Origin: Leisingera sp. ANG-M1
GTDB lineage: Bacteria > Pseudomonadota > Alphaproteobacteria > Rhodobacterales > Rhodobacteraceae
Direction: 5' to 3'
Length of the DNA stretch: 64,000 nt
Assembly: GCF_000813745.1 (NCBI RefSeq)
Contig: NZ_JWLC01000007.1
Span: forward strand, 1 to 64,000
Both the position numbers and the translations under genes were made by a program. Below the pieces are notes generated by a model. It was not told the DNA's origin. It was given only the letters and a program-made list of their open reading frames with translations, and searched no databases. Below are positions 1-64,000 of this stretch, in pieces (the stretch's first letter is position 1; each line of letters opens with the position of its first letter).

Positions 1-1324
1 CTGGTCCTATGCCGATGTGCTCCCGTATTTCAAACGCATGGAAACCTGGAACGACCGCGGCCACGGCGGCGATCCGGATTGGCGCGGCAAGGACGGCCCG
101 CTGCATGTGACCCGCGGCCCCCGCGACAACCCGCTGCATGACGCCTTCGTCAAGGCGGGCGCGCAGGCCGGCTACCCGGTCACCCAGGACTACAACGGCG
201 AGCAGCAGGAGGGCTTCGGCCCGATGGAGATGACGGTCCACAATGGCCGCCGCTGGTCCGCCGCCAACGCCTATCTGCGCCCGGCGCTGAAGCGTGAGAA
301 CTGCGACATGATCCGCGCCTTTGCCCGCAAGGTGGTGATCGAGGATGGCCGCGCGGTGGGTGTCGAGATCGAACGCGGCGGCAAGACCGAGGTGATCCGT
401 GCAAATGCCGAGGTGATCCTGGCGGCTTCCTCGCTGAACTCGCCCAAGATGCTGATGCTGTCCGGCATCGGCCCGGCAAAGCACCTGGCCGAACACGGTA
501 TCGACGTGGTTGTTGACCGTCCCGGCGTCGGCCAGAACCTGCAGGACCACCTCGAGTTCTACTTCCAGTTCGCCTGCAAACTGCCGATCACCCTGTTCAA
601 ATACTGGAACCTGGTCGGCAAGGGCCTGGTCGGCGCTCAGTGGCTGTTCACCAAGACCGGCCTCGGCGCCTCGAACCAGTTTGAAAGCGCCGCCTTCATC
701 CGCTCCGACAAGGGGGTGGATTACCCGGACATCCAGTACCACTTCCTGCCCATCGCCGTCCGCTACGACGGCCAGGCCGCAGCCGAAGGCCATGGCTTCC
801 AGGCCCATGTCGGCCCGATGCGCTCACCGTCCCGCGGCGAGGTCACACTGGCGTCGAGCGACCCCAAGGACGCGCCCAGGATCCTGTTCAACTACATGTC
901 GACCGAGCAGGACTGGATCGACTTCCGCAAGTGCGTGCGCCTGACGCGCGAGATCTTTGCCCAGGATGCGATGAAGCCGTTCCTCAAGCATGAGATCCAG
1001 CCCGGCACCGATCTGCAGACCGACGACGAGATCGACGGCTTCTTGCGCGAGCATGTGGAAAGCGCCTATCACCCCTGCGGCACCTGCAAGATGGGCGCGG
1101 CGGATGATCCCATGGCCGTCGTCGACCCTGAATGCCGCGTCATCGGTGTCGACGGCCTGCGTGTCGCCGACAGCTCGATCTTCCCGCGCATCACCAACGG
1201 CAACCTCAACGGCCCCTCGATCATGACCGGCGAGAAGGCCTCGGACCATATCCTGGGCCGCCGCCTGCCGTCCTCGAACGCCGAACCCTGGTTCAACCCG
1301 AACTGGCGCGAAGCGCAGCGCTGA
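1..1324 (+). CDS. betA: choline dehydrogenase (GMC family), C-terminal part
   Basis: C-terminal 440 residues of a GMC-family FAD oxidoreductase, read as choline dehydrogenase, which oxidises choline to betaine aldehyde in glycine betaine synthesis. The frame is already open at base 2, so the start lies left of the window; roughly 110 N-terminal residues, including the FAD-binding glycine motif, are missing against a usual length near 550. Visible are the substrate domain, the GMC C-terminal signature with the catalytic histidine in [10 protein letters not shown] near base 1070, and the closing segments [11 protein letters not shown] and [11 protein letters not shown] hairpin terminator follows directly. 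Another GMC alcohol dehydrogenase is the main alternative, but the sequence looks very close to BetA. Confidence 0.88.
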
Positions 1325-1340
1325 CCTGCCGCGCACCAGC

Positions 1341-1384
1341 AAGCCGCCCGCCACCTCCCCTTTCGTGCGGGCGGCTTACTTTTT
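1341..1384 (+). terminator. intrinsic terminator of betA
   Basis: An 11-bp perfect stem (AAGCCGCCCGC at 1341-1351 with GCGGGCGGCTT at 1367-1377) is followed by a short T-rich tail, 17 bases after the betA stop. Confidence 0.8.
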
Positions 1385-1415
1385 CTCCTGAAAATCAGCA
1401 CGTCCGCGGCATCTT

Positions 1416-1429
1416 TTGATCCGCGTCAA
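1416..1429. promoter_or_regulatory. FNR/FnrL-like box
   Basis: TTGATCCGCGTCAA matches the FNR-type consensus TTGAT-N4-ATCAA at nine of ten defined positions. It lies 60 bases before the start of the DUF465 gene and just after the betA terminator, so it most likely governs that small gene. Alphaproteobacterial FnrL/Dnr sites often have this shape; binding itself is inference. Confidence 0.5.
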
Positions 1430-1488
1430 AGTGGCGGCGCGGCCCGGCACATAACCTGTTCACGACCCTAATGAGAAGGAGCGGACAG

Positions 1489-1728
1489 GTGTCCAACACC
1501 CCCCATGAACTGGCCGAGGAATTCCCGGACAAAGCCGCGCTGATGAGCAATCTGAAGCAATCGGACGCCCATTTTGCCAAGCTGGCGGATGAATACCACG
1601 AGGTGAACCGCGCCGTGCACCGGGCTGAAACCAATGTGGAACCGGTGAGTGCCGAGGCCGAAACCGGCCTGCGCAAGCAGCGTGCAGCACTGAAGGATGA
1701 AATCTGGGGCATTCTGTCCAGGGCATGA
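1489..1728 (+). CDS. YdcH family (DUF465) small protein
   Basis: 79-residue charged, mostly helical protein of the DUF465/YdcH type; function unknown. The sequence opens MSNTPHELAEEFP after the initiator, a form seen in many rhodobacteral DUF465 proteins. I chose the GTG at 1489 because AGGAG lies at 1476-1480 at proper spacing; an in-frame ATG at 1471 has no ribosome binding site. The remaining protein is a predicted helical hairpin rich in E, K and A. An FNR-like box sits upstream and a strong hairpin terminator follows, so it is probably transcribed alone and responds to oxygen. Confidence 0.8.
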   Translation: MSNTPHELAEEFPDKAALMSNLKQSDAHFAKLADEYHEVNRAVHRAETNVEPVSAEAETGLRKQRAALKDEIWGILSRA

Positions 1729-1752
1729 GGCCGCGGAAATAGATGCAGACAG

Positions 1753-1777
1753 GAGGGCGCCCAGGGCGCCCTCTTTT
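1753..1777 (+). terminator. intrinsic terminator
   Basis: Nine-bp perfect stem GAGGGCGCC / GGCGCCCTC with a three-base loop, followed by TTTT; 25 bases after the DUF465 stop. Confidence 0.85.
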
Positions 1778-2073
1778 CTGGGGGGCAGGCGGGGCAGAGG
1801 CCGTTTCGGGGAATCACTTTGTTGAAAATTGAAAGAGGATTCCCGGCGGAAACCTGGCCGGATTTTGGCGCTGTGCACCTGTATTGGACTGCCGCAGGAA
1901 ACAATGCATCTCTGCAGGCGGACTGTTCCTGCGTAGAGGCGCATCATTAACCAATTTCTTCAAATTTGAGCGAAAATGGGGCAATCCCGCGCGCTTTAGT
2001 ATAGTCTGGGTACAGCAAATGGATGCGCCTTTACACGGGCCGCCGCATGAGTTTCGAGTTGAGGAGATGCCAG
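1778..2073. other. AT-richer intergenic stretch
   Basis: About 300 bases without a convincing gene. Base composition is clearly more AT-rich than in the neighbouring coding DNA, particularly 1815-2000. A plus-strand open frame from 1884 to 2105 has no ribosome binding site and is displaced by the better-supported frame at 2074, so I leave it out. Promoter elements for the downstream ORF probably lie here, but I could not define one. Confidence 0.5.
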
Positions 2074-2259
2074 ATGGAACAGACCTGCCAGACCGCTTTC
2101 GGTGAGGACATTCAGGGCATCGCTGCGGAGGCCAGCGACGCAGAAATTCTGGCAGCCGTCCGCCGGGTGCTGACCGCGGAGGAGGTCAGCCATCCTGAGG
2201 TCGAACAGCCTGGGAAGACCTCCCTGGTTTCGGCGTTTCTCAGCAAGCTGCGCGGGTAA
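2074..2259 (+). CDS. small hypothetical protein
   Basis: 61-residue acidic protein of unknown function. The ATG at 2074 follows GAGGAG at 2061-2066, a good ribosome binding site; the in-frame ATG at 2023 lacks one. The middle (AEASDAEILAAVRRVLTAEE) is a probable amphipathic helix and the tail ends in LVSAFLSKLRG. No family recognised. It lies between AT-rich intergenic DNA and another orphan, in a possible small accessory island. Confidence 0.5.
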   Translation: MEQTCQTAFGEDIQGIAAEASDAEILAAVRRVLTAEEVSHPEVEQPGKTSLVSAFLSKLRG

Positions 2260-2299
2260 GGCCGGAGACTGCCATTGATTGCCAGATAGCAATTTAGCC

Positions 2300-2755
2300 A
2301 TGCGGACGGTTTGTGACACCGACTGGGCAGAGCACCTGATCCCTCAAGCGACCAACGACGTTTTGGAAAGGCTGGTAGAGGGGCAAAGCCCGAACTTGCA
2401 TTTCGGCTGGCTGGCGCTTCTGTACAAGAAGTACCGGCTTGGCGATTGGAATAATGTGATCCCGGATCCCGGTACTATTCCTGACAAGACCTATTTGATG
2501 CATGAGGCAGAAAGTTACTGCCTGTTTCATCTGGAGCATGAGAAATTCGGCAGTCACATAATCGAGTGCGCTAACCCTTATGCTGAAAATGTTTTTGTAT
2601 TTTTTGACTATTCAAGCATGGTTGCTGTGTTCGAAGTTTTGGATGCGCAGGACACTCAGCCTGAGCTTCAAACGCCGTATGTCCCAATCTACTATGCGCA
2701 TCCGCACGACCGGTATGACTATAAGACTGGAACCTGCCTCTGGGAGGAACCATAG
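2300..2755 (+). CDS. orphan hypothetical protein, low GC
   Basis: 151-residue soluble protein rich in aromatic residues (W, Y, F) and acidic residues, with no signal peptide or membrane segment. I did not recognise the family. Segments such as NPYAENVFVFFDY and YVPIYYAHPHDRYDYK suggest a compact beta-rich fold. The ATG at 2300 is used; a TTG at 2279 in frame is possible, and neither has a clear ribosome binding site. Codon use and base composition are AT-richer than in the surrounding high-GC genes, which fits recent transfer. It stands alone between an orphan ORF and pccR. Confidence 0.55.
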   Translation: MRTVCDTDWAEHLIPQATNDVLERLVEGQSPNLHFGWLALLYKKYRLGDWNNVIPDPGTIPDKTYLMHEAESYCLFHLEHEKFGSHIIECANPYAENVFVFFDYSSMVAVFEVLDAQDTQPELQTPYVPIYYAHPHDRYDYKTGTCLWEEP

Positions 2756-2871
2756 GCACTTGGTTCGCATCCGGACTTGCCTTGCTCCGGCCCGCTTCGT
2801 TTGCCGGGGCAAGGCTTTTCGAAAACCTTTGGCAATTTTCTTGTTATGAATTTTGCTCTGCAAGTGACGCC

Positions 2872-4260
2872 TCAGCTCACCTCATAGGGCAGCACGCCGC
2901 GCTGGCCGGGGTTGATGGTCAGCCGCCGTTCCAGCGGCGGGACTGAGCGCTGGTGGCAGTCCTTGCGCTCGCAGATGCGGCAGGAGATGCCAATCGGCTC
3001 ATAGGCACTGTCGTTGCTGACATCCAGATTGTCTGCATAGACCAGCGCATCCGCGTGGCGCACCTCGCAGCCCAGGGCAATTGCATACCGCCGCACCGGC
3101 GCGCCGTATGAGCCGCCCGGTTTCGACACATCCCGCGCCAGTGAAATATAGCGTACCCCGTCCGGCGTTTCCGCCAGCTGGCGCAGGAACCGGCCTGGGG
3201 TCTCAAACGCCCGGTGCACATTCCACAAGGGGCAGGCGCCTCCAAAGCGCGCAAACTGCAGTCTTGTGGCAGAGTGCCGCTTGGTGATTGTGCCCGCCTG
3301 GTCCACCCGCACAAAGAAGAACGGCAGCCCCTTGGCGCCGGGCCTCTGCAGGGTCGAGAGGCGATGGGCAATCTGCTCGATCGAAGCGCCAAAGCGGATC
3401 GCCAGCAGCTCCAGATCGTGGCGGCAAGTCTGCGCCGCTTCCAGGAACCGCCCATACGGCATCAGGGCCGCGCCGGCGAAATAGTTGGCCAGGCCGATCT
3501 TGGCGATGGCACGGGCCTCCTCGCTCTGAAATTTTGCAAAGTCCAGGGTCGCTTCCAGCAAAGTGTTCTGCCTGAGCAAGGCCACCTGCAGCAGCATCTG
3601 GAACAGCTGCGTCTGCGGCGCCGACCGGTTCGACAGATACAGCACCTTGGCCTCGGGGTCGTAGCGGCGCAGCCCTTCCATCTCAGTCTGGCGCACGGTG
3701 ATGCCGCCGCGCTCCAGCTCGGCCACCGCCGCTGCGCGGATGTCCCCCGTGGCCGAAAACCGCTCGGCCGCATGGTCCACCGCGTCAATGTAGTTGTCGC
3801 AATAGTGGAAGAAGTCCCGCACTTCCTCCCAGGGCGAGGCCTGGATGCGGGCATCCTCGCGCCCCAGCGCCTCGTCCAGCGAGGCCAGCCGCTCGTGGGT
3901 CTGTCTGTAGGCCCGGTGCAGCGAAAGGAATGCCCGTGCCAGGGCAGGGGCATTTGACGCGGTCAGCCGCAGGTCGGCCAGCGGCGGCGCGTCATCGGCA
4001 AACACCGGGTCCGCCATTGCTTCGCGCATGTCGCTGACCAGCCGCTCGCTGTCGCCGGCGCTCAGCTCGGTCACGTCCATGCCGAACTCCTGCGCCAGCG
4101 CCAGCACCACCGTGGTCGAGACCGGCCGGTTGTTGTTCTCCATCTGGTTCAGATAGGGCAGCGACACGCCCAGCTTGGCGGCAAAATCCTTCTGGGTCAG
4201 ATCCAGCCGCACGCGCATTTCGCGCAGCTTGGCGCCGGCGTAAAGTTTCTGGGTGGCCAT
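2872..4260 (-). CDS. pccR: ScfR-family transcriptional regulator, PccR-like
   Basis: 462-residue short-chain fatty acyl-CoA regulator, expected to sense propionyl-CoA and activate its carboxylase. Residues 8-62 form an XRE-type helix-turn-helix (LTQKDFAAKLGVSLPYLNQM). The centre is an IrrE/ImmA-like domain lacking the HExxH zinc motif, as usual for ScfR proteins. The C-terminal DUF2083-type domain carries the cysteine cluster CRICERKDC. The start MATQKLYAG at 4260 fits the family; the frame stays open further upstream without support. TTTGCAAA-type half-sites lie just upstream and also before pccB at 6992, so autoregulation plus control of propionyl-CoA genes is likely. RamB-like regulators of the glyoxylate cycle are the alternative identity. 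Confidence 0.85.
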   Translation of the reverse strand: MATQKLYAGAKLREMRVRLDLTQKDFAAKLGVSLPYLNQMENNNRPVSTTVVLALAQEFGMDVTELSAGDSERLVSDMREAMADPVFADDAPPLADLRLTASNAPALARAFLSLHRAYRQTHERLASLDEALGREDARIQASPWEEVRDFFHYCDNYIDAVDHAAERFSATGDIRAAAVAELERGGITVRQTEMEGLRRYDPEAKVLYLSNRSAPQTQLFQMLLQVALLRQNTLLEATLDFAKFQSEEARAIAKIGLANYFAGAALMPYGRFLEAAQTCRHDLELLAIRFGASIEQIAHRLSTLQRPGAKGLPFFFVRVDQAGTITKRHSATRLQFARFGGACPLWNVHRAFETPGRFLRQLAETPDGVRYISLARDVSKPGGSYGAPVRRYAIALGCEVRHADALVYADNLDVSNDSAYEPIGISCRICERKDCHQRSVPPLERRLTINPGQRGVLPYEVS

Positions 4261-4270
4261 AGGGCGTGCC

Positions 4271-4308
4271 TTTGCAAGTTTACTTTCTGCGCAAGCTAAC
4301 TTTGCAAA
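4271..4308. promoter_or_regulatory. putative PccR/ScfR operator upstream of pccR
   Basis: TTTGCAAG at 4271-4278, TGCGCAAG at 4288-4295 and TTTGCAAA at 4301-4308 lie 10-48 bases before the pccR start. I recall the R. sphaeroides PccR motif as paired TTTGCAAA half-sites with a 4-base spacer; spacing here is similar but not exact. Confidence 0.55.
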
Positions 4309-4325
4309 GATGGCAAGGCAAGCGG

Positions 4326-4613
4326 TCAGACCCGCGCACCCTCGCGAAACACCTGCCGCCACTCCAGGATCGGCACCGACTTCCGCAGCCCGGTGGGCCA
4401 GAAGGGGTCTTCCTGCACCATCTCCTGCACCTCCTCCTGGCTTTCTGCCTCCACCATCCACATTCCGCCGCTGCCGGTTCCTGTTTCCAACAGCGGTCCG
4501 GCACCCAGAACCTGCAGGCCGCAGGCGCCTAGAAACTCCAGGTGGGCGGCCATATGCTGCTGGCGCAAGTCTTCTTTTCCAGCGGCATCTTCAAACATCA
4601 CGCAGTAAATCAT
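4326..4613 (-). CDS. YciI family protein
   Basis: 95-residue YciI-like protein of the ferredoxin-like alpha+beta fold. It has the characteristic opening MIYCVMFEDAAGK, a central AAHLEFLGA histidine segment (the conserved catalytic-type His of the family) and the C-terminal DPFWPTGL. YciI proteins are small dimers, some acting as dehydrochlorinases or isomerases, and the substrate here is unknown. The start at 4613 follows AAGGAA at good spacing. It is divergent from the LysR gene at 4707 across a 93-bp region containing a 17-bp direct repeat, so it may be the target of that regulator. Confidence 0.82.
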   Translation of the reverse strand: MIYCVMFEDAAGKEDLRQQHMAAHLEFLGACGLQVLGAGPLLETGTGSGGMWMVEAESQEEVQEMVQEDPFWPTGLRKSVPILEWRQVFREGARV

Positions 4614-4647
4614 TGTTTGTTCCTTCATGTGCCGCAACAGGATGCCA

Positions 4648-4705
4648 AGTTGCAAAACTGCGCGGCAGGCTGGAAATTTGCGCGATTAAGTTGCACAAAT
4701 GCGGA
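4648..4705. promoter_or_regulatory. 17-bp direct repeat in yciI/lysR divergent promoter
   Basis: AAGTTGCAAAACTGCGC (4648-4664) recurs as AAGTTGCACAAATGCGG (4689-4705), 14 of 17 identical, 41 bp start to start (about four helical turns). It probably serves as the operator for the LysR protein encoded next door. The second copy abuts the LysR start codon. Confidence 0.5.
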
Positions 4706-4706
4706 T

Positions 4707-5561
4707 ATGAACTGGGATGATGCACGCTTTCTTCTGGGCTTGTCGCAGGCGGGCAGCCTGACCGCGGCAGCCCGGCTGCTGCGGGCCGACAAAAGCACCG
4801 TGGCCCGGCGGCTTGCGGCGCTGGAAGAGGCAGTAGGCCTGCCCCTGACCGAACGTGCGGGCAACGGCGCCCTGCGCCTCACTGCGGCGGGGCAGGAGGC
4901 TGCACGCCACGCCGAGAAGATGGCGGATGCGGCGCAGGCTCTGCGCGCGCTGGGGGAGGCGCAGGAGGCGCAATTTGTCGGCAGCGTCCGGCTGACCGCG
5001 GTGCCGCTGATCGCTAACCATCTGCTGCTGCCCCGGTTGCCGGAGCTGCTGGCCGCCGCGCCGGGCCTGCGGGTGGAGCTGGTCAGCGAGCCGCGCGACC
5101 TGAGCCTGCCCGAGGGCGAGGCGGACATTGCGTTGCGCCTTGCGCGCCCGCCCGGCGCCGGGCAGGGGGTTCTGGCGCGCAAGCTGGCGGTTTTGCCCTA
5201 TGCTGCCTTTGGCGCCTGCGGCGCCGTGCCGGACCTGCCGTGGCTGGGCTACGAGGCGCGGATGGGCTTCCTGCCCCATGCCGAGGCCATTGCCCAAGCC
5301 GCTGCTATGCCCGGCCAAGCCCTGCATCCGGTCAGGTTCAATGATGCCGAGGCAGTGTACCTTGCGGCGCTGGCCGGGCAGGGCAAAACCCTGCTGCCCC
5401 GGATCATCGGCGCCAATGATGCCAGGCTGCAGGAGCTGCAGTGCCCGGTGCCTGCGCCGCAGCGCGAACTGTGGCTGATGGTGCGCCGCGATCTGCGCGG
5501 GTTGGAGCGGATCCGGGCCGCGGTGGCCTGGCTCGACAAGCTCTTTGGAGGGGCTGGCTGA
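4707..5561 (+). CDS. LysR family transcriptional regulator
   Basis: 284-residue LysR-type regulator. The N-terminal winged helix-turn-helix covers residues 1-60 (LSQAGSLTAAARLLRADKSTVARRLAALE), followed by a linker helix and a shortened periplasmic-binding-protein-like effector domain. The ATG at 4707 gives the usual MNWDDARFLL opening. No Shine-Dalgarno sequence is visible because a 17-bp repeat abuts the start, so a leaderless or weakly translated message is possible. It is divergent from the YciI gene and ends 3 bases before the convergent MFS gene. Effector unknown. Confidence 0.85.
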   Translation: MNWDDARFLLGLSQAGSLTAAARLLRADKSTVARRLAALEEAVGLPLTERAGNGALRLTAAGQEAARHAEKMADAAQALRALGEAQEAQFVGSVRLTAVPLIANHLLLPRLPELLAAAPGLRVELVSEPRDLSLPEGEADIALRLARPPGAGQGVLARKLAVLPYAAFGACGAVPDLPWLGYEARMGFLPHAEAIAQAAAMPGQALHPVRFNDAEAVYLAALAGQGKTLLPRIIGANDARLQELQCPVPAPQRELWLMVRRDLRGLERIRAAVAWLDKLFGGAG

Positions 5562-5564
5562 GCC

Positions 5565-6776
5565 TCAGACGCCGATGCGCCGCTCCCGCCAGACCACCAG
5601 CAGAATTGAAATCAGCCCGCAGACGCCAGTGGCAAGCATGATCGTCAAAAGTGGCACCGCGGTGGAACCCGGCACCAGCAGCATGCCGGCAAAGGCGCTG
5701 AGCGCGGCGCCCGCGCCGATCATGATCGCGCCGCTAAGGCCCGATGCGGTGCCCGCCAGGTGCGGCCGCACCGAGATGGCGCCAGCAGTTGCGTTGGGGA
5801 TAGCCATGCCGTTGCCGATCCCGACAAAGCACATGAGGCCGAAGAACGTCCACACCGTATCCGCGCCGGACGCCGCGATCAGCAGCGACACCAGCACCCC
5901 GCCGCCATTGATCACGCAGCCCCAAAGCACCATCCGGTTGATGCCGATGCGGGTGGAATACCGGCCGGAGACGAAGTTCCCGGCAAAGTAGCCGATTGCA
6001 GGCGCCGAGAAATAGACGCCAAGTTCCGCCGTGCTGAGGCCGTACACCTCGGTGCCGACAAACGGCGCGCCGCCCAGGTAGGCAAAGAAAGAGCCCGAGG
6101 CGAGGCCGGAGGCCAGTGAATAGCCCCAGAACCGCGGCGAGCGCAGCAGCTCCGGGTATTCCTTGAATTGCGCGGTCAGCGTCTTGCCGCTCTTGCGGGC
6201 GGTCTCGCCGAAATCGGTGAAGGTGATGGCCAGCGTTGCGGCGCCCACCAGGAACAGCAGCCAGAAATTGGTCTTCCAGCCCATCCACTGATCCAGAAAG
6301 CCGCCGATGGCCGGGCCGATCATCGGCACCACCGCCATGCCCATGGTGACATAGCCGATCATGCTGGCCGCCTGGTCGGTGTCATACATGTCCCGCACCG
6401 CAGCACGGCTCAGCACCATGGTGGCGGCCACCACGGTCTGCGCCACCCGGAACATCAGGAAGGCCTCGGCCGTGGGGGCATAGATGCAGCCTAGCGTCGC
6501 CAGCAGGAACAGCACAATGCTGGCCAGGATTACCGGACGCCGCCCCATCTGGTCGGAAATCGGCCCAACAAAGATCTGCACTACAGCATTGCCCGCCAGA
6601 TACAGCGCCACCGACAACTGCATCACCCGGTATTCAACCGCATAATACTCCGCCATCCCCGCAAGCGACGGCAGATGCAGGTTCATGCCAAGCGCCGACA
6701 GGCCTGCTAGCAGGATCAGGGTGAAAATGCGCGGAGGCGTCCGCTGGCCGGAAATGCGGGCATTATATGTGGACAT
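5565..6776 (-). CDS. Bcr/CflA-type MFS drug efflux transporter
   Basis: 403-residue inner-membrane proton antiporter of the major facilitator superfamily, 12 predicted membrane segments. The family loop-2/3 signature is seen as FVGPISDQMGRRPVIL near residue 75, and antiporter motif C resembles MAVVPMIGPAIGGFLDQ near residue 150, both typical of Bcr/CflA multidrug exporters. It lies between the LysR gene (convergent) and pccB (divergent). Substrate unknown; bicyclomycin-, sulfonamide- or amino-acid-type export are all seen in relatives. Confidence 0.85.
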   Translation of the reverse strand: MSTYNARISGQRTPPRIFTLILLAGLSALGMNLHLPSLAGMAEYYAVEYRVMQLSVALYLAGNAVVQIFVGPISDQMGRRPVILASIVLFLLATLGCIYAPTAEAFLMFRVAQTVVAATMVLSRAAVRDMYDTDQAASMIGYVTMGMAVVPMIGPAIGGFLDQWMGWKTNFWLLFLVGAATLAITFTDFGETARKSGKTLTAQFKEYPELLRSPRFWGYSLASGLASGSFFAYLGGAPFVGTEVYGLSTAELGVYFSAPAIGYFAGNFVSGRYSTRIGINRMVLWGCVINGGGVLVSLLIAASGADTVWTFFGLMCFVGIGNGMAIPNATAGAISVRPHLAGTASGLSGAIMIGAGAALSAFAGMLLVPGSTAVPLLTIMLATGVCGLISILLVVWRERRIGV

Positions 6777-6886
6777 ACCATCTGCCTTAGAGCAGCCCGC
6801 TGCCGTTGTCTATCGCGCAATCCGGGAGACTCTTATGTGCGCTGCGGGCCGCCGGTTGCAGTCGGCGGAATTTGCTGATTTTCAAC

Positions 6887-6927
6887 TTTGCTAACACCAT
6901 ATGCAAACGATTTGCAAATTTGCGAAA
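6887..6927. promoter_or_regulatory. putative PccR operator upstream of pccB
   Basis: A cluster of half-sites: TTTGCTAA at 6887-6894, TATGCAAA at 6900-6907, TTTGCAAA at 6911-6918 and TTTGCGAAA at 6919-6927, ending 65 bases before the pccB start. The same half-site occurs before pccR at 4271-4308. This fits ScfR control of propionyl-CoA carboxylase. Confidence 0.65.
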
Positions 6928-6991
6928 ATGTCCTTTGGCTTCGCTGCGGCGCAATATATGTTCGCGCTGAAATCTACAGGGGACATGTGCC

Positions 6992-8524
6992 ATGAAAGAC
7001 ATCCTTTCCGAGCTGGAAGACCGCCGCCAGGACGCGCGGCTGGGCGGCGGCCAGCGCCGCATCGACGCACAGCATGGGCGCGGCAAGCTGACAGCCCGCG
7101 AACGGATCGAACTCTTGCTGGACGAAGGCAGCTTTGAAGAATTCGACATGTTCATCGCCCATCGCTGCACCGATTTCGGCATGGAGAACAACAAACCGGC
7201 AGGCGACGGCGTGGTCACCGGCTGGGGCACCATCAACGGCCGCCAGGTCTATGTCTTCTCTCAGGACTTCACCGTTCTGGGGGGCTCGGTCTCTGCCACC
7301 CACGCCCAGAAAATCTGCAAGATCATGGACATGGCGATGCAGAATGGCGCGCCCGTTATCGGCATCAACGATTCCGGCGGTGCCCGCATCCAGGAAGGCG
7401 TTGACGCGCTCGCAGGCTACGCCGAAATCTTCCAGCGCAACATCATGGCCTCCGGCGTGATCCCGCAGATCTCTGTCATCATGGGCCCCTGCGCCGGCGG
7501 CGCGGTGTATTCGCCTGCGATGACCGACTTCATCTTCATGGTCAAAGACACCTCCTACATGTTCGTGACCGGCCCGGACGTGGTGAAAACCGTGACCAAC
7601 GAGGTCGTGACCGCTGAGGAGCTGGGCGGTGCCTCCACCCACACCAAAAAGTCCTCGGTCGCGGACGGCGCCTTTGAAAACGACGTAGAGGCGCTGGCTG
7701 AGGTCCGCCGCCTGGTCGACTTCCTGCCTGCAAACAACCGTGAAAAGCCCCCGGTGCGCCCGTTCTTCGACGAACCCGGCCGCATCGAATCCAGCCTCGA
7801 CACCCTGATCCCGGAAAACCCCAACAGCCCCTACGACATGAAGGAGCTGATCACCAAGGTTGCGGATGAGGGCGATTTCTACGAGATCCAGGAAGACTTC
7901 GCCAAGAACATCATCACCGGATTCATCCGCCTCGAAGGCCAGACCGTGGGCGTTGTCGCCAACCAGCCGATGGTGCTGGCAGGCTGCCTCGATATCGACT
8001 CGTCGCGCAAGGCCGCGCGGTTTGTGCGCTTCTGCGACTGTTTTGAAATCCCGATCCTGACCTTCGTCGACGTGCCGGGCTTCCTGCCGGGCACCTCCCA
8101 GGAATACGGCGGCGTCATCAAGCACGGCGCCAAGCTGCTGTTTGCCTATGGCGAGGCCACCGTGCCCAAGGTCACCGTGATCACCCGCAAGGCCTATGGC
8201 GGCGCCTATGACGTGATGGCCTCCAAACACCTGCGCGGCGATTTCAACTATGCCTGGCCGACGGCCGAGATCGCAGTGATGGGCGCCAAGGGCGCCACCG
8301 AGATCATCCACCGCGCCGACCTCGGCGATGCGGACAAGATCGCGGCCCACACTGCGGACTATGAAGACCGTTTCGCCAACCCCTTTGTGGCGGCTGAGCG
8401 CGGCTTCATCGACGAGGTGATCATGCCCCAGTCCACCCGCCGCCGCGTCGCCCGCGCCTTTGCTTCCCTGCGCGGCAAGCAGCTGAAGAACCCGTGGAAA
8501 AAGCACGACAACATTCCGCTGTAA
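6992..8524 (+). CDS. pccB: propionyl-CoA carboxylase beta subunit
   Basis: 510-residue carboxyltransferase subunit that transfers CO2 from biotin on PccA to propionyl-CoA, giving (S)-methylmalonyl-CoA. Both crotonase-fold halves are complete: the N-terminal acyl-CoA half with [16 protein letters not shown] and [12 protein letters not shown], and the C-terminal half with [19 protein letters not shown] and [13 protein letters not shown]. The start MKDILSELE is preceded by an AGGGGA-type site. Length and motifs are standard for PccB rather than acetyl-CoA carboxylase. Half-sites for PccR lie upstream. The alpha subunit is 4.5 kb downstream, with small envelope genes between. Confidence 0.96.
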
Positions 8525-8541
8525 AAGAAACGAGGCAGGAA

Positions 8542-9147
8542 ATGAAGCTTTCTCTGATCGCAAGTGCGTTCTTGGCTTTGGCCGGTATTTTACCGGCCAA
8601 AGCGCAGGAATACCGTGTGAACGGTATGAACAAGCATGTGTTTCTCGTGACCGTTTTCAGCGGGCGCATGGGTCATGGCGTCGGGACGGGCGCCACATTT
8701 TGCCCTGCAAAAAATGACGTGTTCGAAAGCTGCGGAGGCTTCTTGAAATCCGGAGGGTTCACGCCGTTTTTTCATAATTTTTGGACGAGTACGTCGGGAC
8801 AGCGCAGGTTTAATATTGCCTTTGCTCATGGAAAATTGAAGGCGCCGGCTGGCAGGTATTACTTCACCGGCCAGTCTGTAGGAAACCGGTACTACGGTGT
8901 CGGGAATATCACGTATTTTGCGGATATTTCACCAGGGACAGTTGTCGTCTACCCGCAAGGCGGGATTCCTATGGATGAAGCGATCGCCTACATCAAGGAG
9001 CAAATGGTTGCTCAATTGGGCAAAAAGGCCCAATCTTTACGGTATGTTCCGGGTGGTGCTGTGTCTGTTTCTTGTGACAACCGTCCGCACAAGCTGTCTT
9101 GCAAAATTGGTAAACAGACTAGCCTTAGCAAGGTCTCTTTCCGCTGA
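8542..9147 (+). CDS. secreted hypothetical protein, low GC
   Basis: 201-residue exported protein of unknown function. Residues 1-22 form a clear signal peptide (MKLSLIASAFLALAGILPAKA) with AKA-Q cleavage. The mature part has paired cysteines (FCPAKNDVFESC and later CDNRPHKLSC), suggesting disulfides in the periplasm, and a beta-rich, glycine- and tyrosine-rich body. The start at 8542 follows GGCAGGA, 17 bases after pccB. Its base composition is more AT-rich than the flanking genes, so it may be a recent insertion into the pcc cluster. Its stop shares one base with the next ATG, so it is probably co-transcribed. Confidence 0.65.
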   Translation: MKLSLIASAFLALAGILPAKAQEYRVNGMNKHVFLVTVFSGRMGHGVGTGATFCPAKNDVFESCGGFLKSGGFTPFFHNFWTSTSGQRRFNIAFAHGKLKAPAGRYYFTGQSVGNRYYGVGNITYFADISPGTVVVYPQGGIPMDEAIAYIKEQMVAQLGKKAQSLRYVPGGAVSVSCDNRPHKLSCKIGKQTSLSKVSFR

Positions 9148-9575
9148 TGACCCGCGCCTCCTGGCATATCACCCGCACGGACAGCGCTCTAACGCTGTCG
9201 CGCCGTCTGCCTGCGCAGTTCGACGTGGCGGTGGAGACTGTGCTTCCAGCCGCTGACCCGTTGCGGCTGGCGCATCAGATCCGCCAGGATATGTGGCGCA
9301 AGCTGCAGTCCTTGCGGGGCTTCTCTCCAGTGGTGGAAATCACGGCGCACGGGCAGGGGCTGCGGGTGCGTGCCGGCGGGCAGGTGATGGGCCGGGTGCC
9401 TTTCAATGCCGCCGGATTGATCGCAGACGTGCTGGAACACCCCGGCAACCGCGCCCGCTGGCTGCGCCATGCACGGCAGCGCAAGGGCGGACTGTGCCCT
9501 GAAACCGGTCCGAAAGCGAAGAATCCGCACAAAATTGCGGCAAAAATTGACATGGGGAGCGAATCAGTCTCATGA
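9147..9575 (+). CDS. conserved hypothetical protein
   Basis: 142-residue basic, cytosolic-looking protein without signal peptide or membrane segment; family not recognised. The ATG overlaps the preceding stop by one base and its own stop overlaps the next start by four (ATGA), so it is translationally linked on both sides. The N-terminal half looks alpha/beta (WHITRTDSALTLSRRLPAQFD) and the C-terminus is basic and probably disordered. Similar ORFs next to pccB in rhodobacteral genomes are my recollection, not verified. Confidence 0.65.
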   Translation: MTRASWHITRTDSALTLSRRLPAQFDVAVETVLPAADPLRLAHQIRQDMWRKLQSLRGFSPVVEITAHGQGLRVRAGGQVMGRVPFNAAGLIADVLEHPGNRARWLRHARQRKGGLCPETGPKAKNPHKIAAKIDMGSESVS

Positions 9576-10057
9576 TCCGCGTCAGCCGAAATCAGATAGC
9601 GCGCGCTTTTTGTGCTGCGCCTGCAGCCCCGGCCGGAGGAGCCTGGTTCGCCGGGGGCCGGGGCTGCGGATTTCTGGCGGCAATCCCTTTTGCGCTGTGC
9701 ACCTCTGCTGCCGCGGGCAGTGAACCCGTCGCCGTGCCCTCTGGCCAGCCGGTGACACTGTCTGAGGTGCTGCTGGATGACGCGCCGGGCCAGACCTGGG
9801 CGCGCTTCCGATTTGTGGCGCCGGAAATCGCCCGCGAAACCGGCACTGTCAGCTATGAGGCGGCGGCACCGGACATGGACCATCTCTGCAAGACGCTGGT
9901 GCTGCCGTATCTGGCCGAACACGGGCTGGAACCCGCCCGGGTGGTGATCTCGCTGTCCGACCGCGTGCTGCCTTTTGGCGCGCAAGACCCCGCTGCCACC
10001 CAGTTTTTCGAGGCCTACCGCCTGGAAAACGCAAGCTGCATGTGGGAGGCTTTCTGA
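9572..10057 (+). CDS. DUF6497-like exported protein
   Basis: 161-residue protein with an N-terminal hydrophobic stretch (GFLAAIPFALCTSAAAG) consistent with an export signal preceded by an unusually long basic region. The mature part reads like rhodobacteral proteins annotated DUF6497 (PVAVPSGQPVTLSEVLLDD, ARFRFVAPEIAR, and C-terminal ENASCMWEAF). Two cysteines (DHLCKTL and SCMW) may pair in the periplasm. It overlaps the upstream gene by four bases and ends the small operon behind pccB. Function unknown. Confidence 0.68.
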   Translation: MIRVSRNQIARAFCAAPAAPAGGAWFAGGRGCGFLAAIPFALCTSAAAGSEPVAVPSGQPVTLSEVLLDDAPGQTWARFRFVAPEIARETGTVSYEAAAPDMDHLCKTLVLPYLAEHGLEPARVVISLSDRVLPFGAQDPAATQFFEAYRLENASCMWEAF

Positions 10058-10182
10058 TGCATCCACAACATCTTGCGGGGCATACTTCAGATCGGCGGAT
10101 TCTTGCGGCATTGCAGCCACAGCGCTGCCAATTGCCGCGATTCGCCTGTGACACCGCTGCAAACCCCGCTATCCTTGGCGCG

Positions 10183-10203
10183 GGCAGCCAGAAGGCTGCC
10201 TTC
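10183..10203 (+). terminator. hairpin after the pccB-associated operon
   Basis: Seven-bp stem GGCAGCC / GGCTGCC with an AGAA loop followed by TTCACATT; only a weak T tail, so moderate support. Confidence 0.4.
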
Positions 10204-10271
10204 ACATTGAGGTTGAGGCACGCGGGCGGCGAGACCCCCGCAGGTTTCGCATTTGTAATCAGGAGACAGAG

Positions 10272-10412
10272 ATGTCCAAGAGCATCAAGCTTTTCGCACT
10301 GGCAGGCCTGCTGGCCGCCGTTGCAGCCTGCGCTCAGCAGGAAGAAGAATTCGTCGTGGTCGATCCCGAGCCGATCTCGACCGAGCCGACCTACACCGGC
10401 AAGCTCAAGTAA
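10272..10412 (+). CDS. small lipoprotein
   Basis: 46-residue lipoprotein. The signal sequence MSKSIKLFALAGLLAAVAAC ends in a lipobox (VAAC), leaving only about 27 mature residues, acidic and rich in E, V and P. AGGAGACAG precedes the ATG at good spacing, and a hairpin terminator follows directly. Tiny lipoproteins of this form occur near pcc genes in related bacteria as far as I recall. Role unknown. Confidence 0.72.
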   Translation: MSKSIKLFALAGLLAAVAACAQQEEEFVVVDPEPISTEPTYTGKLK

Positions 10413-10421
10413 CGACCATAA

Positions 10422-10447
10422 GGGTCCGGCCCTGCGGCCGGCCCTTT
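10422..10447 (+). terminator. terminator of the small lipoprotein gene
   Basis: GGGTCCGGCC / GGCCGGCCC imperfect stem with CTGC loop, then TTT; ten bases after the stop. Confidence 0.65.
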
Positions 10448-10481
10448 CCCGCCCGCAGGGTGCCGGACAGGAGGCACCCAA

Positions 10482-10826
10482 ATGCTGAAACACCGCGGGT
10501 TCCCGGGCCGTATGCCCGGCACCGATTTCCAATTCACCATCCGCCGCCCGAACCCCAAAGGGGTGACGCCGCTGACCCGGCGCGAGCGCTTCCGCGACCG
10601 CAAGAATGTCGACAAACGCGTCGATATGACCTTCATGCAGGCGCTGTGGGAGCAGTTCGGCACCGAGCCGTTCGAGCGCGGCAACCTCGATGCCGGCCGC
10701 CTGAGCTGGCTGTTCGGCCGCGAAGTGATCCCGGCCGAAGATCCGTTTGATCCGGAAAGCTACGAGGCGCTGCTGGTCATCGACGAGGCTGTGGCGCGCG
10801 CGTCCTTCCCGGAGGCGTTCGAGTAA
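10482..10826 (+). CDS. conserved hypothetical protein
   Basis: 114-residue charged cytosolic protein, no signal or membrane segment. The N-terminus is strongly basic (MLKHRGFPGRMPG, then PLTRRERFRDRKNVDKRVD) and the C-terminal half is acidic and helical. AGGAGG lies at the right distance before the ATG. Not recognised as a named domain; it looks conserved because the reading frame is clean and starts are well placed. It ends 84 bases before the convergent porin gene. Confidence 0.65.
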   Translation: MLKHRGFPGRMPGTDFQFTIRRPNPKGVTPLTRRERFRDRKNVDKRVDMTFMQALWEQFGTEPFERGNLDAGRLSWLFGREVIPAEDPFDPESYEALLVIDEAVARASFPEAFE

Positions 10827-10851
10827 TGGCGAAGCCCTGGACGCATAACGT

Positions 10852-10889
10852 GCAGCAGGCACCGCGGATTTCTCCGCGATGCCCGCTGC
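10852..10889. terminator. symmetric hairpin between convergent genes
   Basis: Long imperfect stem: GCAGC, GGCA and CGCGGA pair with TCCGCG, TGCC and GCTGC, separated by single symmetric mismatches, around a TTTC loop. It lies between the 10482 gene and the porin. No T tract on either strand, so it may be a Rho-dependent or bidirectional stop. Confidence 0.45.
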
Positions 10890-10909
10890 CGCGTCCGGGG
10901 GGACACGTT

Positions 10910-12061
10910 CTAGAAGTTCAGTTGCACCGCAAACTGCACCCGGTCGCCGTCAAAGGTGCTGCCGGAAGCTGCATCATTGCGCTCGCCGAACAGGTATTCG
11001 GCACTGAAGGTGAGATTATCAGTGGCGTTGTAGAAGGCGTTCACGTGGACGGTCTCCAGTTCGGTGAAGGCCAGGGTGCCGGTCGAGGTCGGCAGGTCGT
11101 AATCCTCGCGGCCGTAGGCGATGCCGACATTCCACTTTCTGCCGATGTCCTGGCGGAACTCGAGGGTGTAGCCCTCGACGTCATTGGCCTGGCCGCCGAC
11201 GACAGCATCGCCGAAACCGATCAGCAGCGGCCCCAGCGCTTCGCCGTCCACGTAGGTGGCCTGGAACAGGCCGCCATCCCAGGGGCGGACCGAGCCCGAC
11301 AGGGTGACACCGGTTTGGTCGAACTCCTGACCGCCGACATCAACGGTGCCGGCCAGGCCGGCAATTCTGGCCGTGAACCTGTCCGTGGAATGGGACAGGG
11401 CAGCGGTGACAACCGGATCGGTCGACGCGGTTTCGTTGAAGCTTTCCTCGAGCGAGGCGCTGAACGTGGTTTGCCCCCAAGTGTTCGTATAGCGGATCTG
11501 CGGCACCCGGGCGAAGGTAATGCCGACCGGTCCGTTGAATTCCACGCTTGTGGGGTACTCGTTCAGCGGCATGAAGTTGGTCCAGTACTGACCAATCAGC
11601 CAATTGTCGCCAAGTGTCACATTGGCGTGGCGCAGCCGCAGTTCCGACGTTCCGTTGGCGCCGCCATTGAACAGATCGAACTCCAGCTGCGAGCCGATCT
11701 CGCCAAAGTCGCTTTGCGTGCTGGTGCGGACGCCCAGCCGCGACTGCCGCACCGTGGCGCCAAAGTTGCCGTCGGTGGCATTTGCAGGCTCGCCGATGTT
11801 GGTGACGACGGCGAAGTCGCCGAGGTTGGAATCAAAGTCGTAGAAAAAATCGGCTTTGACGTAGCCGTAGATATCAATGGTGGTGTTGCCCAGCCGGAAA
11901 TCGCCGGGGGCGCCGGTCACCTGCTGGTTCTCTGCCTCCAGGGCCTCGACCCGCGCGCGCAATTCCTGCAGCTCGGAACTTGTGTCCGCCTGGGCCAGCC
12001 CGGCGCTGCCGGCAAGTGCAGCAGCAGCCAGGGCGAAACGCCCTTTATGCACCTGATTCAT
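10910..12061 (-). CDS. DcaP-family trimeric outer-membrane porin
   Basis: 383-residue outer-membrane porin. Residues 1-25 are a signal peptide (ALAGSAGLAQA). A short coiled coil follows (SSELQELRARVEALEAENQQV), a DcaP trait, then IDIYGYVKADFFYDFDS and an alternating beta-barrel pattern ending in the aromatic C-terminus QFAVQLNF recognised by the BAM machinery. DcaP porins carry negatively charged substrates such as dicarboxylates in Acinetobacter; the substrate here is unknown. Its place between pccB and pccA suggests uptake of short organic acids, which is inference. A long untranscribed-looking region lies upstream. Confidence 0.85.
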   Translation of the reverse strand: MNQVHKGRFALAAAALAGSAGLAQADTSSELQELRARVEALEAENQQVTGAPGDFRLGNTTIDIYGYVKADFFYDFDSNLGDFAVVTNIGEPANATDGNFGATVRQSRLGVRTSTQSDFGEIGSQLEFDLFNGGANGTSELRLRHANVTLGDNWLIGQYWTNFMPLNEYPTSVEFNGPVGITFARVPQIRYTNTWGQTTFSASLEESFNETASTDPVVTAALSHSTDRFTARIAGLAGTVDVGGQEFDQTGVTLSGSVRPWDGGLFQATYVDGEALGPLLIGFGDAVVGGQANDVEGYTLEFRQDIGRKWNVGIAYGREDYDLPTSTGTLAFTELETVHVNAFYNATDNLTFSAEYLFGERNDAASGSTFDGDRVQFAVQLNF

Positions 12062-12738
12062 GGGGTTATCCCTCCTCCTTCAATGGTGTGCGGCCACGTT
12101 TTCACGGACCGCAAACAGGGGGAAATGACATCAAGGCGAGCCGCCGTGACTTCGGGAGCTTGGAAAAGTGATCAGAAATCACGCGGCATTGCCGGCTTTG
12201 TGAACCGATCGGTCAAGTATCTGTCCGCAGGGCAATTTCCGGCTCCGCTGCACCGTGTTCGTTCACGCAAGTTTCAGGCGCTTGCCGCCCGCCGTGCGGA
12301 TCTGCGCCATGCCTGTCACGGCGATGTGACAGCACCGGTGCGCTCTGGCGCCACCAGCCAAGGCTCCCATCGCCGTTTCGGCGTGAATTTGCACATGGGC
12401 CCTTCAGTTCAGCAGGAATCTGCCCAAATCAACCGCCTTGCATTTCAGGGGCTTACAGGGGGCGCCGGCCTGTGCATCGTAGGTCAAGCAGCGCAGCCAC
12501 GCTGCAGTGCCGAGCATCTGTTCCGGCCCCTTCGCCTGAACGGGCAGGTACGCGCCCCCATCCGCGGCCTGCCCGTCTTTTATCCCCTTCAGGCACTGGC
12601 GGAAGCTTGCCGTATCCCCCCCCAAATGCGGCAAGCCTCCGCCCAACTTTCCGGCCCCGCGACGGAGCCGTTGCCCCAATCCTCCAGGCCTGCAAATTCC
12701 GCTGGGACACTGACGTCCCCGGAAGAAGGAAACTGGAC
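12062..12738. other. 677-bp gap, porin upstream region with possible sRNA
   Basis: No convincing protein gene on either strand. Open frames exist (for example minus 12404-12748) but lack ribosome binding sites and overlap the lipoprotein start. The porin promoter should lie near 12062-12200. A plus-strand terminator-like hairpin with T-rich tail at 12541-12583 has no upstream plus-strand gene for 1.7 kb, so this region may encode a small RNA. Confidence 0.45.
12541..12583 (+). terminator. orphan intrinsic-terminator-like hairpin
   Basis: CGGGCAGG (12541-12548) pairs with CCTGCCCG (12568-12575), with an inner CGCG/CGCG helix, followed by TCTTTTAT. No plus-strand gene ends nearby; candidate end of a non-coding transcript. 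Confidence 0.45.
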
Positions 12739-12942
12739 ATGCGGGCAAAATCTCTCATCGCGGCGCTCTCGCTCTGCGGCCTCGTTGCGGCGTGCGGCGA
12801 CACCACTGGCGAACGGATCATCTATGGCGGCGGCGCGGGCGCAGCAGGTGCTGTGCTGCTGGATGCCAACCCGATCACCGGTGCCGCCATCGGTGTTGCA
12901 GCAAACCTCGTCTACTGCGAGCAAAACCCCCGCAAGTGCTGA
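12739..12942 (+). CDS. small glycine-rich lipoprotein
   Basis: 67-residue lipoprotein. Signal MRAKSLIAALSLCGLVAAC with lipobox VAAC, then a short mature part with a glycine/alanine-rich segment (IYGGGAGAAGAVLLDANP and GAAIGVAANLVY) like a glycine zipper, and the end CEQNPRKC with two cysteines. GAAGAAGGAA precedes the ATG. Glycine-zipper lipoproteins insert in or decorate the outer membrane; specific role unknown. It lies 146 bases before pccA. Confidence 0.75.
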   Translation: MRAKSLIAALSLCGLVAACGDTTGERIIYGGGAGAAGAVLLDANPITGAAIGVAANLVYCEQNPRKC

Positions 12943-13088
12943 GGCTGCGGCCTCTGCACATCTGAACAGCCGGCCCCTCCGGGCCGCTCGTAACATCGCG
13001 CATGCGCCGTGCCTGGGCTTGTCCCGGGCGCGGCGTTTTGCATTCCGGAATGCCAAGGACCAAGGGCCAGAATACAAAGGGACCGCCT

Positions 13089-15134
13089 ATGTTTGATAAG
13101 ATCCTGATCGCCAACCGGGGCGAGATCGCCTGCCGCGTGATCAAAACCGCTCGGAAAATGGGCATCAAGACCGTTGCCATCTACTCCGACGCCGACAAGC
13201 AGGCCCTGCATGTCCAGATGGCGGATGAGGCCGTTCACATCGGCCCGCCGCCCGCCAACCAATCCTATATCGTCATCGACAAGGTGATGGAGGCGATCCG
13301 CGCAACCGGCGCCCAGGCGGTGCACCCGGGCTATGGCTTCCTGTCCGAGAACGCGAAATTCGCCGAGGCGCTCGAAGCCGAAGGCGTTGCCTTTGTCGGC
13401 CCTCCGGTGGGCGCCATCGAAAGCATGGGCGACAAGATCACCTCCAAGAAGATCGCCCAGGAGGCAGGCGTCTCCACCGTCCCCGGCTACATGGGCCTGA
13501 TCGAGGACGCGGACGAGGCCGTGCGCATCTCCAACGACATCGGCTACCCGGTGATGATCAAGGCTTCCGCCGGCGGCGGTGGCAAGGGCATGCGGATCGC
13601 CTGGAACGACGAAGAAGCCCGCGAAGGCTTCCAGTCCTCCAAGAACGAGGCCGCGAACTCCTTTGGCGATGACCGGATCTTCATCGAGAAATTCGTGACC
13701 CAGCCGCGCCACATCGAAATCCAGGTGCTCTGCGACAAGCATGGCAACGGCATCTACCTCGGCGAGCGCGAATGCTCGATCCAGCGCCGCAACCAGAAAG
13801 TCGTCGAAGAAGCCCCGTCGCCCTTCCTGGACGAGGAAACCCGCAAAGCCATGGGCGAGCAGGCAGTGGCCCTGGCCAAGGCTGTGGGCTACGCCTCGGC
13901 CGGCACCGTGGAGTTCATCGTGGACGGCGACAAGAACTTCTACTTCCTGGAAATGAACACCCGCCTGCAGGTGGAACACCCGGTGACCGAGCTGATCACC
14001 GGCGTCGACCTGGTCGAGCAGATGATCCGCGTCGCTGACGGGGGCGAGCTGCCCTTGCGCCAGGAAGATGTGAAACTCACCGGCTGGGCGATTGAAAACC
14101 GTCTTTATGCGGAAGATCCCTACCGCAACTTCCTGCCGTCCATCGGCCGCCTGACCCGCTACCGCCCGCCGGCGGAAGTGGCCTCCGGCCCGATGCTGGA
14201 AGGCGGCACTTGGCATGGTGACGCGCCGACCGGCGAGACCGCCGTGCGCAACGATACCGGCGTCTATGAAGGCGGCGAGATCTCCATGTACTACGACCCG
14301 ATGATCGCCAAGCTCTGCACCTGGGCACCGACCCGCGGCGAGGCGATTGAGGCGATGCGCGTGGCGCTCGACAGTTTCGAGGTTGAGGGCATCGGCCACA
14401 ACCTGCCGTTTGTGGCGGCGGTGATGGACCACCCGAAATTCGTCTCCGGCGACATGACCACCGCTTTCATCGCCGAGGAATACCCGGACGGTTTCGAAGG
14501 TGTCGAACTGCCCGAAGCCGACCTGCGCAAGATCGCGGCCTCCTGCGCCGCCATGCACCGGGTTGCCGAAATCCGCCGCACCCGTGTGTCGGGCCGGATG
14601 GACAACCACGAGCGCAAGGTGGGCACCGATTGGGTCGTCAGCCTGCAGGGCCAGTCCTTCAAAGTCGTGACCGATGCCGACCGCGAAGGTGCCACCGTGC
14701 GCTTTGATGACGGCACCGAGCTGCGGGTTGCCTCCGACTGGACCCCGGGCGACCAGCTGGCCACTCTGGATGTCAGCGGCGAAACCCTGGTGCTGAAGGT
14801 GGGCAAGGTGACCCAGGGCTTCCGCGTCCGCTCCCGCGGCGCTGATCTGACTGTTAAGGTCCGCACCCCGCGCCAGGCCGAGCTGGCCGAGCTGATGCCG
14901 GAAAAACTGCCGCCGGACACCTCCAAGATGCTGCTCTGCCCGATGCCCGGCCTCATTGTGAAGGTCGACGTCGAAGTGGGACAGGAGGTCCAGGAGGGCC
15001 AGGCGCTCTGCACCGTCGAGGCGATGAAGATGGAAAACATCCTGCGCGCCGAGCGCAAAGGCGTCGTCTCCAAGATCAACGCGGGCGCGGGCGACAGCCT
15101 GGCGGTCGACGATGTGATCATGGAATTCGAATAA
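13089..15134 (+). CDS. pccA: propionyl-CoA carboxylase alpha subunit (biotin carboxylase/BCCP)
   Basis: 681-residue subunit that carboxylates its own biotin with bicarbonate and ATP. Domains in order: biotin carboxylase (MFDKILIANRGEIACRV; ATP-grasp glycine loop KASAGGGGKGMRI near residue 160; MNTRLQVEHPVTE near 290), a BT linker domain, and a C-terminal biotinyl domain with the EAMKM motif, biotin-accepting Lys647, 35 residues from the end. The ATG at 13089 gives the standard N-terminus; the frame extends upstream without support. Partner of PccB (6992). Methylmalonyl-CoA mutase lies downstream. Confidence 0.97.
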   Translation: MFDKILIANRGEIACRVIKTARKMGIKTVAIYSDADKQALHVQMADEAVHIGPPPANQSYIVIDKVMEAIRATGAQAVHPGYGFLSENAKFAEALEAEGVAFVGPPVGAIESMGDKITSKKIAQEAGVSTVPGYMGLIEDADEAVRISNDIGYPVMIKASAGGGGKGMRIAWNDEEAREGFQSSKNEAANSFGDDRIFIEKFVTQPRHIEIQVLCDKHGNGIYLGERECSIQRRNQKVVEEAPSPFLDEETRKAMGEQAVALAKAVGYASAGTVEFIVDGDKNFYFLEMNTRLQVEHPVTELITGVDLVEQMIRVADGGELPLRQEDVKLTGWAIENRLYAEDPYRNFLPSIGRLTRYRPPAEVASGPMLEGGTWHGDAPTGETAVRNDTGVYEGGEISMYYDPMIAKLCTWAPTRGEAIEAMRVALDSFEVEGIGHNLPFVAAVMDHPKFVSGDMTTAFIAEEYPDGFEGVELPEADLRKIAASCAAMHRVAEIRRTRVSGRMDNHERKVGTDWVVSLQGQSFKVVTDADREGATVRFDDGTELRVASDWTPGDQLATLDVSGETLVLKVGKVTQGFRVRSRGADLTVKVRTPRQAELAELMPEKLPPDTSKMLLCPMPGLIVKVDVEVGQEVQEGQALCTVEAMKMENILRAERKGVVSKINAGAGDSLAVDDVIMEFE

Positions 15135-15160
15135 TGCACTACGGGGAAGGCACATATGCA

Positions 15161-15190
15161 GACGGGCAGGCGGGTTTTCCCGCCCCCGTC
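15161..15190 (+). terminator. hairpin after pccA
   Basis: GACGGG and GGCGGG pair with CCCGCC and CCCGTC around a TTTT loop, one two-base bulge; 27 bases past the pccA stop. No T tail, so termination strength is uncertain. Confidence 0.45.
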
Positions 15191-15266
15191 GGCGTGCCTG
15201 CCCCGCACACCATTTCTTCAGGATTTTATGCGACATTCACCGGGTCTGACGACCTCAAGGTGCCGC

Positions 15267-15770
15267 ATGAATCGAATACTCATCAGCCTGCTTTCGGGCT
15301 TCTTCCTATTGACCGGGTGCACGCTCGACAAAGAAGAAGAAGTGCGCATGCTGCTGTCAGAATGGACGGAAATCGGCGAAACCTTCTTCTTCGAGTCCTC
15401 ATCCAGCTGCACCGCAGCCGTCTTTCACACCTCCGAGGCTCCGCGCATCACATCGTTGCTGGACCGGGCCCGTTCGGTCGAAACCGGCATGAAGATGCTG
15501 GCGGGCGGCAAGCCGGTGGTGTTCCGCGTCTCCGGCAAATCGCCGAACGCAGTGACCGAGGCGATCATGTCGCGCAATCTGCCGCAGGGGATCGGCATTC
15601 TGAACTCCGGGCTTGCCGGGGTCAATTGCATGAACGAGGTTGTCAAAGGCGTCTACTACCGGGCGATCCTGAATCCGGAGTCCAATCTGGTCTTTGTGCC
15701 GGAGTCCCACGCCATGGTGGTGCTCGACAAACAGGCGATGGCCATGATCTACGTCCGCGGCGACAGCTGA
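15267..15770 (+). CDS. lipoprotein of unknown function
   Basis: 167-residue lipoprotein. MNRILISLLSGFFLLTGC is a signal with lipobox LTGC, and the mature part is an alpha/beta domain with three cysteines. The ATG at 15267 follows AAGGTG; the in-frame ATG at 15228 would push the lipobox deep and is less likely. No family recognised. It sits between pccA and the minus-strand DUF4174 gene, ending 22 bases before the latter's stop (convergent). Confidence 0.7.
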   Translation: MNRILISLLSGFFLLTGCTLDKEEEVRMLLSEWTEIGETFFFESSSSCTAAVFHTSEAPRITSLLDRARSVETGMKMLAGGKPVVFRVSGKSPNAVTEAIMSRNLPQGIGILNSGLAGVNCMNEVVKGVYYRAILNPESNLVFVPESHAMVVLDKQAMAMIYVRGDS

Positions 15771-15792
15771 CGCCAGCCGCCTCCGGTTCTGT

Positions 15793-16227
15793 TCAGCCGC
15801 CGCGCCGCTCTTCGACTTCGCGCTGCCGTTCCGGAAATTTGTCGATGGTCCGGGACAGCTCGCGCACTGTCCATGGATGCGGCTTCCTGAGCTTCACACC
15901 GCCGTCCTTGCCCACCAGCACCAGCATGAAACCGCGCGGACGCAGCTTCTTGCGCAGGGCGGACCTCGCTGCCGGATCGGTGTCCGTCAGCACCACAACA
16001 TCGCGCTCCTTCAGGGCCTCGATTCCGTCCATCAGCCGCTCCATCTGCTCGTGGAAGCGGGGGTCTTCGGGGCTGTCGGCAAACACCACCACCGGGCGCT
16101 GCACCCATTGGAAATCCTCCAATGCCACGTCATACCCGGGCTGGATCAATTCGGGCGTGCTGCCGTCAGCAGCGGCGGCGGCCAGCGGCAGAAAACCTGC
16201 CATAACAACGCTTAGGATTGCTCTCAT
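15793..16227 (-). CDS. DUF4174 domain exported protein
   Basis: 144-residue protein with an N-terminal signal (MRAILSVVMAGFLPLAAAAA) and a DUF4174 domain: FQWVQRPVVVFADSPEDPRF, then an acidic helix and RDVVVLTDTDPAARSALRKK, LVLVGKDGGVKLRK. The fold resembles thioredoxin-like proteins without the CxxC, and function is unknown. The start at 16227 follows AGGAGAGATC. It is divergent from the sulfotransferase-like gene at 16405, with 177 bases between. Confidence 0.85.
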   Translation of the reverse strand: MRAILSVVMAGFLPLAAAAADGSTPELIQPGYDVALEDFQWVQRPVVVFADSPEDPRFHEQMERLMDGIEALKERDVVVLTDTDPAARSALRKKLRPRGFMLVLVGKDGGVKLRKPHPWTVRELSRTIDKFPERQREVEERRGG

Positions 16228-17305
16228 GATCTCTCCTGTCCCGTTGAATATATGGTCAGCTGCGGCAAATGCGACTGAGAAATCCGTGACTTGGGCAAAA
16301 AATATCATCGTTAACGGGATAATGAGGGGTTGCCGGCCATGATTGTGCCATTCCCCTTGACCGGGCTGCGGCCTGCGGCCCTCCAGCAGAGGTCCCGAAG
16401 CACGATGAAAGTGATCCTTCATACCGGCGCCCACCGCTGCGCCACCACGTCGTTCCAGGAATACATGCGCCAGAACGCGCAAGGGCTTAAAATGCAGGGC
16501 CTTGGCTTCTGGGGGCCGTTCCGCACCCGCAATGGGCTGTTCCATGGCATCCAGCCGGGGCCGGCCCGGGTGACCGGCCGCAATCTGGCGCAGCGCGCCC
16601 GCGGACGGCTGCAGCTGCAGCTGGCCAACTGCCGGGACAGCGGGGTGCACCAGCTTCTGGTCAGCGACGAGAACATGATGGGCACAATCCGCGAGAACCT
16701 GCGCCTGGGCGATCTTTACAGCGGCGTAGGGGAGCGGATGGCCCGGTTCTCGCAGGCGTTTGGCCGCACCGTCACCGATGTGGCGGTCAGCATCCGCAGC
16801 CTGGACAGCTATTGGACCTCGGCGCTGGCCTATGCGGTGGCGCGCGGCCACCGGGTGCCGTCGCCTGCGCAGCTGGACCGTCTGGTGCAGGCACCGCGCA
16901 GCTGGCGGGATGTGATCACCGACATTGCATGCGCTCTGCCGGACGCACGCCTGCATGTGCTGCCGTTTGAAACCTTCGGTACCCGCCCCGAGGCACAGCT
17001 GACGGCGCTGACCGGCGTGGAGACGGCGCCAATGACCCATGCGCGGGTGCGCCTCAACGGCTCGCTTTGCCTGCAGGACCTGCGCGCCAGCCTGCCGGCT
17101 TCTGTTGCCGCCCGGCTGCCCCAGGGGACAGGCCGCTGGCGCCCCTTTGACGACACGCAGGCCGCACACCTGCGTGAGACTTACGCCGACGACATGATGT
17201 GGCTGGCAAGCGGCGCCGATGGCACCGCCTTGCTGGTGCAAGACCCGGATAAACTGGCGGCGGGCCTGAACCCGCCCCGTTACGACCTGACAAGAGGAAG
17301 ACCTG

Positions 17306-19435
<2,130 letters not shown>

Positions 19436-19460
19436 ACAGAGCAGGGGGGGCTGCCTGTCC

Positions 19461-19491
19461 CGCCGCCATTGGGCTTGAACCAATGGCGGCG
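19461..19491. terminator. 12-bp perfect palindrome after mutase gene
   Basis: CGCCGCCATTGG / CCAATGGCGGCG with a seven-base loop, 25 bases after the mutase stop. AAAAG follows, but no T tract on the plus strand; a terminator or processing hairpin. Confidence 0.5.
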
Positions 19492-19499
19492 CAAAAGAG

Positions 19500-19556
19500 C
19501 AGGGGGGCTGCCTGCCCCCCTGACCCCCCGGGGGTATTTCGGACCAGAAAGAAGCA
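19500..19556. repeat. short intergenic repeat, family 2, copy 1
   Basis: A GC hairpin (CAGGGGGGC / GCCCCCCTG, 19500-19522) is followed by CCCCCCGGGGG and then TATTTCGGACCAGAAAGAAG. The same arrangement recurs at 48355-48404, with one substitution in the last 20 bases. Both copies lie between convergent genes. Confidence 0.7.
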
Positions 19557-19588
19557 AAAAGGGCGGCGCTCCAGTGGAGGCCGCCCTT
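19554..19588 (-). terminator. intrinsic terminator of dapA
   Basis: On the minus strand, AAGGGCGGC pairs with GCCGCCCTT (plus positions 19559-19567 and 19580-19588) and is followed by TTTTTGC; 25 bases past the dapA stop. Confidence 0.8.
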
Positions 19589-19612
19589 GCTGATTGGATA
19601 GGCTGGTGCGGT

Positions 19613-20485
19613 TTACAGCAGGCCTGCGTGCACCATGGCAGCATCGATGGCAGCCTTGGTGCTGTCTTCCAGCGTGGTCAGCGGCGAGCGGACCTCTTCG
19701 CTGCACATGCCGAGCTTGCTGAGGCCGTATTTCGCACCCGCCAGGCCCGGCTCGATGAAGATCGCCTCATGCAGCGGCATCAGCTTGTCCTGATACTCCA
19801 GCGCTTTAGCGTAATCGCCTGCCAGGGTGGCGGCCTGGAACTCGGCGCAGAGCTTCGGCGCCACGTTGGCAGTGACCGAGATGCAGCCCACGCCGCCATG
19901 GGCGTTGAAGCCCAGGGCAGTGGCGTCTTCGCCCGACAGCTGGATGAAATCCGCGCCGCAGGACGCGCGCTGCTGGCTGACACGGGCGATATCGCCGGTG
20001 GCGTCCTTCACACCCACAATGCGCGGCAGCTTGGCCAGCTCCCCCATGGTGGCCGGGGTCATGTCGACAATCGATCGGCCCGGGATGTTGTAGATGATGA
20101 TCGGGATCTCGGCGCAGTCATGGGCTGCGGTAAAATGCTGCAGCATGCCGCGCTGGGTCGGCTTGTTGTAATAGGGGGTCACAACCAGCGCGCCGTCGGC
20201 GCCGGCCTTCGCGGCAAACTCGACGAAACGAATCATCTCAACGGTATTGTTGGAGCCCGCACCGGCGATCACCGGCACCCGGCCGGCGGCTGCCTTGACG
20301 GTTTCCGCGATGACCAGCTCATGCTCGTCATGGGTCAGGGTCGGGCTTTCGCCGGTGGTGCCGACCGGCACCAGGCCGGTGGAGCCTTCGGCAATCTGCC
20401 ATTCCACCAAGCGTTTGAGCGCATCCAGATCCAGCTCGCCGTTCGAAAACGGGGTGACGAGTGCTGGCATAGAGCCTTTGAACAT
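19613..20485 (-). CDS. dapA: 4-hydroxy-tetrahydrodipicolinate synthase
   Basis: 290-residue TIM-barrel lyase condensing pyruvate with aspartate semialdehyde in lysine and diaminopimelate synthesis. Visible: the pyruvate-binding GTTGESPTL, the catalytic tyrosine in [10 protein letters not shown] and the Schiff-base lysine in [10 protein letters not shown]. The start [13 protein letters not shown] at 20485 follows AGGGAG; a GTG two codons upstream is possible. Length is standard. Lone gene with its own terminator, divergent from the transglycosylase gene. Confidence 0.96.
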
Positions 20486-20615
20486 GGGCACGCTCCCTTC
20501 GTTAGTGGTGCAAGCGGCAATCCGCCGCCGTCAAGATATGGAATGCCGGGGATTTGAGTTGATACCGGCACGCCAATGAGTAACGTTCAAGCCTCTATCC
20601 CCGGACTGCTGGAAA

Positions 20616-22583
20616 ATGCAAGAGATGACACGCATCCTGGCCCTGTTTCTGCTGATTACCGCAGCCTTCGCCGCGGCGCCTGCCCAGGCGCGCGGGCTTG
20701 GCGATGCATTGGAATTGATGCGGGCCGAGAAATGGGATGAGGCCGCGCGCGAGGCCGGGCGGCGGCAGAGCGTGTCCCGCGACATCATCGAATGGCACCG
20801 GCTGCGCGCCGGGCTGGGCTCGGCCCGCGACGTGACCGCGTTCCTGGAGCGGCGGCCGGACTGGCCCGGGCTGGCCTATTTGCGGCGCCAGAACGAGGAT
20901 GCCATCGCCGGGGCTGGCCGCAGCGCGGTCCTGGCCTTCTATGCCAAGGAACGGCCGCAAACCGCCGAGGGCGCGCTGAGCCTGGGCAAGGCGCTGATCG
21001 CCTCAGGACGGCGCGGCGACGGCGAGGCGGAGATTGTGCTGGCCTGGCGCACCATGGCGATGGGCAGCGCCATTCAGAAAGACTATATGCGGGACTTCGC
21101 CAAGCTGCTGAAACCGCATCACACGGCCCGGCTGAACCGGCTGCTGTGGGAGGACCACCTGGTCAGCTCCAAGCGGATGCTGCCGCTGGTGCCCGAGGGC
21201 GAGCGCAAGCTGGCCGAGGCGCGGATCGCGCTGCAGGAGCGCGCGCCGGGGGTGGATGGCAAGATTGCAGCGGTGCCTGCCCGTCTGAAAGGATCAGCAG
21301 GCCTCGCCTATGACCGCTTTGCCTGGCGCGACCGCAAGCGGCTTCAGGACAGCGCCATCGAAATGATGATGGAGCGCAGCACCAGCGCCAAAGCCTTGGG
21401 CGAGCCCGGCAAGTGGCTGCGCCGCCGCCGCGATCTGGCGCGGCAGCTGATGCGCGACAAGGATTATGAGCGGGCCTATCAGCTTGCCGCCTACCATTTC
21501 TCCTCGCCTGAGGACGGCTATGGCTATTCCGACTGCGAATGGCTGGCCGGCTATATCGCGCTGCGCAAACTGCGCGATCCCGAGCTGGCCGCGGTGCATT
21601 TCCAGCGGTTCCTGGCCTCGGTCGAGACGCCGATCTCGGTCAGCCGCGGCGGCTATTGGCTGGGCCGCGCCCAGGCGGCAATGGGCCAGGCCGACAAGGC
21701 CTATGAGGCCTATGCCCAGGCGGCGGAGTATCAGACCGCCTTTTACGGGCTGCTGGCCGCCGAGCAGCTGGGCCGCCCGTTTGACCCGGCGCTGACCAAG
21801 CCGGCGGAACTGCCGGATTGGAGCACCGCGGAATTTGCCTCCTCCTCGGTCACCCATGCCGGTCTGGAGCTGCTGAAGGTCGGCGAGCTGGCCTTGGCCG
21901 AACGCTTCTTCACCCATCTGGTTGAGACACTGCCGCCGGTGCAGGCGCGCCAGCTGGGGCAGATGGCGGTGGAGCTGGACCAGCCGCATCTGGCGGTGAT
22001 GATCTCAAAACGCGCGGCGCGGCGCGGGCTGGAGCTGGAGGGCGCCTATTACCCGCTGCACCCGGTCGCCAAACGGCAGCTGCCGATGGCCGAGGAGATG
22101 ACCCTGGCCATCGCGCGGCGCGAAAGCGAGTTTGACCCGGCCGTGATCAGCCATGCAGGCGCCCGCGGGCTGATGCAGGTGATGCCTGCCACCGCCAAGC
22201 TGGTAGCGACCGAGCTGGGCATTCTGGCAAACCACAAGACCTCCCGCCTGACCGCAGAGTGGGACTACAACGCCAAGCTGGGCGCCAACTATCTGGCCGG
22301 GCTGGCAGGTGAGTTCCGCGGCAATGTGGTGATGATGGCGGCAGGCTATAACGCCGGGCCCCACCGTCCCAAAGCCTGGATGGAACGCTATGGCGACCCG
22401 CGTGATGGCGATCCGGACATCATCGACTGGATTGAGCACATCCCGTTCAACGAGACCCGCAACTACGTGATGCGGGTCACCGAAAGCCTGCCGGTCTACC
22501 GGGCCCGGCTCGGCAAAACGCCTTTGCCGGTGCCCTTTTCGCAGGAGCTGAGGGGCTCAACCCTTCACGCGTTCGCGCCATAG
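20616..22583 (+). CDS. slt: soluble lytic murein transglycosylase
   Basis: 655-residue periplasmic enzyme cleaving the MurNAc-GlcNAc bond with 1,6-anhydro product. Signal peptide at residues 1-25 (LALFLLITAAFAAAPAQA), a long superhelical U/L domain of tetratricopeptide-like helices, and a C-terminal goose-lysozyme-like SLT domain with catalytic Glu503 in ARRESEFDPAVISHAGARGL, then MQVMPATAK and the YNAGP motif. The start could be 20616 or 20625, neither with a strong ribosome binding site. The last 27 bases overlap the convergent DMT gene. Confidence 0.93.
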   Translation: MQEMTRILALFLLITAAFAAAPAQARGLGDALELMRAEKWDEAAREAGRRQSVSRDIIEWHRLRAGLGSARDVTAFLERRPDWPGLAYLRRQNEDAIAGAGRSAVLAFYAKERPQTAEGALSLGKALIASGRRGDGEAEIVLAWRTMAMGSAIQKDYMRDFAKLLKPHHTARLNRLLWEDHLVSSKRMLPLVPEGERKLAEARIALQERAPGVDGKIAAVPARLKGSAGLAYDRFAWRDRKRLQDSAIEMMMERSTSAKALGEPGKWLRRRRDLARQLMRDKDYERAYQLAAYHFSSPEDGYGYSDCEWLAGYIALRKLRDPELAAVHFQRFLASVETPISVSRGGYWLGRAQAAMGQADKAYEAYAQAAEYQTAFYGLLAAEQLGRPFDPALTKPAELPDWSTAEFASSSVTHAGLELLKVGELALAERFFTHLVETLPPVQARQLGQMAVELDQPHLAVMISKRAARRGLELEGAYYPLHPVAKRQLPMAEEMTLAIARRESEFDPAVISHAGARGLMQVMPATAKLVATELGILANHKTSRLTAEWDYNAKLGANYLAGLAGEFRGNVVMMAAGYNAGPHRPKAWMERYGDPRDGDPDIIDWIEHIPFNETRNYVMRVTESLPVYRARLGKTPLPVPFSQELRGSTLHAFAP

Positions 22584-23447
22584 GGTGAAGAGGCCTGCAC
22601 CAATGATGATGGCCGTGCCGATGGCTACGTTGGCACGGATCACCTCGCCGAACACAGTGACGCCCAGGATGGCCGCCCAGATCAGGTGGAAATAGGCAAA
22701 CGGCTGCACCGCGCTGGCCTCGGCCATCTCGTAGCATTTGATCAGCAGCCAGTGGCCGGTGACTCCCGAGACGCACAACAGCCCCATCCACAGCCAGTCA
22801 TCCTGGCTCATCGGCTCCCAGTACCACATGCCGACCGCCGTCATGAACACCATGCCGGAAATGCCGGTCCAGAAGAAGCTGGTGGCGGTGCTGTCCTTGC
22901 GCGCGGCATAGCGGGTCACCAGGCCGTAGACCGCAAACATCAAGGCCGAGATGAAGGGGATGATGGCGGCCACGTCGAACACCCCTGCCCCCGGCTGCAG
23001 GATGATCAGAACCCCGATAAGGCCGACCCCGATCGCCGCCCAGCGCCGCCAGCCGACGCTCTCGCCCAGCACCGGGCCGCTGAGCGCTGCTACCAGCAGC
23101 GGGTAGCAGATGAAAACCGCCAGGCTGTCCACCAGCCCCAAGAGGGTAAAGCCGTAAACCGCAACGCAGATCTCACCCGCCAGCAGTACGCCGCGGAAGA
23201 TCTGCAGACCCAGCTGCCCGGTCCGCGCGGTCTTGCGAATGCCGCCGGGCGCGCGGGCGGCCAGCGACAGCACAAACAGCGCAAAGAACCAGTAGCGCAC
23301 CATGATCACCATGAAGGTGTTGTATTCGCCGGCCAGATGCCGCGAGATGCCGTCCTGCAGCGCAAACACAATGGTTGCCGCGATCATCAACAGGATGCCG
23401 GCGGTCACGTTGTTGGTCTGCGCGGATGCAGGCGCTGCCTGGGTCAT
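22557..23447 (-). CDS. EamA/DMT family transporter
   Basis: 296-residue inner-membrane protein with ten predicted segments in two EamA repeats (first around ILLMIAATIVFALQDGISR, second around IPFISALMFAVYGLVTRYAA). DMT exporters move metabolites or drugs; substrate unknown. Its start overlaps the mnmD stop by four bases (ATGA), so it is translationally coupled to mnmD. It runs 27 bases into the 3' end of the convergent transglycosylase gene. Confidence 0.88.
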   Translation of the reverse strand: MTQAAPASAQTNNVTAGILLMIAATIVFALQDGISRHLAGEYNTFMVIMVRYWFFALFVLSLAARAPGGIRKTARTGQLGLQIFRGVLLAGEICVAVYGFTLLGLVDSLAVFICYPLLVAALSGPVLGESVGWRRWAAIGVGLIGVLIILQPGAGVFDVAAIIPFISALMFAVYGLVTRYAARKDSTATSFFWTGISGMVFMTAVGMWYWEPMSQDDWLWMGLLCVSGVTGHWLLIKCYEMAEASAVQPFAYFHLIWAAILGVTVFGEVIRANVAIGTAIIIGAGLFTLWRERVKG

Positions 23448-24112
23448 GCCTTTGTTGCCTTTGTCATATGCCGCTTGCGCCCGTAGCCGGGGATGCGGGT
23501 CACCTCAAATCCTGCTGTCTCCAGCCCGCGCCGCACAAAGCCTGCCGCGGTATAGGTCGCCGCCGAGCCGCCCGGCGCGGTATGCGCCGCAACTTCAGCC
23601 ATCAGCGCCTCTTCCCACAATTCGGGGTTCTTGGCCGGAGAGAACCCGTCCAGAAACCAGGCATCCGCCTGCTCTGTCCACTCCGGTAGCGACATGCGGG
23701 CGTCGCCCTGGATCACCTCCAGTTGCAGGGTTCCCAGGTCGCAAACGCCGGTGCCCTGCCATTTTGCCAGGAACCGGTCTGCCCAGGGGGCCACGGCGGG
23801 AAAGGCCTCCAGCGCCTTGGCCATATCGGCGGGCGCCATCGGGAAGGCTTCGAAACTGGGGAAACGCAGCGGCCCTTCCTGCCCCGCCTCTTCCCAAGCG
23901 CGCCAGGCTGCCAGCATGTTGAGGCCGGTGCCGAACCCCAGCTCGGCAATATGAAAGCCAGGGACAAACCGCGCGGGCAGATCATTGCCGGCCAGAAACA
24001 CATGCTCCGTCTCCGCCAGCCCGTCCTGGATCGAGAAATAGGGATCGTCGAACTGGTCCGACACCGGCACGGTGCCATCGCGCCAGCTGAGGCGGGCCTG
24101 CTGGTCTGCCAT
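23444..24112 (-). CDS. mnmD: tRNA 5-methylaminomethyl-2-thiouridine methyltransferase (MnmD)
   Basis: 222-residue SAM-dependent methyltransferase corresponding to the N-terminal half of E. coli MnmC, making mnm5s2U34 in tRNA. Visible: the substrate entry SWRDGTVPVSDQFDDPYFS, the SAM loop AELGFGTGLNMLAAW and the acidic motif WFLDGFSPAKNPELWEEAL. The start at 24112 follows GAGGA. The FAD-dependent half is a separate gene at 24171, divergent and 58 bases away. Coupled to the DMT gene downstream. Confidence 0.92.
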   Translation of the reverse strand: MADQQARLSWRDGTVPVSDQFDDPYFSIQDGLAETEHVFLAGNDLPARFVPGFHIAELGFGTGLNMLAAWRAWEEAGQEGPLRFPSFEAFPMAPADMAKALEAFPAVAPWADRFLAKWQGTGVCDLGTLQLEVIQGDARMSLPEWTEQADAWFLDGFSPAKNPELWEEALMAEVAAHTAPGGSAATYTAAGFVRRGLETAGFEVTRIPGYGRKRHMTKATKA

Positions 24113-24170
24113 GCTATAATCCTCTAAGCGGTTGTCCGGAACGGCGCGACACTGGCGAAAGGAACGGCAA

Positions 24171-25211
24171 ATGGCAATGGCAGATATTACGGTGCGCGGT
24201 GCAGGCATTTTCGGCCTCTCGGCCGCCTGGGTCTGCGCCCGGCGCGGCGCCAAAGTGCAGGTGGTGGACCCGTTCGGCGCCGGTGCAGGCTCCAGCGGCG
24301 GGCTGGTCGGCGCCCTCGCCCCGCATGTGCCCGAAAACTGGAACTCCAAGAAACAGTTCCAGCTGGAAAGCCTTCTGATGGCGGAAAGCTTCTGGGCAGA
24401 GGTTGAGGCCACCGGCGGCGTCTCTCCCGGCTACGGCCGCACCGGCCGCCTGCAGCCGATCAATGATACGCGCACGCTGGAACTGGCGCGCGCCCGCGAA
24501 ATCACCGCCCGCGAATTCTGGAAGGATGAGGCCGAATGGCGGGTCTGCGAGACTTCTGCCCTCGGTCCCTGGGTGCCGCCCAGCGCCACCGGCTATGTCA
24601 TCCACGACACCCTCAGCGCCCGCATGCACCCCCGCCGCGCCTGCGCCGCGCTGGTGTCTGCTCTGGCGGTAATGGGTGTTGAAATACAGCCGGAGGCCCC
24701 GGACCAGGGCAAGGTAGTGCACGCCAAGGGCTTTGCCGGCCTGCTGGAGCTGAACGAGGCCTTCGGCAAAACCATTGGCGGCGGCGTTAAAGGCCAGGCC
24801 GCCCTCCTGCGCTTTCACGAAGGCGAGGTGCCGCAGCTCTATGCGGACAGCCTGCACATCATCCCGCACGCCGACGGCACCCTGGCGATCGGTTCCACCT
24901 CCGAGCGCGATTTCGAGGATGGCAAGGCAACCGACGAACAGCTGGATGATGTGATCGAGCGCGCCCGCACCGCCATCCCGGTGCTGCATGGTGCCGAGGT
25001 GATCGAACGCTGGGCCGGGGTGCGTCCGCGTGCAAAATCCCGCGCGCCGATGCTCGGCGCCTGGCCGGGCCGTGAGAACCACTTCATTTCAAACGGCGGC
25101 TTCAAGATCGGCTTCGGCATGGCCCCTAAGACCGCGCATGTGATGGCGGACCTGCTCTTGGAAGACAACGACAGCATCCCCGAAGGCTTCCGGGTCGAAG
25201 ATAACTTCTGA
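24171..25211 (+). CDS. FAD-dependent oxidoreductase (DAO fold), likely MnmC oxidase counterpart
   Basis: 346-residue D-amino-acid-oxidase-fold flavoenzyme. The FAD-binding VRGAGIFGLSAAWVCARRGA is at residues 6-25, and the C-terminal GAWPGRENHFISNGGFKIGF closes the domain. It stands head to head with mnmD, so I infer it acts as the oxidase half of MnmC (removing the carboxymethyl group from cmnm5s2U34). A glycine-oxidase-type amine oxidase is the alternative. AAGGAACGGC precedes the ATG at 24171; a second ATG at 24177 is also possible. Confidence 0.8.
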   Translation: MAMADITVRGAGIFGLSAAWVCARRGAKVQVVDPFGAGAGSSGGLVGALAPHVPENWNSKKQFQLESLLMAESFWAEVEATGGVSPGYGRTGRLQPINDTRTLELARAREITAREFWKDEAEWRVCETSALGPWVPPSATGYVIHDTLSARMHPRRACAALVSALAVMGVEIQPEAPDQGKVVHAKGFAGLLELNEAFGKTIGGGVKGQAALLRFHEGEVPQLYADSLHIIPHADGTLAIGSTSERDFEDGKATDEQLDDVIERARTAIPVLHGAEVIERWAGVRPRAKSRAPMLGAWPGRENHFISNGGFKIGFGMAPKTAHVMADLLLEDNDSIPEGFRVEDNF

Positions 25212-25230
25212 TCCCCGCGCCTCCTATCCT

Positions 25231-25301
25231 GCCCTTTGGCGGGTCAAGGGCGGCGCAGCCGCCGCGCGCACGCGCGGTTCACCCTTGAGGCGTCAAAGGG
25301 C
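25231..25301. repeat. multibranch palindrome between convergent genes
   Basis: Outer stem GCCCTTTG (25231-25238) / CAAAGGGC (25294-25301), inner stem TCAAGGG (25244-25250) / CCCTTGA (25282-25288), enclosing GCGGC-GCA-GCCGC and a CG-rich hairpin: a three-way junction shape. Located 20 bases after the flavoenzyme gene. Confidence 0.65.
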
Positions 25302-25318
25302 GTCCCACAATGGACCGG

Positions 25319-25441
25319 GCCCATTCAGGGCAATCCTGCCCTTAATGGGCTTCTCAGCCGAACCCTTTGCGCCGCGCAAGCGGCGCCATGCCCAAGCCCC
25401 TAATCTGCCCGGCAGGGCAGCTTGGGGCGCGGGAGCGCCCC
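25319..25441. repeat. array of four GC-rich hairpins, two with GNRA-type loops
   Basis: In order: GCCCATT..AGGGCA / TGCCCT..AATGGGC (25319-25350); GCGCCGC-GCAA-GCGGCGC (25369-25386); CCCAAG..CTGCCC / GGGCAG CTTGGG (25391-25426); GGGGCGC-GGGA-GCGCCCC (25424-25441). The last ends just before the stop of the minus-strand hydratase gene, which it may terminate. Confidence 0.65.
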
Positions 25442-25442
25442 C

Positions 25443-26261
25443 TCAGCCGCGCGGCACCGCAATCGCACTCATGCACTGCCGCCCATCCGGTCCGCGCACC
25501 CACAGATCCTGGCCGTTGCGGCACAGATCAGCACTTTCGAAATGCATCAGCGGAGATGTCGCCCGGAAGGAAAACTCCGCCAGCGGCCCCATAAGCTCTT
25601 CCGCCAGCAGCATCAGCTGCTGCGCCAGAAGCGGCCCATGCACTACCAGCCCCGAGTAGCCCTCCACATCGCGGGCATAGTCGAGGTCATAATGGATCCG
25701 GTGGCCATTGAAAGTCAGCGCAGAATAACGGAACAGCAAAGTCGAGCTGAAAGAGACTTCCCGCACATCTGTCTCATCCGTGCGCGCCACGGGCGGCACC
25801 GGCTTCGGCGCCCCCGGATCCGGATCCTCGCGGTAGACCAGATCGTGCCATTCACTGAGGCACAGCCGCCCCTCCTGGCTGATCTCATGGCGCAGCGTTA
25901 CCAGGCCCAGAGGGCCGGTGCGGCCGGTTTTGCGCTCGGCGCTTTCTAGCACGGAGCTCTTTTCCGCCGCGGCCCCCGCCCGCAAGGGCGCCCCAAAGCG
26001 CAGCCGTCCGCCGGCCCACATCCGCCGCGGCAGGCCCAGATCCGGAATCAGCCCGGCACCCCCGACCTTCGGATGGCCGTCCCGGCCCAGTTCGCCGGGC
26101 GGCAGCGGCGTCCAGAAATAGAGCTGGTGAAAGAACGGCGGCAGCGCGCTGCCCTCCGCAATGTCCGGATCCAGCCCCAGCGCGATTTGAAAGGCTGCCG
26201 CCCGGGCCGGGTCCATCATGTCCGTCAGCCGCTGCTCCGGCGGTGCGCTCGCATTGTTCAT
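25443..26261 (-). CDS. MaoC-like (FAS1-type) acyl-CoA hydratase
   Basis: 272-residue protein of the MaoC/hot-dog dehydratase superfamily, resembling mesaconyl-C4-CoA or itaconyl-CoA hydratases and HTD2-type 3-hydroxyacyl dehydratases. The N-terminal half is the degenerate hot dog (FFHQLYFWTPLPPGELGRDGHPK, MWAGGRLRFGAPLRAG). The C-terminal half carries the hydratase motif FRYSALTFNGHRIHYDLDYA with the catalytic His region, then GYSGLVVHGPLLAQQLM. Exact substrate not clear; a C5 dicarboxyl-CoA is plausible. Lone gene beside a hairpin array. Confidence 0.82.
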   Translation of the reverse strand: MNNASAPPEQRLTDMMDPARAAAFQIALGLDPDIAEGSALPPFFHQLYFWTPLPPGELGRDGHPKVGGAGLIPDLGLPRRMWAGGRLRFGAPLRAGAAAEKSSVLESAERKTGRTGPLGLVTLRHEISQEGRLCLSEWHDLVYREDPDPGAPKPVPPVARTDETDVREVSFSSTLLFRYSALTFNGHRIHYDLDYARDVEGYSGLVVHGPLLAQQLMLLAEELMGPLAEFSFRATSPLMHFESADLCRNGQDLWVRGPDGRQCMSAIAVPRG

Positions 26262-26297
26262 GCTGCCACCTTAGCCGCAGCCGGCGGCGAGGCAAGA

Positions 26298-26840
26298 TCA
26301 GCGCTGCAGCTCTGCCCGCAGCTTCTGCATCAGTTTGGTCAGGGTTGCCTCATAATGTTCGCTGATCAGCCGCCCGGTCTCATCGAATTCCTTGCCGGAC
26401 CCCGCCAAATGCACACCTGGGCCGATGATCAGCCGCGGCTGGAACGGCACCAGGAAGCCCCGCAGCAGCGCCTGCGCCTGTTCGCCGCCTGCCCTGCCGG
26501 CCGCTGCCGACATCACCGCCACCGGCTTGTCCGCCCAGGGGTTGCCCTCGGTGCGGCTGACCCAGTCCAGCGCGTTTTTCAGCACACCCGACGGGCCTTT
26601 GTTGTATTCCGGGGTGGAGATCAGTATCGCATCTGCGGCCGCGATCTGATCCGCCAGCGCCTGCACTGCAGGCGGGATACCTTCGGCCGCCTCGGCATCG
26701 CCGTCATAGAGCGGCAGGTTCAGATCCGCCTCCGCCACCGCGGCAGGCCCGAACACCCTGGCGGCTTCCGCCAGCAGCTTGCGGTTGGTGGCGCCTCGGC
26801 GCAGCGAGCCGGAAATCGTGAGCAATACGGGAGTGGTCAT
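26298..26840 (-). CDS. NADPH-dependent FMN reductase family protein
   Basis: 180-residue flavodoxin-like protein. Flavin-phosphate binding is seen in ISGSLRRGATNRKLLAE (residues 8-24), the FMN-contact loop in STPEYNKGPSGVLKNALDW, typical of ChrR/ArsH-like NAD(P)H:FMN or quinone reductases. The start MTTPVLLT at 26840 follows AAAGGA. It lies 36 bases upstream (in plus coordinates) of the hydratase start and may share its transcript. Confidence 0.88.
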   Translation of the reverse strand: MTTPVLLTISGSLRRGATNRKLLAEAARVFGPAAVAEADLNLPLYDGDAEAAEGIPPAVQALADQIAAADAILISTPEYNKGPSGVLKNALDWVSRTEGNPWADKPVAVMSAAAGRAGGEQAQALLRGFLVPFQPRLIIGPGVHLAGSGKEFDETGRLISEHYEATLTKLMQKLRAELQR

Positions 26841-26970
26841 CGGGAAATCCTTTGTTCGCATCTGTTGTTGCGCCCATCATGTATGGGCTCGCGCCGCTCT
26901 GGAAACAGCCATGCACGCGCAGCCCATGTGCAGCTTTACAATACCACTGTCCCGAACAGCCTGGCGCAAA

Positions 26971-26997
26971 GAAAAAGCCCGCCCCAAAGGGACGGGC
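26971..26997 (-). terminator. intrinsic terminator of the OmpA lipoprotein gene
   Basis: Minus strand: GCCCGTCCC-TTTG-GGGCGGGC followed by TTTTTC, 25 bases past the stop at 27022. Confidence 0.85.
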
Positions 26998-27021
26998 CGG
27001 CATAACCGCAAGAGCCGGGGA

Positions 27022-27681
27022 TCAGGCCGCCTGCGGGATCACCACGACTTCGACACGGCGGTTGCGGGCCTTGCCCTCCGGCGTCAGATTCGAGGCCACT
27101 GGCTGCTCTTCGCCATAGCCGACAATCCGCAGCCGGTGATAGGGCACGCCGCCGGCCTGGATCTGGTCGGCCACCGCATTGGCGCGGCGCTCGGACAGGC
27201 CCTGGTTATATGAGGCATCGCCGTCGCTGTCGGTATGGCCGATCACCCGCACAGTGCTGTTGGGGTAGCGTACCAGACTGTCGGCCACCCGGCGCAGGTC
27301 GCCCTGCACCGCGGGCGAGACCGCGGCGCTATCGGTGGCAAAGGTCAGGTCGTTCGGGAACGACAGGATCAGCCGGTCGCCAGTATTGACGATGGTGATA
27401 TCGTCGTTGGCCAGGGTCTGGCGCAACTCGCGCTCCTGCGCATCCAGCTGGTTGCCGATCACGCCGCCGGCGGTCGCCCCCACCAGCGCTCCGGTGACTG
27501 CCCCCAGACCGCGGTCGGAATCGTTGGCAATCGCGCCAACGCCTGCGCCGATGATCCCGCCCAGCACCGCGCCTTTCTGGGTGTTGCTGCCCGGCGTGCC
27601 AATGGTTGCCGGATCGGTGCAGGCGCCAAGGCCCAGGGCTGCGGCGACAATACCTGCCGTGGTGAGTTTCATCTGCATCAT
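27022..27681 (-). CDS. OmpA-family lipoprotein with glycine zipper
   Basis: 219-residue lipoprotein anchored in the outer membrane and binding peptidoglycan. Signal with lipobox LGAC at about residue 20, a glycine-zipper segment (GGIIGAGVGAIANDSDRGLG, GATAGGVIGNQL), then an OmpA-like domain from about residue 100 with the peptidoglycan-contacting VRVIGHTDSDGDASYN and LSERRANAVADQI. The start at 27681 (MMQMKLTT) or 27672 is possible. Monocistronic, with its own terminator. Confidence 0.9.
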   Translation of the reverse strand: MMQMKLTTAGIVAAALGLGACTDPATIGTPGSNTQKGAVLGGIIGAGVGAIANDSDRGLGAVTGALVGATAGGVIGNQLDAQERELRQTLANDDITIVNTGDRLILSFPNDLTFATDSAAVSPAVQGDLRRVADSLVRYPNSTVRVIGHTDSDGDASYNQGLSERRANAVADQIQAGGVPYHRLRIVGYGEEQPVASNLTPEGKARNRRVEVVVIPQAA

Positions 27682-27809
27682 CAAAATTCTGCCTTCTGCT
27701 TTCTCAGATCCGGTCCATTCCCGGCATTCCAATGGAATATCGGGCCGTGGCGCCGCCTTCTCAAGATAAGGCTTTCCTGATTAGGCGAAATACCGCGCAA
27801 AATCTGCTG

Positions 27810-28499
27810 TTACGGTGCAAAGGCAAAGTCCCAGCCCTCCTGTTCCATCCACAGTTTGCGCAGGGTTTGCGCCTCGCCCGCAAACTGCTCCTCCTGCAGT
27901 TCCGCCGAAAACATCCGGTCGGTGCGGAAGTGGCGGAAACCGCCGCGCAGCTCGCACCAGGCGGCGAGCATGGTGCATTCGATATGATAGATCAGCGCCA
28001 GCGGCCGCAAGGTGCGGCAGGTCTCGCCGCTTTCCGGGCTGACATAGGTTATCTGCAGCTTGCGGCACTCCCGCACCGCCTGGCGCAGCAGGGCTTTGGA
28101 GACGCAGCCCTGCTCAGGGTCGTCCAGCGGCGCACCCCATGGCGCCACCTGCAGCCAGTCGGCCGAAGCATGCACATCGCGGATTTTGCGGCTGACGCGG
28201 GCCGCAGCCTGCTGCATGGCGCCATCGCCGGTGCGCATCAGCATCGCCAGCCCCACATGCAGCGCCTCCAGTTCCTCCTCGTCGAAGTTGAGCGGCGGCA
28301 GGTCATAGCCGTTGCGCAGGATATAACCGATCCCGGCCTCGCCCTCGACCGGAGTGCGCATTGCCTGCAGCGCCGCGATGTCGCGGTAGATGGTGCGTTT
28401 GCTGACTTCCAGCTTCTCGGCCAGATCCTCAGCCCGCACCGGAGCGGTGGCGGAGCGCAGGATCTGGATGATTTCAAACAGGCGGCCGGTGCGGGGCAT
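27810..28499 (-). CDS. WYL-domain DeoR/YafY-type transcriptional regulator
   Basis: 229-residue regulator. N-terminal winged helix-turn-helix at residues 1-60 (RTGRLFEIIQILRSATAPVRAEDLAEKLEVSKRTIYRDI), then a WYL ligand-sensing domain ending in FRTDRMFSAELQEEQF. Family members bind nucleotides or nucleic acids as effectors. The start MPRTGRLFEI at 28499 is chosen by family alignment from memory. TGACA/TGTCA half-sites lie directly upstream, in the region shared with the small gene at 28605. Confidence 0.9.
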   Translation of the reverse strand: MPRTGRLFEIIQILRSATAPVRAEDLAEKLEVSKRTIYRDIAALQAMRTPVEGEAGIGYILRNGYDLPPLNFDEEELEALHVGLAMLMRTGDGAMQQAAARVSRKIRDVHASADWLQVAPWGAPLDDPEQGCVSKALLRQAVRECRKLQITYVSPESGETCRTLRPLALIYHIECTMLAAWCELRGGFRHFRTDRMFSAELQEEQFAGEAQTLRKLWMEQEGWDFAFAP

Positions 28500-28511
28500 G
28501 GGCAGGCTCCA

Positions 28512-28561
28512 GTGACAGTCTGCTGACACCCTAGCACAAGCCGCTGACAACAGCCTGTCAG
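28512..28561. promoter_or_regulatory. cluster of TGACA half-sites upstream of WYL regulator
   Basis: TGACA at 28513, 28523 and 28545 plus the inverted TGTCA at 28556; the last two form CTGACA-N6-TGTCAG. Likely the operator of the divergent WYL regulator/small-gene pair. Confidence 0.5.
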
Positions 28562-28604
28562 CAGTGGTCTGGTTTTCTGGTCCTCAGAAAAAAGGAGAGA
28601 CACC

Positions 28605-28838
28605 ATGCTTACCTACGACTGGATCGTCATGATCAGCCTTGGCAAGACAGGTTGCGGAACACACCCCCGCCCGTTGGCACCGCATGAAATAGAACTTGAG
28701 GAAGCCCGAAGGCGCCATGAGGCCCGGCAAGCGGTCACGCGACCGGCCCCCGGACTGTTGCAGCGCCTGTTCAGCCGGCGGCGCGCATTTCATCTGCCGC
28801 AGCCTCCTCGCCGCGCGCGGCCTCAAAGGCAAGCATAG
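28605..28838 (+). CDS. small basic hypothetical protein
   Basis: 77-residue basic protein opening MLTYDWIVMISLGKTGCGTH, then an E/R-rich helix and an arginine/proline-rich tail. A very strong ribosome binding site (AAAAGGAGAGACACC) precedes the ATG, and the gene is divergent from the WYL regulator across its half-sites, which argues that it is real and regulated. Its last 68 bases overlap the 3' end of the convergent Ada-like gene. Family not recognised; possibly the target of the WYL protein. Confidence 0.6.
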   Translation: MLTYDWIVMISLGKTGCGTHPRPLAPHEIELEEARRRHEARQAVTRPAPGLLQRLFSRRRAFHLPQPPRRARPQRQA

Positions 28839-29640
28839 CCCGTTTGACCGGCAGTCCCCAATGATAGCCGCCCAAGGCGCCGGATTTACGCAGGGCGCGA
28901 TGGCAGGGAATCAGCCAGCTGACGGGGTTGCGGCCCACCGCAGTGCCCACCGCGCGCACCGCCTTGGGCGAGCCAATCGCCTGGGCCAGCTCGGAGTATG
29001 TGGTGACATGGCCCGAGGGAATGCGCAGCAGCGCCTCCCACACCTTGATCTGCAAGGGGGCGCCGATCATGTGCAGCGCGGTTTCGCCCTTTTGGGCAAA
29101 GGCCGCCTCGGCCAGCGGGCGCAGAGCCGTGGGATCCTCAATGAACTCCGCCTGCGGCCAGCGGGCCCGCATATCAGCCATTGCAGGCTCTGCCCCGGTC
29201 TCAGCCGCAAAGGCCATCCCGCATATGCCCTTGGCGGTGCCCATCACCAAGGCCAGGCCAAAGGGGCTGTCGAACCAACCCCAGAAGATTCGCAGACCAT
29301 CGCCCTTGCGGGCATATTCGCCAGGGCTCATCGCCTCCCAGCGCAGAAACAAGTCGTGCAGACGCCCCGAACCGGACAGTCCCACCGCATGCGAAGCCTC
29401 CAGCGTAGTGAACCGTTCACGCAGGAGCGCCTTGGCATGGCCGAGCCGCAAGTACTGCTGATAGCGTTTGGGTGAAACTCCGACCCAGGCCGAGAACAGC
29501 CGCTGAAAATGCGCCGGGCTCATATCCATGCGGACCGCCAGCTGCTCCAGCGTCAGATCCTCGCCGCCATCGTCGATCAGCTCAATCGCCCGGCGCATGA
29601 CGCCGTAGTGATAGGTGCTTTCCCGTGCTTCGATATTCAT
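28771..29640 (-). CDS. Ada-like AraC regulator/methylated-DNA-cysteine methyltransferase
   Basis: 289-residue fusion of an AraC-type DNA-binding domain (residues about 15-100: LTLEQLAVRMDMSPAHFQRLFSAWVGVSPKRYQQYLRL) and an O6-alkylguanine methyltransferase domain with acceptor Cys246 in SWLIPCHRAL. The N-terminal Ada zinc/phosphotriester domain is absent, as in the shorter Ada-like proteins. It repairs alkylated guanine and may regulate its own expression. The start MNIEAREST at 29640 follows AGGATG. Divergent from the MarR gene at 29774. Confidence 0.92.
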   Translation of the reverse strand: MNIEARESTYHYGVMRRAIELIDDGGEDLTLEQLAVRMDMSPAHFQRLFSAWVGVSPKRYQQYLRLGHAKALLRERFTTLEASHAVGLSGSGRLHDLFLRWEAMSPGEYARKGDGLRIFWGWFDSPFGLALVMGTAKGICGMAFAAETGAEPAMADMRARWPQAEFIEDPTALRPLAEAAFAQKGETALHMIGAPLQIKVWEALLRIPSGHVTTYSELAQAIGSPKAVRAVGTAVGRNPVSWLIPCHRALRKSGALGGYHWGLPVKRAMLAFEAARGEEAAADEMRAAG

Positions 29641-29727
29641 CGGTTCATCCTGTTCTGACTTGCCTTTGAAAGTAATACGGGCGGTCGCGGCAATCGACCC
29701 GGAACTTGCGGTTACAGCTCGCAATTT

Positions 29728-29742
29728 GTCAACTAAGTTGAC
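29728..29742. promoter_or_regulatory. MarR-type operator palindrome
   Basis: GTCAACT-A-AGTTGAC, a perfect 7-1-7 palindrome, 31 bases before the MarR start at 29774 and within the region shared with the Ada-like gene. It probably mediates autoregulation. Confidence 0.7.
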
Positions 29743-29773
29743 GAATCATCATGACAGAACTTACTGTGCCGCC

Positions 29774-30223
29774 ATGACAAAAACACTGGATCAGCTTTAT
29801 GAGGCCGTTCAGGCCACCCGTCCGCTGATGCGCGGAATCACTGCGGCGGTGGAGCAAGGCACCCTGCCGCATGGCATATCCCTGGGCCAGCGGGCGCTTT
29901 TAGAAGGGCTCCTGAACCGCCCCGGCGCCACCGCGCCGCAGCTTGGCCAGGACCTGCAGCTCAAACGGCAGTTCGTGTCGCGCATCCTGAAAGAGCTGCG
30001 GCAGGCGGCGCTGATCGAGGCCAGCCCCAGCCCGGCCCGCAAGGGCAGCTCCTGCTACTGCCTCAAGCCCCGCGGCACGGAAATCATCCGGGAGATCCGG
30101 GCCCGCGAAACGGCGGTTTTGCAGCGCTTTGCCAGCGATTTCTCCGACGAGGACATCGCCACCCATCACCGGGTGCAACTGGCACTTACGCATTTCTTTA
30201 TGACCCAGGCGCAGGAGGCCTGA
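29774..30223 (+). CDS. MarR family transcriptional regulator
   Basis: 149-residue winged-helix regulator. Recognition region LNRPGATAPQLGQDLQLKRQFVSRILKEL at about residues 45-75, then the wing with SPARKGSSCYCLKPRG; the CYC pair could be redox-sensitive. The ATG at 29774 gives the natural N-terminus. A perfect palindrome lies 31 bases upstream. The isochorismatase-like gene starts one base after its stop, so the two form an operon. Confidence 0.88.
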   Translation: MTKTLDQLYEAVQATRPLMRGITAAVEQGTLPHGISLGQRALLEGLLNRPGATAPQLGQDLQLKRQFVSRILKELRQAALIEASPSPARKGSSCYCLKPRGTEIIREIRARETAVLQRFASDFSDEDIATHHRVQLALTHFFMTQAQEA

Positions 30224-30224
30224 C

Positions 30225-30881
30225 ATGGTTGTTTTATGGATCCTGGGCGGCCTGGCCGTGCTCGCCGCCGCTTACACGGCCTGGAGCATCCGCCGGATGA
30301 CCGCTCCGACCCGGGGCCGCCGCATTGACACCGCCAGTCGTCCCGGCACAGCGCTGCTGGTGATCGACATGCAGGAAGATTTCACCCAGCTGCAAGCTGG
30401 CCGCGACTGGAGCGAAGCGGACCTCCTGGCTGCCATCAGCAGCATCCGGCAGCTTGCCCGCGAGGCCCGCTCCCGCGGCGAGCCGGTGATCGTAATCCGC
30501 CACATCATGAAAGGCTGGTGGACCAACCGGCTGAACAGCTGGGCCAACCAGGGCCTGGGCAATCAGAACTCGGCGGGCCTGGGTCTGGATCCCCGCCTTC
30601 AGCTGCCGGCATCAGCCGAGTTCGTAAAACACATCGGCGATGCGTTTTCGTCGGCCGCGCTGGAAGACTATCTGGCTGAAAACCGCATTGGCAAACTGCG
30701 GCTGACTGGCCTCGACGGCTGCCATTGCGTCCACAAGACCGCCTGCGGCGCCCTGAACCGGGGATATGAGGTGGAGATCGTCCCCTCTGCAGTCCTCGCC
30801 GCCGATCGCGCGGGCTGGGAACGCGTGCAAGACCAGCTTGCCAAGAGCGGCGCGAAACTACGGCCCTTCCCTTCGGCCTAG
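30225..30881 (+). CDS. isochorismatase-fold cysteine hydrolase, membrane-anchored
   Basis: 218-residue protein: an N-terminal membrane segment (MVVLWILGGLAVLAAAYTAW) followed by a cysteine hydrolase domain. The catalytic triad is visible as Asp48 (LLVIDMQEDF), Lys135 (EFVKHIGDAF) and Cys168 (TGLDGCHCVHKTA). The substrate is unknown; nicotinamidase or an amidohydrolase of small amides are typical. The membrane anchor is unusual for the family, which is normally cytosolic. In an operon with the MarR gene. Confidence 0.85.
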   Translation: MVVLWILGGLAVLAAAYTAWSIRRMTAPTRGRRIDTASRPGTALLVIDMQEDFTQLQAGRDWSEADLLAAISSIRQLAREARSRGEPVIVIRHIMKGWWTNRLNSWANQGLGNQNSAGLGLDPRLQLPASAEFVKHIGDAFSSAALEDYLAENRIGKLRLTGLDGCHCVHKTACGALNRGYEVEIVPSAVLAADRAGWERVQDQLAKSGAKLRPFPSA

Positions 30882-30976
30882 GCCAAGTTGCGGCGGGGCC
30901 GCAAGATAACAGAGCCTCAGCCTGCGCTGTGCTAAATTATTGCACCCGCCGGTGAGAACAGGCCATAAGCGCAGCC

Positions 30977-31621
30977 ATGGCAAAGCAACTCGATTATCAT
31001 ACGCTGCGTGAGATCTTCACGCGCTTTCAGGCAGCTGAGCCCGAGCCCAAGGGCGAGCTGGAGCATGTCAACGCTTATACGCTGGTGGTCGCCGTGGCGC
31101 TGTCGGCGCAGGCCACCGACGCCGGAGTGAACAAGGCCACCCACGAGTTATTCAAGATTGCGGACACGCCGCAAAAGATGCTGGATCTGGGCGAAGAGCA
31201 ACTGATCGAGCATATCAAGACCATTGGCCTCTACCGCAACAAGGCCAAGAACGTGATCAAGCTGTCGAAGATCCTGGTCGAGGACTACGGCGGCGAGGTG
31301 CCCAATTCCCGCGCCGCGCTGCAGTCGCTGCCCGGCGTCGGCCGCAAGACCGCCAATGTGGTGCTGAACATGTGGTGGAAACAGCCAGCGCAGGCGGTGG
31401 ACACCCATATCTTCCGGGTTGGCAACCGCTCGGGCATTGCCCCCGGCAAAGATGTCGATGCGGTGGAGCGTGCGGTGGAAGACAACATCCCGGCAGATTT
31501 CCAGCAGCATGCCCACCACTGGCTGATCCTGCATGGCCGCTATCACTGCAAGGCCCGCAAGCCAATGTGCGGCAACTGTCTGATCCGCGACCTCTGCATG
31601 TATGAAGACAAGAACCTGTAA
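30977..31621 (+). CDS. nth: endonuclease III
   Basis: 214-residue bifunctional DNA glycosylase/AP lyase removing oxidised pyrimidines. The helix-hairpin-helix LPGVGRKTANVVL carries the catalytic lysine, VDTHIFRV the catalytic aspartate, and the C-terminal [4Fe-4S] ligands are Cys191, 198, 201 and 207 (C-x6-C-x2-C-x5-C). Length and motifs are standard. Confidence 0.96.
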   Translation: MAKQLDYHTLREIFTRFQAAEPEPKGELEHVNAYTLVVAVALSAQATDAGVNKATHELFKIADTPQKMLDLGEEQLIEHIKTIGLYRNKAKNVIKLSKILVEDYGGEVPNSRAALQSLPGVGRKTANVVLNMWWKQPAQAVDTHIFRVGNRSGIAPGKDVDAVERAVEDNIPADFQQHAHHWLILHGRYHCKARKPMCGNCLIRDLCMYEDKNL

Positions 31622-31681
31622 ACCATTGATGCGGCATATTCACTTACCTGAAGCCGCCCCGGACATCCCCAAGGAGGGACC

Positions 31682-32674
31682 ATGACAAAGACCTATCAGC
31701 TCGTCGGCATCGGCAATGCCGTGGTCGACGTGATCGCCCAATGCGAAGACAGCTTCCTGGCTGAACAGGGCATCGAAAAAGGCATCATGCAGCTGATCGA
31801 GCGCGACCGCTGCGAAGAGCTTTATGCGGCAATGGGCAACCGGGTGCTGACACCCGGCGGCTCAGTGGCAAATACCATTGCGGGCGCCGGCGCGCTGGGG
31901 CTCGAGGCTGCCTTTATCGGCCGGGTGCGTGAGGATGCGCTTGGGAAATTCTACGCCGATGCGATGAACAACGAAGGCGTCGCCTTTGTGAACCCGCCGG
32001 TCACCGAAGACGATCTGCCGACCTCGCGCTCGATGATCTTTGTCTCGCCTGACGGCGAGCGGTCGATGAACACCTATCTGGGCACGTCCTCGGAGCTGAG
32101 TTCGGCGGATGTTCCGGATGGGGCTGCCGGCAACGCCCAAATCATGTTCCTGGAAGGCTATCTGTTTGACAAGGACAAAGGCAAAACCGCGTTCCGCGAA
32201 GCTGCGCGCGCCTGCCAGGCCGGCGGCGGCAAAGTGGGGATGTCGATTTCGGACCCGTTCTGCGTCGAACGGCACCGGGCGGACTTCCTGGACCTGATCG
32301 GCAACCAGCTGGATTTCGTGATTGGCAATCAGGATGAGCTGATGGCGCTGTTTCAGACCGATGACCTGGAAGCGGCGATGGCCAGGACCGCAACGATCTG
32401 CCCGCTGGTGGTCTGCACCCGCTCGGGCGACGGGGTGACGGTGCTGAATGAGGGCGTGCGCATTGACGTCCCGGTCGAGGCGATTGTGCCGGTGGATGCC
32501 ACCGGGGCGGGCGACCAGTTTGCAGCCGGCTTCCTGTTTGGCATGGCGACGGGGCGCAGCATGGAAGTTTGCGCCCGCATGGGCTGCATCTGCGCCGGCG
32601 AAGTGATCCGCCACATCGGCCCGCGCCCGGAAACCAATGTGCGCGCGCTTCTGGAGGAAGCCGGGCTGCTTTAA
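31682..32674 (+). CDS. PfkB-family sugar/nucleoside kinase (adenosine-kinase-like)
   Basis: 330-residue ribokinase-fold kinase. Visible: the N-terminal GIGNAVVDVIAQ, the substrate-binding GGSVANTIAGAGALGL and the C-terminal PfkB signature DATGAGDQFAAGFLFG with the catalytic aspartate. Rhodobacteral orthologues are commonly called adenosine kinase; a sugar kinase is possible. AAGGAGGGACC precedes the ATG. A copy of the palindromic element starts 10 bases after its stop. Confidence 0.88.
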   Translation: MTKTYQLVGIGNAVVDVIAQCEDSFLAEQGIEKGIMQLIERDRCEELYAAMGNRVLTPGGSVANTIAGAGALGLEAAFIGRVREDALGKFYADAMNNEGVAFVNPPVTEDDLPTSRSMIFVSPDGERSMNTYLGTSSELSSADVPDGAAGNAQIMFLEGYLFDKDKGKTAFREAARACQAGGGKVGMSISDPFCVERHRADFLDLIGNQLDFVIGNQDELMALFQTDDLEAAMARTATICPLVVCTRSGDGVTVLNEGVRIDVPVEAIVPVDATGAGDQFAAGFLFGMATGRSMEVCARMGCICAGEVIRHIGPRPETNVRALLEEAGLL

Positions 32675-32684
32675 CTCAGCCGGA

Positions 32685-32791
32685 GCTCTCCCGCCCGTCG
32701 GAACAGCACCTGACGGTGCTATCCCTCCCGTTGGCGTGGCGCGGGGCGGCAAAGCCGCCCCGCGCCACGCCCGCCCCGCCGTCCGCAGGAC
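32685..32791 (+). repeat. structured palindromic element, copy B (3'-divergent)
   Basis: CTCCCGCCCGTC at 32688-32699, hairpin I AGCACC-TGAC-GGTGCT (32705-32720), CTCCCGTTGG at 32725-32734, then a perfect 18-bp stem II (32733-32750 with 32754-32771, AAA loop) and GTCC-GCA-GGAC (32781-32791). The closing GGCGGGAGC arm of copies A, C and D is absent. It lies 10 bases after the kinase stop, before the convergent MarR gene. Confidence 0.75.
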
Positions 32792-32857
32792 GCAAGGGCT
32801 TCAGCCCGCGCAGCTTCGGCCCTGCCAAGCTTTGCGCATCCGGTTGCAATTTCCGGC

Positions 32858-33346
32858 CTAACCGGAGTCCGCTGCAGCCTGAGCTTTGCTCAACAGCATT
32901 TTGAGCATCTCCACCTCTTGCCCGCTAAGCCCCGCCAGCAGCCGCGCCTGGGTCTGCACATGCGCACTCACCGCCCGCTCGATCAGAGCAAAGCCTGCGT
33001 CGGTCAGCCCGACCAGGAAACTACGGCTGTCCTCCGGGTTCACCTCACGCTTGACCAGCCCGTCCGCCTCCAGCCGGTCGAGCCGGTTGGTCATCGTTCC
33101 GGAGGCCACCATCGTCGCCTTCAAGAGATTCCCCGGCGACAGCACATACGGCGCGCCGGACCGGCGCAGCGTGGCCAGCACGTCGAACTTGGCAGCATTC
33201 AGCCCGAACTCCGCAAAAGTCTTATGCATTTCACGCTGATACGCCAAATACAGCCGCGCTACCCGGCCAATGATCCCCATTGCCGTGACATCCAGGTCCG
33301 GCCGCTCCCGTTCCCATTGCTGGGTGACAAAATCCACATGGTCCAT
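32858..33346 (-). CDS. MarR family transcriptional regulator
   Basis: 162-residue winged-helix regulator. The DNA-binding part includes SPGNLLKATMVASGTMTNRLDRLEADGLVKRE (about residues 70-100) and the wing NPEDSRSFLVGLT. Divergent from an EamA exporter gene, with two near-identical palindromes in the 75-bp intergenic region, so it most likely represses both genes and releases on a ligand exported by the transporter. Confidence 0.92.
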   Translation of the reverse strand: MDHVDFVTQQWERERPDLDVTAMGIIGRVARLYLAYQREMHKTFAEFGLNAAKFDVLATLRRSGAPYVLSPGNLLKATMVASGTMTNRLDRLEADGLVKREVNPEDSRSFLVGLTDAGFALIERAVSAHVQTQARLLAGLSGQEVEMLKMLLSKAQAAADSG

Positions 33347-33367
33347 ATTTCCGGTTTAGGCGAGTTC

Positions 33368-33411
33368 ATCTTGACGTCAAGATAAAAACCATTATCTCGA
33401 CATCGAGATAA
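33368..33411. promoter_or_regulatory. tandem MarR operators
   Basis: ATCTTGACGTCAAGAT (33368-33383, perfect 16-bp palindrome) and TTATCTCGACATCGAGATAA (33392-33411, 9-2-9 palindrome), centres 26 bp apart, between the divergent MarR and exporter genes. Shared core ATCTyGA...TCrAGAT. Confidence 0.8.
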
Positions 33412-33421
33412 GGAGATCAAT

Positions 33422-34291
33422 ATGCCGGTACGAACCCTACTGCTGACCGCGCTGGCCCCTGCGATCTGGGGCAGCAGTTACGTCGTGACCACTACCCTGC
33501 TGCCCGGCCATTCGCCGCTGGTAGTCGCGCTGCTGCGGGCGCTGCCTGCGGGGCTGCTGCTGCTGCTGCTGGTGCGCCAGCTGCCGCCGCTGAACTGGCT
33601 GCCGCGGCTGATGGTGTTGGGCGCACTGAACTTCTCGCTGTTCTGGGTGCTGCTGTTTGTCTCCGCCTACCGTCTGCCGGGAGGCGTTGCTGCCACCCTG
33701 GGCGCGGTGCAGCCGCTGATCGTGGTGTTCTTGTCGGCGATGCTGCTCAGCACGCAGATCCGGGCCGCTGCGATCGCTGCCGCACTGCTGAGCATTGCCG
33801 GGGTTGCCCTGCTGGTGCTGACCCCGACTGCCGAACTGGACGCAATCGGCGTTTTAGCCGGGCTTGGCGGAGCGCTGTCGATGGCTGCGGGCGTCGTGCT
33901 GACCCGCAAATGGCAGCCGCCGGTTCCGCCCCTCACCTTTACGGCATGGCAGCTGACAGCAGGCGGGCTGCTGCTGGTGCCGGTTGCGCTGTGGACGGTG
34001 CCGGAGTGGCCGGTCTTCACCGCCGCCAATATCGCAGGCTTGGCATACATGAGCCTGATCGGAGGCGCGCTGACCTATATCCTGTGGTTCCGCGGCCTGG
34101 CCCGGATTGACCCTGCGCAAGTCTCTCTGCTCGGTGTGCTCAGCCCTCTGTCGGCGGTGATCCTGGGCTGGCTGCTGCTGAACGAGACCCTGACATCCAA
34201 TCAGATGCTGGGCGCAGTTCTGGCGCTGTACAGCCTCTGGCTTGGGCAGTCCCGGCTTGGAGCTAGGCGGGCGGCAACCGCAGCAGAATAA
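33422..34291 (+). CDS. EamA/DMT family exporter
   Basis: 289-residue inner-membrane transporter with ten predicted segments in two EamA repeats. The opening LAPAIWGSSYVVTT and the segment ALTYILWFRGLARIDPAQVSLLGVLSPLSAVILGW are typical of RhaT/YdcZ-like metabolite exporters. AAGGAGATCAAT precedes the ATG. Probably controlled by the divergent MarR protein through tandem operators. Confidence 0.9.
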   Translation: MPVRTLLLTALAPAIWGSSYVVTTTLLPGHSPLVVALLRALPAGLLLLLLVRQLPPLNWLPRLMVLGALNFSLFWVLLFVSAYRLPGGVAATLGAVQPLIVVFLSAMLLSTQIRAAAIAAALLSIAGVALLVLTPTAELDAIGVLAGLGGALSMAAGVVLTRKWQPPVPPLTFTAWQLTAGGLLLVPVALWTVPEWPVFTAANIAGLAYMSLIGGALTYILWFRGLARIDPAQVSLLGVLSPLSAVILGWLLLNETLTSNQMLGAVLALYSLWLGQSRLGARRAATAAE

Positions 34292-34297
34292 ACCCCA

Positions 34298-34813
34298 TCA
34301 CCGCGGCAGGGCAGGCTCGCAAGCCTTGCCGCGGTGGCAATCCAGCACCTGCCGCCTGGCTTCGGAGGTGTCGGCAAAAACAAAGCCGCCGCAGGCACCC
34401 GCCCGGATTACCAGATCACTGCCGCGCTGTTCGGCAAAGAATAGAAGATCGGCGCCAGACGCCAAGCCGCCGCACCAGGGGCCGAGGCATTCCACCTCCA
34501 GCACCGCTGCTACTTTGACCCGTTTGGAGAAATACTTGCCCTCCAGCATCTTGCCCGAAAGCTGCGCCGGAATGCGGGTCAGCGGCGGGGTGTCATTCGG
34601 ATTGTCCGAGTGCGACTGCGGCAGCAGCGATTCGTCGAACCGCAGCTCGCCCGCGATGATGTTGTAAGCGCTTTCGGACTCTGCAGCCTGCAGGTAGGCG
34701 TCCGAGGGTCCCCAAGGCAGGCAGCTCAGAGCCGCGGCAGGCCCTGCCGTAATCAAAAGACAGCCCGCAATCAGTAAGGCACCGCCAGAAAAAACAGTTT
34801 TGGAAACCCGCAT
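34298..34813 (-). CDS. exported cysteine-containing hypothetical protein
   Basis: 171-residue exported protein. Signal peptide MRVSKTVFSGGALLIAGCLLITAGPAAA (cleaved after AAA), then a mature domain with six cysteines (SCLPWGPSD, VECLGPWCGG, AGACGGFVF and LDCHRGKACEP), suggesting disulfide bonds. The first mature motif, CLPWGPSDAYLQA, is repeatedly seen in uncharacterised rhodobacteral proteins as I recall. The start follows the rppH stop by one base, so the two are co-transcribed. Function unknown. Confidence 0.72.
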   Translation of the reverse strand: MRVSKTVFSGGALLIAGCLLITAGPAAALSCLPWGPSDAYLQAAESESAYNIIAGELRFDESLLPQSHSDNPNDTPPLTRIPAQLSGKMLEGKYFSKRVKVAAVLEVECLGPWCGGLASGADLLFFAEQRGSDLVIRAGACGGFVFADTSEARRQVLDCHRGKACEPALPR

Positions 34814-34814
34814 C

Positions 34815-35297
34815 TCACAAATGCTCCCTGAACTCTTCCACCACCCGCGCATAAACCTCGCGTTTGAAGGGCACGATCTTCTCCACCAGGCTGTCCACCG
34901 GTTGCCAGCACCAGGCCGAGAACTCCTGATGGTCGGTCTCGATGTTGATCTGATCGTCAGAACCAAGGAACCGCATCAGATACCATTTCTGCTCCTGGCC
35001 GCGGTATTTGCCGCCCCAGAACTTGGGGACGACGTCATGGGGCAGATCATAGGGCAGCCAGCCATCGCTCTCGGCGATGATCTCCACCAGCTCCGGGGCC
35101 ACACCGGTTTCCTCTTCCAGCTCGCGCAGGGCCGCAGTGCGCGGGTCTTCGCCCGCATCGATTCCGCCCTGCGGCATCTGCCAGGCGTCTTTGAAACGGT
35201 CCTTGCGCTGGCCGACCCAGACACCGCCGCCGGCGTTGATCAGCATGACACCGACATTGGGGCGGTAGGGCAGCTTGGCGATCTGTTCCGGGGTCAT
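34815..35297 (-). CDS. rppH: RNA pyrophosphohydrolase
   Basis: 160-residue Nudix hydrolase that removes pyrophosphate from 5'-triphosphorylated RNA and so starts 5'-end-dependent decay. The Nudix box is complete ([22 protein letters not shown] region, about residues 44-65). The opening [12 protein letters not shown] and the C-terminal EFSAWCWQP segment are typical of RppH/NudH. Standard length. Followed at one base by an exported-protein gene. Confidence 0.94.
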
Positions 35298-35334
35298 GGC
35301 GGCTCTCCTCAGTATACTTTAACTTGCACCTTAG

Positions 35335-37464
<2,130 letters not shown>

Positions 37465-37477
37465 AAGGCACCGAGGC

Positions 37478-37625
37478 ACTCCCGCCTGCGGTTCCACGCC
37501 CTGACGGGCCCGGCCCGCAGTTGGGCCCGGCGCCGTGCCTGCTGCACGACGGAAGGCACCGCGCAAGGCACGGTGCCATGCCCAACGGGCGCGGAGCATT
37601 TTCAATGCTCCTAAGCCTGGCGGGA
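37478..37625 (+). repeat. structured palindromic element, copy E
   Basis: Outer arms TCCCGCC (37480-37486) / GGCGGGA (37619-37625). Hairpin I CTGCGG..GCCC-TGAC-GGGC..CCGCAG. Stem II GTTGGGC with GGCGCCGTGCC pairs to GGCACGGTGCC and GCCCAAC. Hairpin III GGAGCATT-TTC-AATGCTCC. It begins 14 bases after the fadH stop and fills much of the 332-bp gap before the convergent ABM gene; I saw no gene in the remainder (37626-37796). Confidence 0.7.
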
Positions 37626-37796
37626 ACATGCTGCTTCCCAGAACCAGCCGTTCCCCCCTACCCTGGTCCGGCTGAGGACCGATAGTCCTTGGTCGTGAAG
37701 CACATCCGGCGAAGCTGCGGCGGGGCGCACTCCCGTTAGCCTGTTCGGGCTTGTAACCACTGTCTTCCTCCAGGACCTGATCAGGCTGCATATAAC

Positions 37797-38141
37797 TCAG
37801 CCGTGCGCGTCGCGGCTGTCGTGTGGGGCCTCCATACGCTCCCGCAGCCCATAGTCCCGGATCACGCCAGCGACCCGCAGCCGGTAATCCGCAAAGATCC
37901 CGGCACGGCCCTGCGCCTGCACCGCCCGGTGCTCCTCCAGCTGCCGCCAGCGCTGCACCGCCTCCTCATCCCGCCAAAACGAAAGCGACAGCAGCTTCTC
38001 CGACGCTGTCAGGCTCTGGAACCGCTCCACCGAAAGGAACCCCTCCGCTTGCTCCAGCAGCGGCCGCAATTCCCCGGCGGCCTCAAGGTAGGCCTGCTGA
38101 CGCCCGCCGGCGATTTCAACTTCAAAGATCACGGCAATCAT
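37797..38141 (-). CDS. antibiotic biosynthesis monooxygenase (ABM) domain protein
   Basis: 114-residue ferredoxin-like alpha/beta protein of the ABM family: IAVIFEVEIAGGRQQAYLEAAGELRPLLEQ, FLSVERFQS and LSLSFWRDEEAVQRWRQLEEHRAVQ. Such proteins act as cofactor-free monooxygenases or heme/quinol-modifying enzymes; substrate unknown. Overlaps the NIPSNAP gene by four bases (ATGA), so the two are coupled and may form related dimers. Confidence 0.85.
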   Translation of the reverse strand: MIAVIFEVEIAGGRQQAYLEAAGELRPLLEQAEGFLSVERFQSLTASEKLLSLSFWRDEEAVQRWRQLEEHRAVQAQGRAGIFADYRLRVAGVIRDYGLRERMEAPHDSRDAHG

Positions 38142-38473
38142 GCCACTCCTCCCGGCCCGGCCCCATGCGGTGCAGAGGCCAGAGTCAACCAGGTCCGGTC
38201 CTCACGCAGCAAAAAACGTTCTTGCTGCGCAAATTCGTAATTCTGCCGCCCCAGCGGGTCAGCGGCCAGCCGGGCCCGATAAGCCTCGTACGCCGCCAAG
38301 CTCTCGATATTGTAGATCCCATAGGCCAGCGACGACGACCCTTCATGAGGTGCGTAATAGCCAACCAGGCCGGCACCGCAGCGCGGGATAGCCTGTCCCC
38401 ATACACGGGCGTATTGTTCGAACTGCGCCTTCTTGGCCGGGTCGATCTGATACCGGATGATGCAAGTCAGCAT
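38138..38473 (-). CDS. NIPSNAP family protein
   Basis: 111-residue ferredoxin-like fold protein of the NIPSNAP family (MLTCIIRYQIDPAKKAQFEQYARVWG, GYYAPHEGSSSLAYGIYNIESLAAYEAYR). Function in bacteria is unclear. The start at 38473 follows AAAGGAG. First gene of a two-gene operon with the ABM gene; both belong to the dimeric alpha+beta barrel superfamily. Confidence 0.87.
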   Translation of the reverse strand: MLTCIIRYQIDPAKKAQFEQYARVWGQAIPRCGAGLVGYYAPHEGSSSLAYGIYNIESLAAYEAYRARLAADPLGRQNYEFAQQERFLLREDRTWLTLASAPHGAGPGGVA

Positions 38474-39019
38474 AGCCACTCCTTTGCTTGCTTGTGCTCT
38501 TTGCCTACCCTGGGCTTGCGGCCGGAAGCTTCGCTCAGCACCGAAGTGTGGCAAGCATGCGCCCTGATTTCACTTCATAGGCTGGTTGCACACGCTTTCA
38601 GAACGCACCTTTTCCGGAACCGGCGCCCGCTGCGATAACGGCAGAGCCGCTTGTTTCTTCCGGTTGTTGGAGAGAGCTCCCGCCCGTCGCGGCAGCATCA
38701 AAGATGCCGCGCTCCCGTTGGGCCTGGCGCCCTGCCCGGCGGGCGGGGCGCGCGCCGCACCATCAGGTGCGGCGCCGGACCCAACTGGCACGGGCTCCCG
38801 CTAGGGAACCATTTGCCAGGCGGGAGCACTTTGCCCTGCGGCACACCTGTAATTTTGGGTTTCCCTCCCGGAGTCGGCCCGCCCGCTGGCCTCGACCCTG
38901 CCGTTTCCTTCCCGAAAACGATCCCCTTAAAACCCAGCAATTATCCCACCCCTGCCCCGTTCTTGCCCGATTTCACCGGCAACACTTAAGGCAACACGGC
39001 TTTACGAGGATGGGTGAAT
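38474..39019. other. 546-bp intergenic region holding palindromic element A
   Basis: No convincing gene on either strand. It contains the NIPSNAP promoter side (38474-38675), palindromic element copy A (38676-38827) and an AT-poor stretch before the LysR gene (38828-39019) with CTTTAC-type but no clear promoter hexamers. Short open frames here lack ribosome binding sites. Confidence 0.6.
38676..38827 (+). repeat. structured palindromic element, copy A
   Basis: Outer stem GCTCCCGCC (38676-38684) / GGCGGGAGC (38819-38827), 9 bp perfect. Hairpin I GCATC-AAA-GATGC. Stem II GTTGGG (38717-38722) / CCCAAC (38780-38785) encloses IIa (38727-38737 / 38741-38751, 11 bp with one T-G) and IIb (38752-38761 / 38766-38775, 10 bp perfect). 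Arm III TGGCA / TGCCA with inner TCCC-GCTA-GGGA. Nearly identical to copy D through stem II, but arm III differs in sequence. Confidence 0.82.
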
Positions 39020-39931
39020 ATGGATCGGCTTACGGAAATGGAGGCCTTTGCCAATGTGGTGGACCAGGGTGGCTTCACCGACGCGGCACGCAAGATGGGG
39101 ATCTCGAAATCGGCGGTTTCCAAACATGTCTCCAGCCTGGAGGCCCGCCTTGGCGCACGGCTTCTGAACCGGACCACCCGCCGCGTCTCCCCCACTGAGA
39201 TCGGCCTGGCCTATTACGACCGCGCCCGCCGGGTACTGAACGATGCCGGCGAAGCGGACGCGCTGGTTACCTCGATGCAATCGGCGCCCTCTGGGCTGCT
39301 CAGGATCTCGGTCGCCACCGATTTCGGCGTCAACCACCTATCGCCAGTGCTGTCGGACTTCCTGCGCGACTTCCCGGACATCACCGTCAACATGGTGCTG
39401 AACAACCGCTATGTGGAGCTGATCTCCGAAGGTTTCGACATGGCGGTGCGGATCGGCGAGCTGGAAGACAGCAGCTTGCGGGCACGCAAGCTGACCGAGA
39501 CCACCAAGCGGATGATCGCCTCGCCGGCCTATCTGGAGAAATACGGGCGGCCCCAGAAGATCGACGAGCTGAACACCCACAAGCTTCTGCATTACTCCAG
39601 CCAGTCCAGCGGGAATGTCTGGAAGATCACCGCGCCGTCAGGCGAAAAGCGCCAGGTGCGCACCTCCGGCTGGCTGTCGGTGAATGACGGGCAATCGCTG
39701 CTGAACGCAGCTATCTCCGGCCTCGGCATCGCTTACCTGCCCAGCTACCTCTACTCGGAAGCGCTGGAAGAAGGGCTGGTCGAGGACGTGATGCCCAGCC
39801 TGCCGATGGAAACCCAAGGCATCTACGCGGTCTACCCGCCGGGCAAGTTCACCCAGCCCAAGGTGCGCGCCTTCATTGACTTCCTGGTCCATGCCTTTGC
39901 CGACCGCGACCCCTCGGAATGGAAAACCTGA
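39020..39931 (+). CDS. LysR family transcriptional regulator
   Basis: 303-residue LysR-type regulator. Helix-turn-helix at residues 1-60 (MEAFANVVDQGGFTDAARKMGISKSAVSKHVSSLEARLGARLL). Effector domain from about residue 90 (LLRISVATDFGVNHLSPVLSDFL), C-terminal GIYAVYPPGKFTQPKVRAFIDFL. The ATG at 39020 follows GAGG by ten bases; a GTG at 39014 is possible. A lone gene with a strong terminator; the target is not evident from the neighbours. Confidence 0.92.
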   Translation: MDRLTEMEAFANVVDQGGFTDAARKMGISKSAVSKHVSSLEARLGARLLNRTTRRVSPTEIGLAYYDRARRVLNDAGEADALVTSMQSAPSGLLRISVATDFGVNHLSPVLSDFLRDFPDITVNMVLNNRYVELISEGFDMAVRIGELEDSSLRARKLTETTKRMIASPAYLEKYGRPQKIDELNTHKLLHYSSQSSGNVWKITAPSGEKRQVRTSGWLSVNDGQSLLNAAISGLGIAYLPSYLYSEALEEGLVEDVMPSLPMETQGIYAVYPPGKFTQPKVRAFIDFLVHAFADRDPSEWKT

Positions 39932-39975
39932 ACCGGTTTAACGGAAAACCGGGCCAAGACCTCCCTCGAAGACCT

Positions 39976-40006
39976 GCCCCTGCGCCAAACGCGGGGGCTT
40001 TTTTTT
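39976..40006 (+). terminator. strong intrinsic terminator
   Basis: GCCCCTGCG / CGCGGGGGC stem with CCAAA loop and eight Ts, 45 bases after the LysR stop. Confidence 0.9.
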
Positions 40007-40018
40007 CGGCGTGCGCTG

Positions 40019-40645
40019 CTACTTCAGCTGCGCGGGCAGCCCCTTCATGAAGGCCGCTGCCAGCCCCGCGATCTCCTGCACCCGCGCTTCATCCACTTCC
40101 TTTTGGTTCAGCCAGGTCAGGCTGAGCAGCGCCAGGATCATCGACCGCCGCGAAGTTGCAATCTCGCCCAGCCGTTTTCGGCTAAGGTGCCCCAGCCCAA
40201 GGTGGCGGCGGTGAAACTCTGCTTCCAGATCCAGCATTTGCACGATCAAGGCCTGGTTTTCATCAAAGGCATTGGGCGTCTGATGATGCACCTCGGCGAA
40301 ATCATTCAACGACAGCCGAACAATCCCCGGCCGCTCAGCAAAGAACCGGGTGGTGCGCAGGCACAGTTCCTCCACTGCCCCGTCGCCCTGCAGGTCCTCC
40401 GGCAGCTTCAGAAGTGCTGTCTCTGCCGTCAGTGCGTTGCGAATCAAAGCTGCCAGAATTCCCGGCAGCCCCTTGTAGTGATTGTAGGCAGAGGCAGGTT
40501 CAATCCCGACGCGGCGGGCAATCCCGCGCAGTTTCAGCCCCGACGGCCCCTCTTCCCCACATAGTTTTTCCGCCGCGATCAGAATCGCCTCAGGCGTTGA
40601 AAAACCAGCAAATTCTTCCGCAATCCGCTTTGCCTTGCCTGCCAT
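40019..40645 (-). CDS. TetR family transcriptional regulator
   Basis: 208-residue repressor. N-terminal helix-turn-helix at about residues 20-65 (ILIAAEKLCGEEGPSGLKLRGIARRVGIEPASAYNHYKGLPGIL), then an all-helical ligand domain. The ATG at 40645 follows GGAAGAG; a GTG at 40651 is an alternative. Divergent from the metallo-hydrolase gene, with two palindromes between, so it most likely controls that gene. Confidence 0.92.
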   Translation of the reverse strand: MAGKAKRIAEEFAGFSTPEAILIAAEKLCGEEGPSGLKLRGIARRVGIEPASAYNHYKGLPGILAALIRNALTAETALLKLPEDLQGDGAVEELCLRTTRFFAERPGIVRLSLNDFAEVHHQTPNAFDENQALIVQMLDLEAEFHRRHLGLGHLSRKRLGEIATSRRSMILALLSLTWLNQKEVDEARVQEIAGLAAAFMKGLPAQLK

Positions 40646-40694
40646 GCTCACTCTTCCGTGATCCGCCGTCGCGCGGCTTTCATTTGACTCTTTA

Positions 40695-40731
40695 ACTAAC
40701 GGTGTTAGTCAAAACTACCAATGTTAGTTTT
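40695..40731. promoter_or_regulatory. tandem TetR-type operators
   Basis: ACTAAC-GGT-GTTAGT (40695-40709) and AAAACTA-N7-TAGTTTT (40711-40731), adjacent palindromes sharing the ACTAnC/GTTAGT core, ending 10 bases before the start of the metallo-hydrolase gene. Confidence 0.75.
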
Positions 40732-40741
40732 GGAGAAAACC

Positions 40742-41608
40742 ATGCCCTTGAGATCCACCCTTGCCGCAGCTGCCCTGATAGCAGCCGGCTCTGCCGCACA
40801 AGCCCAGACCGCGCCGCTGACCGAGGCCGCCGATGGCGTCTACCACTTCTTCGCGATGGGCTATTCCAGCATGGCCGTAGTCGGGGAGACCGGCGTGCTG
40901 ATTATTGACCCGGCCTTTTCTCCCCGCGCCGAGATGTTCAAAGAGGAGCTGGCCAAGGTCACCGACAAGCCGGTGACCCATGTGGTGCTGAGCCATGAGC
41001 ATTTCGACCATATCGGCGGCACCGAAGTATTCCCGGATGCCGAGATCATCATGCAGGAGAACGGGCTGGACGTGCTGAAGCTGTCGCCGCTGATGCCGTC
41101 CCCCGAGGTGACCACCACCTTTGACGAGGCCCTGACCATTGATCTGGGCGGCCAGACGGTTGAGCTCAGCCAGCCAGCCATTGCCGACGGCGTGGCCACC
41201 GCCGTGGCCCGGGTTCTGGAAAGCAATGTGGTGTTTTCAGCCGATCTCTATGTGCCGCGGAAACTGTCGCCTCATGAGTTCAAAGAGGACACCAATTTTG
41301 TCGGTTCTGCACTGGTGCTGAACACTCTGGCCGGCTGGGATCCGGCCTATGCGATCAACGGCCATTCGGCGGGCAACAGCGTCGAAGCGCTGAAGGAAAA
41401 CGCCAAGTTCTACACCGATTTGCAGGCCGTGGTCAGCGCCCGGTTCGAAGAGGCCTTTGCCAGCGATGATCCCGCGGCGCCCTGGAACCTGCTGTTCAGC
41501 ATATCGGAGGAAGTGGAGATGCCGGAATATTCGGATTGGGAAGGCTATGAGGAGAACTTCCCTGCCTATGTCCGCCGGATGGCGCTGTCGGTGCTGCACG
41601 GCGGCTGA
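40742..41608 (+). CDS. exported metallo-beta-lactamase-fold hydrolase
   Basis: 288-residue periplasmic protein: signal peptide at 1-22 (TLAAAALIAAGSAAQA), then the metallo-hydrolase fold with LSHEHFDH (His85, His87, Asp89, His90), Asp168 in VFSADLY and His208 in INGHSAG. The usual third histidine (in the region LSQPAIADGVAT, residues 143-153) is missing, so the second metal site may be incomplete or supplied differently. GGAGAAAACC precedes the ATG at 40742. Substrate unknown; quinohaemoprotein- or lactonase-related SoxH-type hydrolases look similar. Probably repressed by the divergent TetR protein. Confidence 0.82.
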   Translation: MPLRSTLAAAALIAAGSAAQAQTAPLTEAADGVYHFFAMGYSSMAVVGETGVLIIDPAFSPRAEMFKEELAKVTDKPVTHVVLSHEHFDHIGGTEVFPDAEIIMQENGLDVLKLSPLMPSPEVTTTFDEALTIDLGGQTVELSQPAIADGVATAVARVLESNVVFSADLYVPRKLSPHEFKEDTNFVGSALVLNTLAGWDPAYAINGHSAGNSVEALKENAKFYTDLQAVVSARFEEAFASDDPAAPWNLLFSISEEVEMPEYSDWEGYEENFPAYVRRMALSVLHGG

Positions 41609-41629
41609 GTCCCGGCCTGGACAAGGGAA

Positions 41630-41657
41630 ACAAAACGGGCCGCCCGCGCGGCCCGTT
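41630..41657 (-). terminator. terminator of the class II aldolase gene
   Basis: AACGGGCCGC / GCGGCCCGTT with CCGC loop (10-bp perfect stem); on the minus strand it is followed by TTGTTTCCC after the TTTT step. Between two convergent genes, possibly used by both. Confidence 0.6.
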
Positions 41658-41674
41658 CCAGTCTGAGGGGTTGA

Positions 41675-42466
41675 TCAGCTCTTGTAGTGCGGCGCCTCGG
41701 CGTCCAGGCGGCGGCGGATCGCATGCCATTCCAGCTCGCCCTCATAACCGTACCAGTCGCTGGCCGCCATGTCGCTGAGGTGCCGCTTCTGCTCGCTTTC
41801 CGGAATGGTGCGGATCTCGACACCCGGGCAAGCCGCCGCCTTTTGCACTTCCAATTGCACCGCGCAAGCCTGGTCCAGATAGAAGGAACGGAAGAAGGCC
41901 TCGCCCGCCCTGCCTCCGAACACAAAGGCGCCGTGCCAGGCCTCAACCACCGCTTTCTTGCCGCGGCCTGCCTCCAGCAGACCGTTCAGGAAGTCATCGG
42001 TGCATTCAAACTCATAGTCGGTATAGCCCAGCACATCGCCGCCGCCGATCATTAGATAGGCTTGGCTGTATGGGCCGACTCCGTCCTTTTGCGCACTTAC
42101 GCCCATGATCGCTTTGGTATGGATGTGCATGATGCAGTTCTTCTCAGGCTCCGCCTCGAAGAACAGCTTGCCAATCTCAGTCGCCGAAGGGTTCGGCTCA
42201 CCGTTCTCCGGATTGTGATTGACCCGGTCAAAGCCGACCTTGATCAGGTTGGAGGCGGTCACCTCCTCATGCATCCAGCCATAGTGATGGGTGATCAGCG
42301 CATCTTCGCCGGGAACCCGGATCGCGTGCCATTGGTTGGTCTGGTCGGTCAGCCGGTATTTCACCAGCGCGTTGTAGATCGCGGCCAGCTCGCAGCGGGC
42401 TTCCCATTCGGCATCCGAGCAATTGGCAGGACGGCCTTCCAGCGGGGTGGGGGTCATGACGGTCAT
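41675..42466 (-). CDS. class II aldolase/adducin family protein
   Basis: 263-residue zinc-dependent aldolase-fold protein (MTVMTPTPLEG start after GAAGGAAACG). Metal-ligand histidines are visible in ITHHYGWMHEE and CIMHIHTKAIM, with a further His in EAWHGAFVFGG. Fuculose-1-phosphate-aldolase-like members act on phosphorylated sugars or are decarboxylases; the substrate here is unknown. Divergent from the GlxA-type regulator gene, which could control it. Confidence 0.87.
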   Translation of the reverse strand: MTVMTPTPLEGRPANCSDAEWEARCELAAIYNALVKYRLTDQTNQWHAIRVPGEDALITHHYGWMHEEVTASNLIKVGFDRVNHNPENGEPNPSATEIGKLFFEAEPEKNCIMHIHTKAIMGVSAQKDGVGPYSQAYLMIGGGDVLGYTDYEFECTDDFLNGLLEAGRGKKAVVEAWHGAFVFGGRAGEAFFRSFYLDQACAVQLEVQKAAACPGVEIRTIPESEQKRHLSDMAASDWYGYEGELEWHAIRRRLDAEAPHYKS

Positions 42467-42562
42467 GGCGTTTCCTTCTCCTCTTTCCGGCCCAGCCTAT
42501 GCCGCAGGTCCGGAGTTAAATTTATCTGTAAACGCCCAAAACTTTGCGAAATACTCCCCGCC

Positions 42563-43486
42563 ATGCAAAAGGTAGACTTCCTCCTGTTTCCCGGCTTCCA
42601 GATGCTGGCCTATGTGCTGGCCACCGAGACCCTGCGCCTGGCCAACAAATGCGCCGGCGTCCAGGTATTTGAATGGGAGACGCTGACCGCCACGCAGAGT
42701 GCAGTGCGCGCCTCCAACGGGGCGCTGGTTTCGCCGGACCGGACTGGCTGGCACGGCACTCCCCGTCCCAGCCTGGTGCTGCTCTGCGCCGGCTATGATC
42801 CGCTGCACAATGTGCCTGCAGGCGCACGCGCCTGGCTGGCCAGAATGGAGCGCAGCGGTGCCACGCTCGGCGGTGTCGATACCGGCTCGGTGGTGCTGGC
42901 CGCGCTTGGATTTCTGGACGGGCATGAGGCGGTTCTGCATTACGAAGCCGAACCCGGCTTCCGCGAGGCTTGGCCTGACATCAACGTCAGCGACCGGATT
43001 TACTGTCTCGGCAACCGGCGCCTGACCGCTGCCGGCGGCATTGCCACAAGCGATGCCATGCTGGCCTGGATTGCGTCTGTTGCCTCCGCGGCGCTGGCCG
43101 CGGCAACGTCAGACGCCATGGCCCACGGCGAAATCCGCCCGCCCGCTGCCAGGCAGCGGATCGAGAAGACAGCCGACCCCGTTCTGCAGCAGATGCACCG
43201 GCTGATGGCCGCCGCCATCCAGGAGCCGAAACCGCTTCAGCAAATTGCAGACGAGCTGAACCTCAGCCTCAAAGCACTGCGCCTGCGCTGCCAGCGCGGG
43301 ATCGGCATGACACCCAAAGCCCACTACCTGCAACTGCGCCTGGCCTATGCCAGGGATCTGCTGCGCAATACGGAAATGCCGGTGACCGAGGTGAGCTTTG
43401 CGGCGGGATTTGCGTCGCCTGCAAGCTTTTCACGCCAGTTCAAATCCCGCTACCATCACAGCCCCCGCACCTTGCGCCGCCGCTGA
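42563..43486 (+). CDS. GlxA-type AraC family transcriptional regulator
   Basis: 307-residue regulator with an N-terminal DJ-1/PfpI-like domain (VDFLLFPGFQMLAYVLATETLRLAN, GATLGGVDTGSVVLAALG) and a C-terminal AraC helix-turn-helix pair (LQQIADELNLSLKALRLRCQRGIGMTPKAHYLQLRL, VTEVSFAAGFASPASFSRQFKSRY). Such proteins sense small amines, carnitine or betaine derivatives in related bacteria. Divergent from the class II aldolase. A palindromic element begins 37 bases after its stop. Confidence 0.9.
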   Translation: MQKVDFLLFPGFQMLAYVLATETLRLANKCAGVQVFEWETLTATQSAVRASNGALVSPDRTGWHGTPRPSLVLLCAGYDPLHNVPAGARAWLARMERSGATLGGVDTGSVVLAALGFLDGHEAVLHYEAEPGFREAWPDINVSDRIYCLGNRRLTAAGGIATSDAMLAWIASVASAALAAATSDAMAHGEIRPPAARQRIEKTADPVLQQMHRLMAAAIQEPKPLQQIADELNLSLKALRLRCQRGIGMTPKAHYLQLRLAYARDLLRNTEMPVTEVSFAAGFASPASFSRQFKSRYHHSPRTLRRR

Positions 43487-43522
43487 ACTCCTTCCGCCCC
43501 TCGCAACACCGGCTCCCGAAGC

Positions 43523-43652
43523 GCTCCCGCCCGTCCCCACTGCAGGAAACCTGCACCGGTCCGGTTGGGCCAGGCTCGGCGCGCTGCGCCGAGCCTGGCC
43601 CAACGCCGCTAAGCGGGTCTGGCGCAGCCAGGGCTGCTGCGGGGGCGGGAGC
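43523..43652 (+). repeat. structured palindromic element, copy C
   Basis: Outer stem GCTCCCGCCC (43523-43532) / GGGCGGGAGC (43643-43652), 10 bp perfect. Hairpin I TGCAGG-AAA-CCTGCA (43541-43555). Stem II a perfect 19-bp hairpin starting GTTGGGCCAGG (43564-43582 with 43586-43604, GCT loop). Then CCGC-TAA-GCGG and CTGGC-GCA-GCCAG. Between the GlxA-type gene and a convergent OmpA gene. Confidence 0.82.
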
Positions 43653-43678
43653 ACATCCGTTTTCTTTGGCAGCCAGCC

Positions 43679-44587
43679 TCAATTGCTGATCAGCACCGCT
43701 TCCACCCGCCGGTTCACTTCACGGCCCTCCGGCGTCCTGTTGCTGGCTATAGGCGCCAGGTAACCCGCCCCGGCCACATCAATGCGGCCGCTGTCAACAC
43801 CCAGGCTTTCGACCATCCGCGCCTTCACCGACCCCGCCCGGCGCTTTGAGATGGCAATGTTCTGCTTCAGCCCGCCCACTGTATCCGTATGGCCCACCAG
43901 CAGTATGCGGTAGCCCGGGTTGGCTTCCAGCACCGCAGCGAGGTCGCGCAGGCTAGCATAGTCCCGCTCGCCGAGCCTCGCCGATCCGCTCTGGAACTCC
44001 AAGTCCCGCAGCGCAGTATGCCCTTGCACCTCCAGCACTTTGGCGAGCTCCAGCGGCAGTTCCTCCACCAAAGCCTGCTGCGCGGGCTTCATAATAGCAG
44101 GCCCCGCGGCCGGCGGCGCAACGTCGATCACTTGCAGATAGGCAGCGCCGCCAGATTGGGACACCAGCACCGAAACCGCCCGCTCCGCCTTGACCGCCGA
44201 GAGAAAATGGTAAGCGGAGATATCCACCATCATATCCGGCGACGGCACGACCTCGATCCCGAAACGGAATCCGAAGCCGCCGCAGTCGCGTGCAGCGCAG
44301 TCCAGGAGCACCTCATAGCCTTGGGCCAGCAGCTGCTCGCGCAGAGGTGCCAGGATCTGCAAAACCGCGGCCTGCCCCTCCAGCCGCCAGGTCCGGCGCA
44401 GGATCCTGCCTTCGAACCGTTGCGACGGAACCTTGTCTGCCGCCTCCGGCCCGGCCGGCAGCTGATAGACCCCCAGCGCCGTGGCCCGCTCGGACACTGC
44501 AACCGCGCCGGCCGGCAGAACAAGCTCTGCAGCCGCAAGCCATCCCGGCAATACCGCCGCGCAGATCACGGCAAGGATACGTCTCAC
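43679..44587 (-). CDS. OmpA-family protein
   Basis: 302-residue exported protein: signal peptide (VRRILAVICAAVLPGWLAAA), a DUF4892-like or uncharacterised N-terminal domain and a C-terminal OmpA domain that binds peptidoglycan (ILLVGHTDTVGGLKQN, ISKRRAGSVKARMVESLG). GTG start at 44587 overlaps the preceding stop (GTGA), so it is translationally coupled to the AhpD-like gene. Last gene of a four-gene minus operon. Two cysteines (DCAARDCGG) may pair. Confidence 0.85.
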   Translation of the reverse strand: MRRILAVICAAVLPGWLAAAELVLPAGAVAVSERATALGVYQLPAGPEAADKVPSQRFEGRILRRTWRLEGQAAVLQILAPLREQLLAQGYEVLLDCAARDCGGFGFRFGIEVVPSPDMMVDISAYHFLSAVKAERAVSVLVSQSGGAAYLQVIDVAPPAAGPAIMKPAQQALVEELPLELAKVLEVQGHTALRDLEFQSGSARLGERDYASLRDLAAVLEANPGYRILLVGHTDTVGGLKQNIAISKRRAGSVKARMVESLGVDSGRIDVAGAGYLAPIASNRTPEGREVNRRVEAVLISN

Positions 44588-45156
44588 CGGCACTGGCTGT
44601 GGTATTCCGGATTGGGCGCCATGGCAGTCGCGCTGGCCACCCGGTTGGACATGTTGAAGAAGCCGGTGACATTGGCAATGTCCCAAATATCCCGGTCCGT
44701 GAACCCCGCATCGCGCAAAGCCTGCCGGTCCGCCTCCTCGACCTCGGAGCTCGCCGTGGTCATCTTGGCAGCAAAATCCAGTATTGCCCGCTGCCGCGCG
44801 TCCAATGGCGCCACCCGGTAGTTCATCACCAGCATCTCACCCAGCTGCGGGTCCCCCGACAGCTGCCGCACCGCTGCGCCATGCGCCACCAGGCAGTAGA
44901 AACAGCGGTTGATCGCCGAGACCACCACCGCAATCATCTCCCGCTCCAGCTTGCTGAGACCACTGTCCGCCAGCATCAGGTCATTGTACATCGCGGTGAA
45001 AGCATTGAGCTTATCGATGTCAAACGCATTGGCCTTCAGCACATTGGGCACAAATCCCAGCTTCTCGGTGCAGATATCGAAATACTTCTGTGTCTCCGGC
45101 GGCAGCGGGTCCACCATTGGCAGGTCAAGAGCGGTGGGCTGGGTCTGATCACTCAT
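44584..45156 (-). CDS. AhpD-like (peroxidase-related) protein
   Basis: 190-residue carboxymuconolactone-decarboxylase-fold protein of the peroxidase-related type. The redox motif NRCFYCLVAHG has the CxxC and nearby His of the AhpD active site. The C-terminal FNMSNRVASATAMAPNPEY is typical of this family. ATG at 45156 preferred over the TTG at 45165. Third gene in the CinA-N/GNAT/AhpD/OmpA operon; likely reduces hydroperoxides, partner unknown. Confidence 0.88.
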   Translation of the reverse strand: MSDQTQPTALDLPMVDPLPPETQKYFDICTEKLGFVPNVLKANAFDIDKLNAFTAMYNDLMLADSGLSKLEREMIAVVVSAINRCFYCLVAHGAAVRQLSGDPQLGEMLVMNYRVAPLDARQRAILDFAAKMTTASSEVEEADRQALRDAGFTDRDIWDIANVTGFFNMSNRVASATAMAPNPEYHSQCR

Positions 45157-45161
45157 CGAGG

Positions 45162-45887
45162 TCAATCGCCTTCTTGCAAAATCCGGTAGTGATACTCTCC
45201 AACGCAGTCCATCCCGAGGGAAGCATAAAGCCCGTTGGCGCCTTCGTTACGTTTCGTGCACAGCACCGCCAGCTCAGCGGCGCCGTTCTCAACCGCCCAG
45301 AACGCCGCCTGCCGCATCATCCAAGCGCCCATGCCGGCCCGGCGCTGATGCGGCAGGATCTCCAGCGCATGCACCATCGCCACGCCATCATGGATTGCCA
45401 CGAATCCCACCCCCGCGGGCTTGTCCTTGTGGCGGCCCAGCAGGCCGGTTTTTGGACCTTTTACGCGGCCCATCACCGCGATCCGCTCCGGCCCGATGCC
45501 GCCCTGCGCCCAGATCTCGCGCTGTATCGCCAGCGGCTCCCAGATGCAAAAGGCAGTGACCCGCGGCACCGGAATGTCCGTCAGCGCCTCAGCCCGGCAG
45601 GTCCACAGGTTGACCGGGTCTTTCACCGCATAGCCGCGCGCCTCAAGCTGCGCGTCCAATTCCGCCTCGCCGTCGCGGATCATAAACAGGCAGTCCTGGC
45701 CCATGGCCCGCATCGCCTCTTCTGCGGCAGCAATCTCCGCCTCCGAAGCCGCTCCATTCACCGTTGCCGCCGACACCCGGCTGCCGCCGCCCTGCCCTTC
45801 GCGCAAGGTCACCGGACCCAGTTCGCGGACCGCAGCAGAGGGCCATGTCGCCTCGGTCACGGCGTAATAACGGGGATCGGTGGTCAC
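45162..45887 (-). CDS. GNAT family N-acetyltransferase
   Basis: 241-residue acetyltransferase. The acetyl-CoA-binding loop is in EILPHQRRAGMGAWMMRQAAFWA, with the C-terminal VLCTKRNEGANGLYASLGM giving the usual GNAT motif B. The N-terminal part is longer than in minimal GNATs. GTG start at 45887 overlaps the upstream CinA-N stop by four bases. Substrate unknown. Confidence 0.87.
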   Translation of the reverse strand: MTTDPRYYAVTEATWPSAAVRELGPVTLREGQGGGSRVSAATVNGAASEAEIAAAEEAMRAMGQDCLFMIRDGEAELDAQLEARGYAVKDPVNLWTCRAEALTDIPVPRVTAFCIWEPLAIQREIWAQGGIGPERIAVMGRVKGPKTGLLGRHKDKPAGVGFVAIHDGVAMVHALEILPHQRRAGMGAWMMRQAAFWAVENGAAELAVLCTKRNEGANGLYASLGMDCVGEYHYRILQEGD

Positions 45888-46606
45888 AGCTCCAGCTCCT
45901 TTGCCAATGCGGTCATTGCCGTATCAATCCGGGCGCCATCTGTGCCCCGGATCACGATGTTGGCGCCAAATACGCCGTCTTTCTGAAACGGGTAGCAGCC
46001 CACCGAGAGATCCTCATAGGCCTCGGCCAGCGCCCGCAGCGGCCCGGCGATCTCGCCCTCTCCGCGGAACACACGCAGCGTCTGCGACAGCATCGGCCGG
46101 CCGCCTGTCAAAGTCGGCATCACGCTGGCCACCATGGCCTGAAAAATCATTGGCACGCCAGCCATTACATGCACATTGCCCAAGATGAACCCCGGTGCCG
46201 CCGAGACCGGATTGTCGATCAGCGCAGCCCCATCGGGAATGCGCGCCATCCGCAGCCGCGCCGCGTTCAGCTCAATCCCCTGGGTGTCGTAGTGGGCCTG
46301 CAGAATCGCACGGGCGTCCGCGCGCACATCCAAATGCGCACCAAAAGCCTTGGCGATGCAATCGGCGGTAATGTCATCATGAGTCGGCCCGATACCGCCG
46401 CTGGTGAAGACATGATCATATGCCGCCGCCAGCGCCTGCACCGCTGCAACGATTGCAGCCTCGTCATCGCTGACCACCCGTGCTTCCTTCAGATCAATGC
46501 CATGCTTGGCCAGCTCACCCGCCAGATAGTGCATATTGGCATCCTGGGTGCGGCCGGACAGGATCTCATCCCCGATGACCAGCATGGCTGCCGTTGGATT
46601 GGCCAT
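45884..46606 (-). CDS. molybdopterin-binding (CinA N-terminal/MoCF) domain protein
   Basis: 240-residue protein with the MoaB/Mog-like domain of competence/damage-inducible protein A: AAMLVIGDEILSGRTQDANMHYLAGEL, FTSGGIGPTHDDITADCIAKAFG, PGFILGNVHVMAGVPMIFQAM. The C-terminal nicotinamide mononucleotide deamidase domain of full CinA is absent, as in many alphaproteobacteria. First gene of a four-gene operon; divergent from sfsA. Confidence 0.9.
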   Translation of the reverse strand: MANPTAAMLVIGDEILSGRTQDANMHYLAGELAKHGIDLKEARVVSDDEAAIVAAVQALAAAYDHVFTSGGIGPTHDDITADCIAKAFGAHLDVRADARAILQAHYDTQGIELNAARLRMARIPDGAALIDNPVSAAPGFILGNVHVMAGVPMIFQAMVASVMPTLTGGRPMLSQTLRVFRGEGEIAGPLRALAEAYEDLSVGCYPFQKDGVFGANIVIRGTDGARIDTAMTALAKELEL

Positions 46607-46654
46607 GTTCTTCCTCCCTTGATACCTCGCTTTCGCAGGTATAGGCCCGATCTT

Positions 46655-47356
46655 ATGCGCTTTGAAACCCCTCTGATCCCCGCCGTGCTGATCCGCCGCT
46701 ACAAACGCTTCCTTGCCGATTGCCGGCTGCAGGACGGCCGCGAAGTCACCGCCCATTGCGCCAACCCCGGCTCCATGATGGGGCTGGCGGAGCCGGGCAT
46801 GAAAATCTGGCTGGAGCCCAACGACGACCCGAAGAAAAAGCTGAAATACGGCTGGCGCCTGGTCGAACATGACGGCGGGCATTTCACCGGCGTCGACACC
46901 TCGGTGCCCAACCGCGCCCTGCGGGCTGCACTGGAAGCAGGCGAAATCCCCGAGCTCGCCGCTTATAAAACCGTGCGCCCCGAAGTGAAATACGGCGAGA
47001 AAAGCCGTATCGACTTCCTGCTCAGCCAAGACGGGCTGCCAGATTGTTATGTCGAGGTGAAAAGCGTGACCCTGTCGCGCCAGCCAGGCCTGGCGGAATT
47101 CCCAGACAGCGTCACCGCCCGCGGCACCAAGCACCTTGGAGAACTGGCGAATATGGTGGCGCAAGGCCACCGCGCGGTGATGCTCTATCTGGTGCAGCGT
47201 ACCGATTGCAGCCGCTTCCAGCTGGCGGCGGACATCGACCCGGCCTATTCGGACGCCTTTGCCAGCGCCCATGCCGCGGGCGTTGAGCGGCTGGTCTACG
47301 GAACCTTGATCACGCCTGCGGGTGTTGAACTGGGCACAGCTTTCCAGTCCGACTAA
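46655..47356 (+). CDS. sfsA: sugar fermentation stimulation protein SfsA homologue
   Basis: 233-residue protein of the SfsA family (RRYKRFLADCRLQDGREVTAHCANPGSMMGL, KYGEKSRIDFLLSQDGLPDCYVEVKSVTL, and C-terminal LVYGTLITPAGVELG). The central D-x(n)-E-x-K resembles a nuclease active site; physiological role unclear. Standard length. A multihairpin palindrome follows immediately. Confidence 0.95.
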   Translation: MRFETPLIPAVLIRRYKRFLADCRLQDGREVTAHCANPGSMMGLAEPGMKIWLEPNDDPKKKLKYGWRLVEHDGGHFTGVDTSVPNRALRAALEAGEIPELAAYKTVRPEVKYGEKSRIDFLLSQDGLPDCYVEVKSVTLSRQPGLAEFPDSVTARGTKHLGELANMVAQGHRAVMLYLVQRTDCSRFQLAADIDPAYSDAFASAHAAGVERLVYGTLITPAGVELGTAFQSD

Positions 47357-47360
47357 TGTC

Positions 47361-47440
47361 CTGCCCGGCTTCAGGCCGGGCAGCGCCCGACCCTCCCCGT
47401 CAAACCTGAGGTTTGCTTTCAGCAAAATGGGAGGGCGCTG
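47361..47440. repeat. multihairpin intergenic palindrome
   Basis: Hairpin CTGCCCGGC / GCCGGGCAG (47361-47383), then arms CAGCGC..CCTCCC (47381-47397) pair with GGGAGG..GCGCTG (47429-47440) around CAAACC-TGA-GGTTTG or the competing TTTGC-TTTCA-GCAAA. Five bases after the sfsA stop. Confidence 0.6.
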
Positions 47441-47529
47441 CCCTTCGCTCTTGTTCCCGCCCCCTCTGGCCCTTTGCCCGCAAAACCCTTACATACGGGG
47501 GCAACAGGCATCGATTGGAGCCCATCGGG

Positions 47530-48339
47530 ATGAGATCAAAAGACGGCCGCACCACCAAGGACGGCATCCGCATTCATGAGCCCGGCGACTATGCCGGCAT
47601 GCACAAGGCAGGCGCCTTGGCTGCGCGCATCCTGGATGACATCGCTGCCCATGTGTTCCCCGGCCAAAGCACCGGCGAGATCGACCGCATCATCACCCAG
47701 ATGGTCGAGGACTCCGGCGCCAAATCCGCCACCATCGGCTACAAGGGCTATCAGCACGCCAGCTGCATCTCGGTGAACCATGTGGTCTGCCACGGCATCC
47801 CCGGCGACAAGAAGCTGAAAGACGGCGATATCCTCAACATCGACGTGACGGTGATCGTCGACGGCTGGTTCGGCGACACTTCGCGCATGTTCGTGGCCGG
47901 CAAGCTGCCGCGCAAGGCCGAGCGCCTCATCCAGGTAACCCACGATTCGCTGATGAAGGGAATCGAGGCGGTGAAGCCCGGCAACACCTTCGGGGACATC
48001 GGCCACGCAATCCAGTCCTACGCCGAAAGCCAGCGGATGAGCGTGGTGCGCGATTTCTGCGGCCACGGGCTGGGCACCGTGTTCCACGCGCCGCCCAACG
48101 TGCTGCACTACGGCCGCCCCGGTACCGGCCCGGTTCTGGAAGAGGGCATGTTCTTTACCATCGAGCCGATGATCAACCTGGGCCGACCGGAAACCAAGAT
48201 CCTGGCTGATGAATGGACCGCCGTCACCCGCGACAAGTCGCTGTCGGCGCAGTTTGAGCATTCGATCGGGGTAACCGCAGACGGGGCCGAGATTTTCACC
48301 CTGTCGCCGGCGGGGAAATTCCACCCGACCTACGGATAA
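47530..48339 (+). CDS. map: methionine aminopeptidase, type I
   Basis: 269-residue pita-bread metalloprotease removing N-terminal methionine. Metal-binding residues appear in INIDVTVIVDGWFGDTSRMF, FCGHGLGTVFHAPPNV and FFTIEPMINLG, with the last glutamate in SAQFEHSIGV. The ATG at 47530 (MRSKDGRTTKDGIRIH) follows GGAGCCCATCGGG. Essential housekeeping gene with a second-family repeat after it. Confidence 0.96.
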   Translation: MRSKDGRTTKDGIRIHEPGDYAGMHKAGALAARILDDIAAHVFPGQSTGEIDRIITQMVEDSGAKSATIGYKGYQHASCISVNHVVCHGIPGDKKLKDGDILNIDVTVIVDGWFGDTSRMFVAGKLPRKAERLIQVTHDSLMKGIEAVKPGNTFGDIGHAIQSYAESQRMSVVRDFCGHGLGTVFHAPPNVLHYGRPGTGPVLEEGMFFTIEPMINLGRPETKILADEWTAVTRDKSLSAQFEHSIGVTADGAEIFTLSPAGKFHPTYG

Positions 48340-48354
48340 GCGGACAGGACGGAA

Positions 48355-48404
48355 GCGGGGGCCAGCCCCCGCACCCCCGGGGTATTTCTGACCAGAAAGA
48401 AGCA
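48355..48404. repeat. short intergenic repeat, family 2, copy 2
   Basis: GCGGGGGC-CA-GCCCCCGC hairpin (48355-48372), then CCCCCGGGG and TATTTCTGACCAGAAAGAAG, matching 19500-19556 in order, spacing and sequence. Sits after map and before a convergent small gene. Confidence 0.7.
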
Positions 48405-48421
48405 GCCGAGAGTTTCGGCAG

Positions 48422-48604
48422 CTAGCTGTCCCGCTCCTCTGCCTCCTGCAGCCGCCACAGGGCCAGCAGCATGGTGCCATCCGCCCATGGGGTCACCGCA
48501 TCCTGAATGAACAGCGGCGCCCGCACCGGTTTCGGCTTGGGCCGGGTCCGGGTTTCAGCGTCCTGTGCGGGCTGCAGGAACGGGGTGCGCAATGTCTGTT
48601 CCAT
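48422..48604 (-). CDS. small hypothetical protein
   Basis: 60-residue protein: basic, proline-rich middle (TRTRPKPKPVRAPLFIQDAV) and an acidic helix at the end (LLALWRLQEAEERDS). No family recognised and only a weak ribosome binding site. The reading frame fills the gap between map and the HAD gene, which makes it plausible but not proven. Confidence 0.45.
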   Translation of the reverse strand: MEQTLRTPFLQPAQDAETRTRPKPKPVRAPLFIQDAVTPWADGTMLLALWRLQEAEERDS

Positions 48605-48628
48605 GCCTGGAACAGTAGCACAGCCGCC

Positions 48629-49291
48629 TCAGATCGACAAAAGCGCGGGCACCTCTGCCATATCGCTGAACACTTCAGCCCCGAGCGCCGCCAGCTTTTG
48701 ACCCTGCCCCTGCGGCGCGAAGCCCAGGCAGCGCATGCCGGCCCGCACCGCCGCAGTCACGCCGCTGCCGCTGTCTTCGATGACCAAACAGTCACGCGCC
48801 TGCACGCCGAAATGGCTGGCGGCGGCCAGGAACAGCCCCGGCTCGGGCTTTGCCACGCCAAGGGCCTGGGCCGAGAACATTGCCTGAGGGTGGAACCGCT
48901 CCCACAACCCGTTCTGGCCCAGGGTGATGCGCATCTTCTCCTCGCTGCCGTTGGACGCAACGCAGACCGGGATCCCCTTGGCATCCAGCCGGGCGAGAAG
49001 CGCAGGAATGCCCGGTGTCAGCGGCACGCCTTGCTTCAGCTGGGCATAGGTGTCAGCGAAGACTTCGGCGATCCAATCCTCCGGCAGAACCGCCCCCAGG
49101 CCGCGGGCCTTCTCCATGACCCCCGTCATGGTGCCGCCAACGAAATGAGTCATCGACTGCTCCAGGGTCAGCACCAGCCCGTGCCGTGCCAGATTGTCGA
49201 TCAGCGCTTGGTTCGACGCAGGCTCGCTGTCCACCAGCACGCCGTCACAGTCAAAGATTACCAGCTTCGGGGTGGGAAAGGTCTTGGGCAT
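48629..49291 (-). CDS. HAD-superfamily phosphatase (phosphoglycolate-phosphatase/beta-phosphoglucomutase-like)
   Basis: 220-residue Rossmann-type phosphatase. Motif I FDCDGVLVDSEP carries the nucleophile Asp and acid/base Asp, motif II VCVASNGSEEKM, motif III/IV KPEPGLFLAAA and VIEDSGSGVTAA. The helical cap sits after motif I. Substrate not predictable; related proteins act on small phosphorylated sugars or 2-phosphoglycolate. Confidence 0.9.
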   Translation of the reverse strand: MPKTFPTPKLVIFDCDGVLVDSEPASNQALIDNLARHGLVLTLEQSMTHFVGGTMTGVMEKARGLGAVLPEDWIAEVFADTYAQLKQGVPLTPGIPALLARLDAKGIPVCVASNGSEEKMRITLGQNGLWERFHPQAMFSAQALGVAKPEPGLFLAAASHFGVQARDCLVIEDSGSGVTAAVRAGMRCLGFAPQGQGQKLAALGAEVFSDMAEVPALLSI

Positions 49292-49416
49292 GCTAACTTA
49301 CCTCATCGCAGAATTGGCGATGCCCGCGCAGCGCGCAGACTCTAATCCTGTACTCAAGTAAAGTAGCCTGCCGGCTGCAGCAAACCAGCGGTGAGCAATC
49401 CCCTGCCCGGCCTGTT

Positions 49417-49977
49417 TCAGCCTGAAACATCCCGCCACATCAGTGAGATATGGGTATCACCGTATTTGCGGCTGTCCTGCAGCTCGAACCCCTCGGGCGC
49501 GGGCATTGCGGTGTTTTCCTCCCAGACAACCAGCGCGTCATCCGCGACCCAGCCGCCTTTGACCGCAGCTGCCAGCGCCTTTTCGCCAAGCCCCTTGCCA
49601 TAGGGGGGATCAAGGAAAATCAGGTCAAACGGCGCATCCGGATTCTGCCCCAGTTTCAGCGCGTCGCGGCGTGCAAGCGTGCAGCGGTCTTCCGCCTTGC
49701 AGATCGCGATGTTCTTCTTGATCAGCCCGCCGGAAACACGCCCGTCATCGACAAACAGCACTTCGGCGGCGCCGCGCGACAGCGCCTCCAGTCCCAAAGC
49801 ACCGGTGCCCGCAAACAAGTCCAGCACCCGGGCGCCGGGAATGGCGCCGGTGTGGGTCAAAACATTGAACAGGCTTTCGCGCACCCGGTCGGTGGTGGGG
49901 CGCAGATGGGCGCCCGCATCCCCCTTGCCCACCGCGGCCAGAGCCCGGCCGCGGAAGTCTCCTGCAATGATCCTCAC
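49417..49977 (-). CDS. rsmD: 16S rRNA (guanine-966-N2)-methyltransferase
   Basis: 186-residue SAM-dependent methyltransferase modifying G966 of 16S rRNA in the small subunit. Visible: GDFRGRALA, TDRVRESLFN, the SAM loop RVLDLFAGTGALGLEALSRGA and the catalytic FDLIFLDPPYGKG. GTG start at 49977, overlapping the upstream oxidoreductase stop by four bases. Standard length. Confidence 0.95.
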   Translation of the reverse strand: MRIIAGDFRGRALAAVGKGDAGAHLRPTTDRVRESLFNVLTHTGAIPGARVLDLFAGTGALGLEALSRGAAEVLFVDDGRVSGGLIKKNIAICKAEDRCTLARRDALKLGQNPDAPFDLIFLDPPYGKGLGEKALAAAVKGGWVADDALVVWEENTAMPAPEGFELQDSRKYGDTHISLMWRDVSG

Positions 49978-51185
49978 GCTTTCAGAAGCGGCTTCAGATC
50001 GGCGGCAGAGTCGGCAACCACGCCTTTGTCGGCGGTCTTGCCCATGTCGATCAGGCGCTTGGCCACCATATAGGCGCGCGGGTCGTTCATCGCGTCAACC
50101 GCCACCAGCTGATCGCCGGCATAGTACCAGAACGACACCTGCTGCCCCTCGCCCTGACGCGTCACCACGTTGTCGTAGCCGGTGTTGAGCCCCGCGATCT
50201 GCAGCTTGACGTCATACTGGTCCGACCAGAACCAGGGCTGCGCCACATAATCCTTGTCCGCGCCCAGCATGTTCTGCGCCACAACTTCGGCCTGGTCGAT
50301 CGCGTTCGGCACGCTTTCCAGGCGAATGCGGTTGTCCTTGAACGGGAAGGAGGCACAGTCGCCCGCCGACCAGATCGACGCGTCCGAGGTGCGGCCCTTG
50401 GCGTCCACCTTGATACCGTTGTCCAGCTCCAGCCCCGCCATTTCGGCCAGCTGTGAAGACGGGGTGATGCCCACCCCAACCACGACGAAATCCACTTCTA
50501 CCGCTTCGCCGCCGCTCAGCACCGCGCGGGTGACCTTGCCGTCTTCGCCTTCCAGCCGCTCCAGCCCGACACCTTCGCGGATGCTGACACCGTGCGAGGA
50601 ATGCAGGCTGCGGAAGTAGTCCGAGGTCTCGGGCGCTGCAACGCGCTGCAGGATACGGTCGGCCATCTCGACCAAAGTCACCTGCACGCCGCGCTTGGCG
50701 CAGACCGCGGCTGCCTCCAGCCCGATATAACCGCCGCCAACGATCAGCGCGCGCTTGCCTTCGGTGACATTCGGCGCCATTGCATCAACGTCGGTCAGGC
50801 CGCGCACCACATAGACATCGTCCAGATCGCCGCCGATCGCAGCCGGCAGGCGGCGCGGGTCGGAGCCGGTGGTCAGCGCCAGCTGGTCGTAGGAGACCAC
50901 TTCATCCCCCAGCGAAACCGTCTTGGCCGCAGGATCAATTGCGGTCACCCGCGCACCCAGCTTCACGGTGATGTTGTTTTCCTCATAGAAGCTCGCAGGC
51001 CGCAGGAACAGACGCTCCAGCTCCATCTCGCCCAGCAGATAGGCTTTGGACAGCGGCGGACGCTGATAGGGCAGTGCCTCTTCTGCACCGATCAGGGTAA
51101 TTTCACCGTCAAACCCGTCCTTGCGCAGTTTCGCCACAAGCGAGGATCCCGCCTGGCCTGCTCCAATCACAACGATGTGGGACAT
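49974..51185 (-). CDS. ferredoxin-reductase-like FAD/NAD(P)-dependent oxidoreductase
   Basis: 403-residue flavoprotein with FAD (VVIGAGQAGSSLVAKLRKDG) and NAD (LIVGGGYIGLEAAAVCAKRG) Rossmann motifs and the C-terminal SAGDCASFPF FAD signature. It resembles rhodocoxin or putidaredoxin reductases that feed [2Fe-2S] ferredoxins of P450 or dioxygenase systems; no such partner lies nearby. Coupled to rsmD by a four-base overlap; divergent from the peroxiredoxin gene. Confidence 0.9.
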   Translation of the reverse strand: MSHIVVIGAGQAGSSLVAKLRKDGFDGEITLIGAEEALPYQRPPLSKAYLLGEMELERLFLRPASFYEENNITVKLGARVTAIDPAAKTVSLGDEVVSYDQLALTTGSDPRRLPAAIGGDLDDVYVVRGLTDVDAMAPNVTEGKRALIVGGGYIGLEAAAVCAKRGVQVTLVEMADRILQRVAAPETSDYFRSLHSSHGVSIREGVGLERLEGEDGKVTRAVLSGGEAVEVDFVVVGVGITPSSQLAEMAGLELDNGIKVDAKGRTSDASIWSAGDCASFPFKDNRIRLESVPNAIDQAEVVAQNMLGADKDYVAQPWFWSDQYDVKLQIAGLNTGYDNVVTRQGEGQQVSFWYYAGDQLVAVDAMNDPRAYMVAKRLIDMGKTADKGVVADSAADLKPLLKA

Positions 51186-51280
51186 CTACGCTTGCCTCCC
51201 GCAATAGTTCCAGTCACGCTTTGAACGGACCCTATAGACACAGGGCCCCAAAACGCAATCATGAGAAAGAGGAACGTGCG

Positions 51281-51769
51281 ATGATTTCTGTTGGAGACCA
51301 ACTGCCGGACGCGACACTGACGCTGATTGGAGACAACGGCCCCGAGCAGGTGCAGCTGTCAGACAAGCTGAAGGGGCGAAAAGTGGTGCTGTTCGCGGTT
51401 CCCGGTGCCTTTACCAGCACCTGCCACTCGGCGCATGTGCCCAGTTTCATCCGCACCAAGGACCAGTTTGCAGAAAAGGGCGTGGAGGAAATCATCTGCC
51501 TGGCGGGCAACGATCCCTTTGTGATGTCGATCTGGGGCGACAACACCGGCGCGAAAGAGGCCGGGATCACCATGCTGTCGGATGCCGAATGCACCTTTAC
51601 CGAGGCCATCGGCATGCGCCTGGACGCCCCAGCCGCCGGTCTGATCGGCCGCTCGCTGCGGTATGCGATGCTGGTGGAGGACGGCGAAGTGAAGGTCCTC
51701 AACAAGGAAGAGAACCCCGGTCAATGCGAGCTGTCGGCGGGCGAAGGCCTGCTGGACTCAATGGGCTAA
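51281..51769 (+). CDS. Prx5-type peroxiredoxin
   Basis: 162-residue thiol peroxidase of the Prx5 group. The peroxidatic Cys48 is in VPGAFTSTCHSAHVPSF. LAGNDPFVMSIWG and GIGRSLRYAMLVEDGEV-like segments match the family, and the C-terminus has a possible resolving cysteine in PGQCELSAGEGLL. Glutathione- or glutaredoxin-dependent reduction is likely. AAAGAGGAACGTGCG precedes the ATG at 51281. Confidence 0.93.
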   Translation: MISVGDQLPDATLTLIGDNGPEQVQLSDKLKGRKVVLFAVPGAFTSTCHSAHVPSFIRTKDQFAEKGVEEIICLAGNDPFVMSIWGDNTGAKEAGITMLSDAECTFTEAIGMRLDAPAAGLIGRSLRYAMLVEDGEVKVLNKEENPGQCELSAGEGLLDSMG

Positions 51770-51782
51770 CATTTATCTGTTT

Positions 51783-51807
51783 GCGGCCGTCTGTTCCGGG
51801 CGGCCGC
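51783..51807 (+). terminator. weak hairpin after the peroxiredoxin gene
   Basis: GCGGCCG / CGGCCGC, 7-bp stem with an 11-base loop, 14 bases past the stop; no T tail. Confidence 0.4.
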
Positions 51808-51916
51808 GAGCGCGCGACTTAAAAACATTGTCAAAACTTACGGCTGCAGCCCTATTCTAACTTTTCACACGCAACATTGCGTCTTCGTACTTGCTTGTTT
51901 GTGCAAGGATACTCGT

Positions 51917-52183
51917 ATGCCATTCAGCTTGCTCAAACTTTCCAGCGGGTTTTTCTCTCTTGAATTCGAAACATCTGACTTGCCCCATGTCAGAGAAGTT
52001 ATCGAAGCCGCCTTTGGGCACCCTAAGATCACCCAACACGCTATTAGCTCCGCCATTGAAATTGCAGGGTGTAAACTCACCTTCCAGAACGAGTGGGATG
52101 ACCCTTGCCTCATCTCTGGCTCTGACGAGGGCAATCAAGTTTTAACCAAGCTATTCAGCCTGCTAACAGCCAAGGACAGTTAG
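51917..52183 (+). CDS. orphan hypothetical protein, low GC
   Basis: 88-residue protein, no signal or membrane segment, with alternating hydrophobic and acidic stretches (LSSGFFSLEFETSDLPHVREVIEAAFG, LTFQNEWDDPCLIS). No family recognised. ATG at 51917 follows AAGGAT; a GTG at 51899 is possible. Composition is AT-rich against neighbours, so a recently acquired or fast-evolving gene is likely. It stands alone between the peroxiredoxin and phhB genes, which face each other. Confidence 0.6.
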   Translation: MPFSLLKLSSGFFSLEFETSDLPHVREVIEAAFGHPKITQHAISSAIEIAGCKLTFQNEWDDPCLISGSDEGNQVLTKLFSLLTAKDS

Positions 52184-52210
52184 TTGCTATTGCAGAGCCT
52201 GCGAATACGA

Positions 52211-52519
52211 TCACCCCTGCGGCTCGCCGAAAAGACCATCCATCTTGCGCGCTAGTTTGGCGTCCTGGGCGCTGATCCCGTCCACGTCATGTGTGGTCAG
52301 CACCACCGTGACCCGGTTGTACACATTGCTCCATTCCGGATGGTGGTTCCATTTTTCGGCCCAGATCGCGGCGCGGGTCATCCAGCCGAAGGCATCGGTG
52401 AAATTGGCGAACTTGAAGGTCTTAATGATCGCATCGCGGCCCTCGACCATTTCCCATCCGGTGGCAAACAGCGGCTCCAGCAAGGGGCCGCGGGTGGCGT
52501 CGGAGAGTTTTTCCGTCAT
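52211..52519 (-). CDS. phhB: 4a-hydroxytetrahydrobiopterin dehydratase
   Basis: 102-residue pterin-4a-carbinolamine dehydratase recycling the cofactor of phenylalanine hydroxylase; the paired histidines and proline of [15 protein letters not shown] form the active site. Some bacterial homologues act in molybdopterin metabolism. Overlaps the preceding gene by four bases, so translationally coupled to the FemAB-like enzyme. Confidence 0.92.
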
Positions 52520-53703
52520 TCTTGCTCCTCCACATGCGCTTTGCGGAACGGGCCGTAGTCGGTGAGGATCTCGATCTCTTCCTCCACCGCAGCCCGCTCG
52601 GCCTCAAGGTAGCGGCCGACAGCCTCGGCAAACCCGGGATCACCGATCCAGTGCAAACTATGGGTCTGGGTCGGCAGATAGCCACGCGCCAGCTTGTGCT
52701 CACCCTGCGCGCCGGCCTCGATCCGGTCAAGCTTCATGGCAATGGCCAATTCGATGGCCTGATAGTAGCACAGTTCGAAATGCAAGCAGGGGTGGTGTTC
52801 CACGCATCCCCAATAGCGGCCGTAAAGCGTTTCACGGCCAATGAAATTCAGCGCACCGGCGACATAGCGCCCGTTGCGCCAGGCGAGAATCAGCGCCATG
52901 TCGCCAGCCATGGTTTCATGCGCAATTTGAAAGAAGGCCCGTGTCAGATAGGGCGAACCCCATTTGCGCGCGCCGGTGTCCTGGTAAAACTCCCAGAAGG
53001 CGTCCCAGTGTTCGGGCCGCAGGCTGCTGCCCTGATAAACTTGGATCTCACCGCCGAAACACTGCGCCTGCATTCGCTCCTTGCGGATGTTCTTGCGCTT
53101 GCGCGAAGACAGCGCCCGCATGAAGCCTTCGAAATCCTGATAGCCTTGGTTCAGCCAGTGGAACTGCTGGGTGGCGCGGGGCATCAGCCCCATTTCCTCC
53201 CCCATCCGTGCCTCGTCTTTGGTGCAGAAGGTCACATGCAGCGAAGACAAGCTGTTGTCCGCCGCCAGCTGCACCGCGCCCTGCACCAGCGCGGAATGCC
53301 CGATGCCGTCATAGCCAGGCTTGACCAGAAACCGCCGCCCGGTGACCGGGGTGAAGGGCACCGCCATCTGCAGCTTGGGGTAATAGTGCCCCCCTGCCCG
53401 CTCAAACGCATGGGCCCAGTTGTGGTCGAAAATGTATTCGCCCTGGCTGTGCCCCTTGGCATAAAGCGGCGCGCAGGCGATCAATTTACTGCCCAGATAG
53501 GCGGTCAGATATTGCGGCTGCCAGCCCGTGCCGGGGCCGACCGATCCGCTTTCTTCCAGCGCGCTGAGGAACCGGTGCGTGGTGAAGGGATCGTTCGGGG
53601 GGCCGCCGTCCGCGGCCTCGGGACAGGCGCAGGCGTCCCAGTCCGCGGCCGCGATCTGCGACAGCGAGCCCAGCACCCGGATTTCGATTTGCGCCTGATC
53701 CAT
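52516..53703 (-). CDS. GNAT/FemAB-like peptidoglycan-related acyltransferase
   Basis: 395-residue GNAT-superfamily protein of the DUF482/BioF2-like group. Visible: [35 protein letters not shown] and [16 protein letters not shown] in the acyl-CoA-binding C-terminal half. Related proteins transfer amino acids or acyl groups to peptidoglycan or small molecules. The start MDQAQIEI at 53703 follows GGAGGAAAGGC. Coupled to phhB. Confidence 0.85.
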
Positions 53704-53751
53704 GCCTTTCCTCCGCACCGATTCAAAGATGTGGGGTGTGAGCCTGTTCGA

Positions 53752-54525
53752 TCAAGAGGTTAGCGGCGCAAGGTATTGTTCGAAAGTCACATTATCGGCA
53801 AAGACACGGGCAGCGGTTTCCTGCTCCCGCGACGTTACAGTCCAGCACAGCACTGTGACGCCATCTTCGCGCATCTGCTGCACCAGCGGGCGGCTGAGGT
53901 CACAAGCCTCGTGGCTGATGAAACTGCACAGCGCGCGCTCGTAATCCGGCATAGCACGCAGGCGGGTGCAGACAGCCTTCGGCAGCTCTGGCCATTCCGC
54001 CGGATCATAGGCGCTGGTGACAATGCCGCGCGGAATTCCCGGCGCCAAACGGGCCAGTTCCGCAACCGAATTGGGATTGAAGGACATCAGCGCCACGGTG
54101 CCCTGATACCCCTGTAATGCCTCGGTCGTTGCACGTTCCAGGCGGCCATCGGTAACGCCCATCTCACCGTGCTGGTCCTTCAGCTCAATCAAGAGCGGCA
54201 CCCGGCCCGCCACCATCCGCAGCACTTCCGCCAAGTCCGGGATGCCTTCGCCGTCCCCGCCCTTCAGCGGGATTGCCTGCAGCTCTGAACGGCTGCGTGC
54301 TTGGACCGGACCGGTGGCTTCCGCCAGCCGGTCCAGACCGTCGTCGTGAAAGACCATGGCGTAGCCGTCGCTGGACAGCTGCAAGTCGATCTCGATCCCA
54401 TAGCCTGCTGCCAGCGCCGCACGGATGGCCGCGCGACTGTTCTCCGGGCGCCCCTTCGCCACGTCATGCAGCGCACGATGCGCGAGCGGCACGCTCAGGA
54501 AGGCAGCAGGCAGGGCTGGTCTCAT
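53752..54525 (-). CDS. glycerophosphodiester phosphodiesterase
   Basis: 257-residue TIM-barrel hydrolase cleaving glycerophosphodiesters to glycerol-3-phosphate and an alcohol. Visible: LAHRALHDVAKGRPENS (first histidine), YGIEIDLQLSSDGYAMVFHDDGLDRL (metal ligands E, D and H) and LLIELKDQHG. No signal peptide, so cytosolic, like UgpQ. Overlaps the RidA gene by four bases. Confidence 0.93.
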   Translation of the reverse strand: MRPALPAAFLSVPLAHRALHDVAKGRPENSRAAIRAALAAGYGIEIDLQLSSDGYAMVFHDDGLDRLAEATGPVQARSRSELQAIPLKGGDGEGIPDLAEVLRMVAGRVPLLIELKDQHGEMGVTDGRLERATTEALQGYQGTVALMSFNPNSVAELARLAPGIPRGIVTSAYDPAEWPELPKAVCTRLRAMPDYERALCSFISHEACDLSRPLVQQMREDGVTVLCWTVTSREQETAARVFADNVTFEQYLAPLTS

Positions 54526-54980
54526 TTGATTTCGAAGACGCCGTCGATCTCAACTGCAACGCCCAGCGGCAGCGACACCGAGCCGACTGCAGAGCGGGCG
54601 TGGCGGCCGATGTCGCCCAGAGCTTCGACCAGGAAGTCGGAAGCGCCGTTCACCACCATCGGCTGACCGGTGAAATCCGGGGCGGAATTCACAAAGGCGC
54701 CCAGTTTCACCACACGGGCCAGACGGTCCAGATCGCCGCCGCAGGCTGCTTTCAGCTGCGCCAGCAGCGCAATGGCGCAGCGCTTGGCTGCTGCCTGGCC
54801 CGCTTCGACATCCAGGTCCGCGCCCAGTTTGCCGGTGATCAGCCCGTTTTCATCAGCCGAAATCTGGCCGGAAATATAGACCATATTGCCCGAGACAACA
54901 TAAGGCACATAGTTGGCCGCCGGTGCCGGCGCGTCGGGCAGAGTGACGCCCAGCTCTTTCAGTTTTGCTTCAATGCTCAT
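54522..54980 (-). CDS. RidA/YjgF family enamine-imine deaminase
   Basis: 152-residue Rid-family protein: VVSGNMVYISGQISADENG, the C-terminal HARSAVGSVSLPLGVAVEIDG with the conserved arginine (needed for deaminase activity). Members of this length (about 150) often lie outside the RidA core group. Prevents damage by reactive enamines such as 2-aminoacrylate. Operon with the diesterase. Confidence 0.9.
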   Translation of the reverse strand: MSIEAKLKELGVTLPDAPAPAANYVPYVVSGNMVYISGQISADENGLITGKLGADLDVEAGQAAAKRCAIALLAQLKAACGGDLDRLARVVKLGAFVNSAPDFTGQPMVVNGASDFLVEALGDIGRHARSAVGSVSLPLGVAVEIDGVFEIK

Positions 54981-55091
54981 GGCTGAATTCCTCCGAGTCT
55001 TTGCTGGCCGGGACGCTAACCGGGACAGCGGGGATCGGAAAGAGCAAATACGCCCTGCCCGCAGCCCTTTCCGGCCTGCAGGCAATTGGCA

Positions 55092-56396
55092 TCAGCTTTC
55101 GCGGAAGGCTTTGACGAAGTAATCCGACAGCGGCTTGACCAGATAGGCCAAAGGCGACCGGTCGGCGGTGCGGATGTAGCTTTCCACCGGCATCCCCGGG
55201 ATCAATACCGTGCCGGCCGGCAGGCGGCCGCGTTCGCCGGGATTGAGCTCGATCTCGGCCCGGTAATAAGACAGCCCGCTGCCCTGATCCTCAAACGCAT
55301 CCGCCGAGACCTGGGTGACATGGCCGAACAGCTCCGGTGTTGAGCGCTGGTCCAGCGCCGAGAACCGCAGAGTCACCTCCTGGCCGGTGTAAAGCTGGTC
55401 AATATCGGTGGGTGCCACCTGGGCGGCAATCACCAGCGGCCGGTCCTGCGGCACCAGATAGAGCACCGGATCGGCCGGGCGGATCACCGAGCGGGGGGTC
55501 TGCACCTGCAGACCGTAGACGACGCCGGAGACCGGCGCGGTGATGTCCAGCCGCGCCAGCCGCCCTTGCAGCGAGCGGCGGGTCTCGGCCAGTTCCAGCT
55601 CCTGGTAGCGCAGGTCGCGCAGACGGCTGATCGCCTCCTCGCGCTGACCGGTGCCCAGCTTCAGAATCTCGATATCGATTTCAGTGATGCGGCCCTCGGC
55701 CTGGGCCTCGGAAGCCACCAGTTCACCCAGCTGCCCGTCCAGGCTCGCCTGGGTGCGGCGCAGGTTCAGCACCGTTGCCGCCTGGGCCAGGCCCCGGTCC
55801 AAAAGCGATTGCTGGTTGCCCAGCTCTTCGCCGATCAGCTCTAGCTGCACGTTCAGCGACTGCTGCTGTGCCTGGATGCCGCGGATCTGCTCTTCGATCT
55901 GCACCCGGCGCTTCTCCAGCTGCTCGATCTCCCGCGCAGTGGTGTCCTTGCGGGCCTGGAACAGCCGGTCCTGGCCCTGTACGAGATCCATCACATCCGG
56001 CCGTTCTTCGGCAATCTTCAGCAGCTCAGCGTCAAAGATGATATCAGCGGCGGTGTCGCGCTCGGCTTCCAGGCGGCCGCGGCGCGCCATCAGCTCGAAC
56101 AGCTGGCCTTCAGTGATCAACAGCTGCGAGGTAAGCTCGTTGGCATCAAGCCGCAGCAGCGTTGCACCTTCGGCCACGGTGTCGCCCTCGTCGACCAGAA
56201 TCTCGGCCACGATGCCGCCGTCAAGATGCTGCACTACTTGACGGTTGCGGTCGACCTCGATCTTGCCCGTTGCAACCACCGCGCCGGAAATCGACGACAG
56301 CACCGACCAAGAGCCGAAGCCGCCGACCAGAATTACCATTGCCAAGAGGCCGATGATCAGCGGCCGCCGTGCGGGCCAGTTGCTTTCCACGCTCAT
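55092..56396 (-). CDS. type I secretion membrane-fusion (HlyD/PrtE-like) protein
   Basis: 434-residue inner-membrane adaptor with an N-terminal membrane segment ([21 protein letters not shown]), a lipoyl-like part ([18 protein letters not shown]), a long alpha-helical coiled coil (residues about 100-280, rich in Q/E/L) and a C-terminal beta-barrel ending [20 protein letters not shown]. It links the ABC exporter to an outer-membrane TolC. Coupled to the ABC gene by a four-base overlap. No RTX substrate or TolC gene is in the window. Confidence 0.92.
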
Positions 56397-58126
56397 CGCA
56401 CACCTCCTGCGCCAGTGGCCTGGCGGATATTCTGATGGTTGGCGACCATTTCCTGCAGCACTTTGTCCTTGGGGCCAAAGGCCGTCTGGGTGCCTTTGTC
56501 GATCACCAGGAGCATATCACATTCCTGGATCGCCGCCGGCCGGTGCGCCATGATCAGCACCGAACGTCCCTCGGCCTTGATCTGCTTGATCGCCTGGTTC
56601 AGCGCAATCGAGCCTTCATTGTCGAGGTTGGAGTTCGGCTCATCCAGGATAACGATCACCGGATCAGCATACAGCGCGCGCGCCAGGCCGACCCGTTGCA
56701 TCTGCCCGCCCGAGAGCCGCCCGCCGCTGGCGTTGACCCGCGTGTCATAGCCTTCGGGCAGCTTCAGGATCATCTCATGCGCGGCAGCCTTGCGGGCAGC
56801 TTCCACCACCTTTTCGGCATCAGGCTGCTGGTTCAGGCGGGCGATGTTCTGAGCGATGGTTCCGTCAAACACCTGCACCCGCTGCGGCAAATAGCCGATG
56901 TGGCCGCCCAGGACATCCGGCGCGTATTGATCAAGCGCAGCGCCGTCCAGCCGCACCGAACCTGCCGCAGGCCGCCACACCCCGGTCAGTGCCCGCGCCA
57001 ATGTCGACTTGCCCGAACCGGACGGCCCGATCACCCCGATGGCCTGGCCCGGCTGCACCCGGAAATTCACATTGCGCAGCAGCGGCGTGTTGCTGCCCGG
57101 CGGCACGATGGCCAGCCCCTGCACTTCCAAGAGCGCCTTGGGTTTCGGCAGCGCGGTGCGCTCGGCCTCCTCCGGCACCTTATCCAGAAGCTCGGCCAGG
57201 CTGTGCCAGCCTTTCATGGCCCGCTGCACCATGGCCCATTGCCCCAGCCCAAGCTCGATCGGCGCCAGTGCCCGGCCCATCAGTATCGAACCTGCAATCA
57301 TTGCACCCGGCGTCACCTCGTTCTGCAGCACCAGATAGGCGCCCAGCCCCAGCATCGCCGATTGCAGGAACAGGCGCAGGGTCTTGGTCAGCGTGGTGAA
57401 GCCGCCACCGGTGTCGTTGGCCGCAACGCTGTCGGTGAGCGCCGCATCACGGGCCTGTTTCCAGCGCTCGAACGAGGCGCCGCGCATGCCCATCGACTGG
57501 ATCATCTCCGCTTCGTTGCGGATCTCCTCGGACATAAGATTGGCTTTGTGGCCGGTCATATTGGCCTTTTGCATCGGCTGCCGGGTAAAGACCTGGTTGA
57601 AGATCGCAATCACCACCAGCACAGCGCCGCCCGCCAGCGCCAGCAAGCCCAGCCAGGGGTGGAACAGGGCGATGCCCGCCAGAAACACCGGCGTCCACGG
57701 CAAGTCAAAAGCGGCTGTCAGCACCGGCGAGGAGATCAGCCGCTGCACAGACTCCAGATCGCTGAGACCGGTCTGCGCGGTCTGATCCTGCGCCACTGCC
57801 GAGCGGCGGATCATCGCATCAAACACCCGCTTGTCGAGCGCCGCCTGGAACCGCGCGCCCACCCGCGCCATGATCCGGCCGCGGGCATAGTCCAAAAGCC
57901 CCATCATGCCGTAGAGGAAGACCACCAGAAGCGACAGCGCCAAAAGCGTCGCCTCTGAGCGGCTGCCAAGCACCCGGTCATAGACCTGCATCATGTACAA
58001 GGGCCCGGTCAGCATCAGCAAATTTACAAAGAAACTGAAGATGCCGGTGAACCAGTACAGCCCGCGGCTCTGCTGCCGGACCCGGCGCAGTTCCTCATAC
58101 CCGTTTTTATAAATGCTTTTATTCAT
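56393..58126 (-). CDS. type I secretion ABC transporter (PrtD/HlyB-like)
   Basis: 577-residue inner-membrane exporter: six predicted segments in the N-terminal half ([32 protein letters not shown]) and a C-terminal ATPase with Walker [10 protein letters not shown] near residue 365, signature LSGGQMQR near 471 and Walker [14 protein letters not shown]. Lacks the N-terminal C39-like domain, as in PrtD. The start MNKSIYKNG at 58126 has no clear ribosome binding site; the frame continues upstream without support. It exports glycine-rich RTX-type proteins as a rule, and the substrate here is not in the window. AT-rich promoter region upstream. Confidence 0.92.
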
Positions 58127-58289
58127 GGTCAGACTGCAATAGTGGTTCCTTGGCTTCAGGTCAGGACTGAATTTGTAACAGTTCTGACACAAGCAGGTAA
58201 AAAAATGTAATCGCACTGGAAAAAGGCAGGAGAACCCTTATTTGCGCTCCGATCCGCCGGCCCCAGTATCAATTTGGACACTTACCCGA

Positions 58290-59051
58290 ATGCCCTTCAT
58301 GTTGCGACCGCTTAAATTTGTATCTGCGCTGATTTTGGCCGCTTTTGCTGCGGGCTGCGCCACACAGGATCCGGTTGCACGGGCCAGCGGCGAAGTCTTC
58401 GACCCGTATGAGCGGACCAACCGCACCGTCCACGCGTTCAACCGTGGCGTCGACCGGCTCGCCTTCCGCCCGGCCTCCAAAGGCTATGTGGCGATTGTGC
58501 CTGAGCCGATGGTTACCAGTTTTTCGCATTTTGCCGAAAACCTGTCGATGCCGGGGCAGATGGTCAACGCCCTTCTGCAAGGCGATCTGAAACTGGCCGG
58601 CAATGCGCTGTCGCGCTTCCTGATCAATTCGACTGTGGGGTTTGCCGGGCTGGCGGACCCGGCCAGTGAATTCAACGTGCCCGAAGTCGACACCGATTTC
58701 GGCGAGACTTTGCACACCTGGGGCGTCGGCGAAGGTGCTTATGTGGAACTGCCGTTTTTCGGCCCCTCCACCGCCCGGGACGCAGTTGGCATCGGTGTTG
58801 ATTTCTTTACCAACCCGCTGGGCTACGCCGAGCAGAATACTGCCGACAACATCACGATCTACGCCGAGATCGTGCGCCGCATGGGTGATCGTGGCAACTA
58901 TTCCGACACGATCGATTCGATTCTCTACGAGAGCGCCGACAGCTATGCGCAATCGCGCCTGATCTATCTGCAGAACCGCCGGTTCCAGCTCGGCGATGGC
59001 GAAGAGATCCAGGAAGTCGACCCGTTCGACCTGAACACTGAAGGATTTTGA
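58290..59051 (+). CDS. mlaA: MlaA (VacJ) family lipoprotein
   Basis: 253-residue outer-membrane lipoprotein that removes phospholipids from the outer leaflet. Signal MPFMLRPLKFVSALILAAFAAGC with lipobox AAGC, then FDPYERTNRTVHAFNRGVDRL and the amphipathic FLINSTVGFAGLADPASEF typical of MlaA. ATG at 58290, one base before the MlaC gene starts after its stop. Divergent from the type I exporter genes. Confidence 0.93.
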   Translation: MPFMLRPLKFVSALILAAFAAGCATQDPVARASGEVFDPYERTNRTVHAFNRGVDRLAFRPASKGYVAIVPEPMVTSFSHFAENLSMPGQMVNALLQGDLKLAGNALSRFLINSTVGFAGLADPASEFNVPEVDTDFGETLHTWGVGEGAYVELPFFGPSTARDAVGIGVDFFTNPLGYAEQNTADNITIYAEIVRRMGDRGNYSDTIDSILYESADSYAQSRLIYLQNRRFQLGDGEEIQEVDPFDLNTEGF

Positions 59052-59642
59052 ATGATGCAACGCCGCAATTTCCTGATTGGCCTGGGCACTGCGCTGGCCG
59101 CAGCACCGCAAGCGCTTTGGGCGCTGACCGAGAACGGCGCCAGCCGGCTGATCAATGCCCTGGTCGCAGACATCAATGCCGTGATCGCGTCCGGCAAGGG
59201 CGAAACCGCAATGTTCCGCGAGTTTGAGCGGATCTTCCAGCGCTATGGCGACACCTCGGCGATCGCCGCCTATGCACTGGGTGTGGACGGGCGGCGGGCA
59301 ACCACGGCGCAGAAAAAAGCCTTCTCCAAGGCCTTCCAGGGCTACATCTCGCGCAAATACGGCAAGCGCTTCCGCGAATTCATCGGCGGCAAGCTGGAAG
59401 TGACCGGCGTGCGCAAGGTGAAGAAATGGTACGAGGTGAGCACCATTGCCCACCTCAAGGGCCAATCGCCGTTTGAGGTGACCTTCCTGGTATCGGACCG
59501 CTCCGGCAAGGACCTGTTCTTCAATATGTTCATCGAGGGCGTGAATCTGCTGCTGACCGAGCGCACCGAGATCGGGGCGATCCTGGACAGCAAAAAGGGC
59601 GACATCGACGCGCTGATTGCCGAGCTAAAGCGGCTCAGCTGA
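59052..59642 (+). CDS. MlaC-type phospholipid-binding ABC substrate protein
   Basis: 196-residue periplasmic lipid-binding protein (MlaC/Ttg2D fold). Signal MMQRRNFLIGLGTALAAAP with a twin-arginine-like RRNFLIG motif. Body with FREFERIFQRYGDTSAIAAYALG and ISRKYGKRFREFIGGKLEV matches MlaC. It should shuttle phospholipid between MlaA (same operon) and an inner-membrane MlaFEDB complex, which is not in the window. Confidence 0.88.
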   Translation: MMQRRNFLIGLGTALAAAPQALWALTENGASRLINALVADINAVIASGKGETAMFREFERIFQRYGDTSAIAAYALGVDGRRATTAQKKAFSKAFQGYISRKYGKRFREFIGGKLEVTGVRKVKKWYEVSTIAHLKGQSPFEVTFLVSDRSGKDLFFNMFIEGVNLLLTERTEIGAILDSKKGDIDALIAELKRLS

Positions 59643-59672
59643 AGGGCATACTGCCTCATGTCTGCAAACAAG

Positions 59673-59695
59673 GGCTCCCTGCGGGGAGCCTTTTT
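59673..59695 (+). terminator. intrinsic terminator of mlaA-mlaC
   Basis: GGCTCCC-TGCG-GGGAGCC followed by TTTTT, 31 bases past the stop. Confidence 0.9.
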
Positions 59696-59730
59696 CTTTG
59701 TCTTCCGCCGGATCGCAAACATCCGCTCCG

Positions 59731-59887
59731 GGAGCCTCCCGCCCGTCGCTGCAGCATCAAAGATGCCGCGCTCCCGTTGGGCCTGGCGCCCTGCCCGCCC
59801 GGCAGGGCGCGCGCCGCACCGCAGGTGCGGCGCCGGACCCAACTGGCTCAGGTCTCCGCAAGGAGGCCTGAGCCGGGCGGGAGCTCC
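59731..59887 (+). repeat. structured palindromic element, copy D
   Basis: Outer stem GGAG-CTCCCGCCC / GGGCGGGAG-CTCC with one bulge (59731-59744 with 59875-59887). Hairpin I GCATC-AAA-GATGC. Stem II GTTGGGCCTG (59776-59785) / CGGACCCAAC (59834-59843) encloses two abutting perfect 10-bp hairpins (59786-59795/59801-59810 and 59811-59820/59824-59833). Hairpin III 59845-59857 / 59862-59874, 13 bp with one G-T and a GCAA (GNRA) loop. It follows a classical terminator, so it is not needed for termination there. Confidence 0.85.
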
Positions 59888-59902
59888 CCCTTTGCCTGCC
59901 TG

Positions 59903-62113
59903 TCAATTGCCGAGGATGTCGCGCAGGATGTTGTCCACAGCACGGCCCAGTTCCTGGCCAAGCTTAGGGCCCTGGCGGCGGCGCTCGCGGCGGGTTGGCT
60001 GCGGCGACGGCGCGATCGGGGCGGGCTCCAGCATCGGCAGCGGCTTCGGCGCCAGCCCGTCATGCACACGCACCATGGTCTCGCGCCAGATCTCTGCCGG
60101 CAGGCCGCCGCCGGTCACGCCGGACAGGGGCGTGTTGTCGTCATACCCCATCCAGACGCCCGCCACATAATCCGCGGTAAAGCCGATGAACCAGGCGTCC
60201 TTGGCCGCCGAGGTGGTCCCCGACTTGCCCGCCGCCTGCCAGCCCGGGATCTGCGCCCGCTGACCGGTGCCGCCAGCAATCACCTTCTCCATCATCCAAA
60301 CCAGCTGCTGTGCCGCCTCGGTGCGGATCACCCGCTCGCCGATGCCGCCGCTGGCGCCCATCAGCGCATCGCTGTCCTCGACCAGTTTCAGCTCGGTCAC
60401 CCCGTAAGGCGTCACCGAAGAGCCGCCGTTCAGGATCCCCGCATAGGCGCCGGTCATCTCCAAAAGGGTGCTTTCCGAAGCGCCCAGCGCCATTGCCGGC
60501 CCGTCTGCCAATCCGCTGTCGATGCCGAAATCCTTGGCCACGATCCCTACCTTGTCGCGGCCGACAGCTTCGGCCACCTTCACCGCCGGCACGTTCAGCG
60601 AATCCCGCAGCGCCCGCGCCAGCGTCACTTCGCCGTAGAACTTGTTGGTATAGTTCTTGGGGCACCATTGGCCGGAGCCGGGAATGTTCAGGCAGTATTT
60701 GGCATCAAGCACCCGGTCCAGCGGCGAATAGCCCAGTTCCAGCGCTGTGGCATAGACAAAGGGCTTAAAGGCCGAGCCGGTTTGCCGTTTGGCCTGGGTC
60801 GCGCGGTTGAACACACCGGAGACCCGCGTCTTGCGGCCGCCCACCATCGCGCGCACGGCGCCGTCTGCGCTCATCACCACAATAGCGGCCTGCGCCTTGG
60901 ATCCCTTACGGACCTTATTTTCGAAAACATACTTGAGCGCTTCTTCGGCAGCGCTCTGCAGGCGCTGATCGAGGGTAGAGCGGATCACCACGTCCTCGGT
61001 GGTTTGATCGCCCAGAAAATCCGGGATCGTGTCCATCACCCAGTCCGCAAAATACCCCCCTGCCCGCGCCGCCGCGGCTTCACTGAGCACCGCAGGGCTG
61101 TCCTGATTGCGCTGCATCTCGGCGGTGGTGAGATACCCCTGCTCCTGCATCAGCCGCAGCACTGTAGCAGCGCGGTCCTGCGAGCGCTGCAGGTTGTTGG
61201 TCGGCGCCAGTTTGGTCGGCGCGGTCAGCAGCCCCGCCAGCATCGCGCCTTCGGCCGCTGAGAGCTGATTGGCGGACTTGCCGAAATAGCGCTGCGCTGC
61301 GGCCTCGGCACCATAGGCGCCGCCGCCCATATAGGCGCGGTTCATGTAGATCGAGAGAATCTCGTCCTTGCGGTATTTCGCTTCCATCGCCAGGGCAAAG
61401 ATCGCCTCGGTGCCCTTGCGCCACAGCGACCCCTTGCGGCAGTCGGCCTCATAAGCGCTTTCGCTTTTCCATTCAGACGGATCATAGACGCGCCCCAGGC
61501 ACAGCAGTTTTGCCGTTTGCTGGGTGATTGTGGAGCCGCCATGGCCCGACAGCGGCCCGCGCCCTTCGCGCAGGTTGATGCGCACGGCGCTGGCGATGCC
61601 GCGCGGCGACAGGCCGAAGTGGCGGTAGAAGCGTTTGTCCTCGGTCGCCACGATGGCGTTCTTCAGATGCGGCGAAACCGTCTCCGCTGTCACCACTCCG
61701 CCGAATTGGTCGCCGCGCCAGGCAAAGACCTCTCCATTGCGGTCGAGCAATGTCACAGAGCCGCGGGCGCGGCCGTCAAGGTAGGCCGATACATCAGGCA
61801 GCTTGGAATATTGGAAAGCCACAGCAAGGCCAACCAGCAGACAGACCACCATGCCGACGCGCCAGGCAAACCCCCAGACCAGCCGGAAGGCAAAGGTGAA
61901 CGGCGCCAGCAAGAGACCAATCAGCCCGCGTTTCTTTTTCACGGGCTTTGCGCGCACCTTCTTGCGTGCGAACAGGCCGAACAAGCCCGGTTTCTTGGGT
62001 TTGCGCACAGGCTTCTTGCGTGCAGGTTTCTTGGCAGCGGGAGCCTTGCCCTTGCCGCCTGCGGAATAGCGTTTTTCTGCCACCAGAGGCTTGCGCCCGG
62101 ATCCTTGTGCCAT
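59903..62113 (-). CDS. class A penicillin-binding protein (PBP1A-like)
   Basis: 736-residue bifunctional peptidoglycan synthase: a basic cytoplasmic tail (PARKKPVRKPKK), one membrane segment, a GT51 transglycosylase domain with ATEDKRFYRHFG near residue 162 and the QQTAKLL motif, and a C-terminal transpeptidase with SxxK in QTGSAFKPF near 448, SLN and the KSGTT triad near 632. Loop and end motifs are standard for PBP1A. The tail after the transpeptidase is proline-rich. Monocistronic, convergent with the mla operon across element D. Confidence 0.94.
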   Translation of the reverse strand: MAQGSGRKPLVAEKRYSAGGKGKAPAAKKPARKKPVRKPKKPGLFGLFARKKVRAKPVKKKRGLIGLLLAPFTFAFRLVWGFAWRVGMVVCLLVGLAVAFQYSKLPDVSAYLDGRARGSVTLLDRNGEVFAWRGDQFGGVVTAETVSPHLKNAIVATEDKRFYRHFGLSPRGIASAVRINLREGRGPLSGHGGSTITQQTAKLLCLGRVYDPSEWKSESAYEADCRKGSLWRKGTEAIFALAMEAKYRKDEILSIYMNRAYMGGGAYGAEAAAQRYFGKSANQLSAAEGAMLAGLLTAPTKLAPTNNLQRSQDRAATVLRLMQEQGYLTTAEMQRNQDSPAVLSEAAAARAGGYFADWVMDTIPDFLGDQTTEDVVIRSTLDQRLQSAAEEALKYVFENKVRKGSKAQAAIVVMSADGAVRAMVGGRKTRVSGVFNRATQAKRQTGSAFKPFVYATALELGYSPLDRVLDAKYCLNIPGSGQWCPKNYTNKFYGEVTLARALRDSLNVPAVKVAEAVGRDKVGIVAKDFGIDSGLADGPAMALGASESTLLEMTGAYAGILNGGSSVTPYGVTELKLVEDSDALMGASGGIGERVIRTEAAQQLVWMMEKVIAGGTGQRAQIPGWQAAGKSGTTSAAKDAWFIGFTADYVAGVWMGYDDNTPLSGVTGGGLPAEIWRETMVRVHDGLAPKPLPMLEPAPIAPSPQPTRRERRRQGPKLGQELGRAVDNILRDILGN

Positions 62114-62240
62114 CGTCTGTTCCTGCCCGGTTTGCCCGTTTACCGCGACAATACTCTGACTGCCGCGGTTTGTAGAGGGGGCAGAATCCGGACCTTTCCC
62201 CTTTGCCAGCTGGCCGGTTTTTAAGCGAACCCGCCCAAAG

Positions 62241-62259
62241 GCGCAAAATTATTGTGCGC
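62241..62259. promoter_or_regulatory. possible NtrC-type inverted repeat upstream of glnK
   Basis: GCGCA-N9-TGCGC, an inverted repeat 124 bases before the glnK start. NtrC boxes (GCAC-N-GTGC) are similar but not identical, so support is weak. I found no convincing sigma-54 -24/-12 pair. Confidence 0.3.
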
Positions 62260-62382
62260 GCGCAGAAAGACGCGCGGATTCCTGCTGCCCTGCCATTTGC
62301 ACGACTCAGGACAGGAGTTTTGCTGCAGGTGCACAATGCGTCGGCACGGGGCCGGGGCAGCGCGAAACCGGAAGGTGCACAT

Positions 62383-62721
62383 ATGAAAATGATCATAGCT
62401 GCCATCAAACCCTTCAAGCTGGACGAGGTCCGCCAGGCGCTGACCTCTCTGGGCGTGAGCGGGCTGATGGTCACCGAAATAAAGGGCTTTGGCGCCCAGG
62501 CAGGCCACACGGAGATCTACCGCGGTGCTGAATACGAAGTGAATTTCGTCCCCAAGCTGAAGCTGGAGCTGGTGGTGCCTGCGGACCTCGCCGAACAGGC
62601 CGTCAGCGTCATCTCTGAAACCGCCCGCACCGGCAAGATCGGCGACGGCAAGATTTTTGTTCTGGATGTGGAACAGGCCGTGCGGGTGCGCACCGGCGAA
62701 ACCAATCTCGAGGCGCTGTGA
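62383..62721 (+). CDS. glnK: nitrogen regulatory protein PII
   Basis: 112-residue PII signal protein. The T-loop holds the uridylylation Tyr51 (GHTEIYRGAEYEV), and the C-terminal signature GKIGDGKIFVLDVEQAVRVRTGE is complete. It senses 2-oxoglutarate and ATP/ADP and gates the ammonium channel encoded immediately downstream, hence GlnK rather than GlnB. The start at 62383 follows GGAAGGTGC. Spacing to amtB is 26 bases. Confidence 0.96.
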   Translation: MKMIIAAIKPFKLDEVRQALTSLGVSGLMVTEIKGFGAQAGHTEIYRGAEYEVNFVPKLKLELVVPADLAEQAVSVISETARTGKIGDGKIFVLDVEQAVRVRTGETNLEAL

Positions 62722-62747
62722 CGGCGCCCGGCATGGAGGAAAGACCT

Positions 62748-64000
62748 ATGAAGACCCTGAAACTCCCCCTCATTGCGCTGGCCCTGGCCGCGCTGCCGGG
62801 CCTGGCGCTGGCCCAGGACGGCCCTGCCCCGGGCGTGAACCCATCCACTGACACTGTGTTCATCCTGAACTCGCTCCTGTTCCTGGTCGGCGGCTTCCTG
62901 GTGTTCTGGATGGCGGCCGGATTCGCCATGCTGGAGGCGGGCCTGGTGCGCTCCAAGAACGTCACCATGCAGCTAACCAAGAACATGGCGCTGTTCTCTC
63001 TGGCCGCCGTGTTCTACTGGCTGATCGGCTATAACCTGATGTATCCGCTGGGCAATTGGTCGATGGACGGCATCCTTTCCGGCGTCTTTGGCCCCGGCGT
63101 GCTGGAGGCTGTCGGGATCAGTGCCGAGGGTGCGGATGATTATTCCTACGCCTCCACCGGCTCGGATTTCTTCTTTCAGCTGATGTTCTGCGCTGCCACC
63201 GCCTCAATCGTGTCGGGCACCTTGGCCGAACGCATCAAGCTGTGGCCCTTCCTGATCTTTACCATCGTGCTGACATCGGTGATCTACCCGATCCAGGCCA
63301 GCTGGAAATGGGGTGGCGGCTTCCTGGAGGAGATGGGTTTCCTGGATTTCGCAGGCTCCACCGTGGTGCATTCCGTGGGCGGCTGGGCCGCATTGACCGG
63401 CGCGCTGATCCTGGGCCCGCGCATCGGCAAGTACAAGGACGGCAAGACCATTCCGATGCCCGGCTCCAACCTGGCACTGGCCACCCTTGGCACCTTCATC
63501 CTGTGGATGGGCTGGTTCGGCTTCAACGGCGGTTCGCAGCTGGCGATGGGCTCGGTGGGTGATGTGGCCGATATCTCGCGCATCTTTGCCAATACCAATG
63601 CAGCCGCGGCCGGCGGCGCGGTCGCGGCTCTGATCCTGACCCAGCTTCTGTTCAAAAAACCGGACCTCACCATGATCCTGAACGGTGCGCTGGCCGGCCT
63701 GGTCGCGATCACTGCCGAACCGCTAACCCCGGGCCTGGGCCTGGCCACACTGATCGGTGCCATCGGCGGCGTGATCGTGGTCTTTGCGGTGCCGTTCCTC
63801 GACAAACTGCAGATCGACGACGTGGTCGGCGCCATCCCGGTGCACCTCTTCTGCGGCATCTGGGGCACTGTTGCCGTGGTGCTGTCCAACCCGGACGCGA
63901 CCTTGCTGAAGCAGCTGACCGGCATCGCCGTGGTGGGTGTCTTCACTGTCGCCGCCTCTGCCGTGGTCTGGATCGCCCTGCGCGCCACCACCGGTATCCG
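62748..64000 (+). CDS. amtB: ammonium transporter (Amt), incomplete at window end
   Basis: Frame open from ATG at 62748 (after GGAGGAAAGACCT) to the right window edge, 417 residues and no stop, so the C-terminal part lies beyond. Signal-like N-terminus (PLIALALAALPGLALAQ) followed by membrane segments. The twin histidines of the pore are visible in AGSTVVHSVGGW (about residue 208) and AIPVHLFCGIWG (about residue 365), and the periplasmic aromatic gate region is present. Operon with glnK. Confidence 0.96.
   Translation, partial: MKTLKLPLIALALAALPGLALAQDGPAPGVNPSTDTVFILNSLLFLVGGFLVFWMAAGFAMLEAGLVRSKNVTMQLTKNMALFSLAAVFYWLIGYNLMYPLGNWSMDGILSGVFGPGVLEAVGISAEGADDYSYASTGSDFFFQLMFCAATASIVSGTLAERIKLWPFLIFTIVLTSVIYPIQASWKWGGGFLEEMGFLDFAGSTVVHSVGGWAALTGALILGPRIGKYKDGKTIPMPGSNLALATLGTFILWMGWFGFNGGSQLAMGSVGDVADISRIFANTNAAAAGGAVAALILTQLLFKKPDLTMILNGALAGLVAITAEPLTPGLGLATLIGAIGGVIVVFAVPFLDKLQIDDVVGAIPVHLFCGIWGTVAVVLSNPDATLLKQLTGIAVVGVFTVAASAVVWIALRATTGI

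Follow-up and report, generated by a model that had tools for sequence, protein, structure and literature searches.

A covarying palindromic repeat family at gene 3′ ends in Leisingera and its relatives, probably of the REPIN/BIME kind

Five multibranch palindromic elements, copies A to E, lie in a 64,000-nucleotide stretch of the Leisingera sp. ANG-M1 genome (the whole stretch analysed, hereafter the window), and raise the question of what kind of sequence keeps its helices while its letters change. A sequence-only reading had assigned them a common order of parts, and sequence inspection and folding bore out both the positions and this order for all five; folding energies lay 5.6 to 8.6 s.d. 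below 100 dinucleotide shuffles of each copy. When the ends were set by the shared arms, the coordinates given for A and C stood, whilst B was found to start at 32687 and the limits of D and E shifted to 59735-59884 and 37478-37627. Pattern search followed by sequence inspection identified a sixth copy that had been missed (25345-25436, minus strand), which is absent from the list of covariance-model matches in the same genome. Another pattern match, at 26937-27040, does not look like a copy and was rejected.

Comparison of oriented copies revealed that the multibranch element is real, but that the repeating unit is a half-element, composed of TCCCGC, a variable stem-loop I, TTGGGC and a GC-rich hairpin II. 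Full copies (A, C, D and E) are two such halves in inverted orientation. Halves were classed as type L when stem-loop I is closed by C-G and as type R when it is closed by G-C. Copy B has no closing arm, as had been noted, and no CCCAA strand; both are also missing from the extracted B orthologues. The features of the window are as follows.

25345 to 25436, minus strand: sixth copy, an R-type half (TCCCGCG...CTTGGGC) with hairpin II, then another repeat
32687 to 32791, plus strand: copy B, lying between converging genes of the PfkB and MarR families; it is an L-type half that comprises stem-loop I and a long palindromic hairpin II and lacks the closing arm
37478 to 37627, plus strand: copy E, full element (LL), 13 bp past the stop of a flavin oxidoreductase gene
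38676 to 38827, plus strand: copy A, full element of two inverted L-type halves, between a divergent pair, a NIPSNAP-family gene starting near 38474 (minus strand) and a LysR-family gene from 39020 (plus strand)
38678 to 38683, plus strand: copy A, 5′ strand of P1, TCCCGC, outer arm
38684 to 38717, plus strand: copy A, stem-loop I (P2) with AAA loop
38718 to 38723, plus strand: copy A, 5′ strand of P3, TTGGGC
38724 to 38778, plus strand: copy A, hairpin II region, two GC-rich hairpins atop P3
38779 to 38784, plus strand: copy A, 3′ strand of P3, ACCCAA
38785 to 38819, plus strand: copy A, stem-loop I of the right half (P4)
38820 to 38825, plus strand: copy A, 3′ strand of P1, GCGGGA, closing arm
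43523 to 43652, plus strand: copy C, full element (LL), flanked by convergent genes of the AraC and OmpA families
59735 to 59884, plus strand: copy D, full element (LL), 18 bp past the stop of a penicillin-binding-protein gene (59903-62113, minus strand)

In single-stranded form, whether DNA or RNA, a doublet is able to form four helices with no unpaired base at their meeting point, predicted to be P1 (TCCCGC/GCGGGA), P2 (stem-loop I), P3 (TTGGGC/GCCCAA, topped by hairpin II) and P4 (the second stem-loop I). RNAalifold returned this four-way junction for five orthologous sequences of C and five of D, and other branched folds for the orthologues of B, which have no closing arm, and of E. In 78 doublets (34 from ANG-M1, 44 from relatives) the outer flanks are G/A-rich on the left and C/T-rich on the right at 4-7 bases beyond the TCCCGC arm, and P1 may accordingly extend past the conserved arm; copies in a genome of another genus (G025) depart from this flank pattern.

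The covariance-model search of this genome and its relatives that the sequence-only reading had proposed did find further copies. Copy A by itself has 44 BLAST places at E ≤ 10 in its own genome (5.37 Mb, 91 contigs). A model of 49 positions (R1), built from 32 copies, gave 109 matches there at E ≤ 1 (150 candidates scored), 93 of them at E < 0.01, of which at most 32 are model-building sequences. Across 61 genomes searched with a strict filter at E ≤ 0.01, R1 matched every one of the 21 genomes of the genus (between 30 and 83 times each), 5 of 16 family members from other genera and none of 24 outside the Rhodobacteraceae. When one genome per genus of the family was searched, 23 of 149 had a match at E ≤ 1e-4, with 1 to 40 each (40 candidates scored). 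A pattern scan of named genomes gave at least 111 stretches, those listed including Leisingera, Phaeobacter, Pseudophaeobacter, Tritonibacter, Epibacterium, Pararhodobacter, Meridianimarinicoccus and Parasedimentitalea. One record, titled Nocardioides marinus DP1N28-1 (L139), carries the element on a 158,711-base contig of the same size as a contig from the window's genus (G008:C10), and is probably mislabelled.

No named repeat with such an architecture was found here either: Rfam gave no match over the gathering threshold in the whole 64-kb window, and the scores on copies and loci, microRNA- and sRNA-like, all stayed below threshold, whilst an open-access literature search found no paper describing the repeat. 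It is not mentioned in the sections covered of a REP survey (PMC12306157) or of a structured-RNA screen of 26 genomes (PMC8632094).

Halves were then collected with a pattern in which TCCCGC and TTGGG alone are fixed. The ANG-M1 set derives from 106 of the 109 model matches (three weak ones on contig C77 omitted), with DNA for 87 of the 106, and the relatives' set may contain one place twice. This gave 121 halves in ANG-M1 (69 pieces, 287,693 bases) and 212 in 954,405 bases from relatives, compared with 23 in the latter DNA reversed. The pattern places no constraint on the first and last bases of stem-loop I, yet they are C-G or G-C in 113 of 121 and 199 of 212 halves, respectively: 86 and 172 are type L, 27 and 27 type R, and 8 and 13 neither. 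Halves within 400 bp in plus-then-minus order form 81 inverted doublets, 34 in ANG-M1 (LL 11, LR 11, RL 9, 3 with an untyped half) and 47 in relatives (LL 22, LR 9, RL 11, 5 with an untyped half), and none of the 73 with both halves typed is RR. Solo halves outnumber doublets: ANG-M1 has 53 (L 43, R 5, untyped 5) beside 34 doublets, and relatives, in which locus ends cut some pairs, have 118 (L 103, R 7, untyped 8) beside 47. Copies mostly measure 110-210 bp, and reach about 340.

The persistence of helices with differing sequences had been taken as the pattern of selection for a fold, and the pattern is confirmed statistically. In a core alignment of 32 copies (29 of 30 BLAST loci, L029 being omitted, plus B, C and E), the stem holds 63 cells changed on both sides, compared with 22.5 in shuffles (0 of 500), and two-sided change affects 13 of its 15 pairs. 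Since the copies are related to each other, we wrote a tree-aware test in the manner of R-scape (not R-scape itself), with a G-statistic, product correction, a FastTree tree, column pairs at least 3 apart and E ≤ 0.05; its null comprised 60 alignments per class, in which the inferred substitutions were replayed along the tree at permuted columns. The input, 233 distinct halves out of 333, was divided into four gapless length classes, so that the alignment cannot be bent toward the structure. Lengths 34, 35, 36 and 33 (83, 62, 57 and 31 distinct halves) yielded 5, 4, 5 and 3 significant pairs, and all 17 are nested pairs of stem-loop I. The earlier reading had been staked on further copies and significantly covarying pairs, and neither was lacking.

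Beyond stem-loop I, the stem above TTGGGC/GCCCAA has 548 matches in 61 short doublets compared with 482.3 ± 9.8 in shuffles (0 of 1000), whilst the P3 extension in 19 long doublets displays no covariation (140 against 137.0; 258 of 1000 shuffles). The outward extension of P1 covaries weakly (328 paired cells against 298.7 ± 11.5; 1 of 500 shuffles). The P1 arms and the TTGGGC core of P3 are beyond the reach of covariation because they hardly vary. Among orthologues at four sites (B, C, D and E), two-sided change was observed in 24 of 203 predicted pairs, a count in which the ANG-M1 genome (G000) was added at E, and G017 (B) and G014 (D, E) were omitted. As a verdict on selection the earlier claim goes too far: template switching in replication can produce compensatory change, which alone is therefore no proof of selection for a fold.

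Copies recur at the same places in relatives. Site B is recognisable in 7 of 8 relatives and degenerate in the eighth; alignments span the element at site E in 5 of 8; and at site D the region aligned in all 6 relatives fetched, with a copy found by pattern in 5 and by BLAST only in the sixth. Site C, examined at 20 loci, carries full copies in ANG-M1, G005, G004, G015, G003 and G002, shortened copies in G010, G011 and G018 and a remnant in G012. In G014, G017 and G019 a mere 29 bp separate the two genes, an arrangement that could reflect deletion, and the remaining 7 loci have no recognisable copy. Copy A is absent upstream of the LysR-family gene in all 8 relatives, the best matches there being other genomes' D sites, so that among the 9 genomes compared it occupies its place in ANG-M1 alone.

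Movement is most evident in G025, in which 14 composite copies of about 152 bp consist of an L half, hairpin II and another repeat. These composites have sharp ends and a mean identity of 93.5%, with 99.3% in the best pair and at least 97% in 14 of the 91 pairs, and their ungapped flanks are 31-38% identical. Fourteen similar copies within unrelated flanks indicate that the family moves, and the composite is a discrete unit that spread not long ago. At the offsets examined, target-site duplications were no more frequent in 34 doublets than in shuffled pairs, and inspection of 15 G025 copies by eye revealed none.

RAYTs belong to the Y1_Tnp family, which has no match in ANG-M1 or G025. Within the genus, Y1_Tnp is found in 6 of 21 genomes, compared with 21 of 21 for the repeat. 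We read 20 Y1 loci, 11 of them from repeat-carrying genomes; a half lies within 1.5 kb of two of these 11, and none is flanked by a repeat pair. Mobilisation by a RAYT or TIRYT was rejected on these grounds. An autonomous long version was also rejected, as plus-then-minus order among halves 400-3000 bp apart occurs in 4 of 10 cases in ANG-M1 and 3 of 16 in relatives, with no clear excess; one translated gene in the ANG-M1 intervals between halves presumably encodes an Mrp/ParA-type ATPase, judging by eye, and ORFs were noted in two further intervals.

Other palindromic repeats adjoin some halves. A second dispersed repeat, AAATACTCCnGGGGTGA..GGCC..GGCC..GGGGC..GCCCC, has at least 40 matches in ANG-M1 (40 of 65 candidates scored; for example C56:284663-284725 and C6:83603-83663), forms the other end of the G025 composites (loci L336-L355), and stands beside 5 of 47 solo halves compared with 8 of 1426 background 200-bp windows. 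A third, GCTGAGAAGC..GGGCAGG..TGCCCT..CCCTTGAC, comes after certain solo halves (5 of 47, compared with 28 of 1426 background windows) and occurs in the window just below 25345 (minus strand) and at L016, L200 and L207. Intergenic DNA appears to be a mosaic to which several palindromic families contribute.

BIMEs and mosaic intergenic repeats are modular, and the present family resembles them in that it is modular and some of its halves join other repeat families. It also resembles MITEs, being short, non-coding and multicopy with inverted ends; the inverted halves of about 50 bp constitute terminal inverted repeats, but no target-site duplication was seen and no matching transposon found. Integron attC boxes follow the order RYYYAAC ... 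GTTRRRY; here the order is inverted (GTTGGGC ... GCCCAAC) and R-type ends read CTTGGGC, and an attC site was rejected.

The closest likeness is to REPINs, described in the sections consulted of PMC3116915 as REP doublets that form hairpins in Pseudomonas and others, with a possible 'clover' fold drawn. On that partial account the two share an extragenic location, many copies, inverted doublets of a conserved end around a variable spacer, compensatory changes, and singlets alongside doublets. The family here displays the inverted doublet, compensatory changes in hairpins and, in G025, dissemination as a unit. REPINs are said to be duplicated by RAYTs (PMC8049555, in the section covered), whereas here we found no RAYT gene in ANG-M1, no RAYT-linked cluster, and no Y1_Tnp gene flanked by the repeat in ANG-M1, G025 or the 11 Y1 loci. 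Nor was a GTAG-tagged REP motif noticed; each end has two stem-loops, doublets can fold into a predicted four-way junction, and there are two end types, of which R never pairs with R in 73 typed doublets.

CGTC-tagged REPs are, in the portion consulted of PMC3733652, mostly alphaproteobacterial, without a dedicated transposase, mainly inverted doublets and, like the family here, near 3′ ends and between convergent genes. CGTC precedes stem-loop I in many copies here, and in several others is paired or replaced by pairing bases. Membership was nonetheless rejected, as the stems here lack the near-invariant A-T start pairs of an 8-9 bp stem and the CCA tail of that description (PMC3733652, in part), whose main text does not contain Ruegeria, Phaeobacter, Rhodobacter, Roseobacter or Rhodobacterales. 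The terminal inverted repeats associated with TIRYTs, some of them double palindromes in moderately large families, flank a Y1 transposase (PMC3733652, in the same portion), unlike the repeats at any Y1 locus we read.

We judge that this is probably a REPIN/BIME-like family of non-autonomous mobile repeats with a putative mobiliser acting in trans. The structured-element interpretation survives as a structured repeat, but one belonging to a mobile family of the REPIN/BIME kind and not obviously a stand-alone RNA. The putative enzyme would recognise a folded, sequence-variable end beside two conserved motifs, in a molecule that may be DNA or RNA and that may adopt the whole four-way junction in cells, and would copy the element to new places. 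Insertions just past stop codons, often between convergent genes, would be tolerated, and some might be retained, since a stable hairpin there, at the 3′ end of an mRNA, would be harmless or possibly of benefit to the cell. Copy number, range, anatomy, covariation, the spread in G025, the 29-bp C sites, the restriction of A to one genome and the position beside genes support this reading. Against it count the absent mobiliser and target-site duplication, the majority of solo halves, the P3 extension without covariation in long doublets, the B and E folds and the weak P1 extension, as does retention over long times with paired changes, which exceeds what a merely tolerated insertion needs.

More specifically, the family may be a REPIN-like population copied by a class of enzyme other than Y1/RAYT that recognises the folded end by its shape, a proposal we consider less likely than not. 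The shape would be that of a stem-loop whose sequence is free, set between two short conserved motifs and closed by C-G or G-C, and the stem of each end would evolve freely.

With genes called by a simple codon-usage gene finder, 86 of 87 elements were placed (some untyped halves among them probably being chance): 47 between convergent genes, 27 in tandem gaps, 7 in divergent gaps, 4 within called genes and 1 at an edge, whereas the piece containing the window has 63 gene gaps, 15 of them convergent. The 121 flanking gene 3′ ends lie at a median of 30 bp from the element, and the 41 5′ ends at 93 bp. This proximity, and the orthologous copies with paired changes at B, C, D and E, would suit an RNA element at which the upstream transcript, or both convergent ones, folds, stopping or marking the 3′ end and protecting it from exonucleases; selection on the RNA would keep the fold and spread would be secondary. 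Mean element identity at these four sites is 0.76-0.85, compared with 0.60-0.65 for the less conserved 60-nt flank (shuffled baselines 0.55-0.61), in a comparison that leaves out G014 (B), G020 (D), G000 and G002 (E) and G005 (C), though copies occur there. However, the other 60-nt flank, partly coding, reaches 0.71-0.76 and at B equals the element itself. No U-tract belongs to the element, and there is no sign that it replaces terminators: terminator-like sites lie before 10, after 33 and on either side of 39 of 99 elements, compared with 25 of 80 places without one (p 0.28). Copy A, moreover, is an exception in lying in a divergent gap.

Strand asymmetry, considered as a sign of one folded strand, was dropped. 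Mismatches in stem I favour A-C over G-T (105 to 20 cells), as do their parsimony origins (65 to 25 in the inner stem, 13 to 7 in the outer), but the other mismatches are skewed likewise (CC 42 to GG 17, AA 23 to TT 6, CT 53 to AG 22), and hairpin II has 13 G-T and 19 A-C; given this general A/C richness of mismatched bases, the excess singles out no RNA strand. On this evidence an RNA element at 3′ ends appears rather doubtful.

The stems could instead be kept by mutation itself, with template switching between the arms of a quasi-palindrome re-perfecting hairpins by multi-base compensatory changes and gene conversion adding to it. Such switching is reported to create and maintain hairpins in this way (PMC8794818, in the part consulted). 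At site C, stem-loop I has been replaced en bloc between species, with hairpin II and P4 remaining similar; gene conversion or template switching fits this no less well than step-wise change. Yet the common loops of stem-loop I (AAA, GAA, ACA and TGC) have few reverse complements, although correction confined to the arms would not invert loops, and the conserved arms and TTGGGC, the absence of RR, the position at 3′ ends and the spread are left unexplained. We regard this origin of the stems as unlikely.

Very unlikely, in our view, is a site acting at the DNA level, an extruded cruciform bound by a nucleoid or replication protein. Of 60 matches at E ≤ 0.001 in each of two genomes, the chromosome-sized contig does hold 59 in G020 (binomial p 1.5e-5) and 57 in G003 (p 0.014), and among 72,556 plasmid records just 2, both large replicons, match copy D, over 35-38% of its length; phage records gave no match to copy D. 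This chromosomal bias may, however, reflect age only. Replichore orientation, striking by eye, is not significant in G020 (p 0.24-0.26, with the terminus taken from a weak GC skew) and modest in G003 (p 0.005-0.016, with the terminus assumed). The largest match-free stretches lie near the presumed terminus (G020:C1 1.47-2.01 Mb; G003:C1 1.76-2.14 Mb). Chance palindromes in GC-rich DNA (the window is 63% GC) are refuted by the shared arms, the 93 genome matches, the significant covariation and the orthology, and retain a negligible probability.

Taken together, the family is real, strongly covarying, mobile and long-lived, and is without the usual enzyme of the REPIN/BIME kind. Should the REPIN/BIME-like reading be correct, some members of a large family of marine bacteria would harbour a REPIN-like population in the absence of the transposase credited with driving repeats of this type. 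That would offer a test case for what moves REP-like repeats that have no RAYT, for whether selection or template switching lies behind compensatory change in DNA hairpins, and for the role of such structures at the 3′ ends of genes.
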